Source: Halalkalibacter oceani
GTDB taxonomy: Bacteria; Bacillota; Bacilli; Bacillales; Bacillaceae_D
Assembly: GCF_023715605.1 (NCBI RefSeq)
Contig: NZ_JAMBOL010000001.1
Span: forward strand, 248,001-312,000
Length of the DNA stretch: 64,000 nt
Direction of reading: 5' to 3'
The position numbers were made by a program, and so were the translations under genes. Positions 1-64,000 of the stretch are shown here, piece after piece. The first letter of the stretch is position 1. The number at the start of each line of letters is the position of its first letter. A model generated the notes under the pieces. It was not told where the DNA came from. It searched no databases and worked only from the letters and a program-made list of their open reading frames with translations.

Positions 1-1872
1 AAATATAAATCCAAAGAAGAGCAGCAGGCGGAAAATCATCGGAAAATGCTGATTGCGATGGCGAAGGATATCCGCGTCATCCTAATTAAACTGGCGGACA
101 GACTGCACAATATGAGAACGCTGAAGTTCATGCCGCCTGAAAAACAGCGTGTCACCTCGAATGAAACGCTGGAAATATTCGCACCGCTCGCCCATCGTCT
201 CGGGATTTCAACGATCAAATGGGAATTGGAGGATATCGCTCTGCGCTATCTTGATCCCCAGCAATATTACCGGATTGTCAATTTAATGAAGCGCAAACGG
301 GCCGAGCGCGAGGAATATTTATCAGGAGTAATGGAGACGATCTCGAATCATTTGGCAGATGTCCATGTCGAAGCGGAATTGTCCGGGCGTCCGAAGCATA
401 TTTACAGCATCTATCGGAAAATGGTATTGCAAAACAAGCAGTTTAATGAAATCTATGACCTGCTCGCTGTGCGAATTATCGTCAAAAGCATCAAGGACTG
501 CTATGCCGTTTTAGGGGTAATTCATACGTGCTGGAAGCCGATGCCTGGCCGGTTTAAAGACTATATTGCGATGCCGAAGGCCAATATGTATCAATCGCTG
601 CACACGACCGTTGTCGGCCCTCACGGCGATCCGCTTGAGGTACAAATACGGACGGAAGAGATGCACCGCATCGCCGAGTTCGGGGTCGCGGCGCATTGGG
701 CTTACAAGGAAGGCAAAACGGTATCGCCCAATAAAAACACATTTGAGGACAAGCTGAGCTGGTTTCGCGATGTGATCGAGCAGACCGAGACGAATGATGC
801 CCAGGAATTTATGGAATCACTCAAGCTCGATCTCTTTTCGGATATGGTTTTCGTCTTTTCCCCAAAAGGGGATGTCGTCGAACTGCCGGCCGGCTCTGTT
901 CCGCTTGATTTCGCCTACCGCATTCACAGCGAAATCGGCAACCGTTGCATCGGCGCCAAGGTGAACGGAAAAATGGTTCCGCTCGACCATAAGCTGAAGA
1001 CGGGTGATATCGTTGAAATTTTGACATCTAAGCATTCCTACGGACCAAGTCAGGATTGGCTGAAAATTACGAAATCATCGCATGCGAAAAATAAAATAAA
1101 GCAATGGTTTAAAAAAGAACGCAGAGAAGAGAATGTAGAAAAAGGCCGGGAGATGATCGAAAAGGAAATCAAAGCGCTTGATTTTGAGCCGAAGGAGGTG
1201 CTGACCGCCGAAGCGATTCAAGAGGTGGCAAACAAATTCAGCTTTGCCGGCGAGGAAGATATGTTTGCGGCGGTCGGCTACGGCGGCATCAGCGTCAAGC
1301 AAATTGTTAACCGCCTGACGGAGAAGCTCCGCAAGCAGCTTGACCAGGAGCAGGATGACCAGTCGCTGGCCGAAGCATTATCGGATGTGCAAACGACGTA
1401 CCGACCGAAGAAAAAAGTCAACTCGGGCGTCACCGTAAAAGGGGTCGATAATCTTCTGATTCGGCTGTCCCGCTGCTGTACGCCCGTACCCGGTGATGAC
1501 ATTATCGGGTACATTACGAAAGGGCGAGGTGTTTCCATTCATCGCGCTGACTGTCCGAACGTGCAACATGAGGATGTAAAAGGCCGTCTGCTCCCGGTCG
1601 AGTGGGAAGGAACGTCTGAACAAAACAAGTCCTATAATGTGGATATTGAGATTACAGGCTACGACCGTAACGGTCTTTTAAATGAAGTGCTTCACGCAGT
1701 GACGGATTCGCGCACGATTATCAATGCAGTTTCCGGGCGTTCCGATCACCGGCAGAAGCTGGCGATGATTCATATGTCGATATCCATTCGTAATATTGAT
1801 CATCTTCATAAAGTCGTCGAGAAGATTAAGCAGCTTCAGGATATTTATTCCGTACGGCGCGTGATGCATTAA
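1..1872 (+). CDS. relA: Bifunctional (p)ppGpp synthetase/hydrolase Rel, 5' end outside window
   Basis: This enzyme makes and degrades the alarmone (p)ppGpp in the stringent response. The frame is open from base 1, so the start and most of the N-terminal HD hydrolase domain are missing. The visible part begins with the end of the HD domain ([12 protein letters not shown]). It continues with the synthetase domain, whose RFKD motif (550-561) is the version found in bifunctional Rel enzymes, then a TGS domain (about 840-1030), a Cys-Cys containing zinc-finger-like segment ([13 protein letters not shown]) and a C-terminal ACT domain. dtd follows 21 bases downstream, as in B. subtilis. The identification is certain; the truncation is only the window edge. 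Confidence 0.97.
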
Positions 1873-1893
1873 TGGAATGAGAGGATTGGTAAG

Positions 1894-2334
1894 ATGAAAG
1901 TTGTGCTGCAACGGACGAAGCAGGCCTCTGTCGAAGTAAACAATGAAGTGGTCGGGAAAATAGAGGCCGGGCTGACTTTGCTCGTTGGGATCACCCACGA
2001 AGATACGAATGCGGATGCCGATTATTTAGCGGAGAAAATTGCGCATTTGCGGATTTTTGAAGATGAAAACGGGAAAATGAATCATTCTATTCTGGAAGCG
2101 GGCGGACAAATTTTGTCGGTATCTCAATTTACGCTGTACGGCGATTGCCGGAAAGGAAGAAGACCTAACTTCATGGAAGCGGCCAAACCGGACCAGGCTG
2201 AGCCGCTTTATCAGTATTTCAACAATGCGCTTAAGTCACGCGGGCTTCATGTCGAAACGGGAAGCTTCGGAGCGATGATGAATGTCGCGCTCGTCAATGA
2301 CGGCCCGGTTACGTTGATTCTCGAAAGCAGATAA
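1894..2334 (+). CDS. dtd: D-aminoacyl-tRNA deacylase
   Basis: It hydrolyses D-amino acids (D-Tyr and others) and mischarged Gly from tRNA, acting as a trans-editing factor in the cytoplasm. The 146 residues match the normal DTD length. Both signature motifs are present: SQFTLYGD near residue 78 and the cis-Pro loop NDGPVT near residue 134. The gene lies just behind rel with a short spacer carrying GAGAGGATTGG, so it is probably co-transcribed with it. This rel-dtd pairing is typical of Firmicutes. Confidence 0.96.
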
Positions 2335-2496
2335 ATACGAAGCTGCTGAAAAAGTGCGATTTTCATTTTCTCGAGTTACGAAAAAGGAAGTTATTCAGTG
2401 GCCTCATAATTACGCACCTTTCGTCTATTCTCCATGTAAGATTTTTGCTGTTATTGGCCATGATAATAGAAAAAGTCAAGGAGAGGGTGAATAGAC

Positions 2497-2673
2497 GTGC
2501 GAGCGAATCACCGTCAACAAATGCATGCCAATCAGAAGCATGCGATTTTTTCTATTGATTATCACAGCTTTCTTGATAAAGAACAACAGGCCAGTCATAT
2601 CGAACTGGCAAATGAATTCGGATTATCATTACGGGAGGTACAGCTTCTTAAAAAGAAATTGAACCGCAATTAA
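2497..2673 (+). CDS. Small helix-turn-helix-like protein (58 aa)
   Basis: A short GTG-started reading frame has a good Shine-Dalgarno sequence (AAGGAGAGGGTGA) seven bases upstream. The second half (ELANEFGLSLREVQLLKKKL) looks like a single helix-turn-helix of the sigma-70 region 4 type; the first half is basic and rich in His and Gln. B. subtilis carries a small gene (yrzK) at about the same place upstream of hisS, but I cannot confirm orthology by eye. The stop codon is directly followed by the hisS leader promoter. The function is unknown. Confidence 0.7.
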   Translation: MRANHRQQMHANQKHAIFSIDYHSFLDKEQQASHIELANEFGLSLREVQLLKKKLNRN

Positions 2674-2677
2674 GCTA

Positions 2678-2706
2678 TTGACAGCGATCCCGAACATCCG
2701 TATGAT
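2678..2706 (+). promoter_or_regulatory. Sigma-A promoter of the hisS-aspS T-box transcript
   Basis: A consensus -35 TTGACA (2678-2683) and -10 TATGAT (2701-2706) are separated by 17 bases. The T-box leader of hisS begins directly downstream, so this is the expected start of the hisS-aspS transcript. Confidence 0.8.
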
Positions 2707-2711
2707 TGGTA

Positions 2712-2979
2712 TGAACTTATATGTAAAACCATTCCGAGGACAAGGCATGTCGTTAAGAGAACAGGTAGTAAAGAGAGGAGAGGCCGTGGCTGAAAGCCTT
2801 CCCTATCTGCTTAGTGATGAACACCTTTGAGGAGTTTTTCTGAACGGAAACTAGTAGGAAAAGACGTAGACAGGCGTTAACTGTGTAAAGCGGGAGCGAT
2901 TATTTGGCTCCAATTAGGGTGGCACCACGGGTATAACTCTCGTCCCTGATGATTAATCATCAGGGATGGGAGTTTTTTT
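2712..2979 (+). ncRNA. T-box leader, histidine specifier
   Basis: This tRNA-sensing leader controls hisS-aspS. The conserved T-box AGGGTGGCACCACGG is at 2916-2930 and is followed by a strong intrinsic terminator (2936-2979, with a seven-T run). The specifier loop reads GAA-CAC, with the His codon CAC at 2822-2824, so uncharged tRNA-His would promote read-through. An AAGAGAGGAGAGG element upstream of the specifier fits the GA motif of stem I. The leader ends about 200 bases before the hisS start because a repeat element lies between. Confidence 0.93.
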
Positions 2980-2981
2980 AG

Positions 2982-3171
2982 CTTTATAAGAAAAGCCGCT
3001 GCGCGGTTTTCTTATAAAGTATAAAGTATGCGGGTTAAATCGAAGAAGAGCGACGGCTCCACGCGTTACATGCTGGACGAAACGAAACCCGCTTTTCGTC
3101 CAGCACAACCCCATGTAACGGCTTCGCACGTCGCTTCTTAAGAAAAGCCGCTGCGCGGTTTTCTTAAAAGG
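2982..3171 (+). repeat. Palindromic repeat family A, copy 1
   Basis: The spacer between the T-box terminator and the hisS ribosome-binding site consists of nested palindromes. A near-perfect hairpin at 2982-3019 (core AAGAAAAGCCGCTGCGCGG) is repeated almost exactly at 3139-3166. Between them lies a long hairpin (3049-3133) whose ends read GCGACGGCTCCACGCG and CGGCTTCGCACGTCGC. Related copies occur near 15.3 kb, 18.4 kb and 18.7 kb. It has no open frame of its own and looks like a mobile or REP-like intergenic element. Confidence 0.8.
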
Positions 3172-3180
3172 AGGAAGGCA

Positions 3181-4461
3181 ATGAGCATTCAAATTCCACG
3201 GGGAACCCAGGATATTCTCCCCGGTGAAGTAGAAATTTGGCAGCATATTGAGGCGACGGCCAAGGAAGTGTGTCGTCAGTATAATTATCACGAAATCCGC
3301 ACGCCGATCTTTGAACATACTGATTTATTTCAGCGTGGAGTCGGTGATACGACTGATATTGTGCAAAAAGAGATGTACACATTTGAGGATCGTGGTGGAC
3401 GGAGCATTACATTGCGTCCTGAAGGGACAGCCGCAGTCGTCCGTTCCTATGTTGAGAAGAAGCTTTACGGCCAGGCGAATCAGCCGACGAAGCTCTTTTA
3501 CCAAGGACCGATGTTTCGCTATGAGCGGCCACAGGCCGGACGGATGAGACAATTTGTCCAGTTTGGCGTCGAGGCGCTTGGAAGTGCTGATCCGGCGATT
3601 GATGCTGAGGTGCTGGCGCTTGTGATGAGCATTTACGCCAAGCTTGGGTTAAAGAACGTCAAGCTTGTCATTAACAGCCTTGGTGATAAAGAAAGCCGTC
3701 AGGCACACCGCCAGGCACTCGTTGATCATTTCAAGCCGAGCATAGCGGAATTTTGCAGTGACTGCCAGGAACGGTTGGAGAAAAACCCTCTTCGCATCCT
3801 GGACTGTAAAAAGGACCGCGAACATCCGCTGATGGGGACGGCACCATCGATTCTTGATTACTTAAATGAAGAATCACAAAGCTATTTTACCCAGGTGAAA
3901 GCGTATCTTGATGCGCTCGATATTCCGTATGTCGTTGACCCGACTCTCGTCCGTGGTCTTGATTATTACTACCATACAGCATTTGAAGTGATGATCGACG
4001 GCGAGGGCTTCGGCGCGATTACGACAATTTGCGGTGGCGGACGCTATACGGGGCTTGTCGAGGATATCGGCGGACCGTCGACACCGGGAATCGGCTTTGC
4101 GTTCAGTATCGAGCGTGTCATTATGGCCTTAAAGGCGCAGAAAGTTCCGTTGCCTGTCAGCACGGAGCTTGACTGTTACGTCGTTTCTTTAGGAGAAAAA
4201 GCAAAGGCAAAAGCGGTTGAACTGCTCTATCAGCTGCGCGCTGCCGGCATTTCCAGCGACAAAGATTACCTCGACAAAAAAATGAAAGCCCAGCTGAAGG
4301 CTGCTGATCGGCTAAACGCTCGTTATACGGCGATTCTCGGCGATGATGAGCTGGAGAAAGGCTTGATTGTTGTCAAGCAGATGGAATCAGGTGAACAAGA
4401 GGAAGTCGAACTCGAATCCTTTATTCAATATATGAAACAGCATACACAGGGAGGCAATTAA
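3181..4461 (+). CDS. hisS: Histidyl-tRNA synthetase
   Basis: A class II synthetase charging tRNA-His. Its 426 residues are the usual bacterial length. Motif 2 (RYERPQ, residues 113-118), the histidine-specific loop VRGLDYY (257-263) and motif 3 near [10 protein letters not shown] are all visible, followed by the C-terminal anticodon-binding domain. The start ATG follows AAAGGAGGAAGGCA. The gene is preceded by a His T-box and followed after one base by aspS, giving the classical T-box-hisS-aspS operon. Confidence 0.98.
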
Positions 4462-4462
4462 G

Positions 4463-6250
4463 ATGATTGGAAGAACACATCATTGTGGCGAGCTTCGCCC
4501 CGAGCATGTAGGTGAAAAGGTTCAGCTGAAAGGCTGGGTTCAGACGAGACGCGATTTAGGCCAGGTGATTTTTCTTGATGTTCGTGACCGTTCCGGCATT
4601 GTCCAGGTCGTGTTCAGTCCGGAAGTGGACAAGGGCGCCCTTGAGACGGCCGAGCGAATTCGCAGCGAGTATGTCATTGATATTGAAGGCACCGTTGTAG
4701 AGCGTGATCCTAATACAGTCAATGAGAAAATCGAAACAGGGACGATTGAAGTTCAGGCTCATAAGGTGGACATTCTCAATGCCGCTAAAGCGCTCCCGTT
4801 TCAAATTGAAGCGGATACGGAGGCTTCAGAGGATGTCCGCTTAAAATACCGTTATCTCGACCTGCGTCGTCCTGACATGCAGGAGACATTCAAGCTGCGT
4901 CATAAGGCAACGAAACTGATCCGTGACTTCCTGGACGAAGCTGCTTTTATGGAAATCGAAACGCCGATGCTGACGAAGAGCACGCCTGAAGGAGCGCGTG
5001 ATTATTTAGTGCCAAGCCGGGTTCATCACGGCAAGTTTTACGCATTGCCGCAATCTCCGCAACTGTTCAAGCAATTGCTGATGGTTTCCGGGTTTGAACG
5101 TTATTATCAAATTGTCCGCTGCTTCCGCGATGAAGATTTGCGCGCCGACCGTCAGCCGGAGTTTACTCAGGTTGATATTGAGACATCCTTCATGGACAAA
5201 GAAGATTTGCTGGCGATGACAGAGCAGATGATGGCCCGCATTCTTAAGGAAACAAAGAATGTCGAGCTGACATTGCCATTCCCGCGTTTAACATATGAAG
5301 AAGCGATGAACCGTTTTGGCTCGGACAAGCCTGATCTGCGCTTTGATATGGAACTTGTTGAGTTGTCAGAGATCGTCAAGGATTCTCCGTTTAAAGTATT
5401 CCAAGGGGCGCTTGCTGCCGGTGGAATCGTAAAAGGCCTTAATCTGAAAGGGGGAGCAGACAAGCTGTCCCGTAAAGAGATTGATGCGTTAACAGATTTC
5501 GTGAAACAATATGGAGCAAAAGGTCTTGCCTGGCTCAAGGTCGAAGAAGACGGCCTGAAAGGACCGATTGCCAAGTTTTTTGAAGGCGAGCTTGAACAGG
5601 CTTTGCGTGAGGCGATGGGAGCCGAACCGGGAGATCTTTTATTCTTCGGGGCAGATAAAAAGCAGGTTGTGTTTGACAGCTTAGGCGCTCTCCGCTTAAA
5701 ATTCGGCAAGCAGTTTGATTTAATTGATTCATCGCAATTCAATTTCCTCTGGGTCGTTGATTTCCCATTGGTCGAATATGATGAAGAAGCGAAACGCTAT
5801 GTCGCCCTGCATCATCCGTTCACAAGTCCGAAGAAAGAGGATCTCGAGCTGCTGGCGAGCGATCCAGACAGCGTACGTGCGGACGCTTACGATTTAGTGT
5901 TAAACGGCTATGAGCTTGGTGGAGGTTCCCAGCGGATTTATAAGCGTGACATTCAGGAGCAAATGTTTCATGCGCTCGGTTTCTCAAAGGAGGAAGCGCA
6001 GGAGCAATTCGGCTTCCTTCTAAATGCTTTTGAATACGGAACACCACCGCATGGCGGAATAGCACTCGGTCTCGACCGATTGATTATGCTGCTTGCCGGT
6101 CGGACGAATTTACGTGACACGATTGCTTTCCCGAAAACAGCAAGCGCGAGCTGTCTTTTAACAGAGGCGCCGGGAGAAGTAAGCGTTGAACAACTGATTG
6201 ACTTGAATTTATCTGTCATCGGTCAAAAAGCTGAAAAGGTCAATGTGTAA
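4463..6250 (+). CDS. aspS: Aspartyl-tRNA synthetase
   Basis: A class IIb synthetase charging tRNA-Asp. The 595 residues comprise an N-terminal OB-fold anticodon-binding domain, the catalytic core with motif 2 ([16 protein letters not shown], about residue 218), the bacterial GAD insertion (about 290-420) and motif 3 (ALGLDRL, about 535). Its start lies one base after the hisS stop, with the ribosome site (GGAGGCAATTAAG) overlapping the hisS end, so translation is coupled and both genes share the His T-box. Confidence 0.98.
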
Positions 6251-6262
6251 GTAAAAGGAAAA

Positions 6263-6313
6263 AAGGCTGGGCACCCGGGCTGCATTAACGCAGCTCAGGT
6301 CGCTCAGCCTTTA
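6263..6313. terminator. Convergent terminator between aspS and the 6.3-kb gene
   Basis: The arms GGCTGGGC and GCTCAGCC enclose a smaller internal stem, with A and T tracts on the two sides. It lies where aspS and the minus-strand gene converge and overlaps the last codons of the latter, so it may stop transcripts from both sides. Confidence 0.6.
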
Positions 6314-6590
6314 ATTGTTGATAAGCTTGAACGAGCTGTTTCGGCTCTTCTTTAATATAAAAGGTGCGCACGCCCTGGCTTGTATGCAAATAGAGAAAGC
6401 CGAATGCGTCTTTGTCCGGTTTTTTGCGGAATGAAATATCAAATACGGAGGTCAGGGGGAACGTATCATTTTTGACGGTGATCTGATCCTCAAATAGCTT
6501 CATATCAAAAGATGTCTCAACAATGCGTTTTTCTGTCCAGCCAATTTCCTGGCGGACTTCAATGCAGCGCTGAACGGCAAGAAGAGTCAT
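6285..6590 (-). CDS. Hypothetical protein (101 aa), beta-rich, PH-like
   Basis: I do not recognise this protein with confidence. It has no signal peptide or membrane segment. The alternating hydrophobic pattern (VETSFDMKLFEDQITV, TFPLTSVFDISFRKK, FGFLYLHTSQG, RTFYIKEEP) followed by a final helix (LVQAYQQLK) resembles small bacterial PH-like domains. The start has GAAAGGAAACTGGTG upstream. It converges on aspS and is divergent from the 6S RNA gene. Codon use matches its neighbours, so it is probably a genuine gene. Confidence 0.65.
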   Translation of the reverse strand: MTLLAVQRCIEVRQEIGWTEKRIVETSFDMKLFEDQITVKNDTFPLTSVFDISFRKKPDKDAFGFLYLHTSQGVRTFYIKEEPKQLVQAYQQLKAERPELR

Positions 6591-6693
6591 AAGGTCACCA
6601 GTTTCCTTTCTTAAACATATAGGCTATCTATCACTTTACCACAGGAATGAAAATCGTCCAAATGATTCATTTGTGGAAAATTCTGAAATTATA

Positions 6694-6722
6694 TTGACAG
6701 AGTGTTAAGATCTTGCTAAGAT
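6694..6722 (+). promoter_or_regulatory. Sigma-A promoter of 6S RNA
   Basis: TTGACA (6694-6699), a 17-base spacer and TAAGAT (6717-6722) form a near-consensus housekeeping promoter. The 6S RNA begins about ten bases downstream. Confidence 0.8.
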
Positions 6723-6731
6723 ATCATTAAA

Positions 6732-6922
6732 TCGGTAAGAGTCCTGAGATGTACGTGAAGACTGACTGTTTTGAGCCAACACTTTTTGAACGGGAGCCAC
6801 CGTTGAGTACTGGATTACATGCCTTGTCTGCAAGGACGTAAAAAGGTAAGCACATGGCACCCACCTGCCGACGCAGGTTCAAAGCTAAAGGATCAAACGG
6901 CATTTTCGGGATTCTTACTCTA
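6732..6922 (+). ncRNA. bsrA: 6S RNA (BsrA-type)
   Basis: 6S RNA binds the sigma-A RNA polymerase holoenzyme and moderates transcription. In B. subtilis bsrA lies between aspS and tcdA (yrvM), which is exactly the position here. The ends can form the terminal closing stem: AAGAGTCC (6737-6744) pairs with GGATTCTT (6909-6916) with one G-U pair. The ~190-base span has no open frame and matches the known length. A consensus promoter precedes it and a terminator follows at 6938-6984. End positions are approximate. Confidence 0.85.
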
Positions 6923-6937
6923 CATAGGAATGGTGCG

Positions 6938-6984
6938 GAAGATGCCTCAAAAGCGTTTGAAACCTTTTGAGGCATCTTCTTTGT
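6938..6984 (+). terminator. Terminator downstream of 6S RNA
   Basis: A perfect 16-base stem (GAAGATGCCTCAAAAG and its complement) with a ten-base loop and a short T tract, about 16 bases past the end of the 6S RNA. Confidence 0.75.
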
Positions 6985-7030
6985 GTAAGAAGGAAGGGAC
7001 ATAAGTATTTCAACTATGAATATCCGAACA

Positions 7031-7219
7031 AGAGGCTGTGACAAAAGGTTGTTTTTTTTACCTTTTGTCACAGCCTTTAAGCAATGAGCGGTACCGCCAC
7101 GATCTTTTAAAGGCCGTTGTGAGTGGGTTTCTCACAACGGCCTTGTGGCGTGTGAAGCCATTGCCAGTAGATCCAAAGCTAGTTTTGTCTCAAGCTCATC
7201 AGACAAAACGGCTTTGAGA
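7031..7219 (+). repeat. Repeat family B, copy 1
   Basis: The element starts with a perfect hairpin (AGGCTGTGACAAAAGG, 7033-7048, pairing with 7061-7076). It continues with TAAGCAATGAGCG, a CGCCAC...GTGGCG outer stem around an inner GGCCGTTGTGAG hairpin, then GTGAAGCCATTGCC and TTTTGTCTCAAGC. A second copy with the same order lies at 52046-52212, and an inverted partial copy at 18525-18612. No coding capacity is visible; it is MITE-like. Confidence 0.8.
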
Positions 7220-7426
7220 CTTGATTTTCCGGAGATAGTCCTGTCGGTGTGGTATTCCTCCAGTGCCACGTTGGTCAGTTTTTTTCAGATTCATGGCAGC
7301 AAAAACAAGCATCGTCTGCATGGAATTTTTTTCGTGTCCTTCAGGATCGTCCAACGCATCCTGCCATGTGGCGTTGGACCACTTATATGATAAAAAAACT
7401 GAATACCTGTCTTTATTTGGTCCCAC
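7199..7426 (-). mobile_element. Decayed transposase tail (IS1182-like)
   Basis: A minus-strand frame of 75 residues carries NSMQTMLVFAAMNLKKT. This resembles the C-terminal end of IS1182-type transposases (MQxxLxFAxMNLKKL). The rest of the transposase and its DDE motif are missing. A second fragment with NSMQAMLGFAAM lies at 10416-10540. Both sit beside palindromic repeats, so this 1-kb gap appears to be an insertion-sequence graveyard. The family assignment is from memory of the motif. Confidence 0.45.
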
Positions 7427-7642
7427 TAAAAAAAGCGGACGGGATGGGAGGGTCGACTCCTGCAGGAGGGAAGGGCAGGTTGAAATCCACCGGCTTGCCG
7501 GTTAGTTCAACGAGCGACAGCAGGTCGATCTGCTGTCGATTGTTCGGTTGCCAAATGCCAAGGCAGCCTTGCGCTTCCGCATTTTGCTGTGGTATAGTCA
7601 TTTTCGATAAACGTTTGCTAGTGAGACGGAAGGAGTAATGAC
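7427..7642. other. Intergenic stretch upstream of tcdA
   Basis: No gene or convincing regulatory element is visible apart from the tcdA ribosome site (ACGGAAGGAG, about 7627-7636). The frames here have no ribosome sites and run across decayed insertion-sequence material. Confidence 0.5.
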
Positions 7643-8404
7643 ATGCTACATCAGTTTTCTCGAAATGAATTGGCTATCGGCCATGACGGGCTGGAGGTGC
7701 TGAAAGGAAGCACGGTAGCCGTGCTCGGCATTGGAGGGGTCGGGTCTTTCTCGGCGGAAGCTTTAGCCCGCTCAGGCGTAGGCCGCCTCGTCCTTGTCGA
7801 TAAGGATGATGTTGATATTACAAATGTGAACAGGCAAATACACGCGCTGCTTTCCACGGTCGGCCGTCCGAAGGTTGAATTAATGGAAGAGCGTATTAAA
7901 GATATCAACCCCGATTGTGAAGTGATCGCCTTAAAGATGTTTTACACAGAGGAGACGTATCAGCAGTTTTTTGAGTATGGACTTGATTATGTAATCGATG
8001 CGAGTGATACGATTTCTTATAAGATTCACTTAATGAAACAATGTCTCGAACGAAACATTCCGATTATTTCCAGTATGGGAGCGGCGAATAAAATGGATCC
8101 GACCCGACTGCGAATTGCAGATATTTCTAAAACGAGCTATGATCCGATTGCGAAGGTCATTCGGACGAAGCTGAGGAAAGACGGGATTCGCAAAGGAATT
8201 GAGGTTGTCTTTTCCGACGAGCAGCCGATCAAGATTAGAGAGGACATCCGCAAGGAAATTGTGCCGGAAGCGGCTGAACAAGGCCCGATCCGTAAAGCGA
8301 AGATGCCACCTTCCTCCAACGCGTTCGTTCCGTCTGTCGCCGGGCTTATTATGGCAGGTCATGTGATTACCCGCCTTCTGGACGGGATTGAGATTAACCG
8401 CTAA
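7643..8404 (+). CDS. tcdA: tRNA threonylcarbamoyladenosine dehydratase
   Basis: An E1/ThiF-like ATP-dependent enzyme that cyclises t6A37 of tRNA to ct6A. The nucleotide-binding loop GIGGVGS (29-35) and the VDKDDVDITNVNRQ segment (52-65) are intact. The C-terminal RKAKMPPSSNAFVPS region is typical of the TcdA (YrvM/CsdL) branch. The 253 residues match the family. B. subtilis has the same neighbourhood (aspS, 6S RNA, yrvM, then yrvN). The ribosome site is AGACGGAAGGAG. Confidence 0.93.
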   Translation: MLHQFSRNELAIGHDGLEVLKGSTVAVLGIGGVGSFSAEALARSGVGRLVLVDKDDVDITNVNRQIHALLSTVGRPKVELMEERIKDINPDCEVIALKMFYTEETYQQFFEYGLDYVIDASDTISYKIHLMKQCLERNIPIISSMGAANKMDPTRLRIADISKTSYDPIAKVIRTKLRKDGIRKGIEVVFSDEQPIKIREDIRKEIVPEAAEQGPIRKAKMPPSSNAFVPSVAGLIMAGHVITRLLDGIEINR

Positions 8405-8480
8405 AGCAAAAAAACAGCAGGTTCGTTCTGCGCACGAGCCTCGGCCGGCATGGCGCAGACTTACTTGCTGTTCTAAAGAA
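8405..8480. terminator. Convergent hairpin between tcdA and the RsfA-like gene
   Basis: An AACAGCA...TGCTGTT outer stem encloses TCTGCGCA...GGCGCAGA, flanked by an A tract on the left. It separates two convergent genes and could terminate both. The inner sequence resembles other GC-rich intergenic hairpins of this genome. Confidence 0.5.
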
Positions 8481-8482
8481 AA

Positions 8483-9106
8483 TTATTTTGCCACTCTTTC
8501 CAGATTACCGTTCTTATCCATTTTGAACGTGGAAGCCGGTAACCCTTCTTCCTCCTCAAGCAGGGCCATTCTTCTTGCCCGATTCATAATTTGAATAAGA
8601 GATTGATAATCCTCTTCAATAATACTACTATCCTGTTTCATTTTCTGAAGCTCTTTTTCCAGCTCCTGATTCCGTTCCTGCAGCTTCTCATTCTCCTGCT
8701 GCAAACGTTCAATTTTTTTCTGCAGGGCAGCCGTTTCCTGATTGGTGTGGGTCAGCGTCTGCAAGTAATCAATCACTTTCTCGAGCGACATCTCGCTATC
8801 TAGTGAACCGGCCGGTTGGGATGGGGGCGCAGGGTTCCACATCGTCCGCACAGGCGGATAATAAGAAAAGGAAGCGGCCCGTTTCCGTTCTTTTCTTTCC
8901 TTTTTCGCTTCTGCGATCTCTTTTATATAGCGATTTCGAACGACCGCATTCCAGCGGAATCCGCAAGCGGCCGACGTCCGGTTTAATTCATCTCCCACTT
9001 CATCAAATGCGCGCAGCTGTGTGCTTCCTTCCCGAATATGGGTCAAAACGGTTTCAGCAAGCAATACATCATCTTCATGCGACCAGGCATCTTGTCTAAC
9101 TTTCAT
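8483..9106 (-). CDS. RsfA-family sporulation transcription regulator
   Basis: A Myb/SANT-like N-terminal domain ([15 protein letters not shown] ... [15 protein letters not shown], residues 3-60) is followed by a basic linker and a long coiled coil (about 120-185, heptads of Leu, Gln and Glu). This is the layout of RsfA and YlbO, prespore-specific modulators of the sigma-F and sigma-G regulons in B. subtilis. I place the start at the second Met, because the GGAG of the ribosome site touches an upstream ATG nine bases earlier. Which paralogue it is cannot be told by eye. Confidence 0.85.
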
Positions 9107-9413
9107 TCTGTTCATCTCCTTTTTTTATCACTAAAAACGTCTTGCTACAAATCATTTCCAGAAATCCTTTGTTTTATACAAGGATGATAGAGCTCGAACC
9201 AATGTGGAAACATTTCGCTTGGTTTTAAAAGCAACTATCCGAAGTCGTTGTCGGTTGTGTCCTGATTCACACTAGTATTCTCGAAAAGCCGCAAAAGTGA
9301 AATAAGCGCATACATGCGGCTCGTGCTGCGTTTTTCTATCATTCTCTCAGGGAGGAAATTTGGCGATTGATGGAGAAGCTAGTAGATGACTGAATGAAAT
9401 GGAGGAAAAGAAG
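9107..9413. promoter_or_regulatory. Divergent intergenic region, RsfA-like gene / SDR gene
   Basis: About 300 bases hold the promoters of two divergent genes. There is a GCCGC...GCGGC inverted repeat near 9290-9332 followed by a short T tract. I see no clear operator and no small gene with a ribosome site. Confidence 0.4.
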
Positions 9414-10184
9414 ATGGTACTTAGTAGCTTTGATTTAACGAACAAAGTGGCGATTGTGACGGGCAGCGGCTCGGGAATTGGAAAAACGATTGCCCTCGGG
9501 CTGGCGGAAAGCGGTGCCAGCATCGTCGTCACGGAATTGCCGGGCAAGGAGGAAGCGGCGCGGGAAACCGCTGCTGAAATTGAAAAACTCGGACAGCAGG
9601 CGCTCGTTGCGACGCTTGATGTAACAAAGCTTGAGACAATTCGCCAAATGGTCAGCGAAGCGGAAGCTCATTTTGGTCGGATTGATATTCTCGTCAACAA
9701 TGCCGGCATTATTATCCGCAAGCCTTCGCTCGAAGTCACGGAAGAGGACTGGGATAAAGTCCACGATGTGAATTTAAAAGGTACCTTCTTTACGAGCCAG
9801 GAGGTCGCTAAGGTGATGAAGGAGCATGGAGGCGGGAAGATCGTCAATATCGCTTCGATTAATGGAGTCGTCGGCTTTTATGAGCGGGCGGCTTATTGCT
9901 CAAGCAAGGCCGGCATCGTCAACTTGACGCGAGTGCTGGCGATCGATTGGGCGGAGTACGGCATAAACGTCAATGCCGTCGGTCCGAACTATTTGCTGAC
10001 GCCATTGACGGAAAAGCTGTTTTCCAATGATGAATTTCGTGAGGATGTCTTATACCGGACACCAATTAAGCGAATTGGCACCCCGGAAGACGTCGTCGGA
10101 GCGGTCGTCTACCTCGCCAGCCCCGCCTCTAATTTCGTAACAGGCCACACCGTGATGGTCGACGGCGGCTGGACGGCTTGGTAA
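9414..10184 (+). CDS. SDR-family oxidoreductase (KduD / gluconate 5-dehydrogenase-like)
   Basis: A classical short-chain dehydrogenase of 256 residues. The cofactor loop TGSGSGIG (16-23), NNAG (95-98) and the catalytic Ser148-Tyr161-Lys165 triad are all present, so it should be active with NAD(P). The C-terminal DGGWTAW is usual in 2-deoxy-D-gluconate 3-dehydrogenase and gluconate 5-dehydrogenase relatives. The start at 9414 is chosen because GGAGG sits nine bases before it, inside an upstream in-frame ATG at 9399. It stands alone with no sugar genes around, so the substrate is not determined. Confidence 0.8.
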   Translation: MVLSSFDLTNKVAIVTGSGSGIGKTIALGLAESGASIVVTELPGKEEAARETAAEIEKLGQQALVATLDVTKLETIRQMVSEAEAHFGRIDILVNNAGIIIRKPSLEVTEEDWDKVHDVNLKGTFFTSQEVAKVMKEHGGGKIVNIASINGVVGFYERAAYCSSKAGIVNLTRVLAIDWAEYGINVNAVGPNYLLTPLTEKLFSNDEFREDVLYRTPIKRIGTPEDVVGAVVYLASPASNFVTGHTVMVDGGWTAW

Positions 10185-10306
10185 GGAAGAGGGGATACCC
10201 CTCTTCAGTAAGCGGTGTGCGAAGTCTCGCAAAACGCAGCTGGGTCAAACGTATTTTCTATAGGACTATTCCGAACAAATGAAAAGAGAGGGGAATCCGT
10301 CGCTCC

Positions 10307-10403
10307 TGAAATAGACTTCGCTTTCCGCGGGAAGCTGGTGAGCCTCCTCGGGCTACCGCCCTGTGGGGTCTCACCGTTGCTTTTTGAGTCTCCGTCTATT
10401 TCA
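10307..10403. repeat. Palindromic element with TGAAATAGAC terminal inverted repeats
   Basis: Perfect ten-base inverted ends (TGAAATAGAC 10307-10316; GTCTATTTCA 10394-10403) enclose GC-rich partly palindromic sequence with CTTTCCGCGGG and CTGTGGGGTCTC. Very similar elements are, from memory, frequent in alkaliphilic and halophilic Bacillus intergenic regions. It has no open reading frame and looks like a miniature inverted-repeat element. Confidence 0.6.
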
Positions 10404-10415
10404 TCCGCTCGACAT

Positions 10416-10680
10416 TCAGGTAAATACAGTAGTTGCATTTTTCGTATGGTTTTCCGGGTACATGGCAGCAAAACCAAGCATCGCCTGCATGGAATTTGTT
10501 TCGAGGACAGTTCTGACCCACACTCGGATTGGAGCTGTACTCACGGGAGCGGGTTCGAAGCTCAGGATCGTGACAAATCCTTCTACCAAAAAAGCCTGTC
10601 GACCGTCTCGCTTTTGCGAGACTTTGTCGACAGGCTGAAAGGTGTGCCGCAGTGGCACATCTTTTTTTGGTTGGGAGGCT
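10416..10680 (-). mobile_element. Second decayed transposase tail plus hairpin
   Basis: The minus strand contains NSMQAMLGFAAM, like the fragment at 7.2-7.4 kb, but the frame breaks on both sides. Next to it is a hairpin built on GTCGACAGGC (about 10595-10637). It marks a second remnant of the same insertion-sequence type, 3 kb from the first. Confidence 0.4.
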
Positions 10681-10684
10681 AAAC

Positions 10685-11953
10685 TTATCGCTTTTGCAGG
10701 CGCTCGTAAACGTCGGCGAGCGTTTGTTCAAATTTGCTCGTCTGCTTCGGTTCATAGTAGCGGGCTTGTTTTAACACGGAAGGCAAGTATTGCTGCTCGA
10801 CCCAGCCGTGCTCGTAATCATGCGGGTATTTGTAGGTCTGGCCGCGGCCGAGCTGCTTTGCCCCTTGGTAATGCGCATCCTGCAAATGCTTTGGCACGTC
10901 GCCGATTTTTCCTTTGCGGATATCGGCAAGTGCGGCATCAATAGCAACATAGGCCGAGTTTGATTTAGGTGACAGGCAAAGCTCGACCACAGCGTTCGCA
11001 AGCGGGATCCGGGCTTCGGGCAAGCCAAGCCGTTCAGCCGCTTCGATCGCGGCGAGCGTCCGGGCGCCGGCCTGAGGACTGGCGAGGCCAACATCTTCAT
11101 ACGCAATGACAAGCAATCTGCGGCCAATGCTGATCAAGTCGCCGGCTTCAAGCAGTCGTCCTAAATAATGGAGAGCGGCATTGACGTCGCTTCCTCTGAT
11201 CGACTTTTGAAAAGCAGAAAGCACATCATAATGGGCGTCTCCATCTTTATCATGCTGAAAGCTCTTTTTTTGAATGCTCGCTTCAGCGGTTTTCAGTGTG
11301 ATGTTCTTCATTCCGTCAGCATCCGGATACGTGGAGAGGACGGCAAGCTCAAGGGCGTTCAAAGCTGAACGAACGTCACCCCCGCATGCCTCAGCAAGAT
11401 GGCGGATGGCCTCATCGGCAATCGACACCTTTTCTTTTCCAAGTCCGCGCTCCTCGTCCTTTAATGCCCGTCGAAGGGCAAGCTCAATATCCTCCACCTT
11501 CAGGCGCTCAAGCTCAAAAATTTGACAGCGGCTGCGGATCGCCGGGTTGATCGAATGGAATGGATTTGCGGTCGTCGCACCGATCAGGATGATCAGCCCC
11601 TTCTCAAGATGCGGCAGGAGAAAGTCCTGCTTTGCTTTATCTAAACGATGAACTTCATCTAAAATCAAAATGAGCTGACCGTGCATTTTCGCTTCAGCGA
11701 CGGCGATTTCCATATCCTTTTTATTATTAACGACCGCGTTGAGCATTTTTGCCGGCGTACCCGTTGAACCGGAAATCGCATGGGCGATTGACGTCTTTCC
11801 GATTCCTGGCGGGCCATATAAAATCATCGAAGAGAGCCGGTCCGCATCGACCATCCGTTTCAGGAGTTGGCCTTCCCCGATCAGATGCCTTTGGCCGATC
11901 AGATCTTCAATTTTTTGAGGACGCATTCTGTAGGCGAGCGGTTGTCGCTTCAT
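10685..11953 (-). CDS. rarA: Replication-associated recombination protein A (RarA/MgsA)
   Basis: A clamp-loader-like AAA+ ATPase acting at stalled replication forks. The 422 residues contain Walker A GPPGIGKT (47-54), Walker B LILILDE (94-100), sensor-1 GATTANP and the C-terminal MgsA tetramerisation region (YKYPHDYEHGWV). The start (11953) follows AAGAAGGAGGAATTTGC; a longer upstream reading frame has no ribosome site. B. subtilis has yrvN at the same place between yrvM and cymR, on the opposite strand to cymR as here. Confidence 0.95.
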   Translation of the reverse strand: MKRQPLAYRMRPQKIEDLIGQRHLIGEGQLLKRMVDADRLSSMILYGPPGIGKTSIAHAISGSTGTPAKMLNAVVNNKKDMEIAVAEAKMHGQLILILDEVHRLDKAKQDFLLPHLEKGLIILIGATTANPFHSINPAIRSRCQIFELERLKVEDIELALRRALKDEERGLGKEKVSIADEAIRHLAEACGGDVRSALNALELAVLSTYPDADGMKNITLKTAEASIQKKSFQHDKDGDAHYDVLSAFQKSIRGSDVNAALHYLGRLLEAGDLISIGRRLLVIAYEDVGLASPQAGARTLAAIEAAERLGLPEARIPLANAVVELCLSPKSNSAYVAIDAALADIRKGKIGDVPKHLQDAHYQGAKQLGRGQTYKYPHDYEHGWVEQQYLPSVLKQARYYEPKQTSKFEQTLADVYERLQKR

Positions 11954-12070
11954 GCAAATTCCTCCTTCTTTTTTGCGGATTTGTCCTACCCACAAGTGTA
12001 ATCGAACTGTTGGGAAAAGCCAACTATTCGGATTCATTTTCCGTTCAACTATAAACGTTGTGTTTTTTCG

Positions 12071-12079
12071 TGCTATAAT
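12071..12079 (+). promoter_or_regulatory. Extended -10 element upstream of cymR
   Basis: TGCTATAAT fits an extended -10 promoter in the divergent rarA/cymR gap. No good -35 is visible. A ten-codon ATG frame with an upstream GAGGAGG lies between it and cymR (12140-12172); it could be a leader peptide but has no other support. Confidence 0.35.
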
Positions 12080-12275
12080 AGCAAAGACTTAGTATCGTAT
12101 GAGATGGAAGATGAACGGTAAGAGGAGGAGTACTTCGGGATGCAGAGAGCTGCCGCCCGGAGGATTCTGTAAGGCAGAAGCGGCTTCTTTGCTTTGGGAT
12201 TGGCGTCCGTGGTAGGATATACTCTGCGCCAATGCCATAACTTAGTTGACTTTATCATAGAAAGAGGGACAAGAC

Positions 12276-12695
12276 ATGAAAATTTCAACGAAGGGACGTT
12301 ACGGTCTCACCATTATGATGGCATTAGCAAAAAAATCAGGTGAAGGACCTGTCTCGTTAAAATCGATTGCCAAGGAATATGATCTTTCCGAGCATTATTT
12401 AGAGCAATTAATTGCGCCATTGCGCAATGCGATGCTTGTAAAAAGCGTTCGTGGTGCTTACGGAGGATACATGCTGGCGAAAGACGCGAAAGAAATTACG
12501 GCGGGAGATATTATCCGCGTACTCGAAGGGCCGATCAGCCCGGTTGAGGTATTGGATGATGAGGAACCGGCGAAGCGCAACCTCTGGATCAAAATCCGTG
12601 ACGCCGTAAAAGACGTACTCGACCACACAACCCTCCACGACCTCGCAACCTACGAAGACGACGGCGAACAAGAATACTATATGTTTTATATTTAA
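12276..12695 (+). CDS. cymR: Cysteine metabolism repressor CymR (Rrf2 family)
   Basis: CymR represses cysteine and sulfur metabolism genes together with CysK. The 139 residues start MKISTKGRYGLTIM and include the helix-turn-helix SLKSIAKEYDLSEHYLEQL and the RGAYGGY wing. The segment ITAGDIIRVLEGPISPVE is almost unchanged from B. subtilis CymR. There are no cysteines at all, so it is the Fe-S-free branch and not IscR or NsrR. The cysteine desulfurase gene downstream is separated by a tandem repeat. Confidence 0.95.
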   Translation: MKISTKGRYGLTIMMALAKKSGEGPVSLKSIAKEYDLSEHYLEQLIAPLRNAMLVKSVRGAYGGYMLAKDAKEITAGDIIRVLEGPISPVEVLDDEEPAKRNLWIKIRDAVKDVLDHTTLHDLATYEDDGEQEYYMFYI

Positions 12696-12698
12696 GGA

Positions 12699-12950
12699 GC
12701 TGTCGCAGACAGCTCCGAAGCAGCGAGCGTAGTCTGCGCAAAGGTTGTAAAGCAAGAAGGGAACGCTTTTCTCCCTTCATGCGTGCGCAGAGCGAAGCCG
12801 CTGCAATATAAAAAGGCTGTCGCAGACAGCTCCGAAGCAGCGAGCGTAGTCTGCGCAAAGGTTGTAAAGCAAGAAGGGAACGCTTTTCTCCCTTCATGCG
12901 TGCGCAGGACGAAGCCGCTGCAATATAAAAAAGCTGTCGCAGACAGCTCG
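12699..12950 (+). repeat. 117-bp tandem repeat (2.15 copies), family C
   Basis: Unit starts at 12699, 12816 and 12933 give a period of exactly 117 bases. The third copy breaks off after GCTGTCGCAGACAGCTC. The two full units differ at only a few bases (GCGCAGAGCG against GCGCAGGACG). Each unit contains a GCTGTCGCAGACAGC palindrome and a larger hairpin with GAAGCAGCGAGCGTAGTCTG and GCGCAGAGCGAAGCCGCTGC arms. A diverged single copy lies at 55451-55524. It fills the whole cymR to desulfurase gap. Confidence 0.9.
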
Positions 12951-12975
12951 AGAACAATAAAGAAGGTGAATAAAG

Positions 12976-15251
<2,276 letters not shown>

Positions 15252-15304
15252 GACCGAAGAGAAAGAAAACAGCGGATATTTCTTCAGAGATGATTTGAGG
15301 GCAG

Positions 15305-15426
15305 GGCGTCGGCTTCGCGTTTGTTCGCGGATGGCTGAAAGAGCCCTGTTTTCAGTCACCCATAAAACGATGATAACGGCTCCGCACACCGCTTCTAAGA
15401 AAAGATGCTGTGGCGTTTTTCTTATC
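15305..15426 (+). repeat. Palindromic repeat family A, copy 2
   Basis: It begins GGCGTCGGCTTCGCG, passes through a central hairpin with GGCTGAAAGAGCCC and TTTTCAGTCACC arms, and ends with AACGGCTCCGCACACCGCTT. A final AAGAAAA...TTTTCTT stem lies immediately before the ribosome site of the TPR gene. Its layout matches the element in front of hisS. Confidence 0.7.
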
Positions 15427-15445
15427 GTTAGGAGGAGGTTGGAAG

Positions 15446-16108
15446 ATGAGCTTGAATGAACAAGGAATTGCCTATATGAATGAGCGCAAGTATGAAGAAG
15501 CGGCGAAGATGTTTAATGATGCGATTGAAGAAAATCCTCATGACCCGACCGGCTTTATTAATTTCGGCAATTTGCTCGGTGTTGTCGGGGAATATGAACG
15601 GGCGTTAACCTTTTTTGACAAAGCGATCGGCTTGGATGAAACGGCGGCGACCGCTTATTATGGCGCGGGGACGATTTATTACAAGCAGGATCAGTTTGAA
15701 GAAGCGGCAAAAATGTTCAAGCAGGCCATTATCGCCAAGCTTGATGAAAGTGATGTCCATTTCATGCTCGGGATGAGCTATTATCAGCTTGGAGCGTTGC
15801 CGCACGCGCTTGCTTCGTTCAAGAGAACCGTCGAGCTGGCGCCGGATGATGTCGAAGGACGGTTTCAGTACGGGCTTTGTCTCGCACAGCTTGAATATAT
15901 TGATGAAGCGATTGACGAGCTTGAGCAGGTTGTGGAGCGAGATGAACAGCACGCCGATGCTTATTTCAATCTTGGAGTGGCGTACGCCTATCATGACCGG
16001 ACGACGGACGCGCTTGAGGCATTTACACGCGCGCTTGCTATTCAGCCGGATCATGCTCTTGCCGCCAATGGGAAGAAGACGATTGAAAAGGCACTTGGGT
16101 TAGGGTGA
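15446..16108 (+). CDS. yrrB: TPR-repeat protein (YrrB-like)
   Basis: The 220 residues consist of consecutive tetratricopeptide repeats; pattern positions such as NFGNLLGVVGEYERAL, YGAGTIYYKQDQFEEA and FNLGVAYAYHDRTTDAL recur every 34 residues, giving about six repeats. No signal peptide or membrane segment is seen, so it is a cytoplasmic protein-binding scaffold. B. subtilis yrrB lies between mnmA and recD2 as here. The start follows TAGGAGGAGGTTGGAAG; an upstream ATG at 15410 lacks a ribosome site. The partner is unknown. Confidence 0.9.
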   Translation: MSLNEQGIAYMNERKYEEAAKMFNDAIEENPHDPTGFINFGNLLGVVGEYERALTFFDKAIGLDETAATAYYGAGTIYYKQDQFEEAAKMFKQAIIAKLDESDVHFMLGMSYYQLGALPHALASFKRTVELAPDDVEGRFQYGLCLAQLEYIDEAIDELEQVVERDEQHADAYFNLGVAYAYHDRTTDALEAFTRALAIQPDHALAANGKKTIEKALGLG

Positions 16109-16114
16109 GCGATC

Positions 16115-18394
16115 GTGACGGAGGAACATGGCCAGGTTGAGAAGGGCTACATAAAAGGAACGGTTTCCCACATTGTCTTTCAGAATGAAGAAAATCATTA
16201 TACAGTCGCCTATATTCAGATTCAAGCTACGAATGAAGAGATAAAGGAAAAGAAAGTGACCGTGGTCGGCCTTTTGCCGAAGCTGGAAGTGGAGGAGACG
16301 TTTTTGTTTTTCGGTTCGCTGACAGAGCATCCGAAGTTCGGCCTCCAATACCAGGTCGACCAATTCCGGCGCGACTTGCCGCAAACGAAGCATGGCATTA
16401 TTCAGTATTTGTCGAGCAGCCGTTTTCCAGGTGTCGGCGAGAAGACGGCGCAGGCGATTGTCGAAATACTCGGTGAGCGGGCGATTACAAAGATTGTCGA
16501 AGACCGCGCGTCTCTCAATCAAATTCCGAAGCTGTCAAAAGAGAAGGCTGATGCTTTGTACAGTCAGCTGATTGATCAGCAAGGTGTGGAGCAAGTATTG
16601 ATGACGCTTTCCGAGCATGGCTTTGGCGTCGAGCTGTCCATGAAGGTTTATCAGGCTTATGGACTGCAGGCCCTTGATATTATTCGGACAAATCCATATC
16701 AATTGATCACGGATGTCGAAGGAATCGGCTTTCGCCGCGCCGATCAGCTTGGCGCGGCAATCGGCTTAACGGGCAATCATCCAGAGCGGATTCGTGCCGG
16801 CTGTTTGTTTTTGCTTCAGGAGCTTTGTTTGCAGGAAGGGCATGTTTTTTTGAAAAAGGAGACACTATGTGAAGAGGCGAGCCGTCTTCTTTCCTCATAT
16901 GACTGCCAAATCTCAGCTGAAGAGATTGCTGAACAGCTGCTCGTGATGGATGAAGAAGGACATATAGTGGAAGAGGAAGACCGGCTTTATTTAAAGTCGC
17001 TTTATTTCGCTGAAAAAGGGATTGTCACAAGCGTGCGCAAGCTCTTAAGTGAAGACAGCAAGGATGAATTTCCGGAGGCCGAGTTTTTGAAGGCGCTCGG
17101 TCAGCTTGAAGAAGAGATGAAGATTGAATATGCCCCCTCGCAAAAAACAGCGATTCAAACTGCTTTATCCTCCCCGTTCATGATTTTGACAGGGGGGCCG
17201 GGAACAGGAAAGACGACGGTGATCAAAGGGATTGTTGAGCTGTATGGCCGTCTGCATGGCCTGGCGCTTGAGCCAAGCGCGTATACGAAAGGCAATCCGT
17301 TCCCGATCTTACTTGTCGCGCCGACGGGAAGGGCAGCGAAACGGATGAGTGAAGCAACCGAGCTGCCTGCCACGACGATTCACCGGCTGCTCGGCTGGAA
17401 GGGCGGGCAAGGCTTTGAAAAAGGCGATGACGAGCCGCTTGAAGGGGAGCTGCTCATCGTTGACGAAAGCTCAATGGTCGATATTTGGTTAATGAATCAA
17501 TTGTTAAAGGCCGTGCCGAAAGGAATGCAGGTCATTTTGGTCGGCGATCAGGATCAGCTGCCATCCGTCGGGCCGGGGCAGGTGCTGCGCGACTTCCTTG
17601 ATTCCGGAATGATTCCGACCGTCCCGTTAACCGATATTTACCGTCAGGCGGAAGGCTCTTCGATCATCGAGCTTGCTCATGAGATGAAAAAAGGAAAGAT
17701 GCCTTCCAATCTCCCTGAACCGCAGCCGGATCGCCGCTTTTTTCCGTGCCGCAGCGATCAAGTTCAGCATGTTGTCGCTCAAATTTGCGGAAATGCGCTG
17801 AAAAAGGGCTATACGCCGAAAGACATTCAGGTGCTTGCCCCGATGTATAAAGGGCCCGCCGGTATCTCGGCGTTAAATGTCATGCTGCAGGAGCTGTTCA
17901 ATCCGGCGACGGAACAAAGGCGTGAGCTTCGCTTTGGCGAGGTCGTCTACCGCACCGGTGACATTGTCCTCCAGCTCGTCAATAACCCGGACGAAAACGT
18001 CTATAACGGTGACAGGGGAGAAATTGTCGCGATTTTTTACGCGAAGGAAAATGCAGAACGCCAGGACCAGCTTGTTATTTCCTTTGATGGAACAGAGGTC
18101 GTGTATCCGAAAAAAGATCTTAACCAGATTACGCATGCGTATTGCTGCTCGATCCATAAGTCGCAAGGAAGTGAATTTCCAATCGTTGTCATGCCTGTCG
18201 TCCGCAGCTACTCACGGATGCTGCGGCGCAACCTGTTATATACAGGGATTACGCGGGCGAAGCAGTTTTTATTGCTGTGCGGGGAATTACGGACGATGTA
18301 TGCGGCGATTACGGAAAAGGATGAGGTGCTCCGCCATTCGATGCTGAAGGAAAAACTCCGGCAGCTTTCTTCCCCGAGTAAGTTTCCGGAGTGA
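16115..18394 (+). CDS. recD2: ATP-dependent DNA helicase RecD2
   Basis: A 5'-3' superfamily 1B helicase acting in recombination and replication-fork maintenance without RecBC. The long N-terminal region holds helix-hairpin-helix-like segments (FPGVGEKTAQAI, IGFRRADQLG), which identify RecD2 rather than RecD. Walker A GGPGTGKTT is at 360-368, Walker B VDESSMVD near 450, and motif VI-like SIHKSQGSEFP is near the C-terminus. The 759 residues are normal. It starts at GTG, six bases after the TPR gene, with GGGTGAG as ribosome site. Confidence 0.95.
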   Translation: MTEEHGQVEKGYIKGTVSHIVFQNEENHYTVAYIQIQATNEEIKEKKVTVVGLLPKLEVEETFLFFGSLTEHPKFGLQYQVDQFRRDLPQTKHGIIQYLSSSRFPGVGEKTAQAIVEILGERAITKIVEDRASLNQIPKLSKEKADALYSQLIDQQGVEQVLMTLSEHGFGVELSMKVYQAYGLQALDIIRTNPYQLITDVEGIGFRRADQLGAAIGLTGNHPERIRAGCLFLLQELCLQEGHVFLKKETLCEEASRLLSSYDCQISAEEIAEQLLVMDEEGHIVEEEDRLYLKSLYFAEKGIVTSVRKLLSEDSKDEFPEAEFLKALGQLEEEMKIEYAPSQKTAIQTALSSPFMILTGGPGTGKTTVIKGIVELYGRLHGLALEPSAYTKGNPFPILLVAPTGRAAKRMSEATELPATTIHRLLGWKGGQGFEKGDDEPLEGELLIVDESSMVDIWLMNQLLKAVPKGMQVILVGDQDQLPSVGPGQVLRDFLDSGMIPTVPLTDIYRQAEGSSIIELAHEMKKGKMPSNLPEPQPDRRFFPCRSDQVQHVVAQICGNALKKGYTPKDIQVLAPMYKGPAGISALNVMLQELFNPATEQRRELRFGEVVYRTGDIVLQLVNNPDENVYNGDRGEIVAIFYAKENAERQDQLVISFDGTEVVYPKKDLNQITHAYCCSIHKSQGSEFPIVVMPVVRSYSRMLRRNLLYTGITRAKQFLLLCGELRTMYAAITEKDEVLRHSMLKEKLRQLSSPSKFPE

Positions 18395-18498
18395 TGTACG
18401 GCGGAACGTTACAAGCCCGATGGAAAGCAGAACCTTTCCATCGGGCTTTTTTCAGCCAGCCTTTAAAAGAATGTAACGGCTTTGCACGGCGGGTTGAA
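18395..18498 (+). repeat. Palindromic repeat family A, copy 3
   Basis: It carries GCGGAACGTTAC at the left and the hallmark AATGTAACGGCTTTGCACG at the right, around the recD2 terminator hairpin. The segment TTTCAGCCAGCCTTTAAAAG just before the right end is identical to copy 4. Confidence 0.7.
18413..18452 (+). terminator. recD2 terminator
   Basis: A strong hairpin with a 15-base AAGCCCGATGGAAAG arm, a short loop and a six-T run follows the recD2 stop by 18 bases. It lies inside a family A repeat (18395-18498), so the repeat may supply the terminator. Confidence 0.8.
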
Positions 18499-18524
18499 GT
18501 GATGGAACATAACTGGTTAGAAAA

Positions 18525-18612
18525 TGGCTCCACACGCCACAATCCCGTTGTGAGAAACCCATTCACAACGGGATTTGAAAGATCGTGGCGGTTCCGCTCA
18601 GGCTGTTTTTAT
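18525..18612 (-). repeat. Repeat family B, inverted partial copy
   Basis: Read on the minus strand, this has the family B order: CCGCCACGATCTTTC, a GTTGTGAATGGGTTTCTCACAAC hairpin region, then GTGGCGTGTGGAGCCATT. The outer CGCCAC and GTGGCG arms and the inner hairpin are kept. It lies between two family A copies, so this gap is a composite of three elements. Confidence 0.75.
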
Positions 18613-18644
18613 AAGAACGTATGATTGGGGATGCTTCAAGGAAG

Positions 18645-18762
18645 TGCGTCGGCTTCGCGCGTTACGCGGCTGTCAGAAAGAACCCCGCTTTCAGCCAGCC
18701 TTTAAAAGAATGTAACGGCTTTGCACGACGCTTTAAAGAAAACCGCGTAGCCGGTTTTCTTA
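18645..18762 (+). repeat. Palindromic repeat family A, copy 4
   Basis: It begins GCGTCGGCTTCGCGCGTTAC, has a central CTGTCAGAAAG...CTTTCAGCC hairpin, then AATGTAACGGCTTTGCACG and a closing AAGAAAACCGCG...CGGTTTTCTTA stem. The structure is the same as in the copies before hisS and yrrB. It ends about 70 bases before the PRC-barrel gene. Confidence 0.75.
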
Positions 18763-18835
18763 TGGAAATTAATCACTCACATAGTGGGTTTGGGAGTGCG
18801 GTACACTAGGAATGTTCGGAAAGGTGGCGAGAGCT

Positions 18836-19303
18836 TTGCGAACATTTGCAACGATTGAGGGATTGCCTGTGCTCTCTTTGGCAACGGGAGAAGAGTGTGG
18901 ACACGTTGTTGATTTGCTGTATGAGGATGGCGCGGTAGCTGGTCTTGTTATTGATGTGAAAGGCTGGTTCAGGCGCGCCATGATGCTGCCGCTTGAAGCA
19001 GTGGAAAGCTTTGGCGAGGATGGAGTAATGGTCACCGACAGTGACGTTTTGCAGCCCTTTCACAAGTCCGGGGCAGCGGTGCTGAAATCAGGTCGTAAGC
19101 GGCTTCAGGGGACGCCTCTGCTCACAAAAGAGGGAGAGAAGCTCGGACTGGTAGAAGATGTATATTTTCATGAGGAACTGGGGACAATCATAGGGTACGA
19201 AGTGACGGAAGGATTGGTCGCTGACATCCTCGAAGGAAGAAAGGTTGTCAAAAGTGAGGCGAAGCTGACAATTGGAGGAGGGCGCGCAATCCTGACGGAA
19301 TAG
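18836..19303 (+). CDS. yrrD: PRC-barrel domain protein (YrrD-like)
   Basis: Two PRC-barrel-like halves are visible: TFATIEGLPVLSLATGEECG with VDLLYEDGAVAGLVID, and LQGTPLLTKEGEKLGLVEDV with GTIIGYEVTEG. Such domains bind small molecules, RNA or protein; the role of YrrD is unknown. I prefer the TTG start at 18836, which gives an LRTF... start like the B. subtilis protein and has AAAGGTGG at the right distance. An ATG at 18812 with a weak ribosome site is the alternative. The recD2-yrrD neighbourhood is conserved. Confidence 0.82.
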   Translation: MRTFATIEGLPVLSLATGEECGHVVDLLYEDGAVAGLVIDVKGWFRRAMMLPLEAVESFGEDGVMVTDSDVLQPFHKSGAAVLKSGRKRLQGTPLLTKEGEKLGLVEDVYFHEELGTIIGYEVTEGLVADILEGRKVVKSEAKLTIGGGRAILTE

Positions 19304-19314
19304 AAGGGAGCCCT

Positions 19315-19509
19315 ATGATGCGTTGTCCAAATTGCCAAAGCAAAGATATTGGAAAAATCGGCACGAATCAGTACTATTGCTGGAACTGTTTTGTTGAAAT
19401 GAGCATTTCTCAAGGAAAGCTGTCTCTTCATCAAGTTGAAGAGGATGGTTCTTTAAGTTCACTCGATGATTTGTTTGAGGAACAGGATCTTCAGCTCGAT
19501 GGAACGTAA
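19315..19509 (+). CDS. Small zinc-ribbon protein (64 aa)
   Basis: Two CxxC knuckles (CPNC at residues 4-7 and CWNC near 22-25) form an apparent zinc ribbon, followed by a short acidic tail (LDDLFEEQDLQLDGT). It starts 11 bases after yrrD with AGAAGGGA upstream and is probably in the same transcript. Similar small genes lie in this place in other Bacillus genomes. The function is unknown; RNA or protein contact through the ribbon is only a guess. Confidence 0.75.
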   Translation: MMRCPNCQSKDIGKIGTNQYYCWNCFVEMSISQGKLSLHQVEEDGSLSSLDDLFEEQDLQLDGT

Positions 19510-19855
19510 GTAAGTTCATGTCCTTGCATTCGGGATCGGTGCAGCCGCATATTCACTGACTGATCGAAAAACGAAGAAAGATTCGATTCCTTTATGACAT
19601 CATTAACCGATAAAAAATCATGGAAACACCTACGATGAATATCATTAAAGCATAAATAGAGAGGCTGGGACAGAAGCCGAAGTTGAGAGGAAAAAAACAT
19701 GGCAGTGGCGCCGTTTTGCGCAAATCCCCTACTGAAGCGGATTTCTTCGGTAGGGGATTTAAACGCAGGAGCAGACTTCGCGCGCTGCCTCGAGATTGAG
19801 ACAAAAGGGCAAACGACCCGTTGTCTCAATCTCTCTTTTAAATGGAGGGGCAGAG
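19510..19855. other. Gap before yrrI with three hairpins, no gene
   Basis: The stretch holds a GAGAGGCTGGGACAGAAG motif common in Bacillus intergenic regions (about 19658-19675). It also has a hairpin AATCCCCTAC...GTAGGGGATT (about 19722-19761) and a strong hairpin with AGAGATTGAGACAA-type arms (about 19792-19832) followed by TCTTTT. The last one precedes the yrrI ribosome site and could be a terminator or a species repeat. Frames here lack ribosome sites. Confidence 0.5.
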
Positions 19856-20917
19856 ATGGGACAGACTCAACAAAAGTGGATCGCGCGTTTATTGATTGTT
19901 TTGCTGATCTTACTCATTTTATATATGCTGTCGCGGGTAGCCTTCCTTGCAGAACCGTTTTTGCTCATTGGAAAGGCGCTGCTGTTACCGGTTGGAATTG
20001 CTGCGTTGTTAAGCTATTTTCTTCATCCGCTCGTTGAAAAACTTCACCAAAATGGCATGGAACGAAGGTGGGCGGTTTCCCTCATTTTTCTGGCGGTGAT
20101 TGGCCTGATCAGTTTTGTTGTGATGATCGGCCTGCCGTTTTTGATCGCTCAAGTTCAGCATGCCTTTGCTCAGCTCCCGGGAAAAATAAACGAATTAACA
20201 GTGCTCGTCAACCGGCTGCAGGATCAGCTCAATTCGTTACCTGAACCGCTTCAGTCCCAGTCAAAGGAATGGACCGTCCAGCTCGAAGCGTGGAGTGGAA
20301 AAGCATTGGACCAGGTAGAAAAGGTCGCGGTCTTTTTGCTGCATTCCGTTTTCGCTTTTCTCGTTATTCCCTTTTTAGTGTTTTACTTTCTGAAAGATTA
20401 TGATCTCGTTGAAAAGACGGCCTGGTATGTAACCCCGCGTAAATGGAGACAGCCGTTGCAGCGCTATTTGAAGGATCTTGATCAGACGTTCGGCAGCTTT
20501 ATCCGCGGTCAGCTCCTCGTCTCACTGTCGGTGGCGGTGCTTTCGATCATCGGCTTATGGCTGCTCGGTGTCCCGTATCCGATTTTGCTCGGGCTGTTTA
20601 TCGGCGCGGCGGATTTGATCCCGTATTTCGGCGCGTTTATCGGCGCTGCTCCGGCGATCATCGTCGCTTTGCTGGAATCATGGCAGCTGGCGATCTTTAC
20701 GGCGATTCTTTTAATCGTCATCCAGCAGGTGGAAGGAAATGTGCTGAGCCCGTTTATCGTCGGCAAAACCTTGCATCTTCATCCGATGCTGATCATTCTC
20801 GCCCTCCTTGTCGGCATTCAGACAGGAGGAGTGATCGGCCTACTCGTCGCCGTACCGATGCTGGCGATCGCCAAGGTTACGCTCTGGCACTTGCGCCTTC
20901 ATCTGATGAACGATTGA
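19856..20917 (+). CDS. yrrI: AI-2E family transporter (YrrI)
   Basis: A polytopic membrane protein of 353 residues with about eight hydrophobic segments. An N-terminal pair of helices is followed by a long extracytoplasmic amphipathic region (about 75-140), then VFAFLVIPFLVFYFLKDYD and the family signature VPYPILLGLFIGAADLIPYFG. Members include autoinducer-2 exporters and Na+/H+ antiporter-like proteins; this one's substrate is unknown. The start follows GGAGGGGCAGAG; an upstream in-frame start at 19796 runs through a hairpin and is unlikely. Confidence 0.9.
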   Translation: MGQTQQKWIARLLIVLLILLILYMLSRVAFLAEPFLLIGKALLLPVGIAALLSYFLHPLVEKLHQNGMERRWAVSLIFLAVIGLISFVVMIGLPFLIAQVQHAFAQLPGKINELTVLVNRLQDQLNSLPEPLQSQSKEWTVQLEAWSGKALDQVEKVAVFLLHSVFAFLVIPFLVFYFLKDYDLVEKTAWYVTPRKWRQPLQRYLKDLDQTFGSFIRGQLLVSLSVAVLSIIGLWLLGVPYPILLGLFIGAADLIPYFGAFIGAAPAIIVALLESWQLAIFTAILLIVIQQVEGNVLSPFIVGKTLHLHPMLIILALLVGIQTGGVIGLLVAVPMLAIAKVTLWHLRLHLMND

Positions 20918-20942
20918 CATTTGTCAAGCGGCTTCCTATAAT
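20914..20942 (+). promoter_or_regulatory. Consensus sigma-A promoter of the alaS leader
   Basis: TTGACA (20914-20919), a 17-base spacer and TATAAT (20937-20942) match the consensus perfectly. The -35 hexamer overlaps the yrrI stop codon. The Ala T-box follows. Confidence 0.85.
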
Positions 20943-20959
20943 GAAAAGGGCATATAAAC

Positions 20960-21193
20960 ATAGTAAGAATACGTTGAAGGAACGAGTATGAAACAGTCCG
21001 TTTACAGAGAAAGGCATCCATGGCTGGAAGATGCCTGAAACGAAGGGTTTCAGAAAGCTGCTCCTGAGTGCAGGCAAATTCTGCCGTCTAACCGCGTTAT
21101 GGTCGAAAGTGATAGACGCCGTCGTTGTCTATAAATAGGGTGGTACCGCGTGACATAACTCTCGTCCCTTATCCGGGAAAGGGAGTTTTTTTG
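20960..21193 (+). ncRNA. T-box leader, alanine specifier
   Basis: This leader controls alaS by sensing uncharged tRNA-Ala. The T-box sequence AGGGTGGTACCGCG is at 21137-21150. A terminator follows with CTCGTCCCTT and AAGGGAG arms and a seven-T run (about 21161-21193). In the specifier region GAAAGCTGCTCC an Ala GCT codon lies at 21057-21059, with a second GCT in frame after it. The leader ends about 80 bases before alaS. Confidence 0.92.
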
Positions 21194-21275
21194 ATGCCCG
21201 GCCCACAGTGGGGAAGCGATTAGGCCCAGCGTGTGTTTTCGTTTTACATACATATAAATAAGGAGATGATAGAAG

Positions 21276-23915
21276 ATGAAACCTTTAACATCTGCCCAAG
21301 TAAGACAAATGTTTTTAGACTTTTTTAAGGAGAAAGGTCACGATATCGAACCGAGTGCGTCGCTTGTTCCCCATGAAGATCCGAGCTTGCTCTGGATTAA
21401 CAGCGGGGTCGCCACGCTAAAGAAATACTTTGACGGTCGAGTGATTCCGGATAACCCGCGGATTACAAACGCTCAGAAATCGATTCGGACGAACGATATT
21501 GAAAATGTCGGTAAGACGGCGCGCCATCATACGTTTTTTGAAATGCTCGGCAACTTCTCAATCGGCGATTACTTCAAAGAAGAAGCAATTGAATGGGCGT
21601 GGGAATTTTTAACGAGTGAACGCTGGATCGGCTTTGAAGCGGATAAACTGTCCGTCACGGTGCACCCTGAGGATGATGAGGCTTATGTATACTGGAAGGA
21701 AAAGATCGGCATTCCCGAAGAGCGCATCATTCGCTTAGAAGGCAACTTCTGGGACATCGGTGAAGGACCGAGCGGACCGAATACGGAAATTTTCTATGAC
21801 CGTGGACCGTCTTACGGCGACGATGCCAATGACCCCGAGCTTTATCCAGGGGGAGAAAATGACCGCTATTTAGAAGTATGGAACCTCGTCTTTTCACAGT
21901 TCAATCATAATCCTGACGGAAGCTATACACCGCTTCCGAAAAAGAATATTGATACAGGGATGGGCCTTGAGCGGATGGTATCCGTTATTCAGGATGTGCC
22001 GACGAACTTTGAGACGGATTTATTTATGCCGATCATTCGCGCGACGGAGCAGCAGACATCTGTTCACTACGGACAGGAGGAAGAAAAAGATGTCGCCTTT
22101 AAGGTGATCGCCGACCATATTCGTACGGTAACATTCGCCGTTGGGGACGGAGCGCTTCCTTCAAATGAAGGACGAGGCTATGTGCTGCGCCGCCTTTTGC
22201 GCCGCGCTGTCCGCTATGCGAAGCTGATCGGGATTGACCGGCCGTTTATGTATCAGCTCGTGCCGGTTGTCGGAGAAATCATGGTTGATTTTTATCCCGA
22301 GGTCAAAGAGAAAAACGATTTTATCCAGAAGGTCATTAAAAACGAAGAAGAGCGCTTCCACGAAACGCTTCATGAAGGATTGACGATTCTTGAGAAAATT
22401 CTTGATGATGCGATAGCCGCCAAGAAAACAACAATTGCCGGCGAGGATGTTTTCCGTCTTTATGACACGTACGGGTTTCCAATTGACCTGACGGAGGAAT
22501 ATGTAGAGGAGAAAGGCTTAACGATTGATCGTGAGGGGTTCGAGAAGGCGATGGAAGGTCAGCGCTCAAGAGCACGCTCGGCAAGACAGGAATCCGGCTC
22601 GATGCAGGTGCAGGACGAATTGCTCGGCGAGATTGTCGACGAAAGCAAGTTTGTCGGCTACGATACGCTGGCGACGACGGCGAAGGTCGAAGTGCTTATT
22701 CATGATAAGCAAAAGGTCGACATCGTCGGAGCGGGTGAACAGGCGCAGCTTATCTTAAACGAAACACCTTTTTATGCCGAAAGTGGCGGACAGGTGGCTG
22801 ATAAAGGCGTCCTCCGCGGCGACGGTGTCCTCGCTGAAGTGACGGATGTCAGCAAAGCGCCGAACGGCCAGCATCTTCACCATGTGACGGTGAAGGAAGG
22901 GACGCTAAAGCAGGGGGCAGAGGTGCGCTGTGTCGTCGAAGAAACGGAGCGGACGGCAATTGTCAAAAACCATACCGCCACACATCTTCTGCATCAAGCG
23001 CTTAAGGATGTGCTTGGCGAGCATGTTAACCAGGCCGGTTCCCTCGTTTCCGAGGAACGACTCCGTTTCGATTTCTCGCATTTTGGCCAAGTTAATGAAG
23101 AGGAAATCGCCAAGGTCGAAGCGATTGTCAATGAACAGATCTGGCATTCTCTTCAAGTCGATATCTCTCTAAAAAATATTGACGAAGCGAGAGCGATGGG
23201 CGCGATGGCCCTATTCGGCGAAAAGTACGGCGATATCGTCCGCGTTGTAAAAGTCGGCGATTACAGCCTTGAGCTGTGCGGTGGCTGTCACGTCAGAAAT
23301 ACGGCGGAAATTGGACTGTTCAAAATCGTGACGGAATCCGGAATTGGGGCCGGCGTGAGACGGATCGAAGCAGTGACAGGCAAGGCGGCTTATCACTATA
23401 TGAATGACCAGCTTCAGCTGTTGAAACAGGCCGCTGCCAGTTTAAAGGCAAAGCGCGTTGTCGATGTGCCGGCAAGAATCGAAGCGACACAGCAGCAAAT
23501 CAAGGAATTGCAGCGTGAGAACGAATCGTTAACGCAAAAATTAAGCAACCTTGAAGCGGGAAGTCTTGTCGATGAAGCTATTACGGTGAACGATGTCCAG
23601 CTGCTGGCGAAAAAGGTTGAAGCGAAGGATATGGACAGCCTGCGCGCGATAGTCGATAAGCTGAAGCAGGACATTGGTTCAGGAGTGATTGTCCTCGGCG
23701 CTGTGACAGGCGGCAAGGTAAACATTAGTGCCGGAGTGACAAAGGATTTAGTAGCAGAAGGCTACCATGCAGGAAAGATCGTCAAGGAAGTCGCCTCTCG
23801 TTGCGGCGGTGGCGGTGGCGGCCGTCCGGATATGGCGCAGGCTGGCGGAAAGAATCCGGAGCAGCTTGAACAGGCGCTTGCTTATGTGCAAGAATATATT
23901 CATACGATTTCCTAA
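21276..23915 (+). CDS. alaS: Alanyl-tRNA synthetase
   Basis: It charges tRNA-Ala and edits Ser and Gly mischarging. The 879 residues contain the N-terminal class II core, the editing domain with zinc ligands HTATH (H566, H570) and CGGCH (C668, H672), a coiled coil (about 720-760) and the glycine-rich C-Ala domain near the end ([15 protein letters not shown]). The start has AAGGAGATGATAGAAG upstream. It is preceded by its own T-box and followed by ireB-ruvX-yrzB, the usual Firmicute order. Confidence 0.98.
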
Positions 23916-23994
23916 TTTCCTGCTTTTGGTGTACAATGAAAGGTAAACAAGCAATAGAGAACGTTTTTATTGCAAAATGAAAGAGGTGTTTGTG

Positions 23995-24267
23995 ATGAGC
24001 TCTATGGACAAGACAATGCAGTTTAATTTTCCGGATGATTCGGTCGATGTTGATGTCCAAGAGGTACTCCTTTCTGTATATGGGGCGCTGGAGGAGAAAG
24101 GCTATAATCCCATCAATCAAATTGTCGGCTATTTACTCTCTGGAGATCCTGCGTACATTCCCCGGCATAAAGATGCGCGTACCCTCATTCGCAAGCTTGA
24201 GCGCGATGAGCTGATTGAAGAGTTAGTGAAATCCTATTTATCACAGCACCGTAAGGAGAATGAATGA
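23995..24267 (+). CDS. ireB: IreB family regulatory phosphoprotein
   Basis: A 90-residue protein of the DUF965 family (B. subtilis YrzL). In Enterococcus, IreB is phosphorylated by the PASTA kinase IreK and tunes cephalosporin resistance. The conserved block [19 protein letters not shown] and the following [19 protein letters not shown] are unmistakable. The start at [12 protein letters not shown] is set by GAAAGAGGTG upstream. Its stop overlaps the ruvX start (ATGA), so translation is coupled. Confidence 0.95.
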
Positions 24268-24686
24268 GAGCATTAGGGTTGGATGTCGGAACGAAGACGA
24301 TTGGCGTGGCTTTGAGCGATGAGCTTGGCTGGACGGCGCAGGGACTGGAAACGATTAAGCGAAGCGAAGAGGAGCCAGACCAGGACTTTTTAACAATAAA
24401 GCGCATGGTGGAGCAATATGATGTTCACACTATCGTAGTAGGACTGCCGAAGAATATGAATGGAACGATCGGCCCAAGCGGTGAACGGAGCGAGCAGTTT
24501 GCCGAGCAGCTGCAGACGCATGTACCGGACTGCGAGCTGAAAATGTGGGACGAGCGTCTAACGACTGTCGCTGCGGAGAAAATGCTGATTTCAGCTGATG
24601 TCAGTCGAAAGAAACGAAAAAAGGTCATTGATAAAATGGCTGCCGTTATGATCCTGCAAGGCTATCTTGATCATAAGGGAAACTAG
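24264..24686 (+). CDS. ruvX: Holliday junction resolvase-like RuvX (YqgF)
   Basis: An RNase H-fold protein of 140 residues. The N-terminal [16 protein letters not shown] holds the first catalytic aspartate, and WDERLTT and the C-terminal [13 protein letters not shown] are family hallmarks. Members are linked to Holliday junction resolution and to pre-16S rRNA 5'-end maturation. It overlaps ireB by four bases and is followed at once by yrzB, the conserved alaS-ireB-ruvX-yrzB cluster. Confidence 0.95.
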
Positions 24687-24702
24687 GAAAAGAGGTGCGA
24701 CG

Positions 24703-24990
24703 ATGACGCAAGAAGAAAAAGATCGTATTGTGATTCCCGATGAAAACGGGGATGAACATTTATTTGATGAGTTGTTTAAATTTACGGTGGACGAAACCGG
24801 GAAATCCTATATTCTTGTTACACCCGTTGGCGAAGAGGCCGATGAGGATGAAGAGGTAGAAGTATTCGCGTTTCGTTATGAAGACCGTGACGAGGAAGAA
24901 AACGACATCGCGCTCTTCCCGATCGAAACCGACGCTGAATGGGAAATCGTTGAAGAGATGCTCAACACGTTTTCGGAAGAAGATCAATAA
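24703..24990 (+). CDS. yrzB: DUF1292 family protein (YrzB)
   Basis: A small, strongly acidic protein (95 residues). The DUF1292 pattern is present: IPDENGDEHLFDELFKFTVDETGKSYILV, split by short acidic stretches, then EVEVFAFRYED and ending in IVEEMLNTF. The function is unknown. The start at 24703 follows AAAAGAGGTGCGACG; an upstream reading frame at 24667 has no ribosome site. It is probably co-transcribed with ruvX and followed by a terminator. Confidence 0.92.
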   Translation: MTQEEKDRIVIPDENGDEHLFDELFKFTVDETGKSYILVTPVGEEADEDEEVEVFAFRYEDRDEEENDIALFPIETDAEWEIVEEMLNTFSEEDQ

Positions 24991-25000
24991 GAAGGAACGG

Positions 25001-25048
25001 GAACATCCAAAAGGATCAGATTTTGATCTAAGGATGTTCTCTTTTTTT
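25001..25048 (+). terminator. Terminator after yrzB
   Basis: GAACATCC and GGATGTTC arms enclose a second GATCAGATTTTGATC stem, followed by a run of seven T. It separates the alaS group from mltG. Confidence 0.88.
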
Positions 25049-25087
25049 GAAAATGTAGTATAATAAGACGGTGGAAGGGGGAGAAGG

Positions 25088-26227
25088 ATGTCTGATTCCA
25101 ACGAAAAACCACGAAATGATCTATATGAAGAACGGGTTTCTCAGGCGAAAGTCGTGAGAAAGATCGTCTTTTTTTGTGTCATCGGATTCATTCTAATTGG
25201 AACCATCCTGCTTACAAGCGGGTATTTTTATATAAAAAATGCACTTGGCCCAATGAATGAAGAAAATCCGCAGGAAGTTGAAGTCACGATTCCAATCGGT
25301 TCATCTGCCAGTCAAATTGGAACCATTTTAGAAGAAGAAGGTCTTGTCCGCAATGGGGCGTTATTCCGTTATTTTGTCCGCTACAACAATGAGAGTGGAT
25401 TCCAGGCTGGAGACTATGTCCTTTCCACTGCGATGACGATGGATGAAATGATCGCAGCCTTAAAGGATGGACGCGTGATTCAGGAGGCGGAGCTCGTTTT
25501 CACCGTGCCAGAAGGATTGTGGCTTGAAGATATCGCCGGAATCATAGCTGAGAATACAGAGCATTCTGTTGAAGAAGTGATGGAAGTGCTTAATGATCGC
25601 GAGTATATTGAAAGCCTGATTCACCGCTATGCGATGCTGACAGATGAAGTGTTGCAGGAAGGGATCCGTTATCCGCTTGAAGGGTATTTATTTCCGGCGC
25701 GCTATGACTTTCTTGAGGACAACCCGCCGATTAAAGAAATCATCGAGACGATGCTTGACCGGACGGAAGCCGAAGTTGACCCGTTTCTCGCCGAAGTCGA
25801 GGATGGGGAGTATACGCTACATAACATCCTCACGCTCGCTTCAATTATTGAACGGGAAGCGCAGCATTCCGAGGATCGCTACTTAATTTCCGGGGTCTTG
25901 TATAACCGGCTTGAGCAGGGGATGAGACTTCAGGTTGATCCGACAGTGTCTTACGCGCTTGGCGAGCATCGCTATATGACAACCTACAATGATTTGGAAG
26001 TGGACTCGCCTTACAATACGTATTTGTATCCAGGCATTCCAATCGGGCCAATCGCCAGTCCGGGCAGCGACTCGATCCGGGCCGCATTCCAGCCGGAGGA
26101 GACGGATTACGTCTACTTCTATGCGCGCTATAATGGCGAAGTGATTTATAATGAGACATATGAAGGGCATAATCAAACCCATCAAATGTATCGTGATGAA
26201 TGGATTGAAGCAGAAAGTGAAGAATAG
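25088..26227 (+). CDS. mltG: Endolytic murein transglycosylase MltG
   Basis: It cuts nascent peptidoglycan strands at the membrane. The 379 residues start with a basic cytoplasmic stretch, a single membrane anchor (about 22-45), a LysM-like subdomain and the YceG catalytic domain. The catalytic glutamate is E255 in SIIEREAQH, and VDPTVSYALG and SPYNTYLYPGIPIGPIASPG complete the active site. It has a strong ribosome site (GGAAGGGGGAGAAGG). The alaS-ireB-ruvX-yrzB-mltG order equals B. subtilis yrrL. Confidence 0.96.
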   Translation: MSDSNEKPRNDLYEERVSQAKVVRKIVFFCVIGFILIGTILLTSGYFYIKNALGPMNEENPQEVEVTIPIGSSASQIGTILEEEGLVRNGALFRYFVRYNNESGFQAGDYVLSTAMTMDEMIAALKDGRVIQEAELVFTVPEGLWLEDIAGIIAENTEHSVEEVMEVLNDREYIESLIHRYAMLTDEVLQEGIRYPLEGYLFPARYDFLEDNPPIKEIIETMLDRTEAEVDPFLAEVEDGEYTLHNILTLASIIEREAQHSEDRYLISGVLYNRLEQGMRLQVDPTVSYALGEHRYMTTYNDLEVDSPYNTYLYPGIPIGPIASPGSDSIRAAFQPEETDYVYFYARYNGEVIYNETYEGHNQTHQMYRDEWIEAESEE

Positions 26228-26295
26228 GGAACAGCAGGTTGACCCACTTTGAGCTTCACCGGCTGCGTCTCGTCAAAGCCTTTTCAATAATCAAC

Positions 26296-26340
26296 CGGGG
26301 TGTGCCAAAAGGGTTTTCCTTAGGCACACCCTCTCTTACT
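26296..26340 (+). terminator. Terminator-like hairpin after mltG
   Basis: GGTGTGCC...GGCACACC arms around AAAAGGGTTTTCCTTA, followed by CTCTCTTA. A second long-range GCTGGGA...TCCCAGC pair (about 26352-26457) closes the remaining gap before yrrM. The T tract is weak. Confidence 0.5.
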
Positions 26341-26473
26341 GGAATAGAGGATGCTGGGATAGAACGAACATGTCAAACGAAGAATCATGCAGCGGTGCAG
26401 GGACGCCCTCTGCCATTTGGCCGATACCTTGTAGGTAGAACAGTTTGTCCCAGCTTCAGACTGGAGGAACGGA

Positions 26474-27118
26474 ATGAGCGAAAAAGAAGTAGTGCATTAT
26501 CTTCATTCACTGTTGCCGGCCCGACCTGACAAAATTGTCGAGATGGAACATTTTGCTGCGGAGCATGATGTTCCGATCATGGATCTGGTCGGCATGGAGT
26601 GCCTGCTCCAGCAGCTTAAGCTGGTGAAGCCGAAGCGGATTTTGGAAATTGGCACGGCAATCGGCTATTCAGCAAGCAGAATGGCGCTGGCGTTGCCTGA
26701 AGCTGTGATTGTCACCATCGAGCGCGATGAGACGCGTTATGAGCAGGCGCTGGCGAATGTGCAGGAGCTGAATTTGACGGATCGGATTGAAGTATGGCAT
26801 GGCGATGCCCTGGAATTGAGCCAAAAACTTGAATTCGAGTCCCTTTTTGATGTATTATTTATTGATGCCGCTAAAGGTCAATACAAACGATTTTTTGAGA
26901 TGTATGGGTCATATGTGAAAAAAGGCGGCGTGATCTTTTCGGATAATGTCCTGTTTCGCGGCCTTGTTGCTGCTGACCATATTGAAAATAAACGATTACG
27001 CCAATTAACGAATAAAATTAAAACGTATAACAGCTGGCTCATGTCCCGATCTGATTATGATACGACCATTATCCCGGTCGGTGACGGCCTTGCTGTAAGC
27101 GTGAAAAAGGAAGAGTAG
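26474..27118 (+). CDS. trmR: tRNA 5-hydroxyuridine methyltransferase TrmR (YrrM)
   Basis: A class I SAM-dependent O-methyltransferase of the COMT-like type. The SAM motif ILEIGTAIGYSA is near residue 57, IERDE near 88, and the metal- and substrate-binding segment FIDAAKGQYKRFFEMY follows. In B. subtilis YrrM methylates 5-hydroxyuridine at tRNA position 34 to 5-methoxyuridine. The next two genes encode the U32-family hydroxylation proteins, so this is the complete mo5U cluster. Its start has CTGGAGGAACGGA upstream. Confidence 0.92.
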   Translation: MSEKEVVHYLHSLLPARPDKIVEMEHFAAEHDVPIMDLVGMECLLQQLKLVKPKRILEIGTAIGYSASRMALALPEAVIVTIERDETRYEQALANVQELNLTDRIEVWHGDALELSQKLEFESLFDVLFIDAAKGQYKRFFEMYGSYVKKGGVIFSDNVLFRGLVAADHIENKRLRQLTNKIKTYNSWLMSRSDYDTTIIPVGDGLAVSVKKEE

Positions 27119-27131
27119 GAAGGGGATAGAT

Positions 27132-28064
27132 ATGAACAAGAAGCCAGAGTTGCTAGTGACCCCTAAAGACCTTGACGCTGTATCGCGGGTTTTTGCAGCG
27201 GGGGCAGATGCGGTCATCATTGGCGAAGAACGCTACGGGCTGCGGTTAGCCGGCGAATTCTCCCGCGCTGATATACGAGCAGCTGTCACGATTGCCCATG
27301 AACAGGGAAAACGGGTCTATGTAGCAATGAATGCGATATTTCATAATGATAAAGTGGGGGAGCTTGCTGACTATGTTGCCTTTTTGCAAGAGGCAGGCGT
27401 CGATGCGATTGTATTCGGAGATCCGGCTGTCTTGATGACGGTGCGTCAGGCCGCTCCGGGCATGAGATTGCATTGGAATACGGAAACGACCGCGACGAAT
27501 TGGTATACAGCCAATTACTGGGGGAAGAAAGGCGCAGCCCGGGCTGTGCTCGCCCGTGAATTGAGCATGGATGAAATTGTGGAAATCAACGAGAATGCCG
27601 AAGTCGAGATTGAAGTGCAGGTTCATGGAATGACCTGTATGTTCCAGTCGAAGCGGACGTTGATCGGGAATTACATGCAATTTCAAGGAAAGAATCTCGC
27701 CGTCGAGCGCCGGACAAAGGACCGGCAATTATGGTTATACGATGCCGAGCGTGAGGCGCGTTATCCGATTTTTGAAGACGAGAACGGAACGCATATTATG
27801 AGCCCGAATGATATTTGCATCATCGATGAGCTGGAAGAGATGATCGAAGCAGGCGTAGACAGCTTTAAAATTGACGGCATCCTTAAGGAGACGGACTACC
27901 TTGAAAAGGTAACGGCTCTTTACAGAGAGGCGATTGATCTTTGCGCCGACGAACCAGAGCAATACGCGGAGAAAAAAGAGGCGTTACTGGCAGAGGCCGA
28001 AGCGCTTCAGCCGCAGAATCGAAAATTGGATACCGGCTTTTTCTTTAAAGAAACGGTCTATTAG
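27132..28064 (+). CDS. trhP1: U32-family tRNA hydroxylation protein TrhP1 (YrrN)
   Basis: A 310-residue protein of the peptidase U32 family (not a demonstrated peptidase). It has the TIM-barrel start PELLVTPKDLDAVSRVFAAG and the signature HGMTCMFQSKRTLIGNY. Known work on B. subtilis YrrN/YrrO and E. coli TrhP assigns them to prephenate-dependent 5-hydroxylation of tRNA U34. The cysteine-rich Fe-S region of the long form is absent here and present in the partner. It is 13 bases after trmR. Confidence 0.9.
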   Translation: MNKKPELLVTPKDLDAVSRVFAAGADAVIIGEERYGLRLAGEFSRADIRAAVTIAHEQGKRVYVAMNAIFHNDKVGELADYVAFLQEAGVDAIVFGDPAVLMTVRQAAPGMRLHWNTETTATNWYTANYWGKKGAARAVLARELSMDEIVEINENAEVEIEVQVHGMTCMFQSKRTLIGNYMQFQGKNLAVERRTKDRQLWLYDAEREARYPIFEDENGTHIMSPNDICIIDELEEMIEAGVDSFKIDGILKETDYLEKVTALYREAIDLCADEPEQYAEKKEALLAEAEALQPQNRKLDTGFFFKETVY

Positions 28065-28079
28065 AAAGGAGGAAACGGG

Positions 28080-29342
28080 ATGTCAACGATTGCAGAACGT
28101 ACAAGTGAAGGGAAACGGATCATTACGAAAAAACCGGAGCTGCTCGCGCCGGCTGGAAGTCTCGAAAAATTAAAAGTTGCTGTTCATTATGGCGCGGATG
28201 CGGTTTACATTGGCGGCCAGGAATTCGGCCTGCGCTCAAATGCCGATAATTTTTCGCTTGAAGAAATGCGAGAGGGCGTAGAATTTGCCCGCAAATACGG
28301 CGCCAAAGTATATGTGACGACGAATATTTACGCTCATAATGAAAATATGGACGGGCTTGAGGAATATTTACGCTCCCTGCAGGATGTCGGCGTGACCGGG
28401 ATTATCGTCGCCGACCCGCTCATTATTGAAACATGTAAACGCGTTGCTCCAAAAGTTGAGGTGCATTTAAGCACCCAGCAGTCGCTGAGTAACTGGCTGG
28501 CGGTCAAGTATTGGAAAGAAGAAGGACTGCACCGTGTCGTTCTTGCCCGCGAAGTAGGACTTGAAGAAATGCTTGAGATGAAGAAAAATGTTGATATTGA
28601 AATTGAAAGCTTTGTTCACGGCGCGATGTGTATTTCATATTCCGGCCGCTGTGTCTTGAGCAACCATATGACAGCGCGTGATTCCAACCGCGGAGGCTGC
28701 TGTCAATCATGCCGCTGGGAATACGACTTATATGAAACGAATGAGCAGGGCGAAAAAGCGCTGTTCTCGGAAAACGATCCGCAATATACGATGAGTCCGA
28801 AAGATTTGAATTTAATTCAGGCGATTCCTAAGCTGATTGAAGCTGGAATTGACAGCTTGAAGGTCGAAGGGCGAATGAAATCAATCCATTATGTCGCGAC
28901 CGTTACAAGTGTATATCGCAAGGTTATTGATGCTTATTGTGCCGATCCTGACAATTTTCAGATCGATAAGGCATGGCTGGATGAACTGGAAAAATGCGCG
29001 AATCGCGATTTCGCTCCACAGTTTTTCGAAGGCGAACCAACATTTGAAGAGCAAATGTACGGCAGTCATCCGAAGCGGACAAAGTATGACTTCGCCGGAT
29101 TGGTGCTCGATTATGATCCGGAAACATCAATCGTTACATTGCAGCAGCGCAATCACTTTAAACCAGGAGACGAAGTGGAATTTTTCGGCCCGGAAATAAG
29201 CAACTTCATGCAAAAAATCGAGACGATTTGGGATGAAGATGGACAGGAACTTGATGCGGCGCGTCATCCGCTGCAAATTGTCCGCTTTAAAGTCGATCAG
29301 CCGGTTCATCCGCAAAACATGATGCGCAAAGAGGTAAGATAA
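28080..29342 (+). CDS. trhP2: U32-family tRNA hydroxylation protein TrhP2 (YrrO)
   Basis: The 420-residue partner of TrhP1. It carries the U32 signature [16 protein letters not shown] and the downstream [14 protein letters not shown]. Together these give the cysteine set (C-x6-C, CC-x2-C) expected for an Fe-S site. A C-terminal beta-barrel extension begins near residue 335. It is separated from trhP1 by 15 bases with GAAAGGAGGAAACGGG. Its last codon overlaps the udk start by one base, so trmR, trhP1, trhP2 and udk form one unit. Confidence 0.92.
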
Positions 29343-29977
29343 TGGCAACAAAACCAATTATAATTGGGGTAGCCGGGGGGACGGGCTCCGGCAAAACAAC
29401 GGTTGCGAAAGAAATTTTTCAGCAATTTAATGAGCAATCGATCGTCTTGATTGAGCAGGATGCATATTATAAAGATCAAAGTGGACTTAGCTTTGAAGAA
29501 CGGCTGAAAACGAATTACGATCATCCGCTGGCCTTTGATAATGATCTGCTGCTTCATCATCTTCAGCAGCTCGCTGCGAAAAAGAGAGTTGAAAAGCCGG
29601 TTTACGACTATAAAGCACATACCCGCTCAAATAAAGTCGTGATCATTGAGCCAAAGGATGTCATTATCGTGGAAGGAATCTTGATTTTAGAGGATGAGCG
29701 GCTTCGTGAGATGATGGATATTAAGCTATTTGTGGACACGGATGCCGATATTCGCATCATTCGCCGCCTTCTTCGTGACATTCGTGACCGAGGTCGTTCG
29801 ATTGAGTCGGTCATTGATCAATATACGTCGGTTGTCAGGCCGATGCACCTGCAATTTATTGAACCGACGAAGCGCTATGCCGACATCGTCATTCCCGAAG
29901 GTGGACAAAACCGTGTCGCGATTGATCTAATGGTGACTAAAATACGCACAATTATTGAAGAAAAAGCGATTTTGTAA
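29342..29977 (+). CDS. udk: Uridine kinase
   Basis: It phosphorylates uridine and cytidine in the pyrimidine salvage pathway. Walker [10 protein letters not shown] is at residues 11-19, EQDAYYKD and the YDHPLAFD loop follow, and the lid arginines lie in [15 protein letters not shown]. The length of 211 is normal. It begins by a one-base overlap with trhP2 (TAATG), as in B. subtilis where udk and greA follow yrrO. Confidence 0.97.
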
Positions 29978-30041
29978 TAGCATAGGGAAAGTGAGGTTGC
30001 ATTTTAGGGGTAAGCCTTACTTTCTTTCATACATGTAAGCA

Positions 30042-30073
30042 ACTAAGAACTCGGAAACTGCCGAGTTCTTAGT
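30042..30073 (+). promoter_or_regulatory. Perfect 13-bp stem-loop between udk and greA
   Basis: ACTAAGAACTCGG (30042-30054) pairs perfectly with CCGAGTTCTTAGT (30061-30073) around the loop AAACTG. There is no T run after it, so it is not a standard terminator; it may be an RNA-processing or stability element, or an operator. Confidence 0.6.
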
Positions 30074-30130
30074 CTACATATGTGAAGCAATTATATTTTA
30101 TTTGAACAAGCAGATGAGGAGTGAGTCACA

Positions 30131-30607
30131 ATGGCGGAAGAGAAAAAACATTATATGACAATGGAAGGAAAACGCAAGCTGGAGGAAGAGCTCGAATATT
30201 TGAAGACGGAACGGCGCAAAGAAGTAGTGGAACGCATTAAGATTGCCCGCAGTTTCGGCGATCTTTCGGAGAACTCCGAATATGATTCAGCGAAAGAAGA
30301 GCAGGCGTTTGTCGAAGGGCGGATTATTCAGCTAGAAAAAATGATTCGCAATGCGGTGATGATTGAAGAAGAAGAAGGTTCAGAAAACGTTGTAACGCTT
30401 GGGAAGACGGTGAAGTTCATCGAACTTCCAGATGGCGATGAAGAAGAGTATACGATTGTTGGAAGCGCTGAATCTGATCCGGCTGAAGGAAAGATTTCCA
30501 ATGATTCTCCGATGGCGCAAAGCTTACTTGGAAAAGCAATCAATGACAAGGTAATGGTAAATACCCCTGGTGGAGAGATGGAAATTCAAATTGTTGATAT
30601 TCGCTAA
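30131..30607 (+). CDS. greA: Transcription elongation factor GreA
   Basis: It rescues backtracked RNA polymerase by stimulating transcript cleavage. The N-terminal coiled coil ([20 protein letters not shown], then [20 protein letters not shown] with the acidic tip) and the C-terminal FKBP-like domain ([12 protein letters not shown]) are complete. The 158 residues are normal. The ribosome site is AGGAGTGAG. It ends the conserved block before the TRAP locus. Confidence 0.97.
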
Positions 30608-30615
30608 GAACGCCC

Positions 30616-30665
30616 GGCTTGTCGGCCTGTCTCGTAATGGAGACCGGTAGGCAAGCTTTTATTTT
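30616..30665 (+). terminator. greA terminator
   Basis: A long imperfect stem (GCTTGTCGGCCTGTCTC with GAGACCGGTAGGCAAGC, with some G-U pairs) followed by TTTTATTTTT, nine bases after the greA stop. Confidence 0.8.
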
Positions 30666-31033
30666 TGCTTTCAAATATTATTCTAATATAACAAAAAGAT
30701 AAGTTAGTTAAGTATTTTGGTAAAATATTATAGATTATCTAACATAAAAATTAAAAGCGTTTTCAGTTATCTGACATAAATTCGTCATATATTCAGAAAG
30801 TTTATTGTTAGATTTTCTCACAAAGGTATAGAATTTTAGAAAAGTTTTTCATATAATGTAAGAGAATAAGTCACAGATGAAGAAAGGAGAATGTTAAATT
30901 AATTTCATTATGTCGCAAATTTATTTGTTCTTTTGGACATAATTACAAAAGGAGATTTAGCCGAATGGACAAATAGTTAGCGGGTACACTGTGTGTAACT
31001 AATTTTTAAAAAATTCAAAAAGGGGTATCAAGT
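30666..31033 (+). promoter_or_regulatory. AT-rich control region of the TRAP transporter genes
   Basis: This gene-free AT-rich stretch precedes dctP. It contains a cre-like site TAAAAGCGTTTTCA (30752-30765, one mismatch to the CcpA consensus). Two direct repeats TTATCTRACATAAA flank it (30735-30748 and 30767-30780, 32 bases apart). The first repeat overlaps the palindrome TAGATTATCTA (30731-30741). A TATAAT lies at 30853-30858 without a clear -35. Carbon-source control plus a pathway-specific regulator is the natural reading. Confidence 0.5.
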
Positions 31034-32119
31034 ATGAAAAAATTACTCGTATTATTACTGTCTGCGTTATTCTTGTTTGTTATCGCAGCATGTGGCGGCT
31101 CGGACGACACAAATGAAGGTACTGATGACGCTGCACCAGGTGAAGAAGCAACTGGAGATGCTGGAGATGCTGAATTTGAAGAATTGGTTATTACCTTTAG
31201 CCATAATCAACCAATTGAAAGCCCAGAGCACATTGGGGCTGAAAAGTTTAAAGAAGTAGTAGAAGAGCAAACTGGCGGAAAAGTAACAGTCGATGTTTAC
31301 CCGGCTTCGCAGCTTGGAAGCTTACGTGAACAAGTTGAAGGAACACAAATGGGTGAAATCGATATTACAATGCAGCCAACTGCTGTCGTTAGTCCGTTTG
31401 TTGATGACATTAAAGTAATCGATCTTCCATACTTATGGCCTGCAGATACAGAGCAAACGTATGAAGTGCTTGACGGAGAAGTTGGACAAGAAGTTTTAGC
31501 AACTCTTGGTCAAGGTGGATTTGAAGGACTAGGTTACTGGCCTGGCGGCTTTAAATTGTTCACGACAGGAAACAAGGAAATTCATGAGCCGGCTGACTTC
31601 CAAGGTTTAACGATGCGTGTTATGGAATCCCCGCTTTTAATTGAGCAATATGCAACATGGGGCGGAAATGCGATTCCTGTGCCTTACGCTGAAGTGTATA
31701 ACTCTTTACAGCAAGGTGTTGTTGATGGACAAGAAAATCCATTACAAACAATTTACTTAAATAATTATCATGAAGTTCAGGATAATATTATTGAAAGCTA
31801 CCATGGCACAATGACATATGTGTTAATGGCTAACCAAGGCTGGTATGCAGGACTTTCTGACGAGTTGAAGCAAGTAATTGCCCAAGCTGAAGAAGAAGGA
31901 CGTACTGCTGCGCGCCAAGCATTAAGCGAAGTGGAAGACGAGTACCGTCAAGCGATTATTGATTCTGGTGCGAACTATTATGAATTAACGGAAGAAGAAA
32001 TCGAAAGCTTCCGTGAAGCGTCACTGCCTATGCATGAGGAAGTGTACAACACACCTGAACAACTTGAACTGCTTCATAAGCTATATGAAGCGATTGACCA
32101 AGTAGCAGGTAATGAATAG
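31034..32119 (+). CDS. dctP: TRAP transporter substrate-binding lipoprotein (DctP family)
   Basis: The extracytoplasmic binding protein of a tripartite ATP-independent transporter. The N-terminus is a lipoprotein signal with the lipidated cysteine C20 (VIAAC-GG), followed by an acidic linker. The DctP fold is seen in ITFSHNQPIESPEHIGAEKF, and VPYAEVYNSLQQGVVDGQEN is the family signature with the ligand-contacting region. The 361 residues are normal. TRAP binding proteins usually take carboxylates; here the neighbouring genes suggest orotate or a related acidic ureide. Confidence 0.93.
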   Translation: MKKLLVLLLSALFLFVIAACGGSDDTNEGTDDAAPGEEATGDAGDAEFEELVITFSHNQPIESPEHIGAEKFKEVVEEQTGGKVTVDVYPASQLGSLREQVEGTQMGEIDITMQPTAVVSPFVDDIKVIDLPYLWPADTEQTYEVLDGEVGQEVLATLGQGGFEGLGYWPGGFKLFTTGNKEIHEPADFQGLTMRVMESPLLIEQYATWGGNAIPVPYAEVYNSLQQGVVDGQENPLQTIYLNNYHEVQDNIIESYHGTMTYVLMANQGWYAGLSDELKQVIAQAEEEGRTAARQALSEVEDEYRQAIIDSGANYYELTEEEIESFREASLPMHEEVYNTPEQLELLHKLYEAIDQVAGNE

Positions 32120-32503
32120 GACGTAACGAAAAAGTTAAAAGCCCGTAGTGGCTCCGTATATCGCTTGCCACGTTGAAGAGGGTGTCCCAGAAGCTTTCGG
32201 GACACCCTCTCTAAGCAATATGCGGTTCTGCTCCTGGCAGGTGGATAACGAGTTGATAGGATAACTCCGCTTGCACAAAAAAAGATGCGTCAGAACATTC
32301 CGCATTGCCGGCGGCTCAAGGATGAATGAGCGGGCCGACAGAAGGAGGACGACGCTTGCTGTATGGGGTTGTCTTTAAAGGTGCAAAAGTGATCCTTCAA
32401 AGGCATCCCCTGTTCTTTTAGATAAGGTGTGTAATGACGTTTCATCATACTAAAAGAAGGGCAAAGACTCCGCGTAAGACTTTTAGTAAAAGGAGAATGA
32501 ACA
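32120..32503 (+). promoter_or_regulatory. Long dctP-dctQ gap with attenuator-like hairpin
   Basis: The gap between the binding-protein gene and the permease genes is unusually long (384 bases). It contains a strong hairpin with AGAGGGTGTCCC and GGGACACCCTCT arms (32177-32210) but a poor T tract, then CTAAGCAATATGCGG, which resembles the start of repeat family B. The hairpin could reduce read-through and keep dctP expression above dctQM. No credible gene lies in the rest. The dctQ ribosome site is AAAAGGAGAATG. Confidence 0.55.
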
Positions 32504-32992
32504 ATGAAGTGGATCAATCGGATTGAGGAAGCTTTTGTTGGCATTTGTTTACTTGCTGTGACGATTGTCTTGTTTGTGAATATTGTGCTTCGTTTCGGCT
32601 TCAGTGCAAATACGAACTGGGCGGAAGAGGTTATTCGGTATGGCATGATCTGGATTACATTTATCGGAGCCGCGGTTTGTTTCCGGCGAGGTCTTCATGT
32701 AGGGATTGATTTTTTCCTCGATTATTTATCAAAGAAATGGGGCGCGATTATAGCGTTAGTCGTCAACCTGCTTTCCATCGTTTTTATGGCGTTTATTTTT
32801 TACTACAGTATTGAATTAGTGAAGTTCAGCATCGACTCCGGACAAATTACACCTTCGCTGCAAATTAAGATGTTTTACATTTATTTAGCGATTCCGATAG
32901 GGGCGCTCCTTTCACTTATTCATTTGGTCGTTCATACATTCAAGCTGTTTAAAGACCTGCAATCTAACACGATAGAGGAGAAACAACCATGA
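32504..32992 (+). CDS. dctQ: TRAP transporter small permease (DctQ)
   Basis: A 162-residue four-helix membrane protein. Hydrophobic segments lie at about 10-32, 48-65, 85-108 and 128-150, and the family motif WAEEVIRYGMIWITFIGA with GLHVGID follows the first helix. It joins the DctM permease to the binding protein. It overlaps dctM by four bases (ATGA), as is usual for these pairs. Confidence 0.93.
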   Translation: MKWINRIEEAFVGICLLAVTIVLFVNIVLRFGFSANTNWAEEVIRYGMIWITFIGAAVCFRRGLHVGIDFFLDYLSKKWGAIIALVVNLLSIVFMAFIFYYSIELVKFSIDSGQITPSLQIKMFYIYLAIPIGALLSLIHLVVHTFKLFKDLQSNTIEEKQP

Positions 32993-34260
32993 TTACTGTA
33001 TTGATTGTTTTGATTTTTATCTTCCTGTTTTCAAGTACTCCGATTTTTGTGTCGCTTGGATTGGCTTCTTTTGCAACGGTGCTTTTGACAACGGACATTA
33101 ACCCGATGATTTTGATACAGCGTCTGTTTGGCGGACTGGATCAGTTTGCGTTAATGGCGCTGCCGTTTTTCATCTTAGCAGCCAATATTATGGAAGTCGG
33201 CGGTTTGTCAAAACGGATTTTGGATTGGGCTCGTGCGATGGTCGGTCATATCTCCGGTGGAGTGGCGATGACGAGTCAGGTTTCGAGTATGTTCTTTGGG
33301 GCGCTTTCTGGTTCGAGTCCGGCGACAGTCGTCGCGATCGGAAAGATTATGTACCCTGAAATGATCAGAGGAAAGTATCATAACTGGTTTGCGGCGGGAC
33401 TTTTGGCTTCAGCCGGTTCGGTTTCCCTTATTATTCCACCAAGTATCACGTTAATCATCTTCGGTTCCGTGACAGGTGTCTCTGTCGGACAGCTTTTTAT
33501 CGCCGGTATCGGAGCGGGTCTCATTTATGGGCTTTCCTCTATTATTTATATTTATTTCTACGCCCGGAAGCATAATCTTGAGCGTGATAAGCGGGCAACG
33601 AGGCAGGAACTGCTGAGCACGACTTATAAAGCCGGCTGGGCTTTGCTGATTCCGGTCATTATTCTTGGCGGGATTTACGGCGGGATTTTCACTCCGACAG
33701 AAGCAGCTGGTGTCTCTGCGGTATATGCGTTATTAATCAGTATGTTTGTTTATAAGGAAATGACAGTAAAGAAATTATACCGCGTTTGTATCGACTCCGG
33801 GATTTTAACGGCCCAGGTACTCGTTCTTGTCGCCGCGGCCCAAGTGCTCGGCTGGATGCTGACGAGAGGTCAGGTGCCGCAAACAATTGCCGGCTGGATG
33901 ACGAGTACGATCGAGTCACCATTTATGTTCTTAATGATTCTAAATGTTGTGTTACTTGTGCTCGGGATGTTTATGGAAGGCGTCGCAGCTATTATTATTG
34001 TCGCTCCACTTATTTTCCCGACGGCAATGGCAATGGGAATCGACCCTGTTCATTTAGGGGTTATTATGATTTCGAATTTGGCAATCGGCATGTACACTCC
34101 GCCGTTTGGAATCAATATATTCGTCACCCAGGGGATAACCGGATTAAAAATGGGCGAAATGATGCCGGGCTTACTCCGTTTCTTCGCGGTCAATGTCCTT
34201 GCCTTGCTCGTCATTACGTATGTACCGGATGCATCTTTATTCTTGCTGCGTCTGTTGTAA
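32989..34260 (+). CDS. dctM: TRAP transporter large permease (DctM)
   Basis: The sodium-coupled transport subunit, with about 12 membrane segments in 423 residues. Typical DctM features are the early LPFFILAANIMEVGGLSKR, the SSMFFGALSGSSPATVVAIG hairpin loop, IIPPSI and the C-terminal MYTPPFGINIFVTQGI. Complete and in frame, it should form a working TRAP system with dctP and dctQ. The pucR-type regulator begins 30 bases later. Confidence 0.95.
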   Translation: MITVLIVLIFIFLFSSTPIFVSLGLASFATVLLTTDINPMILIQRLFGGLDQFALMALPFFILAANIMEVGGLSKRILDWARAMVGHISGGVAMTSQVSSMFFGALSGSSPATVVAIGKIMYPEMIRGKYHNWFAAGLLASAGSVSLIIPPSITLIIFGSVTGVSVGQLFIAGIGAGLIYGLSSIIYIYFYARKHNLERDKRATRQELLSTTYKAGWALLIPVIILGGIYGGIFTPTEAAGVSAVYALLISMFVYKEMTVKKLYRVCIDSGILTAQVLVLVAAAQVLGWMLTRGQVPQTIAGWMTSTIESPFMFLMILNVVLLVLGMFMEGVAAIIIVAPLIFPTAMAMGIDPVHLGVIMISNLAIGMYTPPFGINIFVTQGITGLKMGEMMPGLLRFFAVNVLALLVITYVPDASLFLLRLL

Positions 34261-34290
34261 TGTATCTCGCTAACAGGGGAGGATCGAAAA

Positions 34291-35895
34291 ATGGCCACTT
34301 CATTGAAAAAATTACTGAAAATTGGCGGCCTGCGCCACTGTAAGGTGGTTGCCGGCCATCAAGGCCTTGAGAAAAGCGTATCTTATGTGACGGTGATGGA
34401 AGTCCCGGATATTATTAATTGGTTAAAGGGAAACGAATTGCTGCTCACGAGTTTATATCCGATTAAGGACGATCCTGCCGCCCAGCTTGAACTGATTGAT
34501 CGCTTGTATGAAGTCGGGACAACGGCGGTGGCGGTGAAACCAAACCGTTTTATCGGGGCGATTCCGGACGAGATGAAAAGAAAGGCTGACGAATACGGGA
34601 TGCCTCTTCTGGAAATCCCGGAGGAAATCTCCTACCTGGATATTCTCTCACCGGCCATGAATGTCATTTTCGATGAAAAGGTAGTTCTTCAAGAGGATCT
34701 CGATCAAACAAGTCACTTATTAAGTGAAATTTCCCTGTATGAAAATGGGTTAAGCAGCTTTATGGATACGTTGGCGCTGCTGACGAAAACAGAGGTTTAT
34801 TTGGAGGCGTTGGCCCCTTATATTGAAGTTCCCCCGCAAAAGCATGAGCTCGCTCCTTTAACAACCCAACAAGTCAATGAATTAAAGGTTGTCCAGCGCG
34901 CTGTGCGGATGCCAAGAAGGAAGCAGGGCGAAGAACTGGAAGATTGCATTGTCTCTCCGATCATTATTGATGGGGAGTTGCAAGGGACGGTTTCAAGCTT
35001 CCATTCTCGTTCTGAATACATCGAGATGGAGCTGGCAATTTTAGAAAAGGCATCGATGCTATTGTCATTAGAGTTTCTGCGGAAAAAAGTAAAATACGAC
35101 ATAGAGCAGCAATATCGCAACGACTTCTTCCGTGATTTGTTTTTCAACCAATTTATTAACAAACAGGATTTGATTGATAAAGGGAAAATGTACGGCTATC
35201 AGGCGGAGGAAGCCTATGTCTGCATCTCTGTCAGCGGCAAGGAGGTGGAGGACGGCAAGCTGTTTGCTTCCGCGCTTGGCCGAATTGAAAGTGTGCTGAC
35301 CCAGGTTGAGGAAGACGTCGTAGTCGGTGCCGTCCGCCATTCTTTGTACGTCCTGTTGCCCGTAAAAGGCAGAACAAAGCCGGAGCTTAAGAAAATGATC
35401 GGTCAGTTCGCGACTGGAATTAAACAAGTGGTGCAGATAGATGTGTCTCTCGGAGTCGGCCGAACGTACAGTGGAGTAGACGGATTGCGTAAAAGCTTTC
35501 GGGAAGCTGAGCAAGCGGTCGTGTTTGGTCCGGTCTTCTGGAAGGATCAGCCGATTATCTATTTCACCAATCTTGGGGCTTATCGCTTAATTGCCCTGAT
35601 TGAAAACAGGGATGAACTGGAACAGTTTTATGATGAAACAGTCGGCCCGCTTGCCAAAAATGATTTGGACAGCGAATTGAATCTTGTTGAAACGCTGGAA
35701 CAATATTTTAAGCATAATGAATCATTAACGGAAACGGCGAAGGATTTGTTTATTCACGTCAACACACTGAAATACCGGCTTCAGAAAATAAAAGCCATTT
35801 CAGGCTTGAACCTCCAAAAAACAGAGGAAAAGCTAATGCTGAATATGGGATTGAAAATACATCGCTATCTGGAAAGTGACTGTCGATTTAGATAG
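34291..35895 (+). CDS. PucR-family transcriptional regulator
   Basis: A 534-residue activator-type regulator. The N-terminal PucR ligand domain is recognisable from VVAGHQGLEKSVSYVTVMEVPD. The middle CdaR/GGDEF-like region (about 280-420) is followed by the C-terminal PucR helix-turn-helix (NESLTETAKDLFIHVNTLKY). Known relatives respond to purine breakdown products. Its position between the TRAP genes and the catabolic enzymes makes it the likely local regulator of both. An inverted repeat TTTAGATA/TATCTAAA begins over its last codons and extends into the next promoter. Confidence 0.9.
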   Translation: MATSLKKLLKIGGLRHCKVVAGHQGLEKSVSYVTVMEVPDIINWLKGNELLLTSLYPIKDDPAAQLELIDRLYEVGTTAVAVKPNRFIGAIPDEMKRKADEYGMPLLEIPEEISYLDILSPAMNVIFDEKVVLQEDLDQTSHLLSEISLYENGLSSFMDTLALLTKTEVYLEALAPYIEVPPQKHELAPLTTQQVNELKVVQRAVRMPRRKQGEELEDCIVSPIIIDGELQGTVSSFHSRSEYIEMELAILEKASMLLSLEFLRKKVKYDIEQQYRNDFFRDLFFNQFINKQDLIDKGKMYGYQAEEAYVCISVSGKEVEDGKLFASALGRIESVLTQVEEDVVVGAVRHSLYVLLPVKGRTKPELKKMIGQFATGIKQVVQIDVSLGVGRTYSGVDGLRKSFREAEQAVVFGPVFWKDQPIIYFTNLGAYRLIALIENRDELEQFYDETVGPLAKNDLDSELNLVETLEQYFKHNESLTETAKDLFIHVNTLKYRLQKIKAISGLNLQKTEEKLMLNMGLKIHRYLESDCRFR

Positions 35896-35920
35896 TGAAA
35901 AAATCAGATTGTTATCTAAA
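35887..35920. promoter_or_regulatory. Candidate operator, TTTAGATA-N18-TATCTAAA
   Basis: Perfect inverted eight-base arms (35887-35894 and 35913-35920) lie just upstream of the catabolic operon. The TTATCTAA core is the same as in the two direct repeats upstream of dctP (30735 and 30767), which is what a shared PucR-type operator would look like. Confidence 0.45.
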
Positions 35921-36000
35921 TGAACAAAGGTTAACCACCGCTTAAAACGGAATGTATAACAGCATGAGAACAACTATGAATAAATTGAGGGTGGTTTTGC

Positions 36001-37260
36001 ATGAATAGAATTCGAGTGGTTCAAACGTTAGAAAAAATTAGCAAAATAGGCGCCACCGCTAATGGCATGGAGCGGATTGCCTATTCTGAGGCGGAAAGAC
36101 AGGCCAAGCAATTTGTGCGCGAGCAATGTGAACAGCTTGGGATGACGGTGAGAGAAGATGAAGCAGGAAATCTCATTGCCCGTAAGGAAGGCATTGACCC
36201 GTCCCTGCCGGCTGTAGCGGTCGGTTCTCATCTCGATACCGTCTATAATGGCGGGAAGTATGACGGAACGCTTGGTGTGATTGCCGGGCTGGAAATCGTC
36301 AGAATGCTGGCAGAGGAGGAAATCAATACGCTGCATCCCGTTGAACTGATTGCCTTTGCTTGTGAGGAATCGGCGCGATTTAATGCTTCAACGCTCGGCA
36401 GTAAAGCAATGACAGGTTTTCTTGATTTGGATTCGCTTCGGTCCTTGAAGGATAAGGATGATCGTTCAATCCAAGAAGTAGTAGCAGAGCAGGGGCTGGA
36501 ATTTGAGTCCATGACGAACGCGGCCCGGAGCAAAGAAGATATTAAAGTCTTTCTTGAGCTTCATATTGAACAGGGCAGTAAATTAATCGATCGTAACAAG
36601 ACGATCGGCGTTGTGACAGGGATTGCCGCCCCAATGCGACTATCACTTACCATTGACGGAAAAAGCTCTCACTCGGGTACAACAGGGATGAAGAACCGGA
36701 GCGATGCCTTTTTGGCAGCGGCCGAATTGTCACTGATTGTGGAAAAAGCAGCACTTGCCGAAGAGCAGTATGAAACGGTCGCAACCGTGGGTGTTGTCGA
36801 TGTTTTGCCTGGGGCTATGAATGTCGTCCCGGGGAAAGCATCGCTCAAGATTGACATCCGCAGCACGAATGGGGAATCAAGAAAGCGCGTCCTTGCCGCG
36901 ATTAAGCAGGAAATCGAAAGAGTGGAGCAGTCACGCAACGTAAAGGTGACGATTGATTGGCAAACAGAAGAAGAGCCGGTGATGATGGATGAGATGCTCG
37001 TCAAGAAAATGGCGACCATTTGTGAAAACCGGCGTATCCCCTATTCCTTTTTGCCAAGCGGGGCGGGCCATGACTCGATGTACATGGCGAAACGCTGGCC
37101 GACTGCACTGCTGTTTGTTCCTTCCGTTGACGGTCTGAGCCATCACCCGGATGAATTTACAGAGGCTGGCGATATCATGACAGGCATTGGTGTCATGAAG
37201 GAAGCTGTTTTAGCGTATGCCATTGAAGTTAACAACAAGAGTAAAAGGAGAAAAGCATAA
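36001..37260 (+). CDS. M20 amidohydrolase, carbamoylase/allantoate amidohydrolase type
   Basis: A dinuclear-zinc hydrolase of the AllC, hydantoinase/carbamoylase and beta-ureidopropionase group (419 residues). Metal and catalytic residues are visible: H77 and D79 in GSHLDT, D88 in KYDGT, E122-E123 in CEES, H188 in LHIEQG, plus SHSGTTGM and GAGHDSMYMA. This group removes a carbamoyl group from ureido compounds, releasing CO2 and NH3. With the dihydroorotase-like gene downstream, N-carbamoyl-L-aspartate is the favoured substrate. Its stop overlaps the next start (TAATG). Confidence 0.88.
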   Translation: MNRIRVVQTLEKISKIGATANGMERIAYSEAERQAKQFVREQCEQLGMTVREDEAGNLIARKEGIDPSLPAVAVGSHLDTVYNGGKYDGTLGVIAGLEIVRMLAEEEINTLHPVELIAFACEESARFNASTLGSKAMTGFLDLDSLRSLKDKDDRSIQEVVAEQGLEFESMTNAARSKEDIKVFLELHIEQGSKLIDRNKTIGVVTGIAAPMRLSLTIDGKSSHSGTTGMKNRSDAFLAAAELSLIVEKAALAEEQYETVATVGVVDVLPGAMNVVPGKASLKIDIRSTNGESRKRVLAAIKQEIERVEQSRNVKVTIDWQTEEEPVMMDEMLVKKMATICENRRIPYSFLPSGAGHDSMYMAKRWPTALLFVPSVDGLSHHPDEFTEAGDIMTGIGVMKEAVLAYAIEVNNKSKRRKA

Positions 37261-38045
37261 TGAAAGCACAACAAGTCACGATCCTGACAAATGTACAAGT
37301 GAGTGAACGCTATTGGCATATGACAGTCGATACGAGTGAAATCGCCGAGAAGGTGCATCCGGGCCAGTTTTTTAATATTCTTTGTGAACAAAGCGTCTAT
37401 CCTTTTTTAAGAAGACCGCTCAGTGTGTACCGCATTGATGATGAGGCAAATACGCTTGAATTTCTCTACCTCGTAAAAGGACTCGGCACAACAAAAATGA
37501 CAGAATTCAAGGCAGGCGAGAAGATTGATATCTTCGGTCCACTTGGGGTCGGCTTTGATCTGAAGGAGGAGTACGAATCAATTTTGCTGCTGGCCAGAGG
37601 GGTAGGAGTCGCGACGTTGGCAGCACTCGCCTTTGAGGCGGCACAAAAGGGGAAGAAGGTTCATGCGATTCTCAGTGCTCGCAGTGAAAATGATTTGCTT
37701 GCTGCTGATTTTCTTGAAGGGCTTGGCGTGAGCGTCTATAAAGTAACGGATGAATCAGGCACGAGCGATGTTGAAAAAGTCGAAGCGTTGATCGGGAACA
37801 TTATGGGCGCTCAGGCGATTGACGCTCTGTACACATGCGGCTCAAAGCGGCTGTCCCGCCTGATGCAAAGACTGGCGATCAAGCATCAGCTTCCGGGAGA
37901 AATTGCGCTTGAAGAGCATATGGGCTGCGCAATGGGCGTCTGCTTTGCCTGTGTTTGTGATATTCGGGAAGGCGATGATGTGAAAAGTGTCCGCGTCTGC
38001 CATGAAGGGCCTGTTTTCCCGTTAGAAAAGGTGGTGTTAGCATGA
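37260..38045 (+). CDS. PyrK-like FAD/2Fe-2S electron-transfer subunit
   Basis: A 261-residue ferredoxin reductase-like protein. RRPLSVYRI is the flavin-binding signature. The NAD-binding loop reads ARGVGVATL, with the usual leading Gly-Gly changed. Four cysteines in the PyrK pattern (C223, C228, C231 and C247, in MGCAMGVCFACVC...RVCHEG) should bind a 2Fe-2S cluster. In class 1B dihydroorotate dehydrogenase PyrK passes electrons between NAD(H) and the FMN of PyrD, and the reaction is reversible. The next gene is pyrD-like and overlaps by four bases. This is not the biosynthetic pyr operon. Confidence 0.9.
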   Translation: MKAQQVTILTNVQVSERYWHMTVDTSEIAEKVHPGQFFNILCEQSVYPFLRRPLSVYRIDDEANTLEFLYLVKGLGTTKMTEFKAGEKIDIFGPLGVGFDLKEEYESILLLARGVGVATLAALAFEAAQKGKKVHAILSARSENDLLAADFLEGLGVSVYKVTDESGTSDVEKVEALIGNIMGAQAIDALYTCGSKRLSRLMQRLAIKHQLPGEIALEEHMGCAMGVCFACVCDIREGDDVKSVRVCHEGPVFPLEKVVLA

Positions 38046-39001
38046 CCGAATTAAAATTAGCAGTTGATATTGGCGGCCTAACATTAAAAAATCCGATCAT
38101 GCCGGCATCGGGTGCGTTCGGTCCTGAGATGGATAAGATCATCGACTTTAATCAGCTTGGCGCGCTTGTGCCAAAGAGCATCACGATTGAAGCAAGACCG
38201 GGAAATGCAACGCCGCGCGTTTGTGAAACAACGGCAGGAATGATTAATTCAATCGGGATTCAAAGCAAGGGAATTGAGTATTACATGGAGCATTATGTAC
38301 CTTATTACGCCCAGTTTGATACGCCGCTTATTGCCAGCCTTTCAGCCGGCTCGGTCGATGAGTTTGCTGAATTGGCTGACATCCTTGCTGCCGATAGCCG
38401 GATTGATGCGCTTGAACTAAACATTTCCTGTCCGAATTTAAAAGGAAATGGTCTGGCGTTCGGAATGGATGCCGACTTAACGTATAAGCTCGTCCAGAAA
38501 GTACGCGCTGTTACGGATAAACCGATTATCAGCAAGCTGACGCCAAATGTGACAAGCATTCAGGAGATCGCTAAAGCGGCAGAGGCAGGCGGCAGTAATT
38601 CTTTAAATGTAGCCAATACGCTGCTGGCGATGGCGATCGATGTAGAGACAAGAAAGCCGAAGATCGGCAATGTAATGGGAGGTCTCTCCGGTCCGGCGGT
38701 TAAACCGATTATCGTCCGCCTGATTTACCAAGTGGCGCAGGCGGTTAACATTCCGATTATCGGCTGTGGCGGAGTCGCAACGGCCGAGGATGCGATTGAA
38801 ATGATGCTTGCCGGAGCGAGCGCGGTTCAGGTCGGTACGGCAAGCTTCATTCAGCCGACAGCGATGATCGATATTTTGCGGGATGTCAAAGCCTACATGG
38901 AGCGTCATCATATTCCAGATATTCAGGAGTTAATTGGTCAGGTTCACATTCAAAAAGAGATAAAGGAAGTGGAGCTAAATGAAATGGGACTTAGTTATTA
39001 A
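38042..39001 (+). CDS. PyrD-like dihydroorotate dehydrogenase (class 1B) catalytic subunit
   Basis: An FMN TIM-barrel protein of 319 residues. The catalytic cysteine is C130 in LNISCPN, the position used in class 1 dihydroorotate dehydrogenases. GMINSIGIQ, NTLLAMAIDVETRKP and GGLSGPAVKPI match PyrD rather than dihydropyrimidine dehydrogenase (which has SCPHGM and GGVSG). It overlaps both neighbours and pairs with the PyrK-like subunit. In this context it probably reduces orotate to dihydroorotate; a related cyclic ureide is possible. Confidence 0.9.
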   Translation: MTELKLAVDIGGLTLKNPIMPASGAFGPEMDKIIDFNQLGALVPKSITIEARPGNATPRVCETTAGMINSIGIQSKGIEYYMEHYVPYYAQFDTPLIASLSAGSVDEFAELADILAADSRIDALELNISCPNLKGNGLAFGMDADLTYKLVQKVRAVTDKPIISKLTPNVTSIQEIAKAAEAGGSNSLNVANTLLAMAIDVETRKPKIGNVMGGLSGPAVKPIIVRLIYQVAQAVNIPIIGCGGVATAEDAIEMMLAGASAVQVGTASFIQPTAMIDILRDVKAYMERHHIPDIQELIGQVHIQKEIKEVELNEMGLSY

Positions 39002-40376
39002 AAACGGTACGGTTGTCACAAATCAGGAAGAGTTTCGCGCGAATCTTTTTATTAAAGACGGGATCATTCAGGCCGTTACCGCTGAGGAGCTGCCTGGTGA
39101 AGCGGCGGATACGATCGATGCTGCCGGGAAATATGTATTCCCGGGCTTTATGGATACCCATGTACATTCCCGTGATCCTGGTGCAACCTACAAGGAAGAT
39201 TTCTATCATTCCTCCTTGGCGGCAGCGGCCGGCGGAATTACAGCCGTCTTTGAAATGCCGAACACAAATCCGCCGATTAACAATCCTGAAAACTTTCAAA
39301 AGCAGGTCGACAATTTAGCAAGCAAAGCCTTTGTCGATTATGGCATCTGGGCGATTTGTCTCGGGCATTTAAATCTTGATAAGCTTTCTTCTCTGCATGA
39401 AGCGGGTGTGATTGGCTTTAAGTTTTTCTGGGGATATGCCGTCCATGCGAAAACGTATCAGCTGATGTATAACTACAAAACGGGGATGGAAGATGTCATT
39501 CCACCATTCGGCGACGGCGATGTCTATGACATGTTTGTCGAAGTCGCGAAAACAGGCCAGATGCTGGCGATTCATGCTGAGAACAATGATTTGATTCAGC
39601 ATTTAACAAATAAAGTCGAAGCGCGCGGCGGTCGCACTTACGAGGATCTGCTTGAAGGACGTCCTAATTTGGCCGAAGAGCTCACAGTTCACTCCGGCAT
39701 TGCGATGGCGAAGCAGACTGGCGCCCGTCTTCATATCCTCCATGTCAGCACGGCAGAGGCTGTTGAAGCGATCCGTCAGGCGCAGCAGGAAGGCTATCCA
39801 ATTACAGCGGAAACGTGTCCGCATTATCTGTTCCTGTCGGCTGAAGATTATGATAAGGTCGGCCCGCAGATGAAGGTTTATCCTCCTGTTAAATATAAGA
39901 AGGATCAGGAAGCGTTGTGGGAAGGCATTAAGGATGGCACGATTTCCTTTGTCTGCTCAGACCATGCTCCGCATACCGAGGAGGAAAAAGACGGCGATCT
40001 CTGGTCGATTCCGGCAGGCATGTGCGGGGTAGAGACGCTTGCCCCGTTAATGCTTGACGCCGCGGCGAAAGGCACGATTTCCCGCACGGATGTCACGAGC
40101 CTGCTCGCGGAAGCGCCGGCAAAGCTGTTCGATATTTATCCGAAGAAAGGCTCTTTACGTGTCGGAACGGATGCTGACATTACAATCGTTGATATGGAGC
40201 AGGAATATACGCTGCGACGCGAAGCTTTGCATAGCAAAAGCAAAGTAACCGCTTATGACGGTTTTGAGGTGAAGGGCAAGCCGGTTTATACGATCGTCCG
40301 TGGCCATGTCGTGATGGCCGATGGTGAACTGACTACGACGCCGGTTGGCCAATTGATTAACCCAAGAACGATTTAA
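38979..40376 (+). CDS. Dihydroorotase-like cyclic amidohydrolase
   Basis: A 465-residue metal-dependent amidohydrolase. Metal ligands H61 and H63 lie in DTHVHSRDPG. R65 in that motif and N95 in EMPNTNPP are the residues dihydroorotases use to hold the substrate carboxylate, and allantoinases lack the arginine. K148 in GFKFFWGY could be the carbamylated metal-bridging lysine of hydantoinase-type enzymes. ILHVST, ETCPHYL and CSDHAPH complete the site. It overlaps pyrD-like by 23 bases. Ring opening to an N-carbamoyl amino acid is the expected reaction. Allantoinase or hydantoinase remain alternatives. Confidence 0.87.
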   Translation: MKWDLVIKNGTVVTNQEEFRANLFIKDGIIQAVTAEELPGEAADTIDAAGKYVFPGFMDTHVHSRDPGATYKEDFYHSSLAAAAGGITAVFEMPNTNPPINNPENFQKQVDNLASKAFVDYGIWAICLGHLNLDKLSSLHEAGVIGFKFFWGYAVHAKTYQLMYNYKTGMEDVIPPFGDGDVYDMFVEVAKTGQMLAIHAENNDLIQHLTNKVEARGGRTYEDLLEGRPNLAEELTVHSGIAMAKQTGARLHILHVSTAEAVEAIRQAQQEGYPITAETCPHYLFLSAEDYDKVGPQMKVYPPVKYKKDQEALWEGIKDGTISFVCSDHAPHTEEEKDGDLWSIPAGMCGVETLAPLMLDAAAKGTISRTDVTSLLAEAPAKLFDIYPKKGSLRVGTDADITIVDMEQEYTLRREALHSKSKVTAYDGFEVKGKPVYTIVRGHVVMADGELTTTPVGQLINPRTI

Positions 40377-40409
40377 CAGGCTTTGCTGACAGGCAGGTCT
40401 TAATGTAGA

Positions 40410-40456
40410 GGTGTCACAAAAGTCCGGGTAACGGCCTTTTGCGACAACCTCTTTTC
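40410..40456 (+). terminator. Hairpin between the amidohydrolase and capA-like genes
   Basis: AGAGGTGTCACAAAAG and CTTTTGCGACAACCTCT arms around CCGGGTAACGGC, followed by TTTTC. It may end the enzyme operon or only weaken read-through to the capA-like gene. Confidence 0.6.
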
Positions 40457-40485
40457 ATCATTATGTACAAAAGGAGCAGACGACA

Positions 40486-41760
40486 GTGCGCTTTGTAGCT
40501 ACCGGAGACAGTTTTATTACGAGAAGAATGACGGAAAAAGAACAGGATCAAGACTTAATGTCGTTAATCGGCGAGGCGGACTGCCGCTTTACGAATCTCG
40601 AAGTGACAACCCATCATTACGAAGGCTACCCTTCAGCGATGAGCGGCGGTACATGGGCGATCGCGCCTCCCACCGTCCTAAGCGATTTGAAGTATTATCA
40701 ATTTAACTGCGTCACATGGGCGAATAATCATACATTGGATTATTTGTACGGCGGGCTTGAGGCAACGGAACGCTATTTGGACGAGGCTGGTTTCGTTCAT
40801 GCCGGTGTCGGCAAGCATCTTGATGCGGCGGCGGCGCCAAAATATTTGGAAAGCCCTGCCGGAAGAATCGCGATCATTGGTGCCACTTCCACGTTCCACG
40901 AGTTTTGGCGAGCGGGCAAGCAGCGTGGAGACAGCCTCGGACGCCCGGGCGTCAATCCACTCCGCTATCAAACGACATTTTATTTAAATCAGAAAAATAT
41001 GGAGCACCTTCAACAGGTAGCCGCTGTGACCGGCATTAATGCCGAGCATGAGTTAGCCGTCAAAGAAGGCTTCGCTCTGGCCGGCGCCCAATATAAATTC
41101 GGCGATTATTCCTTTGAGCTGAGTGAAGAAGAAGGAATGAAACGTCATTTGCATGAAGGCGATGTAAAAAGAATTAGAGCGGCGATCGCCAATGCAAAGC
41201 GTCAGGCCGACTACGTGTTAATGAGCATCCATACGCATGAAATGGGCGAGGGGCGTAAGGATGTTGCTCCTGATTTTCTCGAAGACTTCGCCCGCCTCTG
41301 TATCGATGAAGGAGCGCATGCCGTCATTGGGCATGGTCCTCATATCGTCCGCGGGATCGAAATTTATAAAAACCGTCCGATTTTCTACAGCTTGGGCAAT
41401 TTTATTTTTCAAAATGACACCGTGGCAACCTTGCCGCATGACTTTTATGAACAGTATGGAATCGAAGGCGAAGCGACGGTCGCGGACGCTCTTGATATCC
41501 GCAGCGCAAATGGAACGAGAGGGCTTGGCGTTAATAAAAAAGTTTGGGAGTCCGTCGTCCCGCTCTGGGAGATGGAGGATGGCAAGCTGACAAGCTTACG
41601 TTTGCATCCGATTGAGCTCGGTTTCGGATTGCCCCGCTATGAGCGCGGCTGGCCGAAGCTGTCTGCCAATCTCGATGTTCTCTATGATTTGCAGCGTTTA
41701 TCGGAGCCTTACGGGACGAAAATCACGATTAAAGACGGCGTTGGCCACGTATCTCTGTAA
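40486..41760 (+). CDS. CapA-family metallophosphoesterase-like protein, cytoplasmic
   Basis: The PGA_cap fold of poly-gamma-glutamate protein CapA/PgsA is clear: ATGDSF, TNLEVTTH, ANNHTLDYL, SIHTHEMG, GHGPHIVRGIEI and FYSLGNFIF keep the conserved metal-site Asp, Asn and His residues. Unlike CapA/PgsA it has no signal peptide or membrane anchor, so it acts inside the cell. It starts at GTG after AAAGGAGCAGACGACA. Lying 109 bases behind a ureide-degrading operon, it may process a pathway intermediate or a conjugate; this is inference. No capsule genes are present. Confidence 0.8.
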   Translation: MRFVATGDSFITRRMTEKEQDQDLMSLIGEADCRFTNLEVTTHHYEGYPSAMSGGTWAIAPPTVLSDLKYYQFNCVTWANNHTLDYLYGGLEATERYLDEAGFVHAGVGKHLDAAAAPKYLESPAGRIAIIGATSTFHEFWRAGKQRGDSLGRPGVNPLRYQTTFYLNQKNMEHLQQVAAVTGINAEHELAVKEGFALAGAQYKFGDYSFELSEEEGMKRHLHEGDVKRIRAAIANAKRQADYVLMSIHTHEMGEGRKDVAPDFLEDFARLCIDEGAHAVIGHGPHIVRGIEIYKNRPIFYSLGNFIFQNDTVATLPHDFYEQYGIEGEATVADALDIRSANGTRGLGVNKKVWESVVPLWEMEDGKLTSLRLHPIELGFGLPRYERGWPKLSANLDVLYDLQRLSEPYGTKITIKDGVGHVSL

Positions 41761-41834
41761 TCCCCATTCTCTTCATGGCAAATTTATGCGATAATAGAAT
41801 TCATACACAATGTCGCAAAGAATGAGGTGAGATG

Positions 41835-42041
41835 ATGAGTAAAGTGGAAAGAGTGAGTTATTTCAGTGAGCTTTATAAGCTGATCAATTTATATTCTTAC
41901 AAACGCGATCTCGTAGTCGATGAAGAAACGGCAAATTTCTTTGAAAATGTAAAAAAGTATTGCGAGCTGCTCGAGTTGGATTATGAAGCCTTAAAAAAGG
42001 AATTTGACCTGCTGGAGCCGAGTGACTTTACCGATAACTAA
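41835..42041 (+). CDS. Hypothetical protein (68 aa), helical and acidic
   Basis: Not recognised. The sequence (SYFSELYKLINLYSYKRDLV ... FFENVKKYCELLELDYEALKK) predicts two or three helices and no membrane segment. GAGGTGA lies just upstream; the second of two adjacent ATGs (41835) has the better spacing. A terminator follows at 42069-42115, so it is a monocistronic unit. Codon use fits the chromosome. Confidence 0.7.
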   Translation: MSKVERVSYFSELYKLINLYSYKRDLVVDEETANFFENVKKYCELLELDYEALKKEFDLLEPSDFTDN

Positions 42042-42068
42042 GACAGGGATCCGCTGACGCCCCTGGGA

Positions 42069-42115
42069 GGATGTATCAAAAGGTGATCAAAGCCTGCTGA
42101 TGCATCCTTTTTTCG
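42069..42115 (+). terminator. Terminator after the 41.8-kb small gene
   Basis: GGATGTATC and GATGCATCC arms around a 20-base loop, followed by six T. Confidence 0.8.
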
Positions 42116-42255
42116 CTAAAATGACGCAAGAAAAGTAAGCCGTTGGCCGGGGATTGGCATCATGGTTAAATAGACATGGTTGTAAAGCCTACCTCGCCAA
42201 TTGGAGAAAGTTCTTGTATAATACGGATGAGAGATAGGAAAAGGAGAGTGGAGTT

Positions 42256-42873
42256 ATGCAAGGGTATCGTTTTGAGCAACGCAAAAAGCAGCGAATCAAT
42301 CGGATACTAAACATAGCGATTGGGGTCGTTGTCCTTCTGATCCTTGTATTTGGAGCACAGATCTTTTTTGGATCATCTCCCTCTGAGGAAGCAGCACTTG
42401 ACCAAGAGGAGTCTGTCGAGGAAGAACCAGAGCGAGAAGCCATTACTGATCCAGCTGAGCCTGTAGAACAGCCGGATGAACCGGCAGAGGAAAGAGAGCC
42501 GGTGGATCAGGAAAATGAGATAGATGAGCAAGAGAATGATAGCGACGCAGAACGCGATTTGGAACCCGTCCCGGACGGTGAATGGGAGCCGGTCGGCACA
42601 TCGCAGACAGGTGAGTTCGCTCCTGATTTTACCCAAGGAAGCACAAATTGGAATGAGATGGAGAGAGCTTTGCGCTATGCAACAGGTCTTGATGAAAATA
42701 TGATCGTTTGGCGTCTTGAAAATGGAGGAAGCCCTACGAGAGCGCGCGGCGTCGTCAGTGCTCCGGACAGCCAGGAACAGCCGTATGAAGTGTTTATTGA
42801 ATGGGTCGATGGAAGAGGCTGGATGCCGGTTGACAAGCAGCAGCTTGCCGAAAATCCATACCGCAGAGGATAA
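42256..42873 (+). CDS. yrrS: YrrS-like membrane protein (DUF1510)
   Basis: A single-pass protein of 205 residues: a basic N-terminus (YRFEQRKKQRINR), one membrane helix (about 18-38), a long Glu/Pro/Asp-rich linker (about 45-115) and a C-terminal DUF1510 domain (WNEMERALRYATGLD ... VYFIEWVDGRGWMPV-like block). B. subtilis yrrS lies near greA and the penicillin-binding protein gene pbpI, suggesting a cell-envelope role; pbpI is not present here. The ribosome site is AAAAGGAGAGTGGAG. Confidence 0.85.
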   Translation: MQGYRFEQRKKQRINRILNIAIGVVVLLILVFGAQIFFGSSPSEEAALDQEESVEEEPEREAITDPAEPVEQPDEPAEEREPVDQENEIDEQENDSDAERDLEPVPDGEWEPVGTSQTGEFAPDFTQGSTNWNEMERALRYATGLDENMIVWRLENGGSPTRARGVVSAPDSQEQPYEVFIEWVDGRGWMPVDKQQLAENPYRRG

Positions 42874-42902
42874 GAACAGAAGCAATGAAAGGAAGCCCTG
42901 TT

Positions 42903-42952
42903 TTGGGCCTTAGAAAAAAGGTTGATAGTTACCTTTTTTCTAAGGCTCTTTG
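42903..42952. terminator. Convergent terminator, yrrS / DUF2536 gene
   Basis: GCCTTAGAAAAAAGGT and ACCTTTTTTCTAAGGC form a perfect 16-base stem around TGATAGTT. Stems of the GGTTG...T-run...AACC type recur at several gene ends here. Confidence 0.8.
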
Positions 42953-43146
42953 TAGTGGACTACAGCCGTGTAGACGGGCCTCTCCGTTTTTGGATGAATA
43001 TGGACGCTGTGCTGGACGGAGTGGACACGCAGCAGCAATGCTTTGTTCTGTTCGATTTTGTCGTTTATCAAGGCTTCAAGTTTGGGCAGATCAAAAGCTT
43101 CATAGAATTCAATTTTGTCTCCGATACGGTCTAATTGAATCGCCAT
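42940..43146 (-). CDS. DUF2536 family protein (YrzA-like)
   Basis: A 68-residue protein with the pattern of the DUF2536/YrzA family: DKIEFYEAFDLPKLEALINDKIEQN, a basic KALLLRVHSVQHSVHI strand and the closing TAVVHYK. The ribosome site GGAGAATAGAG is upstream. B. subtilis yrzA is also near mtnN. Its stop codon is inside the convergent terminator stem. The function is unknown. Confidence 0.75.
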   Translation of the reverse strand: MAIQLDRIGDKIEFYEAFDLPKLEALINDKIEQNKALLLRVHSVQHSVHIHPKTERPVYTAVVHYKEP

Positions 43147-43260
43147 CTCTATTCTCCTTTTTCGCTATGCGTTTTTTCTTTATTATCTTAGCAAAGATGC
43201 GTGCAAATGAAAATGAAACCTGTATAATAGGTTTGATGATATGGATAAGGAGTGTTACGC

Positions 43261-43956
43261 GTGAGAATTGGGATTATTGGAGCGATGGACGAAGAAGTGG
43301 AATTAATCAAAGGAAAGCTGGATAATCGTCAGGATACAACGATTGCCGGATGTGAGTTTCATCAAGGGAAGCTGGACGGCACAGAAGTGGTCCTGCTGAA
43401 ATCAGGGATTGGTAAAGTGAATGCGGCGGTTGGCACGACGCTTTTGATTCAGCTGTTTGAGCCGACATGCATTATTAATACAGGATCAGCCGGCGGCTTT
43501 CATGAGCAATTGAAGGTCGGCGATATTGTTATTTCAACTGAGGTGCGTTACAACGACGTGGAAGCGACCGTCTTTGGCTACGAGTTTGGTCAGGTGCCGG
43601 GAATGCCGGCTTACTACACACCGGATCAAAGGCTTGTCGAAGTGGCGCAAAAGGCGGCCGAAAAGGTTGGCATTCATGCCGTGACAGGCTTGATCGTATC
43701 CGGCGATTCGTTTATGAGCGATCATCAGCGGGTCGAGGAGTTAAAGCAGATTTTCAATCATCCTTATTGTGCGGAAATGGAAGCAGGAGCGATCGCTCAA
43801 GTTTGCTACCAATTCGGCATGCCTTTTGTTATTATCCGCTCACTGTCTGACATCGCCGGAAGCGATGCGAAAGTGTCCTATGATCAATTTCTGGAAACAG
43901 CTTCCGTCCATTCCGCGAAGCAGGTGCTGTTAATGGTCGAGGCATTGGCTGAATAA
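43261..43956 (+). CDS. mtnN: 5'-methylthioadenosine/S-adenosylhomocysteine nucleosidase
   Basis: It cleaves methylthioadenosine and S-adenosylhomocysteine in methionine salvage and SAM recycling. The 231 residues include [27 protein letters not shown] and the catalytic aspartate in [10 protein letters not shown]. The GTG at 43261 with AAGGAGTGTTACGC upstream is the natural start; a longer upstream frame has no ribosome site. A TATAAT is visible at about 43223, so it probably has its own promoter. Confidence 0.96.
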
Positions 43957-44047
43957 TTGGTAGCGTCTCCCTCCATTAACGGAGATTACATGCGATCCTC
44001 CTGATGATTCATGATAGAATTGAAGGAGGATGGGGGGGAAGTCAGAG

Positions 44048-44287
44048 ATGGATCAACAGCAAAAAGTATTAAAAGATAAAGTAGCAGATTATAAGCGCTT
44101 CGGCTTTATTTTAGTAGCGTTAAGCATGTTTCTTTTTATCGGCCTGCTCGTTCCGGCTCAAGGGCTCGCTTTGCATCACCCGGAGCTGTTCATTGCGGCT
44201 GTTTTTCTTACATTGGCGCTCGCCGCCTTCTTTCACCGCATTGCGATGAAAGCTGAAAAGCAATTACAGGAAGATCAACAATCATAA
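44048..44287 (+). CDS. yrhC: YrhC-like small membrane protein
   Basis: A 79-residue protein with a charged N-terminus (DQQQKVLKDKVADYKRFG), two hydrophobic helices (about 16-38 and 45-63) separated by GLALHHPE, and a charged tail. This matches YrhC, which lies after mtnN in B. subtilis. An ATG at 44030 is too close to its AAGGAGG, while the start chosen here has a weaker site (GGGGGAAG), so the exact start is open. The function is unknown. Confidence 0.78.
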   Translation: MDQQQKVLKDKVADYKRFGFILVALSMFLFIGLLVPAQGLALHHPELFIAAVFLTLALAAFFHRIAMKAEKQLQEDQQS

Positions 44288-44509
44288 ATCTGTCAGGCTG
44301 CTGCTTCATAAGATGAGGGGCGGCTTTTTTATTTGCCTTCAAATAAATGATCTCCGGGCATGGTCCTTCCTTTTTCTATCCCGGTTTGAAAATAGTTTCA
44401 GCGTTTGGTCAGCTTGTTAGCGAAAAGTTTTCTTTGATGGAATGCCAATTTGTATTAAAATGACAAAAGAGTCTTTGTCAGAGTAACTGTAAAAATGGGA
44501 GAGTGTGGA

Positions 44510-46009
44510 ATGGACAAACAGAAGCGAACAAATAGACCGCTTGTCCTGGCTGCTGTCATGCTGGCGATGTTTATGGCGGCTGTGGAAGCAACGATTGTCG
44601 CAACAGCGATGCCCGGGATTGTCGCAGATCTGGGGGGCTTTTCTTTATACAGCTGGGTCTTTTCTTCCTATCTTTTAATGCAGGTTGTTGCGATTCCGTT
44701 ATATGGAAAGCTGGCCGATCTTTATGGAAGAAAGCTCATTTTTTCAATCGGGATCATTATTTTTTTAATTGGTTCGCTGCTTTGTGGATTTTCTTTTACG
44801 ATGGAAATGCTCATTATCAGCCGGGTTTTACAAGGGCTGGGAGCCGGGGCCGTCCAGCCAATCGCGACGACAATTGTTGGCGATATGTATACGAAGGAAG
44901 AGAGAGCCAGCATTCAGGGCTATTTGGCGAGCATTTGGGGCGTGTCGGCCATTATCGGCCCGTTGCTCGGTGCTTTTTTCATGGAGTATGTCAATTGGTC
45001 ATGGGTGTTCTGGATGAACGTGCCTTTCGGGATCGTGTCGATGGGGATTGTGATCTTTTTTCTGCATGAAAGCGTGGAAAAGAAACAGAAGTCGCTTGAC
45101 CTTGGCGGAGCGGCGCTCTTACTCGTTTCAATCAGCGCGCTGATGGTCGTTCTTGTTCAATTCGACGGGACGATGATTCTTTCCAAAACAGAGCTTCTCC
45201 TGCTCGTCAGTTTGTCGCTTGTCTGCCTGATCTGGTTTTTCTATCATGAGCGCCGAGTGACTGCGCCAATCGTCACCTTCTCTCTTTGGCGGCAGAAGGA
45301 AATACGGTATGCCAATTTGGCTTCCTTCACGTCAGGGGCGATGCTGATGGCCGTATCGAGCTTTTTGCCGACGTATGTCCAGGGGGTGCTTGCGCAAACT
45401 CCGCTCATCGCCGGGTTAACGTTGACGGCGATGTCAATTGGCTGGCCGATCGCCTCGACAATTGCCGGGAAAATGATGCTGAAAACCGGCTTTCGGGTTA
45501 CGGCTTTAATTGGTGGTTTCGGTCTTTTAGCAGGGGCGCTCGGCTATTATTTGCTGACGGCTTTTCTGCCGAATCCGTGGTGGGCTGGTTTTAGCTCGTT
45601 TATGCTTGGGGCAGGTCTCGGTTTTTCGACAACGACATTTGTCGTGTCGATTCAGTCCAGTGTAGATTGGAAGGCGAGAGGGGAAGCGACGGCGATGAAT
45701 TTATTTATGCGCCTGCTTGGCGGAGCTGTCGGGGTGGCATTATTAGGAGGCATTTTGAACAGCCGCCTTCGTGCTTTTCTTGAACGAGAAGGAGAAGCCC
45801 TTTCGATTGAACCGTCAATCGAAGCGGTTAACCGCCTGCTTGAAGCAGAAGAACGGGCCCTGCTCAGCCAAGGGGAGCAGAGCCTTCTTCAGACGGGACT
45901 CTCTTCCAGTCTGGCCGCGGTCTTTCTCGCGCTAGTGGTTCTCGCCGTCCTCAGCTTTCTCTTTATTTTGCTTCTGCCAAAGGATCAGGTGGAAAAGCAG
46001 GAAAATTAG
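44510..46009 (+). CDS. MFS multidrug efflux transporter (DHA2, EmrB/QacA type)
   Basis: A 499-residue protein with 14 predicted membrane segments. DHA2 signatures are present: the first-helix EATIVATAMPGIVADLG, the loop GKLADLYGRK (motif A) and the helix-5 GxxxGPxxGG-like SIWGVSAIIGPLLGAFF. It should export drugs or metabolites with protons; the substrate is unknown. The start at 44510 follows GGGAGAGTGTGGA. Its stop codon overlaps that of the convergent Nudix gene by two bases. Confidence 0.9.
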   Translation: MDKQKRTNRPLVLAAVMLAMFMAAVEATIVATAMPGIVADLGGFSLYSWVFSSYLLMQVVAIPLYGKLADLYGRKLIFSIGIIIFLIGSLLCGFSFTMEMLIISRVLQGLGAGAVQPIATTIVGDMYTKEERASIQGYLASIWGVSAIIGPLLGAFFMEYVNWSWVFWMNVPFGIVSMGIVIFFLHESVEKKQKSLDLGGAALLLVSISALMVVLVQFDGTMILSKTELLLLVSLSLVCLIWFFYHERRVTAPIVTFSLWRQKEIRYANLASFTSGAMLMAVSSFLPTYVQGVLAQTPLIAGLTLTAMSIGWPIASTIAGKMMLKTGFRVTALIGGFGLLAGALGYYLLTAFLPNPWWAGFSSFMLGAGLGFSTTTFVVSIQSSVDWKARGEATAMNLFMRLLGGAVGVALLGGILNSRLRAFLEREGEALSIEPSIEAVNRLLEAEERALLSQGEQSLLQTGLSSSLAAVFLALVVLAVLSFLFILLLPKDQVEKQEN

Positions 46010-46629
46010 TCCGGCCTTGTCAGATCAAGAAAGTGGGTCAAAATTCGCGCCGTCAGACCCCAAATGACGTATTGCTTATAGTAATAAAAAAATTCAGTTA
46101 GCGTGTTTGTCCGTGCCGCATACGTTCTGCTGTTTGAAATCTGGTCGAGTGGAAAATGCTCATCCGGCTCAAAATGGAGCTTCATCTCATACCGTTTTGG
46201 CTCGTATGTATACAAAAAGGAAAGAGGGACGGTAAAAATATGATCGACCTCAGCCTGATTCGGTGTAATGCTTTCGATATTTTCCAAAATAGCGGCAAAT
46301 GGATAGATGATACCGCGGAATGGCGTGACAAGGATATCGAGCGGCGCGAGAGGCTTAATGTACTCTCGTTTAAGGCCGAGCTCTTCGGTAACTTCACGAA
46401 TCGCCGCCAGCTGCGGGGTCGGATCATCCGAATCAATCCGTCCGCCCGGAAAGCAAATTTCTCCCGGCTGGCTGTTCAGATGATGGGCGCGTACTTCAAA
46501 CAGTATCGACAATTCTCCATTTTCGTAGACGAGCGGCAAAATGACAGCGGCATTCATACTGCCTTTTTGAGTGAGCACGCTAGCTGATCTGCCAGCAAGC
46601 TTGGCTTCAATTTCAGATAGGTCTCTCAT
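46006..46629 (-). CDS. Nudix hydrolase, CoA pyrophosphatase type
   Basis: A 207-residue protein with the NUDIX variant used by CoA diphosphatases: FPGGRIDSDD followed by AAIREVTEELGL, which keeps the REVTEE metal site. The preceding segment LFEVRAHHLNSQPGEICFPGG matches the CoA-family signature (LxxRxxxLxxHxGxxxFPGG). It would cut CoA or its oxidised forms to phosphopantetheine and 3',5'-ADP. The ribosome site is ACTGGAGGCATTATC. It is convergent with the MFS gene. Confidence 0.88.
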   Translation of the reverse strand: MRDLSEIEAKLAGRSASVLTQKGSMNAAVILPLVYENGELSILFEVRAHHLNSQPGEICFPGGRIDSDDPTPQLAAIREVTEELGLKREYIKPLAPLDILVTPFRGIIYPFAAILENIESITPNQAEVDHIFTVPLSFLYTYEPKRYEMKLHFEPDEHFPLDQISNSRTYAARTNTLTEFFYYYKQYVIWGLTARILTHFLDLTRPD

Positions 46630-47054
46630 GATAATGCCTCCAGTAGGTTATCGTTATAGGAAAGTATACCACAGATTATCAGCGTTCTTAGCTGGGGATG
46701 CTTCCGGGATGAAGGGGTCTTTTCAAAATAAATGAAATTTATATGTAAGAAGATATGCCAAAGAAGCTGAAACGATGTCAGCAGTGGTGTACATTAGTAT
46801 CAGGAAAGGTCATTGACCTAGCTTCCAAAATGTTCTCTCTACTCTCCCCCATTGCGAGCGATTCGTTTGTCGAATCGCTCTCTTTTTTTGCTGTAAAAAT
46901 CAGCAGCTTCCTGCACTGCGAATGTGACGACACGGACCGGGCACCCGGATATGGCTGGCTGATACTTCCAGTTTTTTTCGTGCTGTTTTTGAATAGTTCA
47001 AACTTTACGAAGGGGATTCTAGTAAAGAATGTACCTTGAAAGGAGATGAAGATC
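46630..47054 (+). other. Intergenic region with an orphan terminator
   Basis: This gap lies between two divergent genes, yet it contains a strong plus-strand terminator (GAGCGATTCG and CGAATCGCTC arms, eight T, 46855-46893). No gene precedes it on that strand. A reading frame at 46755-47039 has no ribosome site and crosses the hairpin. The likeliest explanation is a small RNA transcribed from about 46700, or a repeat that brought the terminator. Confidence 0.45.
46855..46893 (+). terminator. Orphan intrinsic terminator
   Basis: A ten-base perfect stem (GAGCGATTCG) with a short loop, followed by TCTTTTTTTG. No upstream plus-strand gene within 800 bases needs it. Confidence 0.85.
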
Positions 47055-47759
47055 ATGAAAAAAGCTGGAGTTGTCGTTTTGCTGCTGCTTGTTCTGGCAG
47101 TGGGCGCTCCCGTCTATGCCGATAGTGAAGCAGAAGCACAGGCACGAGTCGTCCATGCAACACCTGATGCGCCAAAGGTCGATGTTTATCTTGATAAAGT
47201 GTTAGTCGTAAAAGCGCTTGATTTCACCGAAGCGGGGCAGTATATCTCATTAAGTCCGGGGCTGCATACTCTTTCTATTTTCCCTGAAGGAGATACGGAT
47301 ACCGCCTTAGTCACAGATGAGGTGACGGTGGAAGCCGGTCATCATTACACATTGGCGGCAATCGGGGAGGTTGAAGCGATGTCCATCGCCAAGCTGGTTG
47401 ATGACCAAACAACCTCGGCAGGCAAAACAAAGCTTCGCGTCGCTCATTTTTCACCATTGTCACCGGCTCTTTCCGTGACGACAACTGAGGGCGAAGTACT
47501 CTTTCCTGAGCTGATTTTTCCAACGACAGCCTCTTATCTTGAAGTGACGCCCGGCTCTTATTCGTTACAAATAAAGGAGCCTGCCGCCCTGCTTGAACTG
47601 GTCGAAGCAGAATTAAAGCCAGATACGGTCTATACGGCCTTGGCAGTCGGTGCAAACGCCGCGGGAGAGGGGGTAACGGTGATTTTGCTTACTGATTATA
47701 TGCCGTTGCCGGCTGAGCTGCCGAAAACGGGTCTGGGCGGCGCTTCGCCAACGATGTAA
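47055..47759 (+). CDS. Secreted DUF4397 protein ending in LPKTG
   Basis: The 234-residue precursor has a Sec signal peptide (cut after about A22) and two DUF4397 beta domains (RVVHATPDAPKVDVYLD and LRVAHFSPLSPALSV starts). The C-terminus reads LPAELPKTGLGGASPTM. LPKTG (222-226) is a sortase motif, but only eight residues follow, with no hydrophobic helix or basic tail. The stop TAA is followed immediately, in the same frame, by the sortase start. The second ATG is chosen because AAAGGAG touches the first one (47046). DUF4397 proteins are thought to be surface or adhesive proteins. Confidence 0.88.
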   Translation: MKKAGVVVLLLLVLAVGAPVYADSEAEAQARVVHATPDAPKVDVYLDKVLVVKALDFTEAGQYISLSPGLHTLSIFPEGDTDTALVTDEVTVEAGHHYTLAAIGEVEAMSIAKLVDDQTTSAGKTKLRVAHFSPLSPALSVTTTEGEVLFPELIFPTTASYLEVTPGSYSLQIKEPAALLELVEAELKPDTVYTALAVGANAAGEGVTVILLTDYMPLPAELPKTGLGGASPTM

Positions 47760-48296
47760 ATGAAGCAGAAAACGGCTGTCCTCGCGTTCGTCTTTCTTTT
47801 CGTTTATGCCGGGAGCGGAGTAGAGGCGGCCGACCGTGAGCCGCTGTTGCTAAAGATTCCCGCCCTCTCGCTTGAGGCCGAGGTGGAAGGATTGACCCGG
47901 ACGGAAATGGAAGCCCTGCCGCCAGACGGTTCAAAGGTTTTCTGGTACAAAGACGGTGTGACGCCGGGTGATCGTGGCAGTGCTGTGTTCGCTGGGCATT
48001 ATGATGATTACGAAGGGCCGGCTGTGTTTTATCAGCTTGCTCAATTACAGAAGGGGGATCTCATCTATCTTGTTGATGGGGGCGGCCTCGTTTCAACCTA
48101 TCAGGTCGAAGCGGTTCTGTCGTTTCCGAAAGAGGCCGGCTCCGTCGAGGACGTGTTTACCGTTAATCATGACGCCGGCTTGCAGCTTGTCACATGCTCA
48201 GGCATCTATCGGCGTTCTGATCAGACACATTCTCACCGTCTTATCGTCCAGGCGAAGAAACGCGGTAATTCCTACCCATATCAAGCTTCTTCTTAG
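47760..48296 (+). CDS. Sortase (class D/F-like)
   Basis: A 178-residue transpeptidase with an N-terminal hydrophobic anchor or signal (KTAVLAFVFLFVYAGSGVEA). The catalytic triad is complete: H80 in FAGHYDDY, C146 in LVTCSG and R160 in HSHRLIVQ. The ATG directly abuts the stop of the DUF4397 gene in the same frame, and no separate ribosome site is visible. Translation by termination-reinitiation is therefore likely. The partner substrate is presumably the LPKTG protein encoded just upstream. Exact class cannot be fixed by eye. Confidence 0.88.
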   Translation: MKQKTAVLAFVFLFVYAGSGVEAADREPLLLKIPALSLEAEVEGLTRTEMEALPPDGSKVFWYKDGVTPGDRGSAVFAGHYDDYEGPAVFYQLAQLQKGDLIYLVDGGGLVSTYQVEAVLSFPKEAGSVEDVFTVNHDAGLQLVTCSGIYRRSDQTHSHRLIVQAKKRGNSYPYQASS

Positions 48297-48409
48297 CAGC
48301 AGCATCCCTCTCCTGCTTCTTTGCTTGCAAAATAGGCTGAAATCGCTGAAAATAAGAGGAAGACCATGCATATGATACAGATATAGCAAGCGTAGAGGGG
48401 AAACGAAAG

Positions 48410-49558
48410 ATGGATGTTCATTCGCAGGAAAAAGAGATGCTTATATTATTGGAAAAGCTCGTAAACATAGACAGCGGTTCTTCACATAAAGCTGGCGTTG
48501 ATCAAGTCGCTCAGGAGCTGATTCCATTGTTTGAGCAGCTTGGCTTTCACGTTACGACGATTTCCCAGGAAACGGTGGGCGATCATTTACGGATCATCCA
48601 CCCCACTCAGCGGCAGGCTTCGATTTTAATCGTCGCCCACATGGATACGGTATTTGAGCCGGGGACGGCAAACGAGAGGCCGTTTACAATCAAAGGAACG
48701 CGTGCTTACGGGCCGGGTGTCATTGATATGAAAGCAAGTCTCGTCTCCGTCATTTATGCGCTCCGTTATTTAAAAGAAAACGGCTCAGATGCCTATCAGC
48801 ATGTTGAACTGGTGTTAAACAGTGACGAAGAAATCGGCTCATCGACTTCGCGTCAGCTGATAGAGGAAGCAGCGAAAGGAAAAGCCTACGCCCTCGTAAT
48901 GGAGCCGGCGCGCCGCGACGGCTCTGTCGTGACGGAACGGCGCGGTAATGGCCGCTTCACGATTGAGGTACACGGCAAGGCAGCGCACTCGGGAATCGAG
49001 CCGGAAAAAGGGCGCAGCGCGATTGAGGAGCTCGCCCATAAAATTGTCAAGCTTCACGAGCTGAATGATCATGAGCACGGGATTTCCGTTAATGTCGGCA
49101 TTATCGAGGGTGGCAATGCCGTCAATACCGTCTCCGCCACGGCGATTGGTCACATTGATGTCCGCGTCGCGACGGAAGAGCAGGCCGAAGAGATGGAGCA
49201 TAAAATTGAAACGATGTGCGCTTCCTCCGATGTCAGCGGCACGGAAATTGAACTGACCGGAGATATCAGCAGACCGCCAATGGTCAAAAACGAAAAAATC
49301 GCCCGCCTCTTTCAAGTCGTGAAGAAGGTAGGGGCGGAGCTTGGCATCGAGCTGAAGGATACGAAAACCGGCGGCGGTTCAGATGCTTCCTTTACCGCAG
49401 CAATGGGCATTCCAACGATCGACGGTCTCGGCCCGGTCGGCGGAAACGCCCACAGCGAAAAGGAATATTTGGACATTCCGTCCTTGACCGAGCGCACGCT
49501 ATTGCTCGCCAAAGTCATTGAAAAACTTGTGGAAGACCGCAAAACAAAAAGGAGCTGA
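48410..49558 (+). CDS. M20 family metallopeptidase (carboxypeptidase G2-like)
   Basis: A dizinc exopeptidase of 382 residues. HMDTVFEPG, GPGVIDMKA, NSDEEIGS with the catalytic glutamate, EPARRDG, GKAAHSGIEPE and the C-terminal GGNAHSEKEY carry the metal ligands and dimerisation domain. No signal peptide is seen, so it is cytoplasmic. It resembles glutamate carboxypeptidases rather than the carbamoylase at 36 kb. The ribosome site is GAGGGGAAACGAAAG. The substrate is unknown. Confidence 0.9.
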   Translation: MDVHSQEKEMLILLEKLVNIDSGSSHKAGVDQVAQELIPLFEQLGFHVTTISQETVGDHLRIIHPTQRQASILIVAHMDTVFEPGTANERPFTIKGTRAYGPGVIDMKASLVSVIYALRYLKENGSDAYQHVELVLNSDEEIGSSTSRQLIEEAAKGKAYALVMEPARRDGSVVTERRGNGRFTIEVHGKAAHSGIEPEKGRSAIEELAHKIVKLHELNDHEHGISVNVGIIEGGNAVNTVSATAIGHIDVRVATEEQAEEMEHKIETMCASSDVSGTEIELTGDISRPPMVKNEKIARLFQVVKKVGAELGIELKDTKTGGGSDASFTAAMGIPTIDGLGPVGGNAHSEKEYLDIPSLTERTLLLAKVIEKLVEDRKTKRS

Positions 49559-49580
49559 TCGATTAGCTCCTTTTTGTTTT
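49541..49580. terminator. Bidirectional terminator, M20 peptidase end
   Basis: A perfect 16-base stem (AAAACAAAAAGGAGCT and its complement) around GATCGATT, with A and T runs on both sides. It can serve the M20 gene and possibly the convergent sigK. Confidence 0.85.
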
Positions 49581-49697
49581 GGAACGTCATGAAAGAACAT
49601 CTGGAACTGTATGCGGAAGTGCGTTCCTATAGTCCTCTCAAACAGAGCAAAAATCGAAGAAGAGCGGAACCAAGTTCACCTTTTGCTTCAATTTGCG

Positions 49698-50405
49698 CTA
49701 TCCTTTCCCCTGGCTCTGCTTGTAAAACTCATGAAACAGCTTCATCAGCGCCCGCTTTTCAATCCGCGATACATAGCTGCGCGAGATCCCCAATTCCTTA
49801 GCGATCTCGCGCTGGGTCCGTTCTTCCTCCAAGTCAAGGCCGAAACGTCCGACAATCACTTCCTTTTCCCGCTCGTCGAGCACATGAATGTATTCATAAA
49901 TCTGTTTCTTTTCCATCTTCGTCTGAATCACATCAACGATGTCCTCCCCTTCCTCCTGAAGAACGTCGATTAAGGTGATTTCATTTCCTTCCTTGTCCGT
50001 CCCAATCGGATCATGGAGGGAGACATCTTTTTTGACTTTTTTTAACGCCCGCAAGTGCATCAGGATTTCATTTTCAATACAACGGGCCGCGTAGGTCGCC
50101 AGCTTTGTGCCTTTGCCGTCCGAGTAGCTTTCAATCGCTTTAATAAGGCCGATTGTGCCGATCGAAATTAGATCCTCGGTGTCTTCTCTTGTATTTTCAA
50201 ACTTTTTGACGATGTGCGCTACTAAGCGCAGATTATGTTCAATCAGCAGATTGCGGGCTTCTGCGTCTCCTTTTTGCATCAGTGTTAAATATTTCCGTTC
50301 TTCCTCCTTTTTCAGAGGCTGTGGAAACGCATTGTTTTTGACATAGGAGACGAAAACAATGACTTCTTTAACAAAGTATGAAAGAGCAGCGAGTATGCCA
50401 GACAC
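49698..50405 (-). CDS. sigK: RNA polymerase sigma factor SigK (pro-sigma-K)
   Basis: The late mother-cell sigma factor of sporulation. Starting at GTG 50405 (GGGGGTG eight bases upstream) gives 235 residues with a 20-residue pro-sequence ending VFVS before [11 protein letters not shown], the same cleavage position as in B. subtilis. Region 2 ([36 protein letters not shown]) and region 4 ([20 protein letters not shown]) are intact. A longer upstream frame lacks a ribosome site. The gene is in one piece, with no skin-type excision element. Confidence 0.97.
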
Positions 50406-50494
50406 GAAAACACCCCCATTTTGTTCCATACTCCAACCATATGTCGGATTGGGCTCGTTTGTGTCTGTACATGTCAAAAAGATGTTGTACCAGT

Positions 50495-50764
50495 TCAGTC
50501 GTCGCTTAAAAAAAGGGGCACAGCTGCTCGTTTGAAAGGGGAGGAAGGCCAAAGAAAAAGCGGATGTTGTTCAAGCAGAGGCTCGGGGGAAAAGGGGAAG
50601 AGGCTTGATAATGAAAACTGAACAGCCGTAATGCCGGCTAAAATAACCAAAAGCGAAAGGGAAGCGACGACAGTACTTTTTAATGAAGCGTGTTCGTCCT
50701 GGATGATCGTTATAATGGCGTGAACGTGTGAAAAGATAAAGACAACTGGCCAAATAAACCACAT
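50495..50764 (-). CDS. Possible small membrane protein (89 aa)
   Basis: Two hydrophobic segments ([20 protein letters not shown] and [19 protein letters not shown]) are separated by a short acidic loop, then follows a Pro/Phe-rich tail. Codon use looks natural, but the ribosome site (AAGGAAAAGG) is too far from the ATG and no homology is recognised. It is upstream of sigK on the same strand. It may be a real small membrane protein or chance. Confidence 0.35.
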
Positions 50765-51019
50765 CCACTAAAAAAAATACCTTTTCCTTGCATCAATCCA
50801 ATAAGCATGTACTCTCACCCATTTATAAATTAGTCATAACAATCATGTGCGGATAGTAAAATATTCCTTTTACAACATATTCTATTCGAAGATTCAGCCA
50901 CAATAGCGTTTTTTGAGATGGAGAAGGATGCGATTGAACAAAGAGCTTAAGATAAAAATAGAGGGAGGTTGAAAGGTTGTTTTTTTATCCTTTTGACCTG
51001 CCTCTTCAACGCTGATCGG
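50765..51019. other. Gap upstream of sigK region; terminator of the VOC gene
   Basis: AT-rich sequence without a recognisable gene. At 50961-51006 there is a hairpin of the GAGGTTG...AAGG / CCTTTTGACCTGCCTC type that would follow the minus-strand VOC gene as its terminator. Confidence 0.45.
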
Positions 51020-51442
51020 TTATTCGATTGTGTCCCATTGTGGATTCCAAACGACTTCCCATAAATGGCCATCGGGGTCTTGGAAATGGCCAGAATAGCC
51101 GCCCCAAAACGTGTCATGTGCCGGATCCGTGATCGTCGCACCGGCAGCTTCAGCTTGAACCATCACCTGATCGACCTCGGCTTTGCTATTGACATTATGT
51201 CCCAATGTGAATTCAGTGGCGCCCGGTTGAGCTAACGCTACTTTTGCTTCATGAGCGATGTCTTTGCGGTTCCAAATCGCCAGCTTTAAGCCGGGCTGCA
51301 AGTCGAAGAACGCCACTGCTCCATGCTCAAATTCTTCGCCGATGATTCCTTCAGTAGGAAGTCCAAGCCCATCGCGGTAAAACTGTAACGCTGTTTCAAG
51401 GTGGTCGACTCCTAAAGTAATGACTGTTACTCGTGGCTTCAT
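51020..51442 (-). CDS. VOC family (glyoxalase-like) protein
   Basis: A 140-residue single-chain vicinal oxygen chelate protein with two beta-alpha-beta-beta-beta modules. VITLGVDHLETALQFYRDGLG begins the first and EVDQVMVQAEAAGATI the second, and DPDGHLWEVVWNP closes the metal-site pattern (H and E). Such proteins include lyases, dioxygenases and antibiotic-resistance proteins; the reaction here is unknown. The start at MKPRVTV follows GGCGAGGAGGCGTATGAG; the longer upstream frame overlaps the divergent gene. Confidence 0.88.
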   Translation of the reverse strand: MKPRVTVITLGVDHLETALQFYRDGLGLPTEGIIGEEFEHGAVAFFDLQPGLKLAIWNRKDIAHEAKVALAQPGATEFTLGHNVNSKAEVDQVMVQAEAAGATITDPAHDTFWGGYSGHFQDPDGHLWEVVWNPQWDTIE

Positions 51443-51575
51443 CTCATACGCCTCCTCGCCATTTTTCTTTATTATACCAATGGCGGCAGTTGAATGGTTG
51501 CTGGTGTCAAAATTATGTTGCTGTCCGCTGTTAAAGATTGGATAATGGATTTGTGCAAGTAGAGGAGGGAGATCA

Positions 51576-52085
51576 ATGAAAAAATGGCTTATTGCGATTG
51601 GCGGGCTGATTGTGCTGGATGTAGGAGTTGTCATATGGATGAATCAAAACTATTTTTATACTCCATTTTCCTATCCGGATGGGGTCGTTGCTGAGCATAC
51701 TTATTCATTCAAAGATTTTAAAAAGCCGGTTAGTATTTATGTGGAGAAGCGGGATTTCTCCTCTTCTGACACACCGTATTTGTATTCAAAACGAATGACG
51801 GACGAGGAAGTGGTAGGGGAGCTGCTTGGTCATCTGGATCGAGCTAAGGAAGTAGAGGACATGATTGACCCTGACGCTGTTTATGATGAGAGTAGCATTC
51901 AATACCGAGTATTTGTGCTCGGAAACCTTTATGAAGGTCGGGACAGACAGTTGTTTGTGATGCACTATGGAGAAGATCAGGACTCCTTTCATATTGAGAC
52001 TAACCGCTATTTTGAGTTGACGCCGGAATTTAAAAACGAGGTTGGACAAAAGGTTGTTTTTTTAAACCTTTTGCCCAACCTCTAA
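51576..52085 (+). CDS. Hypothetical membrane-anchored protein, 3' end altered by a repeat
   Basis: Not recognised. An N-terminal hydrophobic segment (WLIAIGGLIVLDVGVVIW) anchors an extracytoplasmic domain of about 140 residues (VSIYVEKRDFSSSDTPYLY ... LFVMHYGEDQDSFHI). The last 15 codons (EVGQKVVFLNLLPNL) are encoded by the first hairpin of repeat family B, which runs on past the stop. The natural C-terminus was therefore probably replaced by the repeat. The ribosome site is AGAGGAGGGAGATCA. Confidence 0.75.
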   Translation: MKKWLIAIGGLIVLDVGVVIWMNQNYFYTPFSYPDGVVAEHTYSFKDFKKPVSIYVEKRDFSSSDTPYLYSKRMTDEEVVGELLGHLDRAKEVEDMIDPDAVYDESSIQYRVFVLGNLYEGRDRQLFVMHYGEDQDSFHIETNRYFELTPEFKNEVGQKVVFLNLLPNL

Positions 52086-52212
52086 GCAATGAGCGTAGCC
52101 GCCACGATCTTTTAAAGCCCGTTGTGAGTGGGTTTTCTCACAACGGGCTTGTGGCGTGTGAAGCCATTGCCAATAGGTCCAAAGATAGTTTTGTCTCAAG
52201 CCTATCAAACGG
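52046..52212 (+). repeat. Repeat family B, copy 2
   Basis: It begins with a GGTTGGACAAAAGGTT...AACCTTTTGCCCAACC hairpin and continues with CTAAGCAATGAGCG, the CGCCAC...GTGGCG stem around a GCCCGTTGTGAG hairpin, GTGAAGCCATTGCC and TTTTGTCTCAAGCC. The order and much of the sequence equal copy 1 at 7031-7219. It overlaps the end of the preceding gene. The remaining gap to 52383 contains only the chemoreceptor promoter area. Confidence 0.85.
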
Positions 52213-52383
52213 TTGAATGGAACCCGTGGCCGTAAACTGAATGAGCCGTTTTAGCGGCATGCTGTTTGTCTTTTCCGCACTAAAGAAAAAAATATATGTC
52301 ATCAATTCGGCTTAGGACCTTATTCTTATCTTATGTGGTATAGTAAGAAAAATAGAACATTTTAATAGTTTGGAGTGGGTAGG

Positions 52384-54090
52384 ATGACATTACGGTTTAA
52401 GGTTCTTTTATCTTTCTTTACCGTCGTCGGTTTACTAATTGTCGGAAGTGTTATTTCATTTATAGAACTGCGGGCGATGAATGAGAATACAATGGAGATT
52501 TATGAAGATGCTCTGCTGCCGACGGCTGAATTGGTAACGTTGATGAAACTGACCGAAAATACGAGGGGGAATATGCTTGAGGCAGCCTTTAATGAAGATC
52601 CGGCGTCAACCGAAAAAGCTCAGCAAAACCTTGAGCTCGTACAGCAGCTAACCGATCAGTACAGCGGCTTTACAATGACAGAACAGAAGCGTGAGGCTTT
52701 TACTGACTTTATGGAAAACTGGGCCCGGTTTGAAGATAGGGTTCAACTAAATATCGGCTTAATTAGAGAAGGACGCTATGAGGAAGCACGGGAAGGAATT
52801 CAGATCGGCGGGCCACTCTTTCTTGCTGCGACGGCTGATCTGGAAAACATGGCGAACCTTAATCAGGAAAATGCGGACAGGCTAGTAGACGAAAATCAGC
52901 GTGATGCTGAACGTTCAGAGCTTCTTATGCTAGTTGTGGCGATTGGGGCGATTATCCTGTCCATCATTATCAGTCTGATGTTCAGCTCTTATTTAACAAG
53001 CAACATCAAGAAAGTCGTCAAGCAAATGGAGGCTGTGGCGCAAGGTGATTTAACGGGAAGCGATCTCAAGGTGAAATCGAAAGATGAACTTTCTTTGCTT
53101 GCAAACAGCTTAAATAAAATGAAGGAAAGTCTGCATTCCTTAGTGCTGCAAACTAATAAGGCGAGCCAGCAAGTTGCCTCCGCTTCCGAGGAGTTGACGG
53201 CAGGGACGCACCAAAGCACGTTATCGATTCAGCAAATGGCCCAAGTATCGCAGGCAACAGCGGAAGGGGCTGAGAATCAGCTGTGGAAAATGAATGAAAT
53301 TACTGAGTCGATCCGGCAAACGTCCGAAAGTGTGAAGCAGATTGCCTTTCACAGTGATGAGATGTCGGCCTTGTCTGATTACTCACTTGAGAGAACGGAA
53401 CAAGGGCGGGACACCGTTGAGATGGTTAGTGAACAGATGCGCGCGATCTCGACTGCAACAGATTATACAGCGACATCGATTAAGCAATTATCGGCGAAAT
53501 CATTGGCGATTGAAGAGATTATGAGTATGATTTCAGCGATTGCCGAGCAGACCAATTTATTAGCGTTGAATGCGGCGATTGAAGCGGCGCGGGCCGGGGA
53601 GCATGGCAAAGGATTTGCCGTTGTCGCCGATGAAGTCCGCAAGCTTGCTGAGCAGTCTCAGCAATCAAGCCAGCAAACCGTTACTCTCGTTAAGGAAATT
53701 CAGGCGGAAATTGAACAGGCGGTTCTCTCGATGGAAGAGGGGACGCAAACGGTGACGCTCGGCTTGAAAACGGCAGATGAGCTCAATCAATCGTTTGCAG
53801 AAATTGCGATCTCGATTGAAGCGGTCCGTGACAAGGTCAACGAAGTGACCGAATCGATTCAGCAAATAACCGAGCAGAGCAATCAAATTGCCCACGCTAC
53901 TGATGAGGTGAGCCAGATTACAGAAACAACGACGACGGCTATCCAGGAAACATCGGCGGCGACCGAAGAGCAGTATGCGACGCTGGAGGAGATTTCCACT
54001 GCCTCAGAAACGCTGGCCAGGCTAGCCGAGGATTTACAAGCATCGATCGATACATTTAAAATAAAACAAACAGAGGCGGCCCGCGTCTAA
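52384..54090 (+). CDS. Methyl-accepting chemotaxis protein, transmembrane
   Basis: A 568-residue chemoreceptor. TM1 (about 7-29) and TM2 (about 181-206) flank an extracellular four-helix-bundle sensor (about 30-180). A HAMP domain (about 207-260) and a long methylated coiled coil with the conserved tip ([20 protein letters not shown]) follow. The tip should bind CheA and CheW. The ligand is unknown. The start at 52384 has TTTGGAGTGG upstream. It stands alone. Confidence 0.95.
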
Positions 54091-54165
54091 AGGGCTGTTA
54101 TAACAGGTGTTTTTGCCAGCTTCGATGGGAATGTTGCAAGTGAGGCTGGCAAAGCTCCTTTTTAT

Positions 54166-54194
54166 TTGACAAAGAGATGCTCTTCTACTATACT
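54166..54194 (+). promoter_or_regulatory. Promoter of the marR gene
   Basis: TTGACA (54166-54171), 17 bases, TATACT (54189-54194). The -10 hexamer overlaps the palindrome ACTTAC-CAAAT-GTAAGT (54192-54208), placed exactly where an autorepressor would block polymerase. Confidence 0.8.
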
Positions 54195-54208
54195 TACCAA
54201 ATGTAAGT
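54192..54208. promoter_or_regulatory. Candidate MarR autoregulatory operator
   Basis: A perfect inverted repeat ACTTAC/GTAAGT with a five-base centre lies over the -10 region and start site of the marR promoter. A further TTAAGTAA lies just downstream. Confidence 0.6.
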
Positions 54209-54236
54209 GAATTGTTAAGTAACCATTTTGCGGGGG

Positions 54237-54680
54237 ATGCCTTTGAAATTAACATTCAAGGACTATATCAGCATTAAAATTCATAAAACGGATTTAAATT
54301 TGACAAGTTATATTAAAGCGAGACTTGATAAGTTTAATCTGGCTCCAGAGCAAAATTTGATTATGATGCTGCTTTGGGAAAGGGATGGCTTGACTCAAAA
54401 TCAGCTTGCGACGTTCCTTCATAAGGATAAAACGAACATCGCGCGCATGGTTTCAAGCTTGGAACAAAAAGGATTTATCCGGAGAACGCATTGCCCGGAT
54501 GATCGTCGTTCCTTGGAGCTCTACTTAACACCTTGCGGGAAAAAGCTTGGTGAAAAGGTGATGCCGATTGCGGAGGAGTTTGACAAAACCGTTTGCGAGG
54601 GACTGTCGAACGAAGAGCTGGCTGAGTTGGACCGATTGCTTTCCATTATTAACAAGAATGTTACGACTTCAAAAGAGTAG
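54237..54680 (+). CDS. MarR family transcriptional regulator
   Basis: A winged-helix repressor of about 147 residues. LTQNQLATFLHKDKTNIARMVSSLEQKGFI is the recognition helix region and RRTHCPDDRRSLELYLT the wing with the DxRS signature. Two cysteines (in THCPDD and VCEGLS) could allow redox or electrophile sensing, which would suit the azoreductase gene downstream. The ATG at 54237 is very close to its GGGGG; a TTG two codons later (54243) is the alternative start. Confidence 0.9.
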   Translation: MPLKLTFKDYISIKIHKTDLNLTSYIKARLDKFNLAPEQNLIMMLLWERDGLTQNQLATFLHKDKTNIARMVSSLEQKGFIRRTHCPDDRRSLELYLTPCGKKLGEKVMPIAEEFDKTVCEGLSNEELAELDRLLSIINKNVTTSKE

Positions 54681-54696
54681 CTGTCTTCGCTTTTTA

Positions 54697-54740
54697 GTTG
54701 CTATGACAACATCACTAAAACAGGAGGTTGCTATAGCGAC
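54697..54740. promoter_or_regulatory. Tandem near-palindromes upstream of azoR
   Basis: GTTGCTATGACAAC (54697-54710) and GTTGCTATAGCGAC (54727-54740) are two copies of one near-palindromic box exactly 30 bases apart, about three DNA turns. Their place before azoR suggests binding of a MarR or HxlR-type repressor. They differ from the operator of the adjacent marR gene. Confidence 0.55.
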
Positions 54741-54776
54741 CGTTAATTACATTGAAATGATGGGGGTTTTATTCAG

Positions 54777-55403
54777 ATGGCAAAGGTATTATTTATTAAG
54801 GCAAATTCAAGACCAATCGAGCAAGCAGTAAGCGTAAAGCTTTATCACACGTTTTTAGAAAACTATCAAGCTGCCCACCCAGAGGATGACATTACAGAAC
54901 TGGATCTTTTTAAGGAAAATTTGCCTTACTATGATGCCGTTAAGATTAATGGAATGTTCAAGCTTGCAAACGGTTTGGAATTAACGAAAGAGGAAGAGGA
55001 AGCAACTGCTCTTGTGACAAAGTATCTTGATCAGTTCCTTGCGGCAGATAAAGTTGTTTTTGCTTTTCCATTGTGGAACTTCACCGTACCGGCTGTGCTG
55101 CACACCTATTTAGATTACTTGGCGCAAGCAGGAAAAACGTTCCGTTACACGGCTGAAGGTCCGGTAGGTCTTCTTCCTGACAAGAAAGTCGTGCTTCTTA
55201 ATGCAAGAGGCGGCGTATACTCTGAAGGTCCTGCTCAGGCTGCGGAAATGGCTGTAACTTTCGTTCAGACGATGCTTGGCTTCTGGGGTGTCAAAGATAT
55301 TAACACAGTGATCATCGAAGGACACAACCAATTCCCGGATGAAGCTGAGAACATTATTCAGGCTGGTCTTGATCAAGCAGCAGCTGTCGCGAAGGAATTT
55401 TAA
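54777..55403 (+). CDS. azoR: FMN-dependent NADH-azoreductase / quinone reductase (AzoR)
   Basis: A flavodoxin-like protein of 208 residues. KVLFIKANSRP forms the phosphate loop, FAFPLWNFTVPAVLHTYLD binds the flavin and NARGGVYSEGP completes the FMN site. AzoR enzymes reduce azo dyes and, in vivo, quinones by two electrons, protecting against thiol-reactive stress. It is 97 bases after the marR gene with paired operator-like boxes between, so it is probably an electrophile-induced gene. Confidence 0.94.
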   Translation: MAKVLFIKANSRPIEQAVSVKLYHTFLENYQAAHPEDDITELDLFKENLPYYDAVKINGMFKLANGLELTKEEEEATALVTKYLDQFLAADKVVFAFPLWNFTVPAVLHTYLDYLAQAGKTFRYTAEGPVGLLPDKKVVLLNARGGVYSEGPAQAAEMAVTFVQTMLGFWGVKDINTVIIEGHNQFPDEAENIIQAGLDQAAAVAKEF

Positions 55404-55450
55404 AAAGCTGACTTGAGCGAGCGCAAAAAGGTTTTACCCCTTTTGCGGCA

Positions 55451-55524
55451 TCCGAAGCAGCATCTGCGCAAAGGTTTCAAGCCGGAGGAAACGCTTTTTT
55501 CCCTCCTCCGGCCGAAGCGCAGTA
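55451..55524 (+). repeat. Repeat family C, single diverged copy
   Basis: TCCGAAGCAGCATCTGCGCA, AAGGTT, a GGAGG...ACGCTTTTTTCCCTCC hairpin and GAAGCGCAG follow the same order as the 117-base units at 12.7 kb. It lies after azoR, beside a CGCAAAA/TTTTGCG hairpin (55421-55448) that may be the azoR terminator. Confidence 0.6.
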
Positions 55525-55528
55525 GGAC

Positions 55529-55696
55529 TTAGGATTGACGGATATTCTGCTCTTCTTTTCGCTGTGCTAGTTGCTGCTGCGGTGGAAAATAGGGGTAAGG
55601 ACAATAAACAGCAACGTTTTCCGGCTTGGCGATCCAGCCGTTTTTCAATTGTATTTCTCCGAAAGCGCTTTCAATTTTCTGGCCGTCATAATGCAT
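55529..55696 (-). CDS. Small protein of unknown function (55 aa)
   Basis: A short reading frame on the minus strand begins MHYDGQKIESAFGEIQLKNG and ends in a Pro/Gln/Glu-rich tail. It has a near-ideal ribosome site (AAAGGGGGAT) at correct spacing and natural codon use. No membrane segment is present; the middle contains AVYCPYPYFPP. I do not recognise it. It is convergent with azoR. Confidence 0.6.
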   Translation of the reverse strand: MHYDGQKIESAFGEIQLKNGWIAKPENVAVYCPYPYFPPQQQLAQRKEEQNIRQS

Positions 55697-55780
55697 GATA
55701 ATCCCCCTTTCATATAAGTAATGGAAATGCGTTGATGCTTTCTATTTACCCTATGCGTCAAATTATGAAACGAGACATTG

Positions 55781-55825
55781 AAAAAAGGAGTTATCCGTGG
55801 CCTCATGCCAGATAACTCCTTTTTT
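55781..55825. terminator. Terminator of the cell-wall amidase gene
   Basis: A perfect 15-base stem (AAAAAAGGAGTTATC and its complement) flanks CGTGGCCTCATGCCA. The poly-T on the minus strand follows the amidase stop directly. Confidence 0.88.
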
Positions 55826-55828
55826 CGC

Positions 55829-56914
55829 TTAATTCATTTTCTGGACAGCGCGTTTAACGGCCTCCCCAAGGGCTACATGGTAAGACGGGGATTGCAGCAA
55901 AGCGAGATCCTCTTCATTTGACAGATAACCAGCTTCTATGAGAAATGCAGGGACGGTCGTGTTGCGGAGAACATAAAAGTCCGATTGATAGAGGCCGCGC
56001 AGACCGCTCCCGTTTACAGCTTGCAGTTCTTGATTCAAGATCGTCGCCAGCTCCTGTGAGCCATAATAATGGGTTTCCAGTCCTTTAATCGTCCGGTTGT
56101 AATGACTGTTTGCATGGACGCTAATAAACAGGTCGGCATTTGCCCGGATCGCGCTCAACACCCGCTCTTCCAGACTGACAAAAGAATCCGTCGTCCTCGT
56201 CATATCGACTGTAAATCCGCCTTCCTCCAGCGCTTTCTGAATTTGTAAGGCGATTTCTAAATTAAGATCCTTTTCATAGGTTGTTCCGAGAATCGCACCC
56301 GGATCACTTCCACCATGCCCCGGATCAATCATCACTTTTTGAATCGGACCGGACGAGCGGTCTGACTCAGTTGAAGCGATCTGCAGCGCAGGAGCGTGCT
56401 GGCTGGCGAGGTAAATCTCACTGACGTACCCAATCTGTCCATTGTAGCTGATTTGCGCCCAATCGTAAGGAAGAGGCGTATAATCGACTGCTTGTCCAGC
56501 GTGCAACTGACCAATGATCGCGGCTGATCTGCCTGGCTCAGAGCGGACGAGCAAAGTGTCGGCTGTTACGGTTCCTGCCTGATTTGCCGCTGACTTCGAT
56601 GAAGCGGCTTGTTCACCGTTTGAGCGTGGCTGCTCTGTACCCTCACTAATATAGTCAAGGCTGACAAATCCCATCCTGCCTTTGTATGTAATCTGCGCCC
56701 AGCCATTGGTGTGTGAGATGTACTCAATTTTTTCACCAGGATTTAATTTGCCGATAATATTTCCTTGCTGACCAGGCTGCTCTCTTACTAATAACGAAGA
56801 ATCGGATGTCACGGTACCCCATTTCGCTCCTTCAGCGCCCGCAAAAGAAGGTGATAGAGCGAACATGAAAAAAAGAATCAGAATAAAAGCTGTCCTTCTA
56901 TGAAACTGTGTCAC
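55829..56914 (-). CDS. N-acetylmuramoyl-L-alanine amidase with two SH3b domains
   Basis: A secreted peptidoglycan hydrolase of 361 residues. A signal peptide (about 1-27) is followed by two bacterial SH3 domains (33-90 and 114-169) that bind the wall, then an Amidase_3 domain. The zinc ligands and catalytic residues are H200 (DPGHGG), E214 (YEKD), H267 (VHAN) and E327 (IEAGYLS). It begins at GTG with AGGAAGGATTG upstream. B. subtilis YrvJ, which lies between dtd and hisS, has the same type of layout; here that position is empty. Confidence 0.93.
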   Translation of the reverse strand: MTQFHRRTAFILILFFMFALSPSFAGAEGAKWGTVTSDSSLLVREQPGQQGNIIGKLNPGEKIEYISHTNGWAQITYKGRMGFVSLDYISEGTEQPRSNGEQAASSKSAANQAGTVTADTLLVRSEPGRSAAIIGQLHAGQAVDYTPLPYDWAQISYNGQIGYVSEIYLASQHAPALQIASTESDRSSGPIQKVMIDPGHGGSDPGAILGTTYEKDLNLEIALQIQKALEEGGFTVDMTRTTDSFVSLEERVLSAIRANADLFISVHANSHYNRTIKGLETHYYGSQELATILNQELQAVNGSGLRGLYQSDFYVLRNTTVPAFLIEAGYLSNEEDLALLQSPSYHVALGEAVKRAVQKMN

Positions 56915-57397
56915 ATGGCTTCAATCCTTCCTAGTTTAATAGCTTTGCCGTCTGGTCGTGCCTAGTTAACATTTTACAATTGAAGCAACGTCTGGTTCAA
57001 CGAAAAATATGGGTTTTATCCGAAGACAATACGAAGGTATGAGTTTGCCTTTAAACTGTAAAAATAGTAGGTAGAATCGGTTCAGCCGAAAGATTCAGCA
57101 GGCTGGAAAGTCGAAGCTACGGACTCATTCTGCTGTCATCGAGATTTTTTTGATACCAATATGGATACAGGAGAATGATAACTCTCTCCTCATCCAGCCA
57201 TTTACGCCGGTTATTTCCTGAAAAGAACCGTCATCCCAATAAACAAGGCGTAGCATCAGGCTCTGGCACAATCCGTCCACCACCGTAAATTCAGCATCAT
57301 CCGCGAGCTTTCTCATATAGCGATTTTCCTGGCGTATTCTTGTATTACTTCACCGGTGTCCTCCTTGCAAGTGTCGTCATCTTACTCCGATTATGCG
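56915..57397 (-). other. Gap with a possible broken gene
   Basis: The divergent partner side of the LexA-controlled promoter has a perfect AAGGAGG ribosome site (about 57363-57369), but its GTG is followed by a stop after two codons. Further on a 63-codon minus frame (57125-57316, MRKLADDAEFTVVDG...) has no ribosome site of its own. This could be a gene broken by frameshift, or chance. Nothing else is seen in 56915-57124. Confidence 0.3.
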
Positions 57398-57451
57398 CGA
57401 ACGTGCATTCGTACAAAAGTCTTGAAATCGGAATGTATGTTCGTATATAAT
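57398..57451 (+). promoter_or_regulatory. LexA/DinR boxes and promoter of the WYL microprotein gene
   Basis: Two one-mismatch LexA boxes occur: CGAACGTGCATTCG (57398-57411) and GGAATGTATGTTCG (57430-57443; consensus CGAAC-N4-GTTCG). The second lies between TTGAAA (57422-57427) and TATAAT (57446-57451), an 18-base-spaced promoter. LexA would block this promoter until DNA damage. The first box could serve the divergent side. Confidence 0.7.
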
Positions 57452-57482
57452 GAAAACAAACTTACTTGAGGAGAGAGCCAAC

Positions 57483-57698
57483 ATGCGTCTTAAACGGATA
57501 TTGGAGCAGAGCATCGAAAAGAACGAACGCATTCAAATCATATATATGGCGGCAAATGGAGAGTTATCGCAAAGGGATGTGACTGTAAAAGCGTTTAATG
57601 AAACGCATGTCATTGGATACTGCCATTACCGCAGGCAAACACGGATGTTTAAACGGGACAATATTTTAGCAGCAGCGGGGAAGAAGGAGACGGGATAG
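57483..57698 (+). CDS. WYL-like microprotein (71 aa), SOS-controlled
   Basis: A single small WYL-type domain: ERIQIIYMAANGELSQRDVTV, then THVIGYCHYRRQTRMFKRDNI, the usual strand pattern ending in R-x-F/K-R-x-D-x-I. No DNA-binding domain is attached. Small free-standing WYL proteins occur in SOS-regulated Bacillus cassettes near yolD/uvrX-type genes; here the LexA box upstream supports DNA-damage control. The start follows TTGAGGAGAGAGCCAAC. Its partner is unknown. Confidence 0.8.
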   Translation: MRLKRILEQSIEKNERIQIIYMAANGELSQRDVTVKAFNETHVIGYCHYRRQTRMFKRDNILAAAGKKETG

Positions 57699-57828
57699 GG
57701 GGAGGGGCCCATCGCTGGAGGCCCTGAAATCGTAACTCGAAAAGCGGCCGGTTCGCTCTGCCAAGCAAGCAGAAAAACAACACCTGCATGCTTTGGCAGA
57801 CTTCTCAGGCTCAGAACAAAACAAGCTC

Positions 57829-58770
57829 TTATGTTTCATACATCACTTGGCCGGTAAGCGTAAGATCATAATCGCCGATCGACTGAATTTCTCTTTGAAA
57901 CGTCTCTGACTGCAAAATAGCGAGAGTCTGAGCGATCAATGGCTGGTTTTCCGGCTTCTTAAGAAGAACGAGGTCATATCGTTCCTGGATAAGCGGAATG
58001 AAGCCTGTACCGACGATCTTTGCGGCTTTTTCAATCCCAACGCCGACATCGGCTCTGTTGCTGCGTACGGCCCCGGCAACGCCGAGATGGCTTGTCTCCT
58101 CCTGATCATAGCCGGTAAGATCCCTTCCCTTCACCCCGAGTAAACGCAGCTGCTCATCAAGCAGAACGCGGGCGCCGGCCCCTTTTTCCCGATTAATCAG
58201 CCGCAGACCGGGCTTTTTTAAATCATCCCACGATTGAATATTTTTCGGGTTGCCGCCCGGCACGTATAATCCGGCCTGACGTCTGATCAGATTGACGACA
58301 AGATAGTCATGGCCCGTTAAAACGCGTTTAACGTACGGAATATTATATTCTCCACTTTCTCCATCATACAAATGCACGCTGACGATATCGCATTCTTCTT
58401 TAAAAAGCGAGAACAAGCTGTTCAAGCTGCCGACATAGGAGCGCAAAGGGCGAAATTTTTCCTCGCGTCCTTCAAGGTATTTCGCCAAAATATCAAGACT
58501 CATATCCTGGCCGCTAATAATAATCGAGTTATCGGCGGTAGAAGATAGTGGAGCGCTTTGACTTTCGCCTGGCGGAGGTGGTGTCGCCTCGCGCGTTTCG
58601 CCTCTTTTCGTCCGGGATTTGAAAAGCTCTAAATCCCTGGCGTCGATTCTCATTTGCTTGCCGACGCGAAAAGCCGGCAGTTTTTCTTTTTTTATCAGAT
58701 CATAAACGGTTAGCTTCGAGACTTTCAGCAAGCGAGCAACCTCTTCTGTTGTGTATGAATGATCGTCCAT
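57829..58770 (-). CDS. Molybdate-responsive regulator, HTH plus periplasmic-binding-like domain (YvgK-like)
   Basis: An excisionase-type helix-turn-helix (YTTEEVARLLKVSKLTVYDLIKK, residues 6-30) is fused to a PBP-like domain (about 100-305; SGQDMSLDILAKYLEGRE, INREKGAGARVLLDEQL). In B. subtilis the equivalent YvgK lies beside the molybdate genes yvgL-yvgM. Here it is divergent from modA-modB, so it is probably the molybdate or molybdopterin-sensing regulator of that pair. The ribosome site is CAGGAGGGGAA. Confidence 0.88.
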   Translation of the reverse strand: MDDHSYTTEEVARLLKVSKLTVYDLIKKEKLPAFRVGKQMRIDARDLELFKSRTKRGETREATPPPPGESQSAPLSSTADNSIIISGQDMSLDILAKYLEGREEKFRPLRSYVGSLNSLFSLFKEECDIVSVHLYDGESGEYNIPYVKRVLTGHDYLVVNLIRRQAGLYVPGGNPKNIQSWDDLKKPGLRLINREKGAGARVLLDEQLRLLGVKGRDLTGYDQEETSHLGVAGAVRSNRADVGVGIEKAAKIVGTGFIPLIQERYDLVLLKKPENQPLIAQTLAILQSETFQREIQSIGDYDLTLTGQVMYET

Positions 58771-58946
58771 TTATTCCCCTCCTGCATTTGATCTCAAACA
58801 GTGGTTTTTAATCATTGTAATAGAAAAAAAGGAAAAATAAAAATTAAATTAGATATATCTATTTATAACTAATTATATCTTATGATAAGATAAATCTATC
58901 ATTTTAATTAATGTAGTATAAATAAACATAGCTGGGAGTGAATGTA

Positions 58947-59729
58947 GTGGATTTCTTGAAGAGCAAAAAAGTTTTTACATATGGCATGATTCTTCTTATC
59001 ACCATCCTGTTTGCTGGCTGCTCGTCGCCATCAAATGAAGCTGGTGAGGAAGTAGAATTGCATATCATGACAGCTGCAAGTATGACAGATGCCATGAATG
59101 AACTCAAGCAGATGTATGAAGGTGCGCATGAGCATGTCACTTTGGTGCCGAACTATGGTTCATCCGGGACTTTAAAGTCGCAAATTGCCCAAGGAGCGCC
59201 TGCCGATGTGTTCTTATCGGCTGCCGTCAGATGGATTGATGAATTGGAGGAGGAAGGGGAGATTGCGCAGCGGGCTGATTTGCTGCGCAATGAACTCGTT
59301 CTTGTTACGGCGGAAGACTCAGATCTTGCAGTGACACAGTTTGAAGATCTTCTGCAGGAGGAAGTTCACCAGGTCGCGATCGGTGAGCCGGAAACGGTTC
59401 CAGCCGGGGAGTACGCCAGGCAGGTGTTGGAAGAGCTCGGGATCTATGAAGAGCTTTCGGACAAACTAATACACGGAAGTGACGTCCGGCAAGTATTAAC
59501 CTATGTCGAGACAGGGAATGTCGATGCAGGAATGGTTTACCAAACGGATGCTATTTTGTCTGATCAGGTGAAAATTGTCGCTGAGGCGGAAACAGCGGAA
59601 CCAATTATGTATCCGGTCGGCTTGCTCGAAGGCGCAGATCACCCTGAAGAAGCAGAGCGTTTCTACCAATGGTTGCAAACTGAGGAAGCGCTAGCCATCT
59701 TTGAAAAATACGGGTTCACAGGTATCTGA
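58947..59729 (+). CDS. modA: Molybdate ABC transporter substrate-binding lipoprotein ModA
   Basis: A lipoprotein of 260 residues with lipobox LFAGC (C25). The oxyanion-binding elements TAASMTDAMNEL, YGSSGTLKSQIAQGAPADVFLSA and VPAGEYARQVLEELG are present and typical of ModA. It starts at GTG 58947 with GGGAG eight bases upstream. The 3' end is one base from modB. It is divergent from the regulator at 57.8-58.8 kb across an AT-rich promoter region. Confidence 0.95.
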   Translation: MDFLKSKKVFTYGMILLITILFAGCSSPSNEAGEEVELHIMTAASMTDAMNELKQMYEGAHEHVTLVPNYGSSGTLKSQIAQGAPADVFLSAAVRWIDELEEEGEIAQRADLLRNELVLVTAEDSDLAVTQFEDLLQEEVHQVAIGEPETVPAGEYARQVLEELGIYEELSDKLIHGSDVRQVLTYVETGNVDAGMVYQTDAILSDQVKIVAEAETAEPIMYPVGLLEGADHPEEAERFYQWLQTEEALAIFEKYGFTGI

Positions 59730-59730
59730 T

Positions 59731-60384
59731 ATGGGAGCTGGCTTTTGGTCTCCGGTTATTGTTTCCTTGCAGGTCGTCAGTGTGGCGAGCGTCATTGCCT
59801 TTCTTCTCGCCATGTTGGCTTCCTGGTTTATGACGAGAAAATCGTTTAAAGGAAAAGTGGTTGTTGAAACGATTTTGATGCTGCCGCTCGTTCTGCCTCC
59901 TACGGTGATTGGCTTTGGCCTTCTCGTTTTACTCGGACGGCAAAGCTGGATCGGCCGCGCATTTGAATGGCTATTTTCTCAACCACTTGTCTTCTCTTAT
60001 TGGGCTGCCGTCACTGCCGCGGTTGTGGTAGCCTTTCCGCTTGTCTATCAAATGCTGCAAAATGGTTTTGAAGGGGTCGACCGTGAATTAGAACAGGCTG
60101 CGCGACAAATGGGGGCGAAGGAATATCAGCTGTTCTGGTATGTGACATTACCGTTGGCATGGCGCGCGGTCGTAACCGGATTTATGCTCGGTTTTGCCCG
60201 CGGGTTGGGAGAATTCGGAGCGACATTAATGTTTGCTGGTAATATTCCTGGACGCACGCAAACGATGTCAACGGCTATATTCGTGGCCGTTGAGTCCGGT
60301 CACATGATGCTTGCTTATTATTGGGTAGGATCGATTATGGTCTTTTCCTTCTTCTTGCTACTATTTGTTCAGCGACTTAAGTAG
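59731..60384 (+). CDS. modB: Molybdate ABC transporter permease ModB
   Basis: A 217-residue inner-membrane permease with five or six helices. LPLVLPPTVIGFGLLVLLG and the EAA-type loop YWVTLPLAWR region with GFARGLGEFGATLMFAGN contact the ATPase. The start is one base behind the modA stop, so translation is coupled; a TTG inside modA (59701) is less likely. No modC ATPase gene follows, as in B. subtilis, so an ATPase must come from elsewhere. Confidence 0.94.
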   Translation: MGAGFWSPVIVSLQVVSVASVIAFLLAMLASWFMTRKSFKGKVVVETILMLPLVLPPTVIGFGLLVLLGRQSWIGRAFEWLFSQPLVFSYWAAVTAAVVVAFPLVYQMLQNGFEGVDRELEQAARQMGAKEYQLFWYVTLPLAWRAVVTGFMLGFARGLGEFGATLMFAGNIPGRTQTMSTAIFVAVESGHMMLAYYWVGSIMVFSFFLLLFVQRLK

Positions 60385-60523
60385 GGAGAGAGCGAATGCT
60401 AAAAGTGCCATGACGCGACTGTTGTGGCGCTTTATCGCCATGCCAAAAAAATGAGAGCGCTTGCAATTTTGCAGAATGTAAGTAAAATAGATAGTATAGA
60501 CCTTGGTTAGGGGATGGTAATCA

Positions 60524-60658
60524 TTGAATAGTAACGTGCTCAAGGGATTTTTTTCTATGAAACTGGAAAGAAATTTGACGATTGACGAAATGAAACTGAT
60601 TGAATGGATATCTAAACGCGAGGGCGAGATGAAGAAAGGGCTGAAAAAGACGTGTTAA
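60524..60658 (+). CDS. Possible microprotein (44 aa) antisense to the end of sda
   Basis: A TTG-started frame with AGGGGATGG upstream encodes MNSNVLKGFFSMKLERNLT... and ends KKGLKKTC. Promoter-like TTGCAA (16 bases) TAAAAT lies before it. It overlaps the 3' end of sda on the other strand by 47 bases, so one of the two ends may be wrong. No family is recognised. Confidence 0.3.
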   Translation: MNSNVLKGFFSMKLERNLTIDEMKLIEWISKREGEMKKGLKKTC

Positions 60659-60776
60659 ATAGATCTCTTCTAATCAGTTCTTTTTTTAGTAATAAGAGAA
60701 AGTCTTCATTGACATTTAATTCAATCGCCCGAAAATAAGCTTCTATTATTGTTTCATTATCTAAATGTCTCAGCAT
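60612..60776 (-). CDS. sda: Sporulation checkpoint inhibitor Sda
   Basis: Sda blocks autophosphorylation of the sporulation kinases KinA and KinB when DNA replication is disturbed. The 54-residue product begins MLRHLDNETIIEAYFRAIEL and continues NVNEDFLLLLKKELIRRDL, matching the helical hairpin of B. subtilis Sda (46 residues) across nearly its whole length. The C-terminal tail is longer and serine-rich. GAGGTGAAAGAGCT gives a good ribosome site. The upstream region contains only a weak DnaA-box-like TGTGGATCC (60906-60914). Confidence 0.88.
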   Translation of the reverse strand: MLRHLDNETIIEAYFRAIELNVNEDFLLLLKKELIRRDLFNTSFSALSSSRPRV

Positions 60777-61063
60777 AGCTCTTTCACCTCACATTTTATG
60801 TCAACTTTTTTATCACCACACAATTGTAAATTTTATAATATTTATTTGAAATTTACTAGAACTCTATCTGTATGTAATAGAAATGTAATATATGATGTTA
60901 TAACGTGTGGATCCCCGCCAAAAGCTGCTCCTGTTTTTACTGTACATATCCAAGCGGTGTTTTTCGCGTCCTTTCTTATTTTATCTATTGGCAATTGACA
61001 ATTAAGAGTGAGAGGAGTACATTTAAGAACGTAAAAAAACTAAATAACCTGAACACCTTTTTA
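60777..61063. promoter_or_regulatory. AT-rich gap between sda and the riboswitch
   Basis: It holds the divergent promoters of sda and ktrA. Several AT-rich hexamers are visible, but no single promoter stands out. The frames here lack ribosome sites. Confidence 0.4.
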
Positions 61064-61198
61064 GTCGCTGAATCTAGAGAGCGGGGGAACCAAATTCGAT
61101 GGAATAGTTTTCTATCATGGGGTGAATCTTATTGATATAAGAAGGGATACTCTCAATCCCTAATCCGACAGCTAACCTCGTAAGCGTTATGTAACCGG
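61064..61198 (+). ncRNA. Cyclic di-AMP riboswitch (ydaO-yuaA type)
   Basis: The conserved blocks appear in order: CGCTGAATC, GAGCGGGGGAACCAAA, GGGGTGAATC, AAGGGATACTCTCAATCC and CCGACAGCTAACCTCGTAAG. This is the ydaO-yuaA riboswitch, which turns off potassium uptake genes when c-di-AMP is high. It is followed by a GGTCC...GGACC hairpin and a competing terminator (61223-61250), and then by ktrA, the standard target. Confidence 0.95.
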
Positions 61199-61222
61199 GA
61201 GAAAGGTCCAGGTTTTCGCTGG

Positions 61223-61250
61223 GACCATTCTGTTCGTGATGGTCTTTTTT
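61223..61250 (+). terminator. Riboswitch-controlled terminator before ktrA
   Basis: GACCAT and ATGGTC arms with a six-to-seven T run. Its left arm is shared with the GGTCC/GGACC hairpin at 61205-61224, so the two structures exclude one another, as expected for the expression platform. Confidence 0.8.
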
Positions 61251-61280
61251 GGTGTCTGGTAGAGGAAAGGAACAACAAGA

Positions 61281-61937
61281 ATGAAAAAACAATTTGCTGT
61301 AATTGGACTAGGACGATTCGGAACGAGCGTATGCAAGGAATTATACAAATTAGGTCATGAAGTGCTGGCAATTGATCATCAGGAAGAAAAGGTGAATGAT
61401 ATCACCCCATATTCGACGCACAGTGTCATTGCCAATGGAACCGATGAAAAGGCCTTGCAGTCATTGGGAATACGGAATTTTGATTATGTTATTGTCGCGA
61501 TTGGCGACGATATTCAATCAAGTATTCTCACGACCTTGCTGTTAAAGGAGCTCGGGGTGAAAAAGGTGTGGGTAAAAGCACAAAATTATTATCATCAGCG
61601 GGTGCTGGAGAAAATTGGCGCGGATCGGATTGTTCATCCTGAGCAGGATATGGGGATTCGCCTTGCGCAGCACATTACGTCAGAAAAAATCATCGACTAC
61701 ATCGAGCTGTCCGCTGATTACAGCATTGTCGAATTGCTGGCAACGGAGAAAGTGGCCGGGAAGTCATTGGTTGAGTTGAATGTCCGGGCGTTATACGGTT
61801 GCACGATCCTCGGAATCAAGCGCGGGGAAGAGATTAATATTGCGCCTGTACCGACAGATCAGGTGGAAAAAGACGATGTCCTGATCGTGATTGGCCATAA
61901 AAATGATTTGAAGCGGTTTGAAGATGAGGGATTGTAA
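61281..61937 (+). CDS. ktrA: Potassium uptake regulatory subunit KtrA
   Basis: A cytoplasmic RCK protein of 218 residues that gates the KtrB potassium channel. The Rossmann motif GLGRFG (9-14), the RCK_N core (IRNFDYVIVAIGDDIQSS, WVKAQNYYHQRVLEKIGAD) and a C-terminal RCK_C domain (KVAGKSLVELNVRALYGCTI), the c-di-AMP-binding region, are complete. The sequence is closer to KtrA than to KtrC. No ktrB membrane subunit follows, which differs from the B. subtilis ktrAB operon. Confidence 0.93.
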   Translation: MKKQFAVIGLGRFGTSVCKELYKLGHEVLAIDHQEEKVNDITPYSTHSVIANGTDEKALQSLGIRNFDYVIVAIGDDIQSSILTTLLLKELGVKKVWVKAQNYYHQRVLEKIGADRIVHPEQDMGIRLAQHITSEKIIDYIELSADYSIVELLATEKVAGKSLVELNVRALYGCTILGIKRGEEINIAPVPTDQVEKDDVLIVIGHKNDLKRFEDEGL

Positions 61938-62070
61938 TCATTGTGTAGTTGATGTTGGTAATAGAAGCGGTTTACTACTGATGCTTTTGCACTAATTGTC
62001 GGAGCAGGGGCAGGTTCTTGCAGGGAGCTTCCACTTCATGTCGAATGGGTAAGGTAAGGGAGTGATGCTG

Positions 62071-62259
62071 ATGAATGATGTCAAGTATGTCGCGAAGCGT
62101 TCAAAGCGCCCTGATGGCTGGTATGCCGAAGTGATTAGAGAAGTAAATGGTGTTGCGGAAAAAGTGTTTGAAAAAAAATGTCTAAATGAAGATGTAGCAG
62201 CGGGAATTGCCGGATATGAAGTGAAAAGGCGGCTGCAAAACAGGCGTCTCGTCCATTAA
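62071..62259 (+). CDS. Hypothetical protein (62 aa), basic
   Basis: Not recognised. A soluble basic protein ([25 protein letters not shown] ... [21 protein letters not shown]) with a beta-rich start and a helical end. AAGGGAGTG precedes it; among GTG 62062, ATG 62065 and ATG 62071 the last has the best spacing. A terminator follows at once, so it is monocistronic. Confidence 0.7.
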
Positions 62260-62287
62260 AAAAGCCCTTCTCGGGGCTTTTTTATTT
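62259..62287 (+). terminator. Terminator after the 62-kb small gene
   Basis: AAAAAAGCCC and GGGCTTTTTT arms with a seven-base loop, directly at the stop codon. Confidence 0.9.
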
Positions 62288-62356
62288 GCTGGCAGGGAGC
62301 GGCTGCCCTTAAATCGAATAGGTAAGAAGAAACAGATAGAGAGGAGCTATTCCTTG

Positions 62357-62965
62357 ATGTATATTCCTTCGCACTTTACGATTTCCGATGAAGCGGTGAT
62401 CGTAAAAATGATAAGAGAGCATAGTTTTGCGACGCTTTTTTCCCAGCATAACGGAATGCCTTTTGCCACTCATTTGCCCCTGCTTCTCGATCAAGAGAAC
62501 AGCCGTTTATATGGGCATTTCGCCCGCCCGAATCCCCAATGGAGAGATATTGAAGGACAGACGGTTCTGGCGGTTTTTCATGGACCTCATTGCTATATTT
62601 CCCCCTCCTGGTATGAAACGAATAAAGCTGTTCCGACATGGAATTATGTCACCGTTCATGTGTATGGAGAAGTAGAGCTTGTTGAAGAGGAAGATGAGCT
62701 GGCTGATTCATTACAAAGAATGGTTTCAACATTTGAAGCTCCTGACAGTTCTTATCGCTTACAGGATGTCGATCCCTCGTTTCTCGCGAATATGAACAAA
62801 GGCGTTCAAGGATTTACCATAAAAATAAACAAGCTGGAAGGGAAGGCGAAGCTAAGTCAAAACCATCCGATTGACCGGCAAAAACGAGTCATAACCGAAT
62901 TGAAAAAAAGTTCACGGGAAGATGAGCAGCGCATCGCCCTGCTCATGCAAAAAAATTTGCCCTGA
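62357..62965 (+). CDS. FMN-binding PaiB-type protein
   Basis: A 202-residue split-barrel protein of the PaiB/negative transcriptional regulator family. Hallmarks are [31 protein letters not shown], the [11 protein letters not shown] flavin-site motif with [13 protein letters not shown], and the C-terminal [16 protein letters not shown]. subtilis PaiB affects sporulation and degradative enzymes; the biochemical role is unsettled. No paiA acetyltransferase is adjacent. The start follows GAGAGGAGCTATTCC. Confidence 0.9.
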
Positions 62966-62997
62966 TGCTTCCATTTTGCTTGGAAACCGATGTAGAC

Positions 62998-63043
62998 AGG
63001 CTGCTGAAAAAGTGAAACGATCCCTTTTTCAGCAGCCTCTTTT
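62998..63043. terminator. Convergent terminator after the PaiB-like gene
   Basis: AGGCTGCTGAAAAAG and CTTTTTCAGCAGCCT form a 15-base perfect stem, followed by CTTTTTA. It lies between the PaiB-like gene and the minus-strand microprotein. Confidence 0.88.
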
Positions 63044-63150
63044 TACTTTGATTTGTATTGTTTGCGGCCCCAAATGATCAGGGCAATGCAAATAAACACG
63101 AGAACCCCGACGGTGAGAATGAGGAGTACATACGGTGGAGAAGTCAGCAT
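63043..63150 (-). CDS. Single-pass membrane microprotein (35 aa)
   Basis: The frame encodes MLTSPPYVLLILTVGVLVF..., one membrane helix of about 22 residues, then a basic tail (WGRKQYKSK). AAAGGATGAT lies a few bases upstream of the second ATG, which I take as the start; the first is three codons earlier. It ends just before a convergent terminator. Size and layout resemble small accessory subunits of membrane complexes, but no family is recognised. Confidence 0.55.
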   Translation of the reverse strand: MLTSPPYVLLILTVGVLVFICIALIIWGRKQYKSK

Positions 63151-63362
63151 CAGTATCATCCTTTATAGTCATTTTGTTATGCCTAGTATGAAACGATTTT
63201 CGCAATTTATGCTCGTTTTTCTACAAAAAATTCGGGAGAAAATCTGCGTATTTTCTGTTATTTTGTAAAAATATGATATAATTTTGAATACAAAGTCGTG
63301 AACCTAAACGAGTGTATGATAGAATCTATTTAGGAGAATCATATTTTTTAGGAGGAAAAACG

Positions 63363-64000
63363 ATGTTTAAAGGCGCAAGGGAAGCAAAGGCATTAAGAAA
63401 TGAAGTCGAGCAGCTGAAAAAGCAGCTTGCGGAAGCAGAAAGAATCAACAAGGAAAAAGAAGAGCATTTTCATCAATCGGCGAAAGAACTGCACGACAAC
63501 CTTTTACATATTATTGAACAGCATGAACTCGTTAACGGTCAGCACGATGTATTAGGCAATTTGGTGGAAGAGATCAAAAGAAAATTCGAACGCGTGAATG
63601 AGCTAAGTGAACAAACGAATTCAAACTCGCTCTCACTTCATGAAAAAGGCGGTATTTTGATTACTTCGACGAATGAAGTGGTAGCCGAAGCGACAGAGGG
63701 AAAGAAACGCGTGAGCGAAGTGGAGAAAGTTGTCCAAACGTTGAGTGAGCAGCTCGCAGCGACATCTTCACAGATGAATCAATTAAGCTTGCAATCTCAG
63801 GAAATTGAAAACATCGTGCAAATCATTAAAGAAATTGCCGATCAGACAAATTTGCTGGCGTTGAATGCTTCGATTGAAGCGGCAAGAGCAGGAGAGCACG
63901 GAAAGGGCTTCGCGATTGTAGCGGAGGAAGTAAGAAAGCTGGCAGAAAATACGGGGAAGAGCACGGATACGATTAATTCCCTGACGAAGACGATTCAGCA
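63363..64000 (+). CDS. Soluble methyl-accepting chemotaxis-type protein, 3' end outside window
   Basis: The frame is open from ATG 63363 (AGGAGGAAAAACG upstream) to the end of the window. No membrane segment is present. An N-terminal coiled coil ([20 protein letters not shown]) leads into an MCP signalling hairpin with [20 protein letters not shown] and [20 protein letters not shown] near residues 155-200. It is a cytosolic receptor or signalling partner, like those that sense internal state. The C-terminal part cannot be judged. A TATAAT at 63277-63282 may be its promoter. Confidence 0.88.

Follow-up and report, generated by a model that had tools for sequence, protein, structure and literature searches.

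A predicted orotate catabolism operon with a TRAP transporter and an MslH-like gene in Halalkalibacter oceani

Gene content of the locus

The window analysed here is a 64,000-nt stretch of Halalkalibacter oceani DNA (assembly GCF_023715605.1, contig NZ_JAMBOL010000001.1, positions 248,001–312,000, forward strand). It contains a locus of nine genes, all on the + strand, which were assigned using Pfam and NCBIfam profiles. A TRAP transporter is encoded by dctP (solute-binding protein, 31034..32119; PF03480 above cut-off, TIGR00787 with 224.6 bits against a cut-off of 175.05), dctQ (small permease, 32504..32992; PF04290 above cut-off) and dctM (large permease, 32989..34260; PF06808 and TIGR00786 above cut-off), followed by a PucR-type transcription regulator (34291..35895; PF07905 and PF13556 above cut-off). 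The enzyme genes encode an M20 carbamoylase (36001..37260), predicted to be an N-carbamoyl-L-aspartate amidohydrolase; a PyrK-like electron-transfer subunit (FAD, 2Fe-2S; 37260..38045); a PyrD-like class 1B catalytic subunit (38042..39001), the predicted orotate reductase; a cyclic amidohydrolase (AHase, 38979..40376), predicted to be dihydroorotase-like; and a PGA_cap protein of the MslH type (40486..41760), a predicted epimerase. The profiles place the TRAP, PucR, M20, PyrK-like, PyrD-like and dihydroorotase-like genes where an initial annotation of the sequence had put them, and its observation that the enzyme genes overlap or touch was confirmed: M20 and PyrK share 1 base, PyrK and PyrD 4, and PyrD and AHase 23, with a further overlap of 4 bases between DctQ and DctM. 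A purine-rich stretch lies 5' of each start codon in the locus. An Rfam scan of 30000–43300 gave 0 matches, and scans for promoters (18 found, 17.0 expected) and terminators (20 found, 12.9 expected) yielded no usable operon borders.

The PyrD–PyrK pair

The PyrD-like protein was assigned to class 1 of the dihydroorotate dehydrogenases (DHODHs) by NF005574 (381 bits, cut-off 269). It also exceeded the cut-off of TIGR01037 and carries the catalytic Cys in ELNISCPN, matching the class 1B DHODH type-1 definition; this is Cys130, which had been picked out earlier. Among solved structures it is closest to three DHODH chains, 5ue9, 5ksw and 1ep1, of which 1ep1 is annotated as PyrDB. In 16/16 locus PyrDs, Lys45, the GMIN Asn, the Cys-containing ELNISCPN and an Asn-Thr pair were kept; all have identical counterparts at the aligned positions of L. 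lactis PyrDB, where they contact orotate. The two PreA rows differ, with GFNNIEL and ELNFGCP, and uracil catabolism by the locus PyrD was rejected because its motifs are DHODH-type and not PreA-type. The PyrK-like protein exceeded the cut-off of PF10418, matched four NCBIfam PyrK models, each at a score below cut-off, and has the same four-Cys motif as the other PyrK of the genome. With the class 1B PyrD–PyrK of L. lactis (1ep1–1ep3) the pair shares the catalytic Cys, the flavin and substrate motifs and the PyrK four-Cys motif, but it is encoded alongside hydrolases and has a motif of its own, GMINSIGIQSKG, which was specific to the locus PyrDs. Barba et al. (PMC4016543) describe two dehydrogenase families, X1 and X2, that group with the dihydropyrimidine dehydrogenases and lie outside class 1B; on this description the locus PyrD would belong to neither.

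A separate pyrK–pyrD stretch lies on contig C47 of the same genome, with carB, pyrF and pyrE (read by eye) and a gene grouping with PyrC. A second, biosynthetic-type PyrD, 42–47% identical to that of the window, was present in all 13 genomes with a locus PyrD. That the locus holds the only pyrD, pyrK and pyrC of the genome, a possibility which the initial annotation had raised against its own reading, was rejected on these grounds. In the phylogenies it had proposed, the locus PyrDs and AHases stand apart from biosynthetic PyrD and PyrC, respectively; the PyrD row L185 (from L050) has a long branch and an unsure position in the tree. Elsewhere in the genome, a PreA match adjoins a PreT-like gene (named by eye) and another amidohydrolase, and uracil therefore has its own place.

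The cyclic amidohydrolase and the M20 carbamoylase

The AHase exceeded the cut-offs of both TIGR00857 (pyrC_multi; 358.8 vs 279.05) and the allantoinase model TIGR03178 (385.2 vs 357.85), and scored below two other allantoinase models (NF004839, 377.4 of 631; NF005960, 285 of 688). The allantoinase-type motifs N/S/D-E/D-PG and DHSP are absent, with SRDPG and DHAPH in their place. Besides K148, the protein contains R65, N95 and H332, which correspond to the carboxylate-binding Arg, Asn and His of the dihydroorotase active site. The three were found in all 23 distinct AHase orthologues examined (26 rows with 3 duplicates, leaving out orthologues from a later search of the order). In the same alignment, whose groups were named on the basis of motifs and tree, with HMM scans for a minority of the rows, the set was also present in 7/7 rows grouped as PyrC, and its Arg or His in 0/22 rows grouped as allantoinase. 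Arg65 and Asn95 had been proposed as dihydroorotase residues, and both are indeed present; Asn95 alone was rejected as a marker because rows labelled allantoinase also read MPN.

After removal of duplicates (L007, L047 and L048, equal to L036, L146 and L149), the AHases formed their own clade in the tree, with support of 100/100, apart from PyrC. A fold search with the AlphaFold model (pLDDT 91) returned the L-hydantoinase 1gkr and allantoinases as closest, the first dihydroorotase, 2gwn, being at rank 17; the AHase thus groups with known dihydroorotases in neither tree nor fold. Of 397 genomes sampled from the order, 25 carried an AHase, with 28 copies between them; for 14 copies the fetched stretch contained no PyrD, a few stretches ending at contig borders, and the AHase therefore also serves without orotate reduction. 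It adjoins PyrC in L050 (a Lachnospiraceae MAG; PyrC above the NF006839 cut-off) and in L206, whose PyrC is 67% identical to that of L050, and may therefore have another role there.

The M20 protein scored 421 bits with TIGR01879 (cut-off 204) and exceeded the cut-off of the allantoate amidohydrolase subfamily NF006771; its closest solved relative is the N-carbamoyl-L-amino acid hydrolase 3n5f. Residues H77, D88, E122/E123, H188 and H381, presumably the metal site, were invariant in 8 rows, and together with TIGR01879 they assign the protein to the N-carbamoyl amino acid hydrolases. Specificity for N-carbamoyl-L-aspartate is predicted from sequence.

Gene neighbourhoods in relatives

M20, PyrK, PyrD and AHase occurred together in 19/19 distinct loci with a locus PyrD (the window, L034, L035, L043, L044, L045, L145–L154, L268, L271 and L279; L042, on the same contig as L034, was not counted separately), and this co-occurrence exceeds chance. 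In L043, L044, L154, L268 and L279 the missing TRAP transporter is replaced by an MFS gene whose closest family is that of the aromatic acid/H+ symporters; the two that were scanned scored about 320 bits, below the aromatic-acid model cut-off of 418.55. An aspartate ammonia-lyase (TIGR00839 above cut-off) is encoded next to the pathway genes of two loci, L044 (Pullulanibacillus pueri) and L144, accompanied by a NadX-type aspartate dehydrogenase (TIGR03855 above cut-off) in L144 and a malic-enzyme-like gene (361.9 bits of 1178) in L044. In genome G020, the next gene upstream of dctP encodes a pyrF_sub2 OMP decarboxylase, a family with no match in the other 14 genomes searched, and in L154 about 500 bp separate the locus from a group with pyrE, pyrF, another pyrD–pyrK and carB (carB read by eye). 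These neighbours fit a pathway with orotate entering and aspartate leaving. Four further loci (L036, L046, L269 and L277) contain AHase and M20 without PyrDK, together with a TRZ/ATZ-type deaminase, whose best-scoring models stayed under their cut-offs, and Opp-like transport genes (a transporter or a binding protein); the MslH-like gene is present in one of them (L036).

Proposed pathway and alternatives

Orotate is an intermediate of pyrimidine synthesis, and its breakdown has been known biochemically since the 1950s. The operon is likely to serve orotate catabolism, by way of dihydroorotate and N-carbamoyl-aspartate to aspartate. Import and degradation of orotate had been the proposal of the initial annotation, which is supported by the separate pyr genes, the DHODH motifs (16/16), the Arg-Asn-His set (23/23) and the aspartase and pyr neighbours. 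In the proposed pathway, orotate, the predicted substrate of the TRAP transporter, would be reduced with NADH to L-dihydroorotate by PyrD–PyrK acting as a class 1B DHODH paralogue, as its residues and pathway logic suggest. The AHase, with its dihydroorotase-type residues, would open the ring to N-carbamoyl-L-aspartate, from which M20, judging by its family, would irreversibly remove the carbamoyl group to give L-aspartate, CO2 and ammonia. The irreversible M20 step would therefore set the direction of the pathway. PucR may induce the operon. The MslH-like protein is probably an accessory epimerase converting N-carbamoyl-D-aspartate or its ring forms to the L form needed by M20, which is the least certain step. 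In some relatives, the neighbouring aspartase, aspartate dehydrogenase and malic-enzyme-like gene would pass aspartate to central metabolism.

Clostridium (Faecalicatena) oroticum ferments orotate using a class 1B DHODH, a dihydroorotase and an N-carbamoyl-aspartate hydrolase. For the Bacillales locus these three activities are predicted to act in the order known from C. oroticum, again with a DHODH of class 1B; it differs in that its genes form an operon, together with those for a TRAP transporter and the MslH-like protein. The titles and abstract openings returned by a literature search described no gene cluster for orotate breakdown. If the orotate reading is true, the operon supplies genes, a regulator and a transporter for this process, and the annotation of PyrD-like, allantoinase-like and 'capsule synthesis' proteins would be corrected in several Bacillota.

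It is rather unlikely that the operon instead degrades a different carboxylated cyclic ureide, for example 5-carboxymethylhydantoin or its unsaturated form, whose ring likewise opens to N-carbamoyl-aspartate, with PyrDK reducing the unsaturated precursor and AHase and M20 carrying out the rest. Such a substrate would suit the hydantoinase/allantoinase leaning of the AHase fold and HMM scores and the AHase–M20 core of the four deaminase-type loci, and the Arg-Asn-His set could hold a side-chain carboxylate too. It would also suit the relation of M20 to the N-carbamoyl-L-glutamate hydrolase ErtE. Together with the hydantoin-5-propionate amidohydrolase ErtD, ErtE makes up a hydrolase pair of the same kind, one enzyme for a cyclic ureide that carries a carboxylate and one for an N-carbamoylated dicarboxylic amino acid, but the locus enzymes score well below both models (334 of 650 bits for ErtD and 392 of 520 for ErtE), and the ergothioneine ErtD/ErtE system is not known to have redox subunits. 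Two genomes of the genus were searched for ErtD in order to read its Arg-Asn-His positions, and neither gave a match above cut-off; among the literature entries listed on ergothioneine and hydantoin there was no relevant gene cluster. Orotate is favoured over other ureides by the DHODH motifs of 16/16 locus PyrDs, the OMP decarboxylase and pyr genes adjoining two loci, and the aromatic-acid-type MFS genes in place of TRAP.

Salvage in the biosynthetic direction, with imported dihydroorotate or N-carbamoyl-aspartate oxidised to orotate for pyrimidines, is improbable. Both PyrD and dihydroorotase catalyse reversible reactions, and the pyr genes beside the L154 locus and the OMP decarboxylase beside the G020 locus would be in place for it, but the M20 carbamoylase encoded in the overlapping gene set would destroy N-carbamoyl-aspartate, the aspartase beside two loci would use up the product, and the genome already has biosynthetic-type pyr genes. 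Degradation of uracil or thymine (reductive), hydantoin or allantoin is very improbable: the AHase and M20 scores with TIGR03178 and NF006771 point that way, as does PucR, typically found with purine catabolism, but the locus PyrD lacks PreA motifs, allantoinase-type residues are absent from 23/23 AHases examined, 0/9 genes are allantoin-specific beyond those two scores, and the genome has its PreA match, accompanied by PreT-like and amidohydrolase genes, at another place.

The MslH-like protein

The PGA_cap gene lies inside the interval of the initial annotation and did not figure in its argument. The protein exceeded the cut-off of PF09587. Searched by sequence at E 0.001, it had no solved relatives other than MslH entries, which also took the first four places in the fold search with its model (best E 7.9e-41). 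MslH is a Ca-dependent epimerase of the C-terminal Trp of a lasso peptide, with eight active-site residues (PMC10406935). All eight (D11, E44, N87, H88, D91, H259, H261 and H295) are kept in the PGA_cap protein and, as DENHDHHH, in 33/33 copies examined, an M20-type gene lying near 29 of the 33. One search gave 23 MslH-like copies in 21 genomes; 15 of these copies were examined, one in L050 and the others in 14 fetched stretches, and the weakest copies were among the remaining 8. The model is moderate (pLDDT 74.5), and H82 and D85 rest on sequence alignments because residues 82–87 have a pLDDT below 50. In a comparison of 20 loci, the MslH-type H-x-H-E was replaced by H-F/W-G in the ordinary PGA_cap proteins of L220, L221 and L222, and L225 reads HFHWG; the remaining ordinary copies matched a simple pattern differently or not at all, which leaves few rows behind the contrast. 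The MslH-like gene is absent from 4/19 locus-PyrD loci (L035, L268, L271 and L279, the last ending at a contig border).

The locus protein differs from MslH in scoring below the equivalog model NF038314 (289.9 of 700 bits) and in that its kind is found mostly near M20 hydrolases, and no lasso-peptide genes were noticed at the loci; the gene is predicted to encode an enzyme that epimerises an N-acyl or N-carbamoyl amino acid. More tentatively, the MslH-like proteins might form an unrecognised family of catabolic epimerases with a calcineurin fold and a single metal, inverting the alpha-carbon for a stereospecific M20 enzyme. The inverted residue might possibly be N-acyl, N-carbamoyl or peptide C-terminal. 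Such an epimerase would act on N-carbamoyl-D-aspartate or its ring form in the operon, and in Lachnospiraceae on imported peptides or N-acyl amino acids, at some loci again on aspartate. Among the literature entries listed on CapA with hydantoinase and on calcineurin-like epimerases there was no relevant gene cluster. If the orotate reading is true, the operon lets a wider catabolic role of MslH-type epimerases be tested.

Gene content and reading of the operon

The initial annotation proposed that positions 30735-41760 encode the import of orotate and its degradation through dihydroorotate and N-carbamoyl-aspartate to aspartate. Checking of gene families against NCBIfam and Pfam confirmed the described gene set, with nine co-directional genes in the interval: dctP, dctQ, dctM, pucR, an M20 carbamoylase (M20, the predicted N-carbamoyl-L-aspartate hydrolase), pyrK-like, pyrD-like, a cyclic amidohydrolase (AHase) and PGA_cap. 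From M20 to AHase, consecutive genes share 1, 4 and 23 bases. Flanking genes are housekeeping-like, with udk and greA upstream and mtnN downstream (names assigned by eye). The orotate-degradation interpretation, with a predicted substrate, gained support and holds up well, based on separate pyr copies, PyrD and AHase residues, and aspartase, OMP decarboxylase and pyr neighbours. A search of the open-access literature by title and abstract start, with subscription journals mostly outside its scope, gave no gene cluster for orotate breakdown among the matches listed. PMC9326563 cites studies of the dihydroorotase and the class 1B DHODH of C. oroticum, and OroP, described in PMC12802215, is a different orotate transporter.

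Separate biosynthetic-type copies of PyrD and PyrC

The source genome assembly (4.47 Mb, 99.95% complete) contains three DHO_dh matches: the operon copy, a copy on contig C47 within a carB-pyrK-pyrD-pyrF-pyrE stretch (read by eye), and a PreA-like copy adjoining a PreT-like gene on contig C91. An amidohydrolase of this genome that groups with PyrC is also on C47, near the pyr stretch. A search of 15 genomes with the operon-type PyrD yielded a copy at 63-100% identity in 13, and a second copy at 42-47% in all 13. Genomes G023 and G161, whose loci lack the pyrD-pyrK pair, gave PyrD matches of the 42-47% kind only, together with a PreA-like match in G023. These results indicate that the operon genes are not the biosynthetic copies. 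Phylogenetic analysis agreed for both enzymes. In a PyrD tree of 34 rows, a branch with support of 99/99 separated 16 biosynthetic rows from the 16 locus rows and PreA, while in an AHase tree of 84 rows the 23 locus AHases formed a single clade (100/100) that excluded the 7 PyrC rows and the 22 allantoinase rows; these group names are our own labels from motifs and the tree. Loci L050 and L206, both of Lachnospiraceae type, have AHase next to a PyrC; the L050 genome, a MAG and perhaps incomplete, has one PyrD match in total.

Conserved residues of PyrD, AHase and M20

All 16 locus PyrDs contain PKS and GMINSIGIQSKG. The biosynthetic rows have G(M/I)LNAIGLQNPG in 15 of 16 cases, the sixteenth, from L050, having GIMNSVGLENPG, while both PreA rows have GFNNIEL. 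The locus PyrD aligns with L. lactis PyrDB at Lys, Asn, Cys and the Asn-Thr pair, which are orotate-binding positions in such enzymes.

For AHase, Arg65 and Asn95 had been put forward as a dihydroorotase mark. Both, along with His332, are kept in 23/23 distinct orthologues examined. The Arg and His are missing in 22/22 allantoinase-group rows, but the Asn is not diagnostic, and that part of the mark falls away. The closest folds to the AHase AlphaFold model (pLDDT 91) are L-hydantoinase and allantoinases, which counts against the dihydroorotase reading. Because of the Arg/Asn/His set and the proximity of the model to these folds, AHase has a dihydroorotase-like residue set on a hydantoinase-like frame. 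Arg213 of M20 is invariant in 8/8 aligned rows, with Trp in its place in the solved structure 3n5f, and one guess is that it might hold the side-chain carboxylate.

Conservation of the operon and its neighbours

The set of M20, pyrK, pyrD and AHase was found in 19 distinct loci (the window, L034, L035, L043, L044, L045, L145-L154, L268, L271 and L279). A PGA_cap gene is present in 15 of these; none was seen in L035, L268, L271 or L279, the last cut by a contig end. The TRAP form was found in named records of Halalkalibacter, Aquibacillus, Salibacterium and Halobacillus. The stretches of L043, L044, L154, L268 and L279 contain no TRAP genes and carry an MFS gene; the two scanned (L043, L154) come closest to aromatic acid/H+ symporters yet score under the model cut-off, and those of L044, L268 and L279 share 64-66% identity with the L043 gene. 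A nitroreductase-like gene lies between AHase and PGA_cap in L045 and L145-L153, with none there in the window or L034. NfsA-like nitroreductase-family genes were seen by or near AHase in L043, L045, L047, L048, L145-L153, L270, L278 and L283, and the two copies scanned (L043, L045) both exceed the NF008033 cut-off.

Several neighbours relate to the two ends of the predicted pathway. The ~14 kb locus of Pullulanibacillus pueri (L044) comprises MFS, ornithine-cyclodeaminase-like (30% identical to its L036 counterpart), malic-enzyme-like (under its model's cut-off), pucR, M20, pyrK, pyrD, AHase, PGA_cap and aspartase genes. Locus L144, among the AHase copies lacking PyrD in the fetched stretch, has M20, PGA_cap, a NadX-type aspartate dehydrogenase, aspartase and AHase. 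Both aspartases score over the TIGR00839 cut-off (753.6 for L044 and 761 for L144, vs 681.2). Genome G020 has a second-type OMP decarboxylase gene (L035, 12342-13328) directly upstream of dctP, close to the end of the contig; the other 14 genomes searched gave no match to this type. A gap of ~500 bp separates the end of the L154 locus from pyrE-pyrF-pyrD-pyrK and a carB-like gene, which are encoded on the same strand. Orotate entry and aspartate exit would jointly explain the aspartase, OMP decarboxylase and pyr neighbours. L154 carries catabolic and biosynthetic pyrK-pyrD pairs within ~10 kb on one strand.

AHase loci with other front ends

A close AHase was found in 25 of 397 genomes of the order (28 copies, E 1e-140), and 14 of these copies have PyrD within the stretch fetched. 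Among the others, L269 and L277 pair M20 and AHase with a TRZ/ATZ-type deaminase and an Opp-like binding protein, without PyrD, a layout shared by L046 and, with an added PGA_cap gene, L036; as a guess, these four clusters might act on an imino-ring precursor of a carboxylated hydantoin. L270, L278 and L283 are AHase-nitroreductase pairs with PyrD absent from the stretch, L281 has AHase with M20, IclR and MFS genes but no pyrD-pyrK pair, and seven copies (L272-L276, L280, L282) have none of the operon's other enzyme genes adjacent, L274 having an MFS gene and L282 being a 5 kb contig. Since half of the copies lack PyrD in the stretch, including deaminase/Opp-like and MFS loci, AHase-M20 looks like a ring-opening and decarbamoylation core fed by different front ends, with some AHases alone.

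The MslH-like PGA_cap gene

The PGA_cap gene (40486..41760, +) is the part of the operon most deserving new work. Its solved relatives at E 0.001 are three sequences of MslH, the Ca-dependent lasso-peptide C-terminal Trp epimerase, and MslH entries also led the fold comparison (best E 7.9e-41, TM 0.79). The MslH residues named in PMC10406935 are D11, E44, N87, H88, D91, H259, H261 and H295, matched by D8, E39, N81, H82, D85, H249, H251 and H286 of the window protein. All eight are kept in 33/33 copies examined; the protein is a predicted epimerase. MslH-like genes occur in 12/397 genomes of the order (E 1e-30), with two copies in the source genome, and in 21/397 genomes of the family of G422 (identity 100% down to 30%; 23 copies found, 15 examined).

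AHase is present in 19 of the 33 MslH-like loci, all 19 of which have M20. In 10 of the remaining 14, an M20-type gene lies at most 8.5 kb away on the same strand. The Peptidase_M20 background (218 matches in 12 genomes, ~38.4 Mb in total) corresponds to a chance of roughly one in ten of a match per 18 kb, with both strands counted; because the loci are not independent, no P value is claimed. This proximity of M20-type genes supports a role for the MslH-like protein beside M20 hydrolases. Two loci without AHase have aspartase-like genes, that of L219 over the NF008909 cut-off and under TIGR00839, and that of L217 by BLAST only.

The second MslH-like copy of the source genome (57% identical; C36:360500-380400, outside the window, ~80 kb downstream of the operon) lies next to genes for an Opp-type ABC transporter and to two genes of M20 type, with AHase absent. 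In the Lachnospiraceae-type loci L208, L211, L212 and L213, the MslH-like gene lies beside serine beta-lactamase-like genes (by eye), with Opp-type transporter genes in three of the four.
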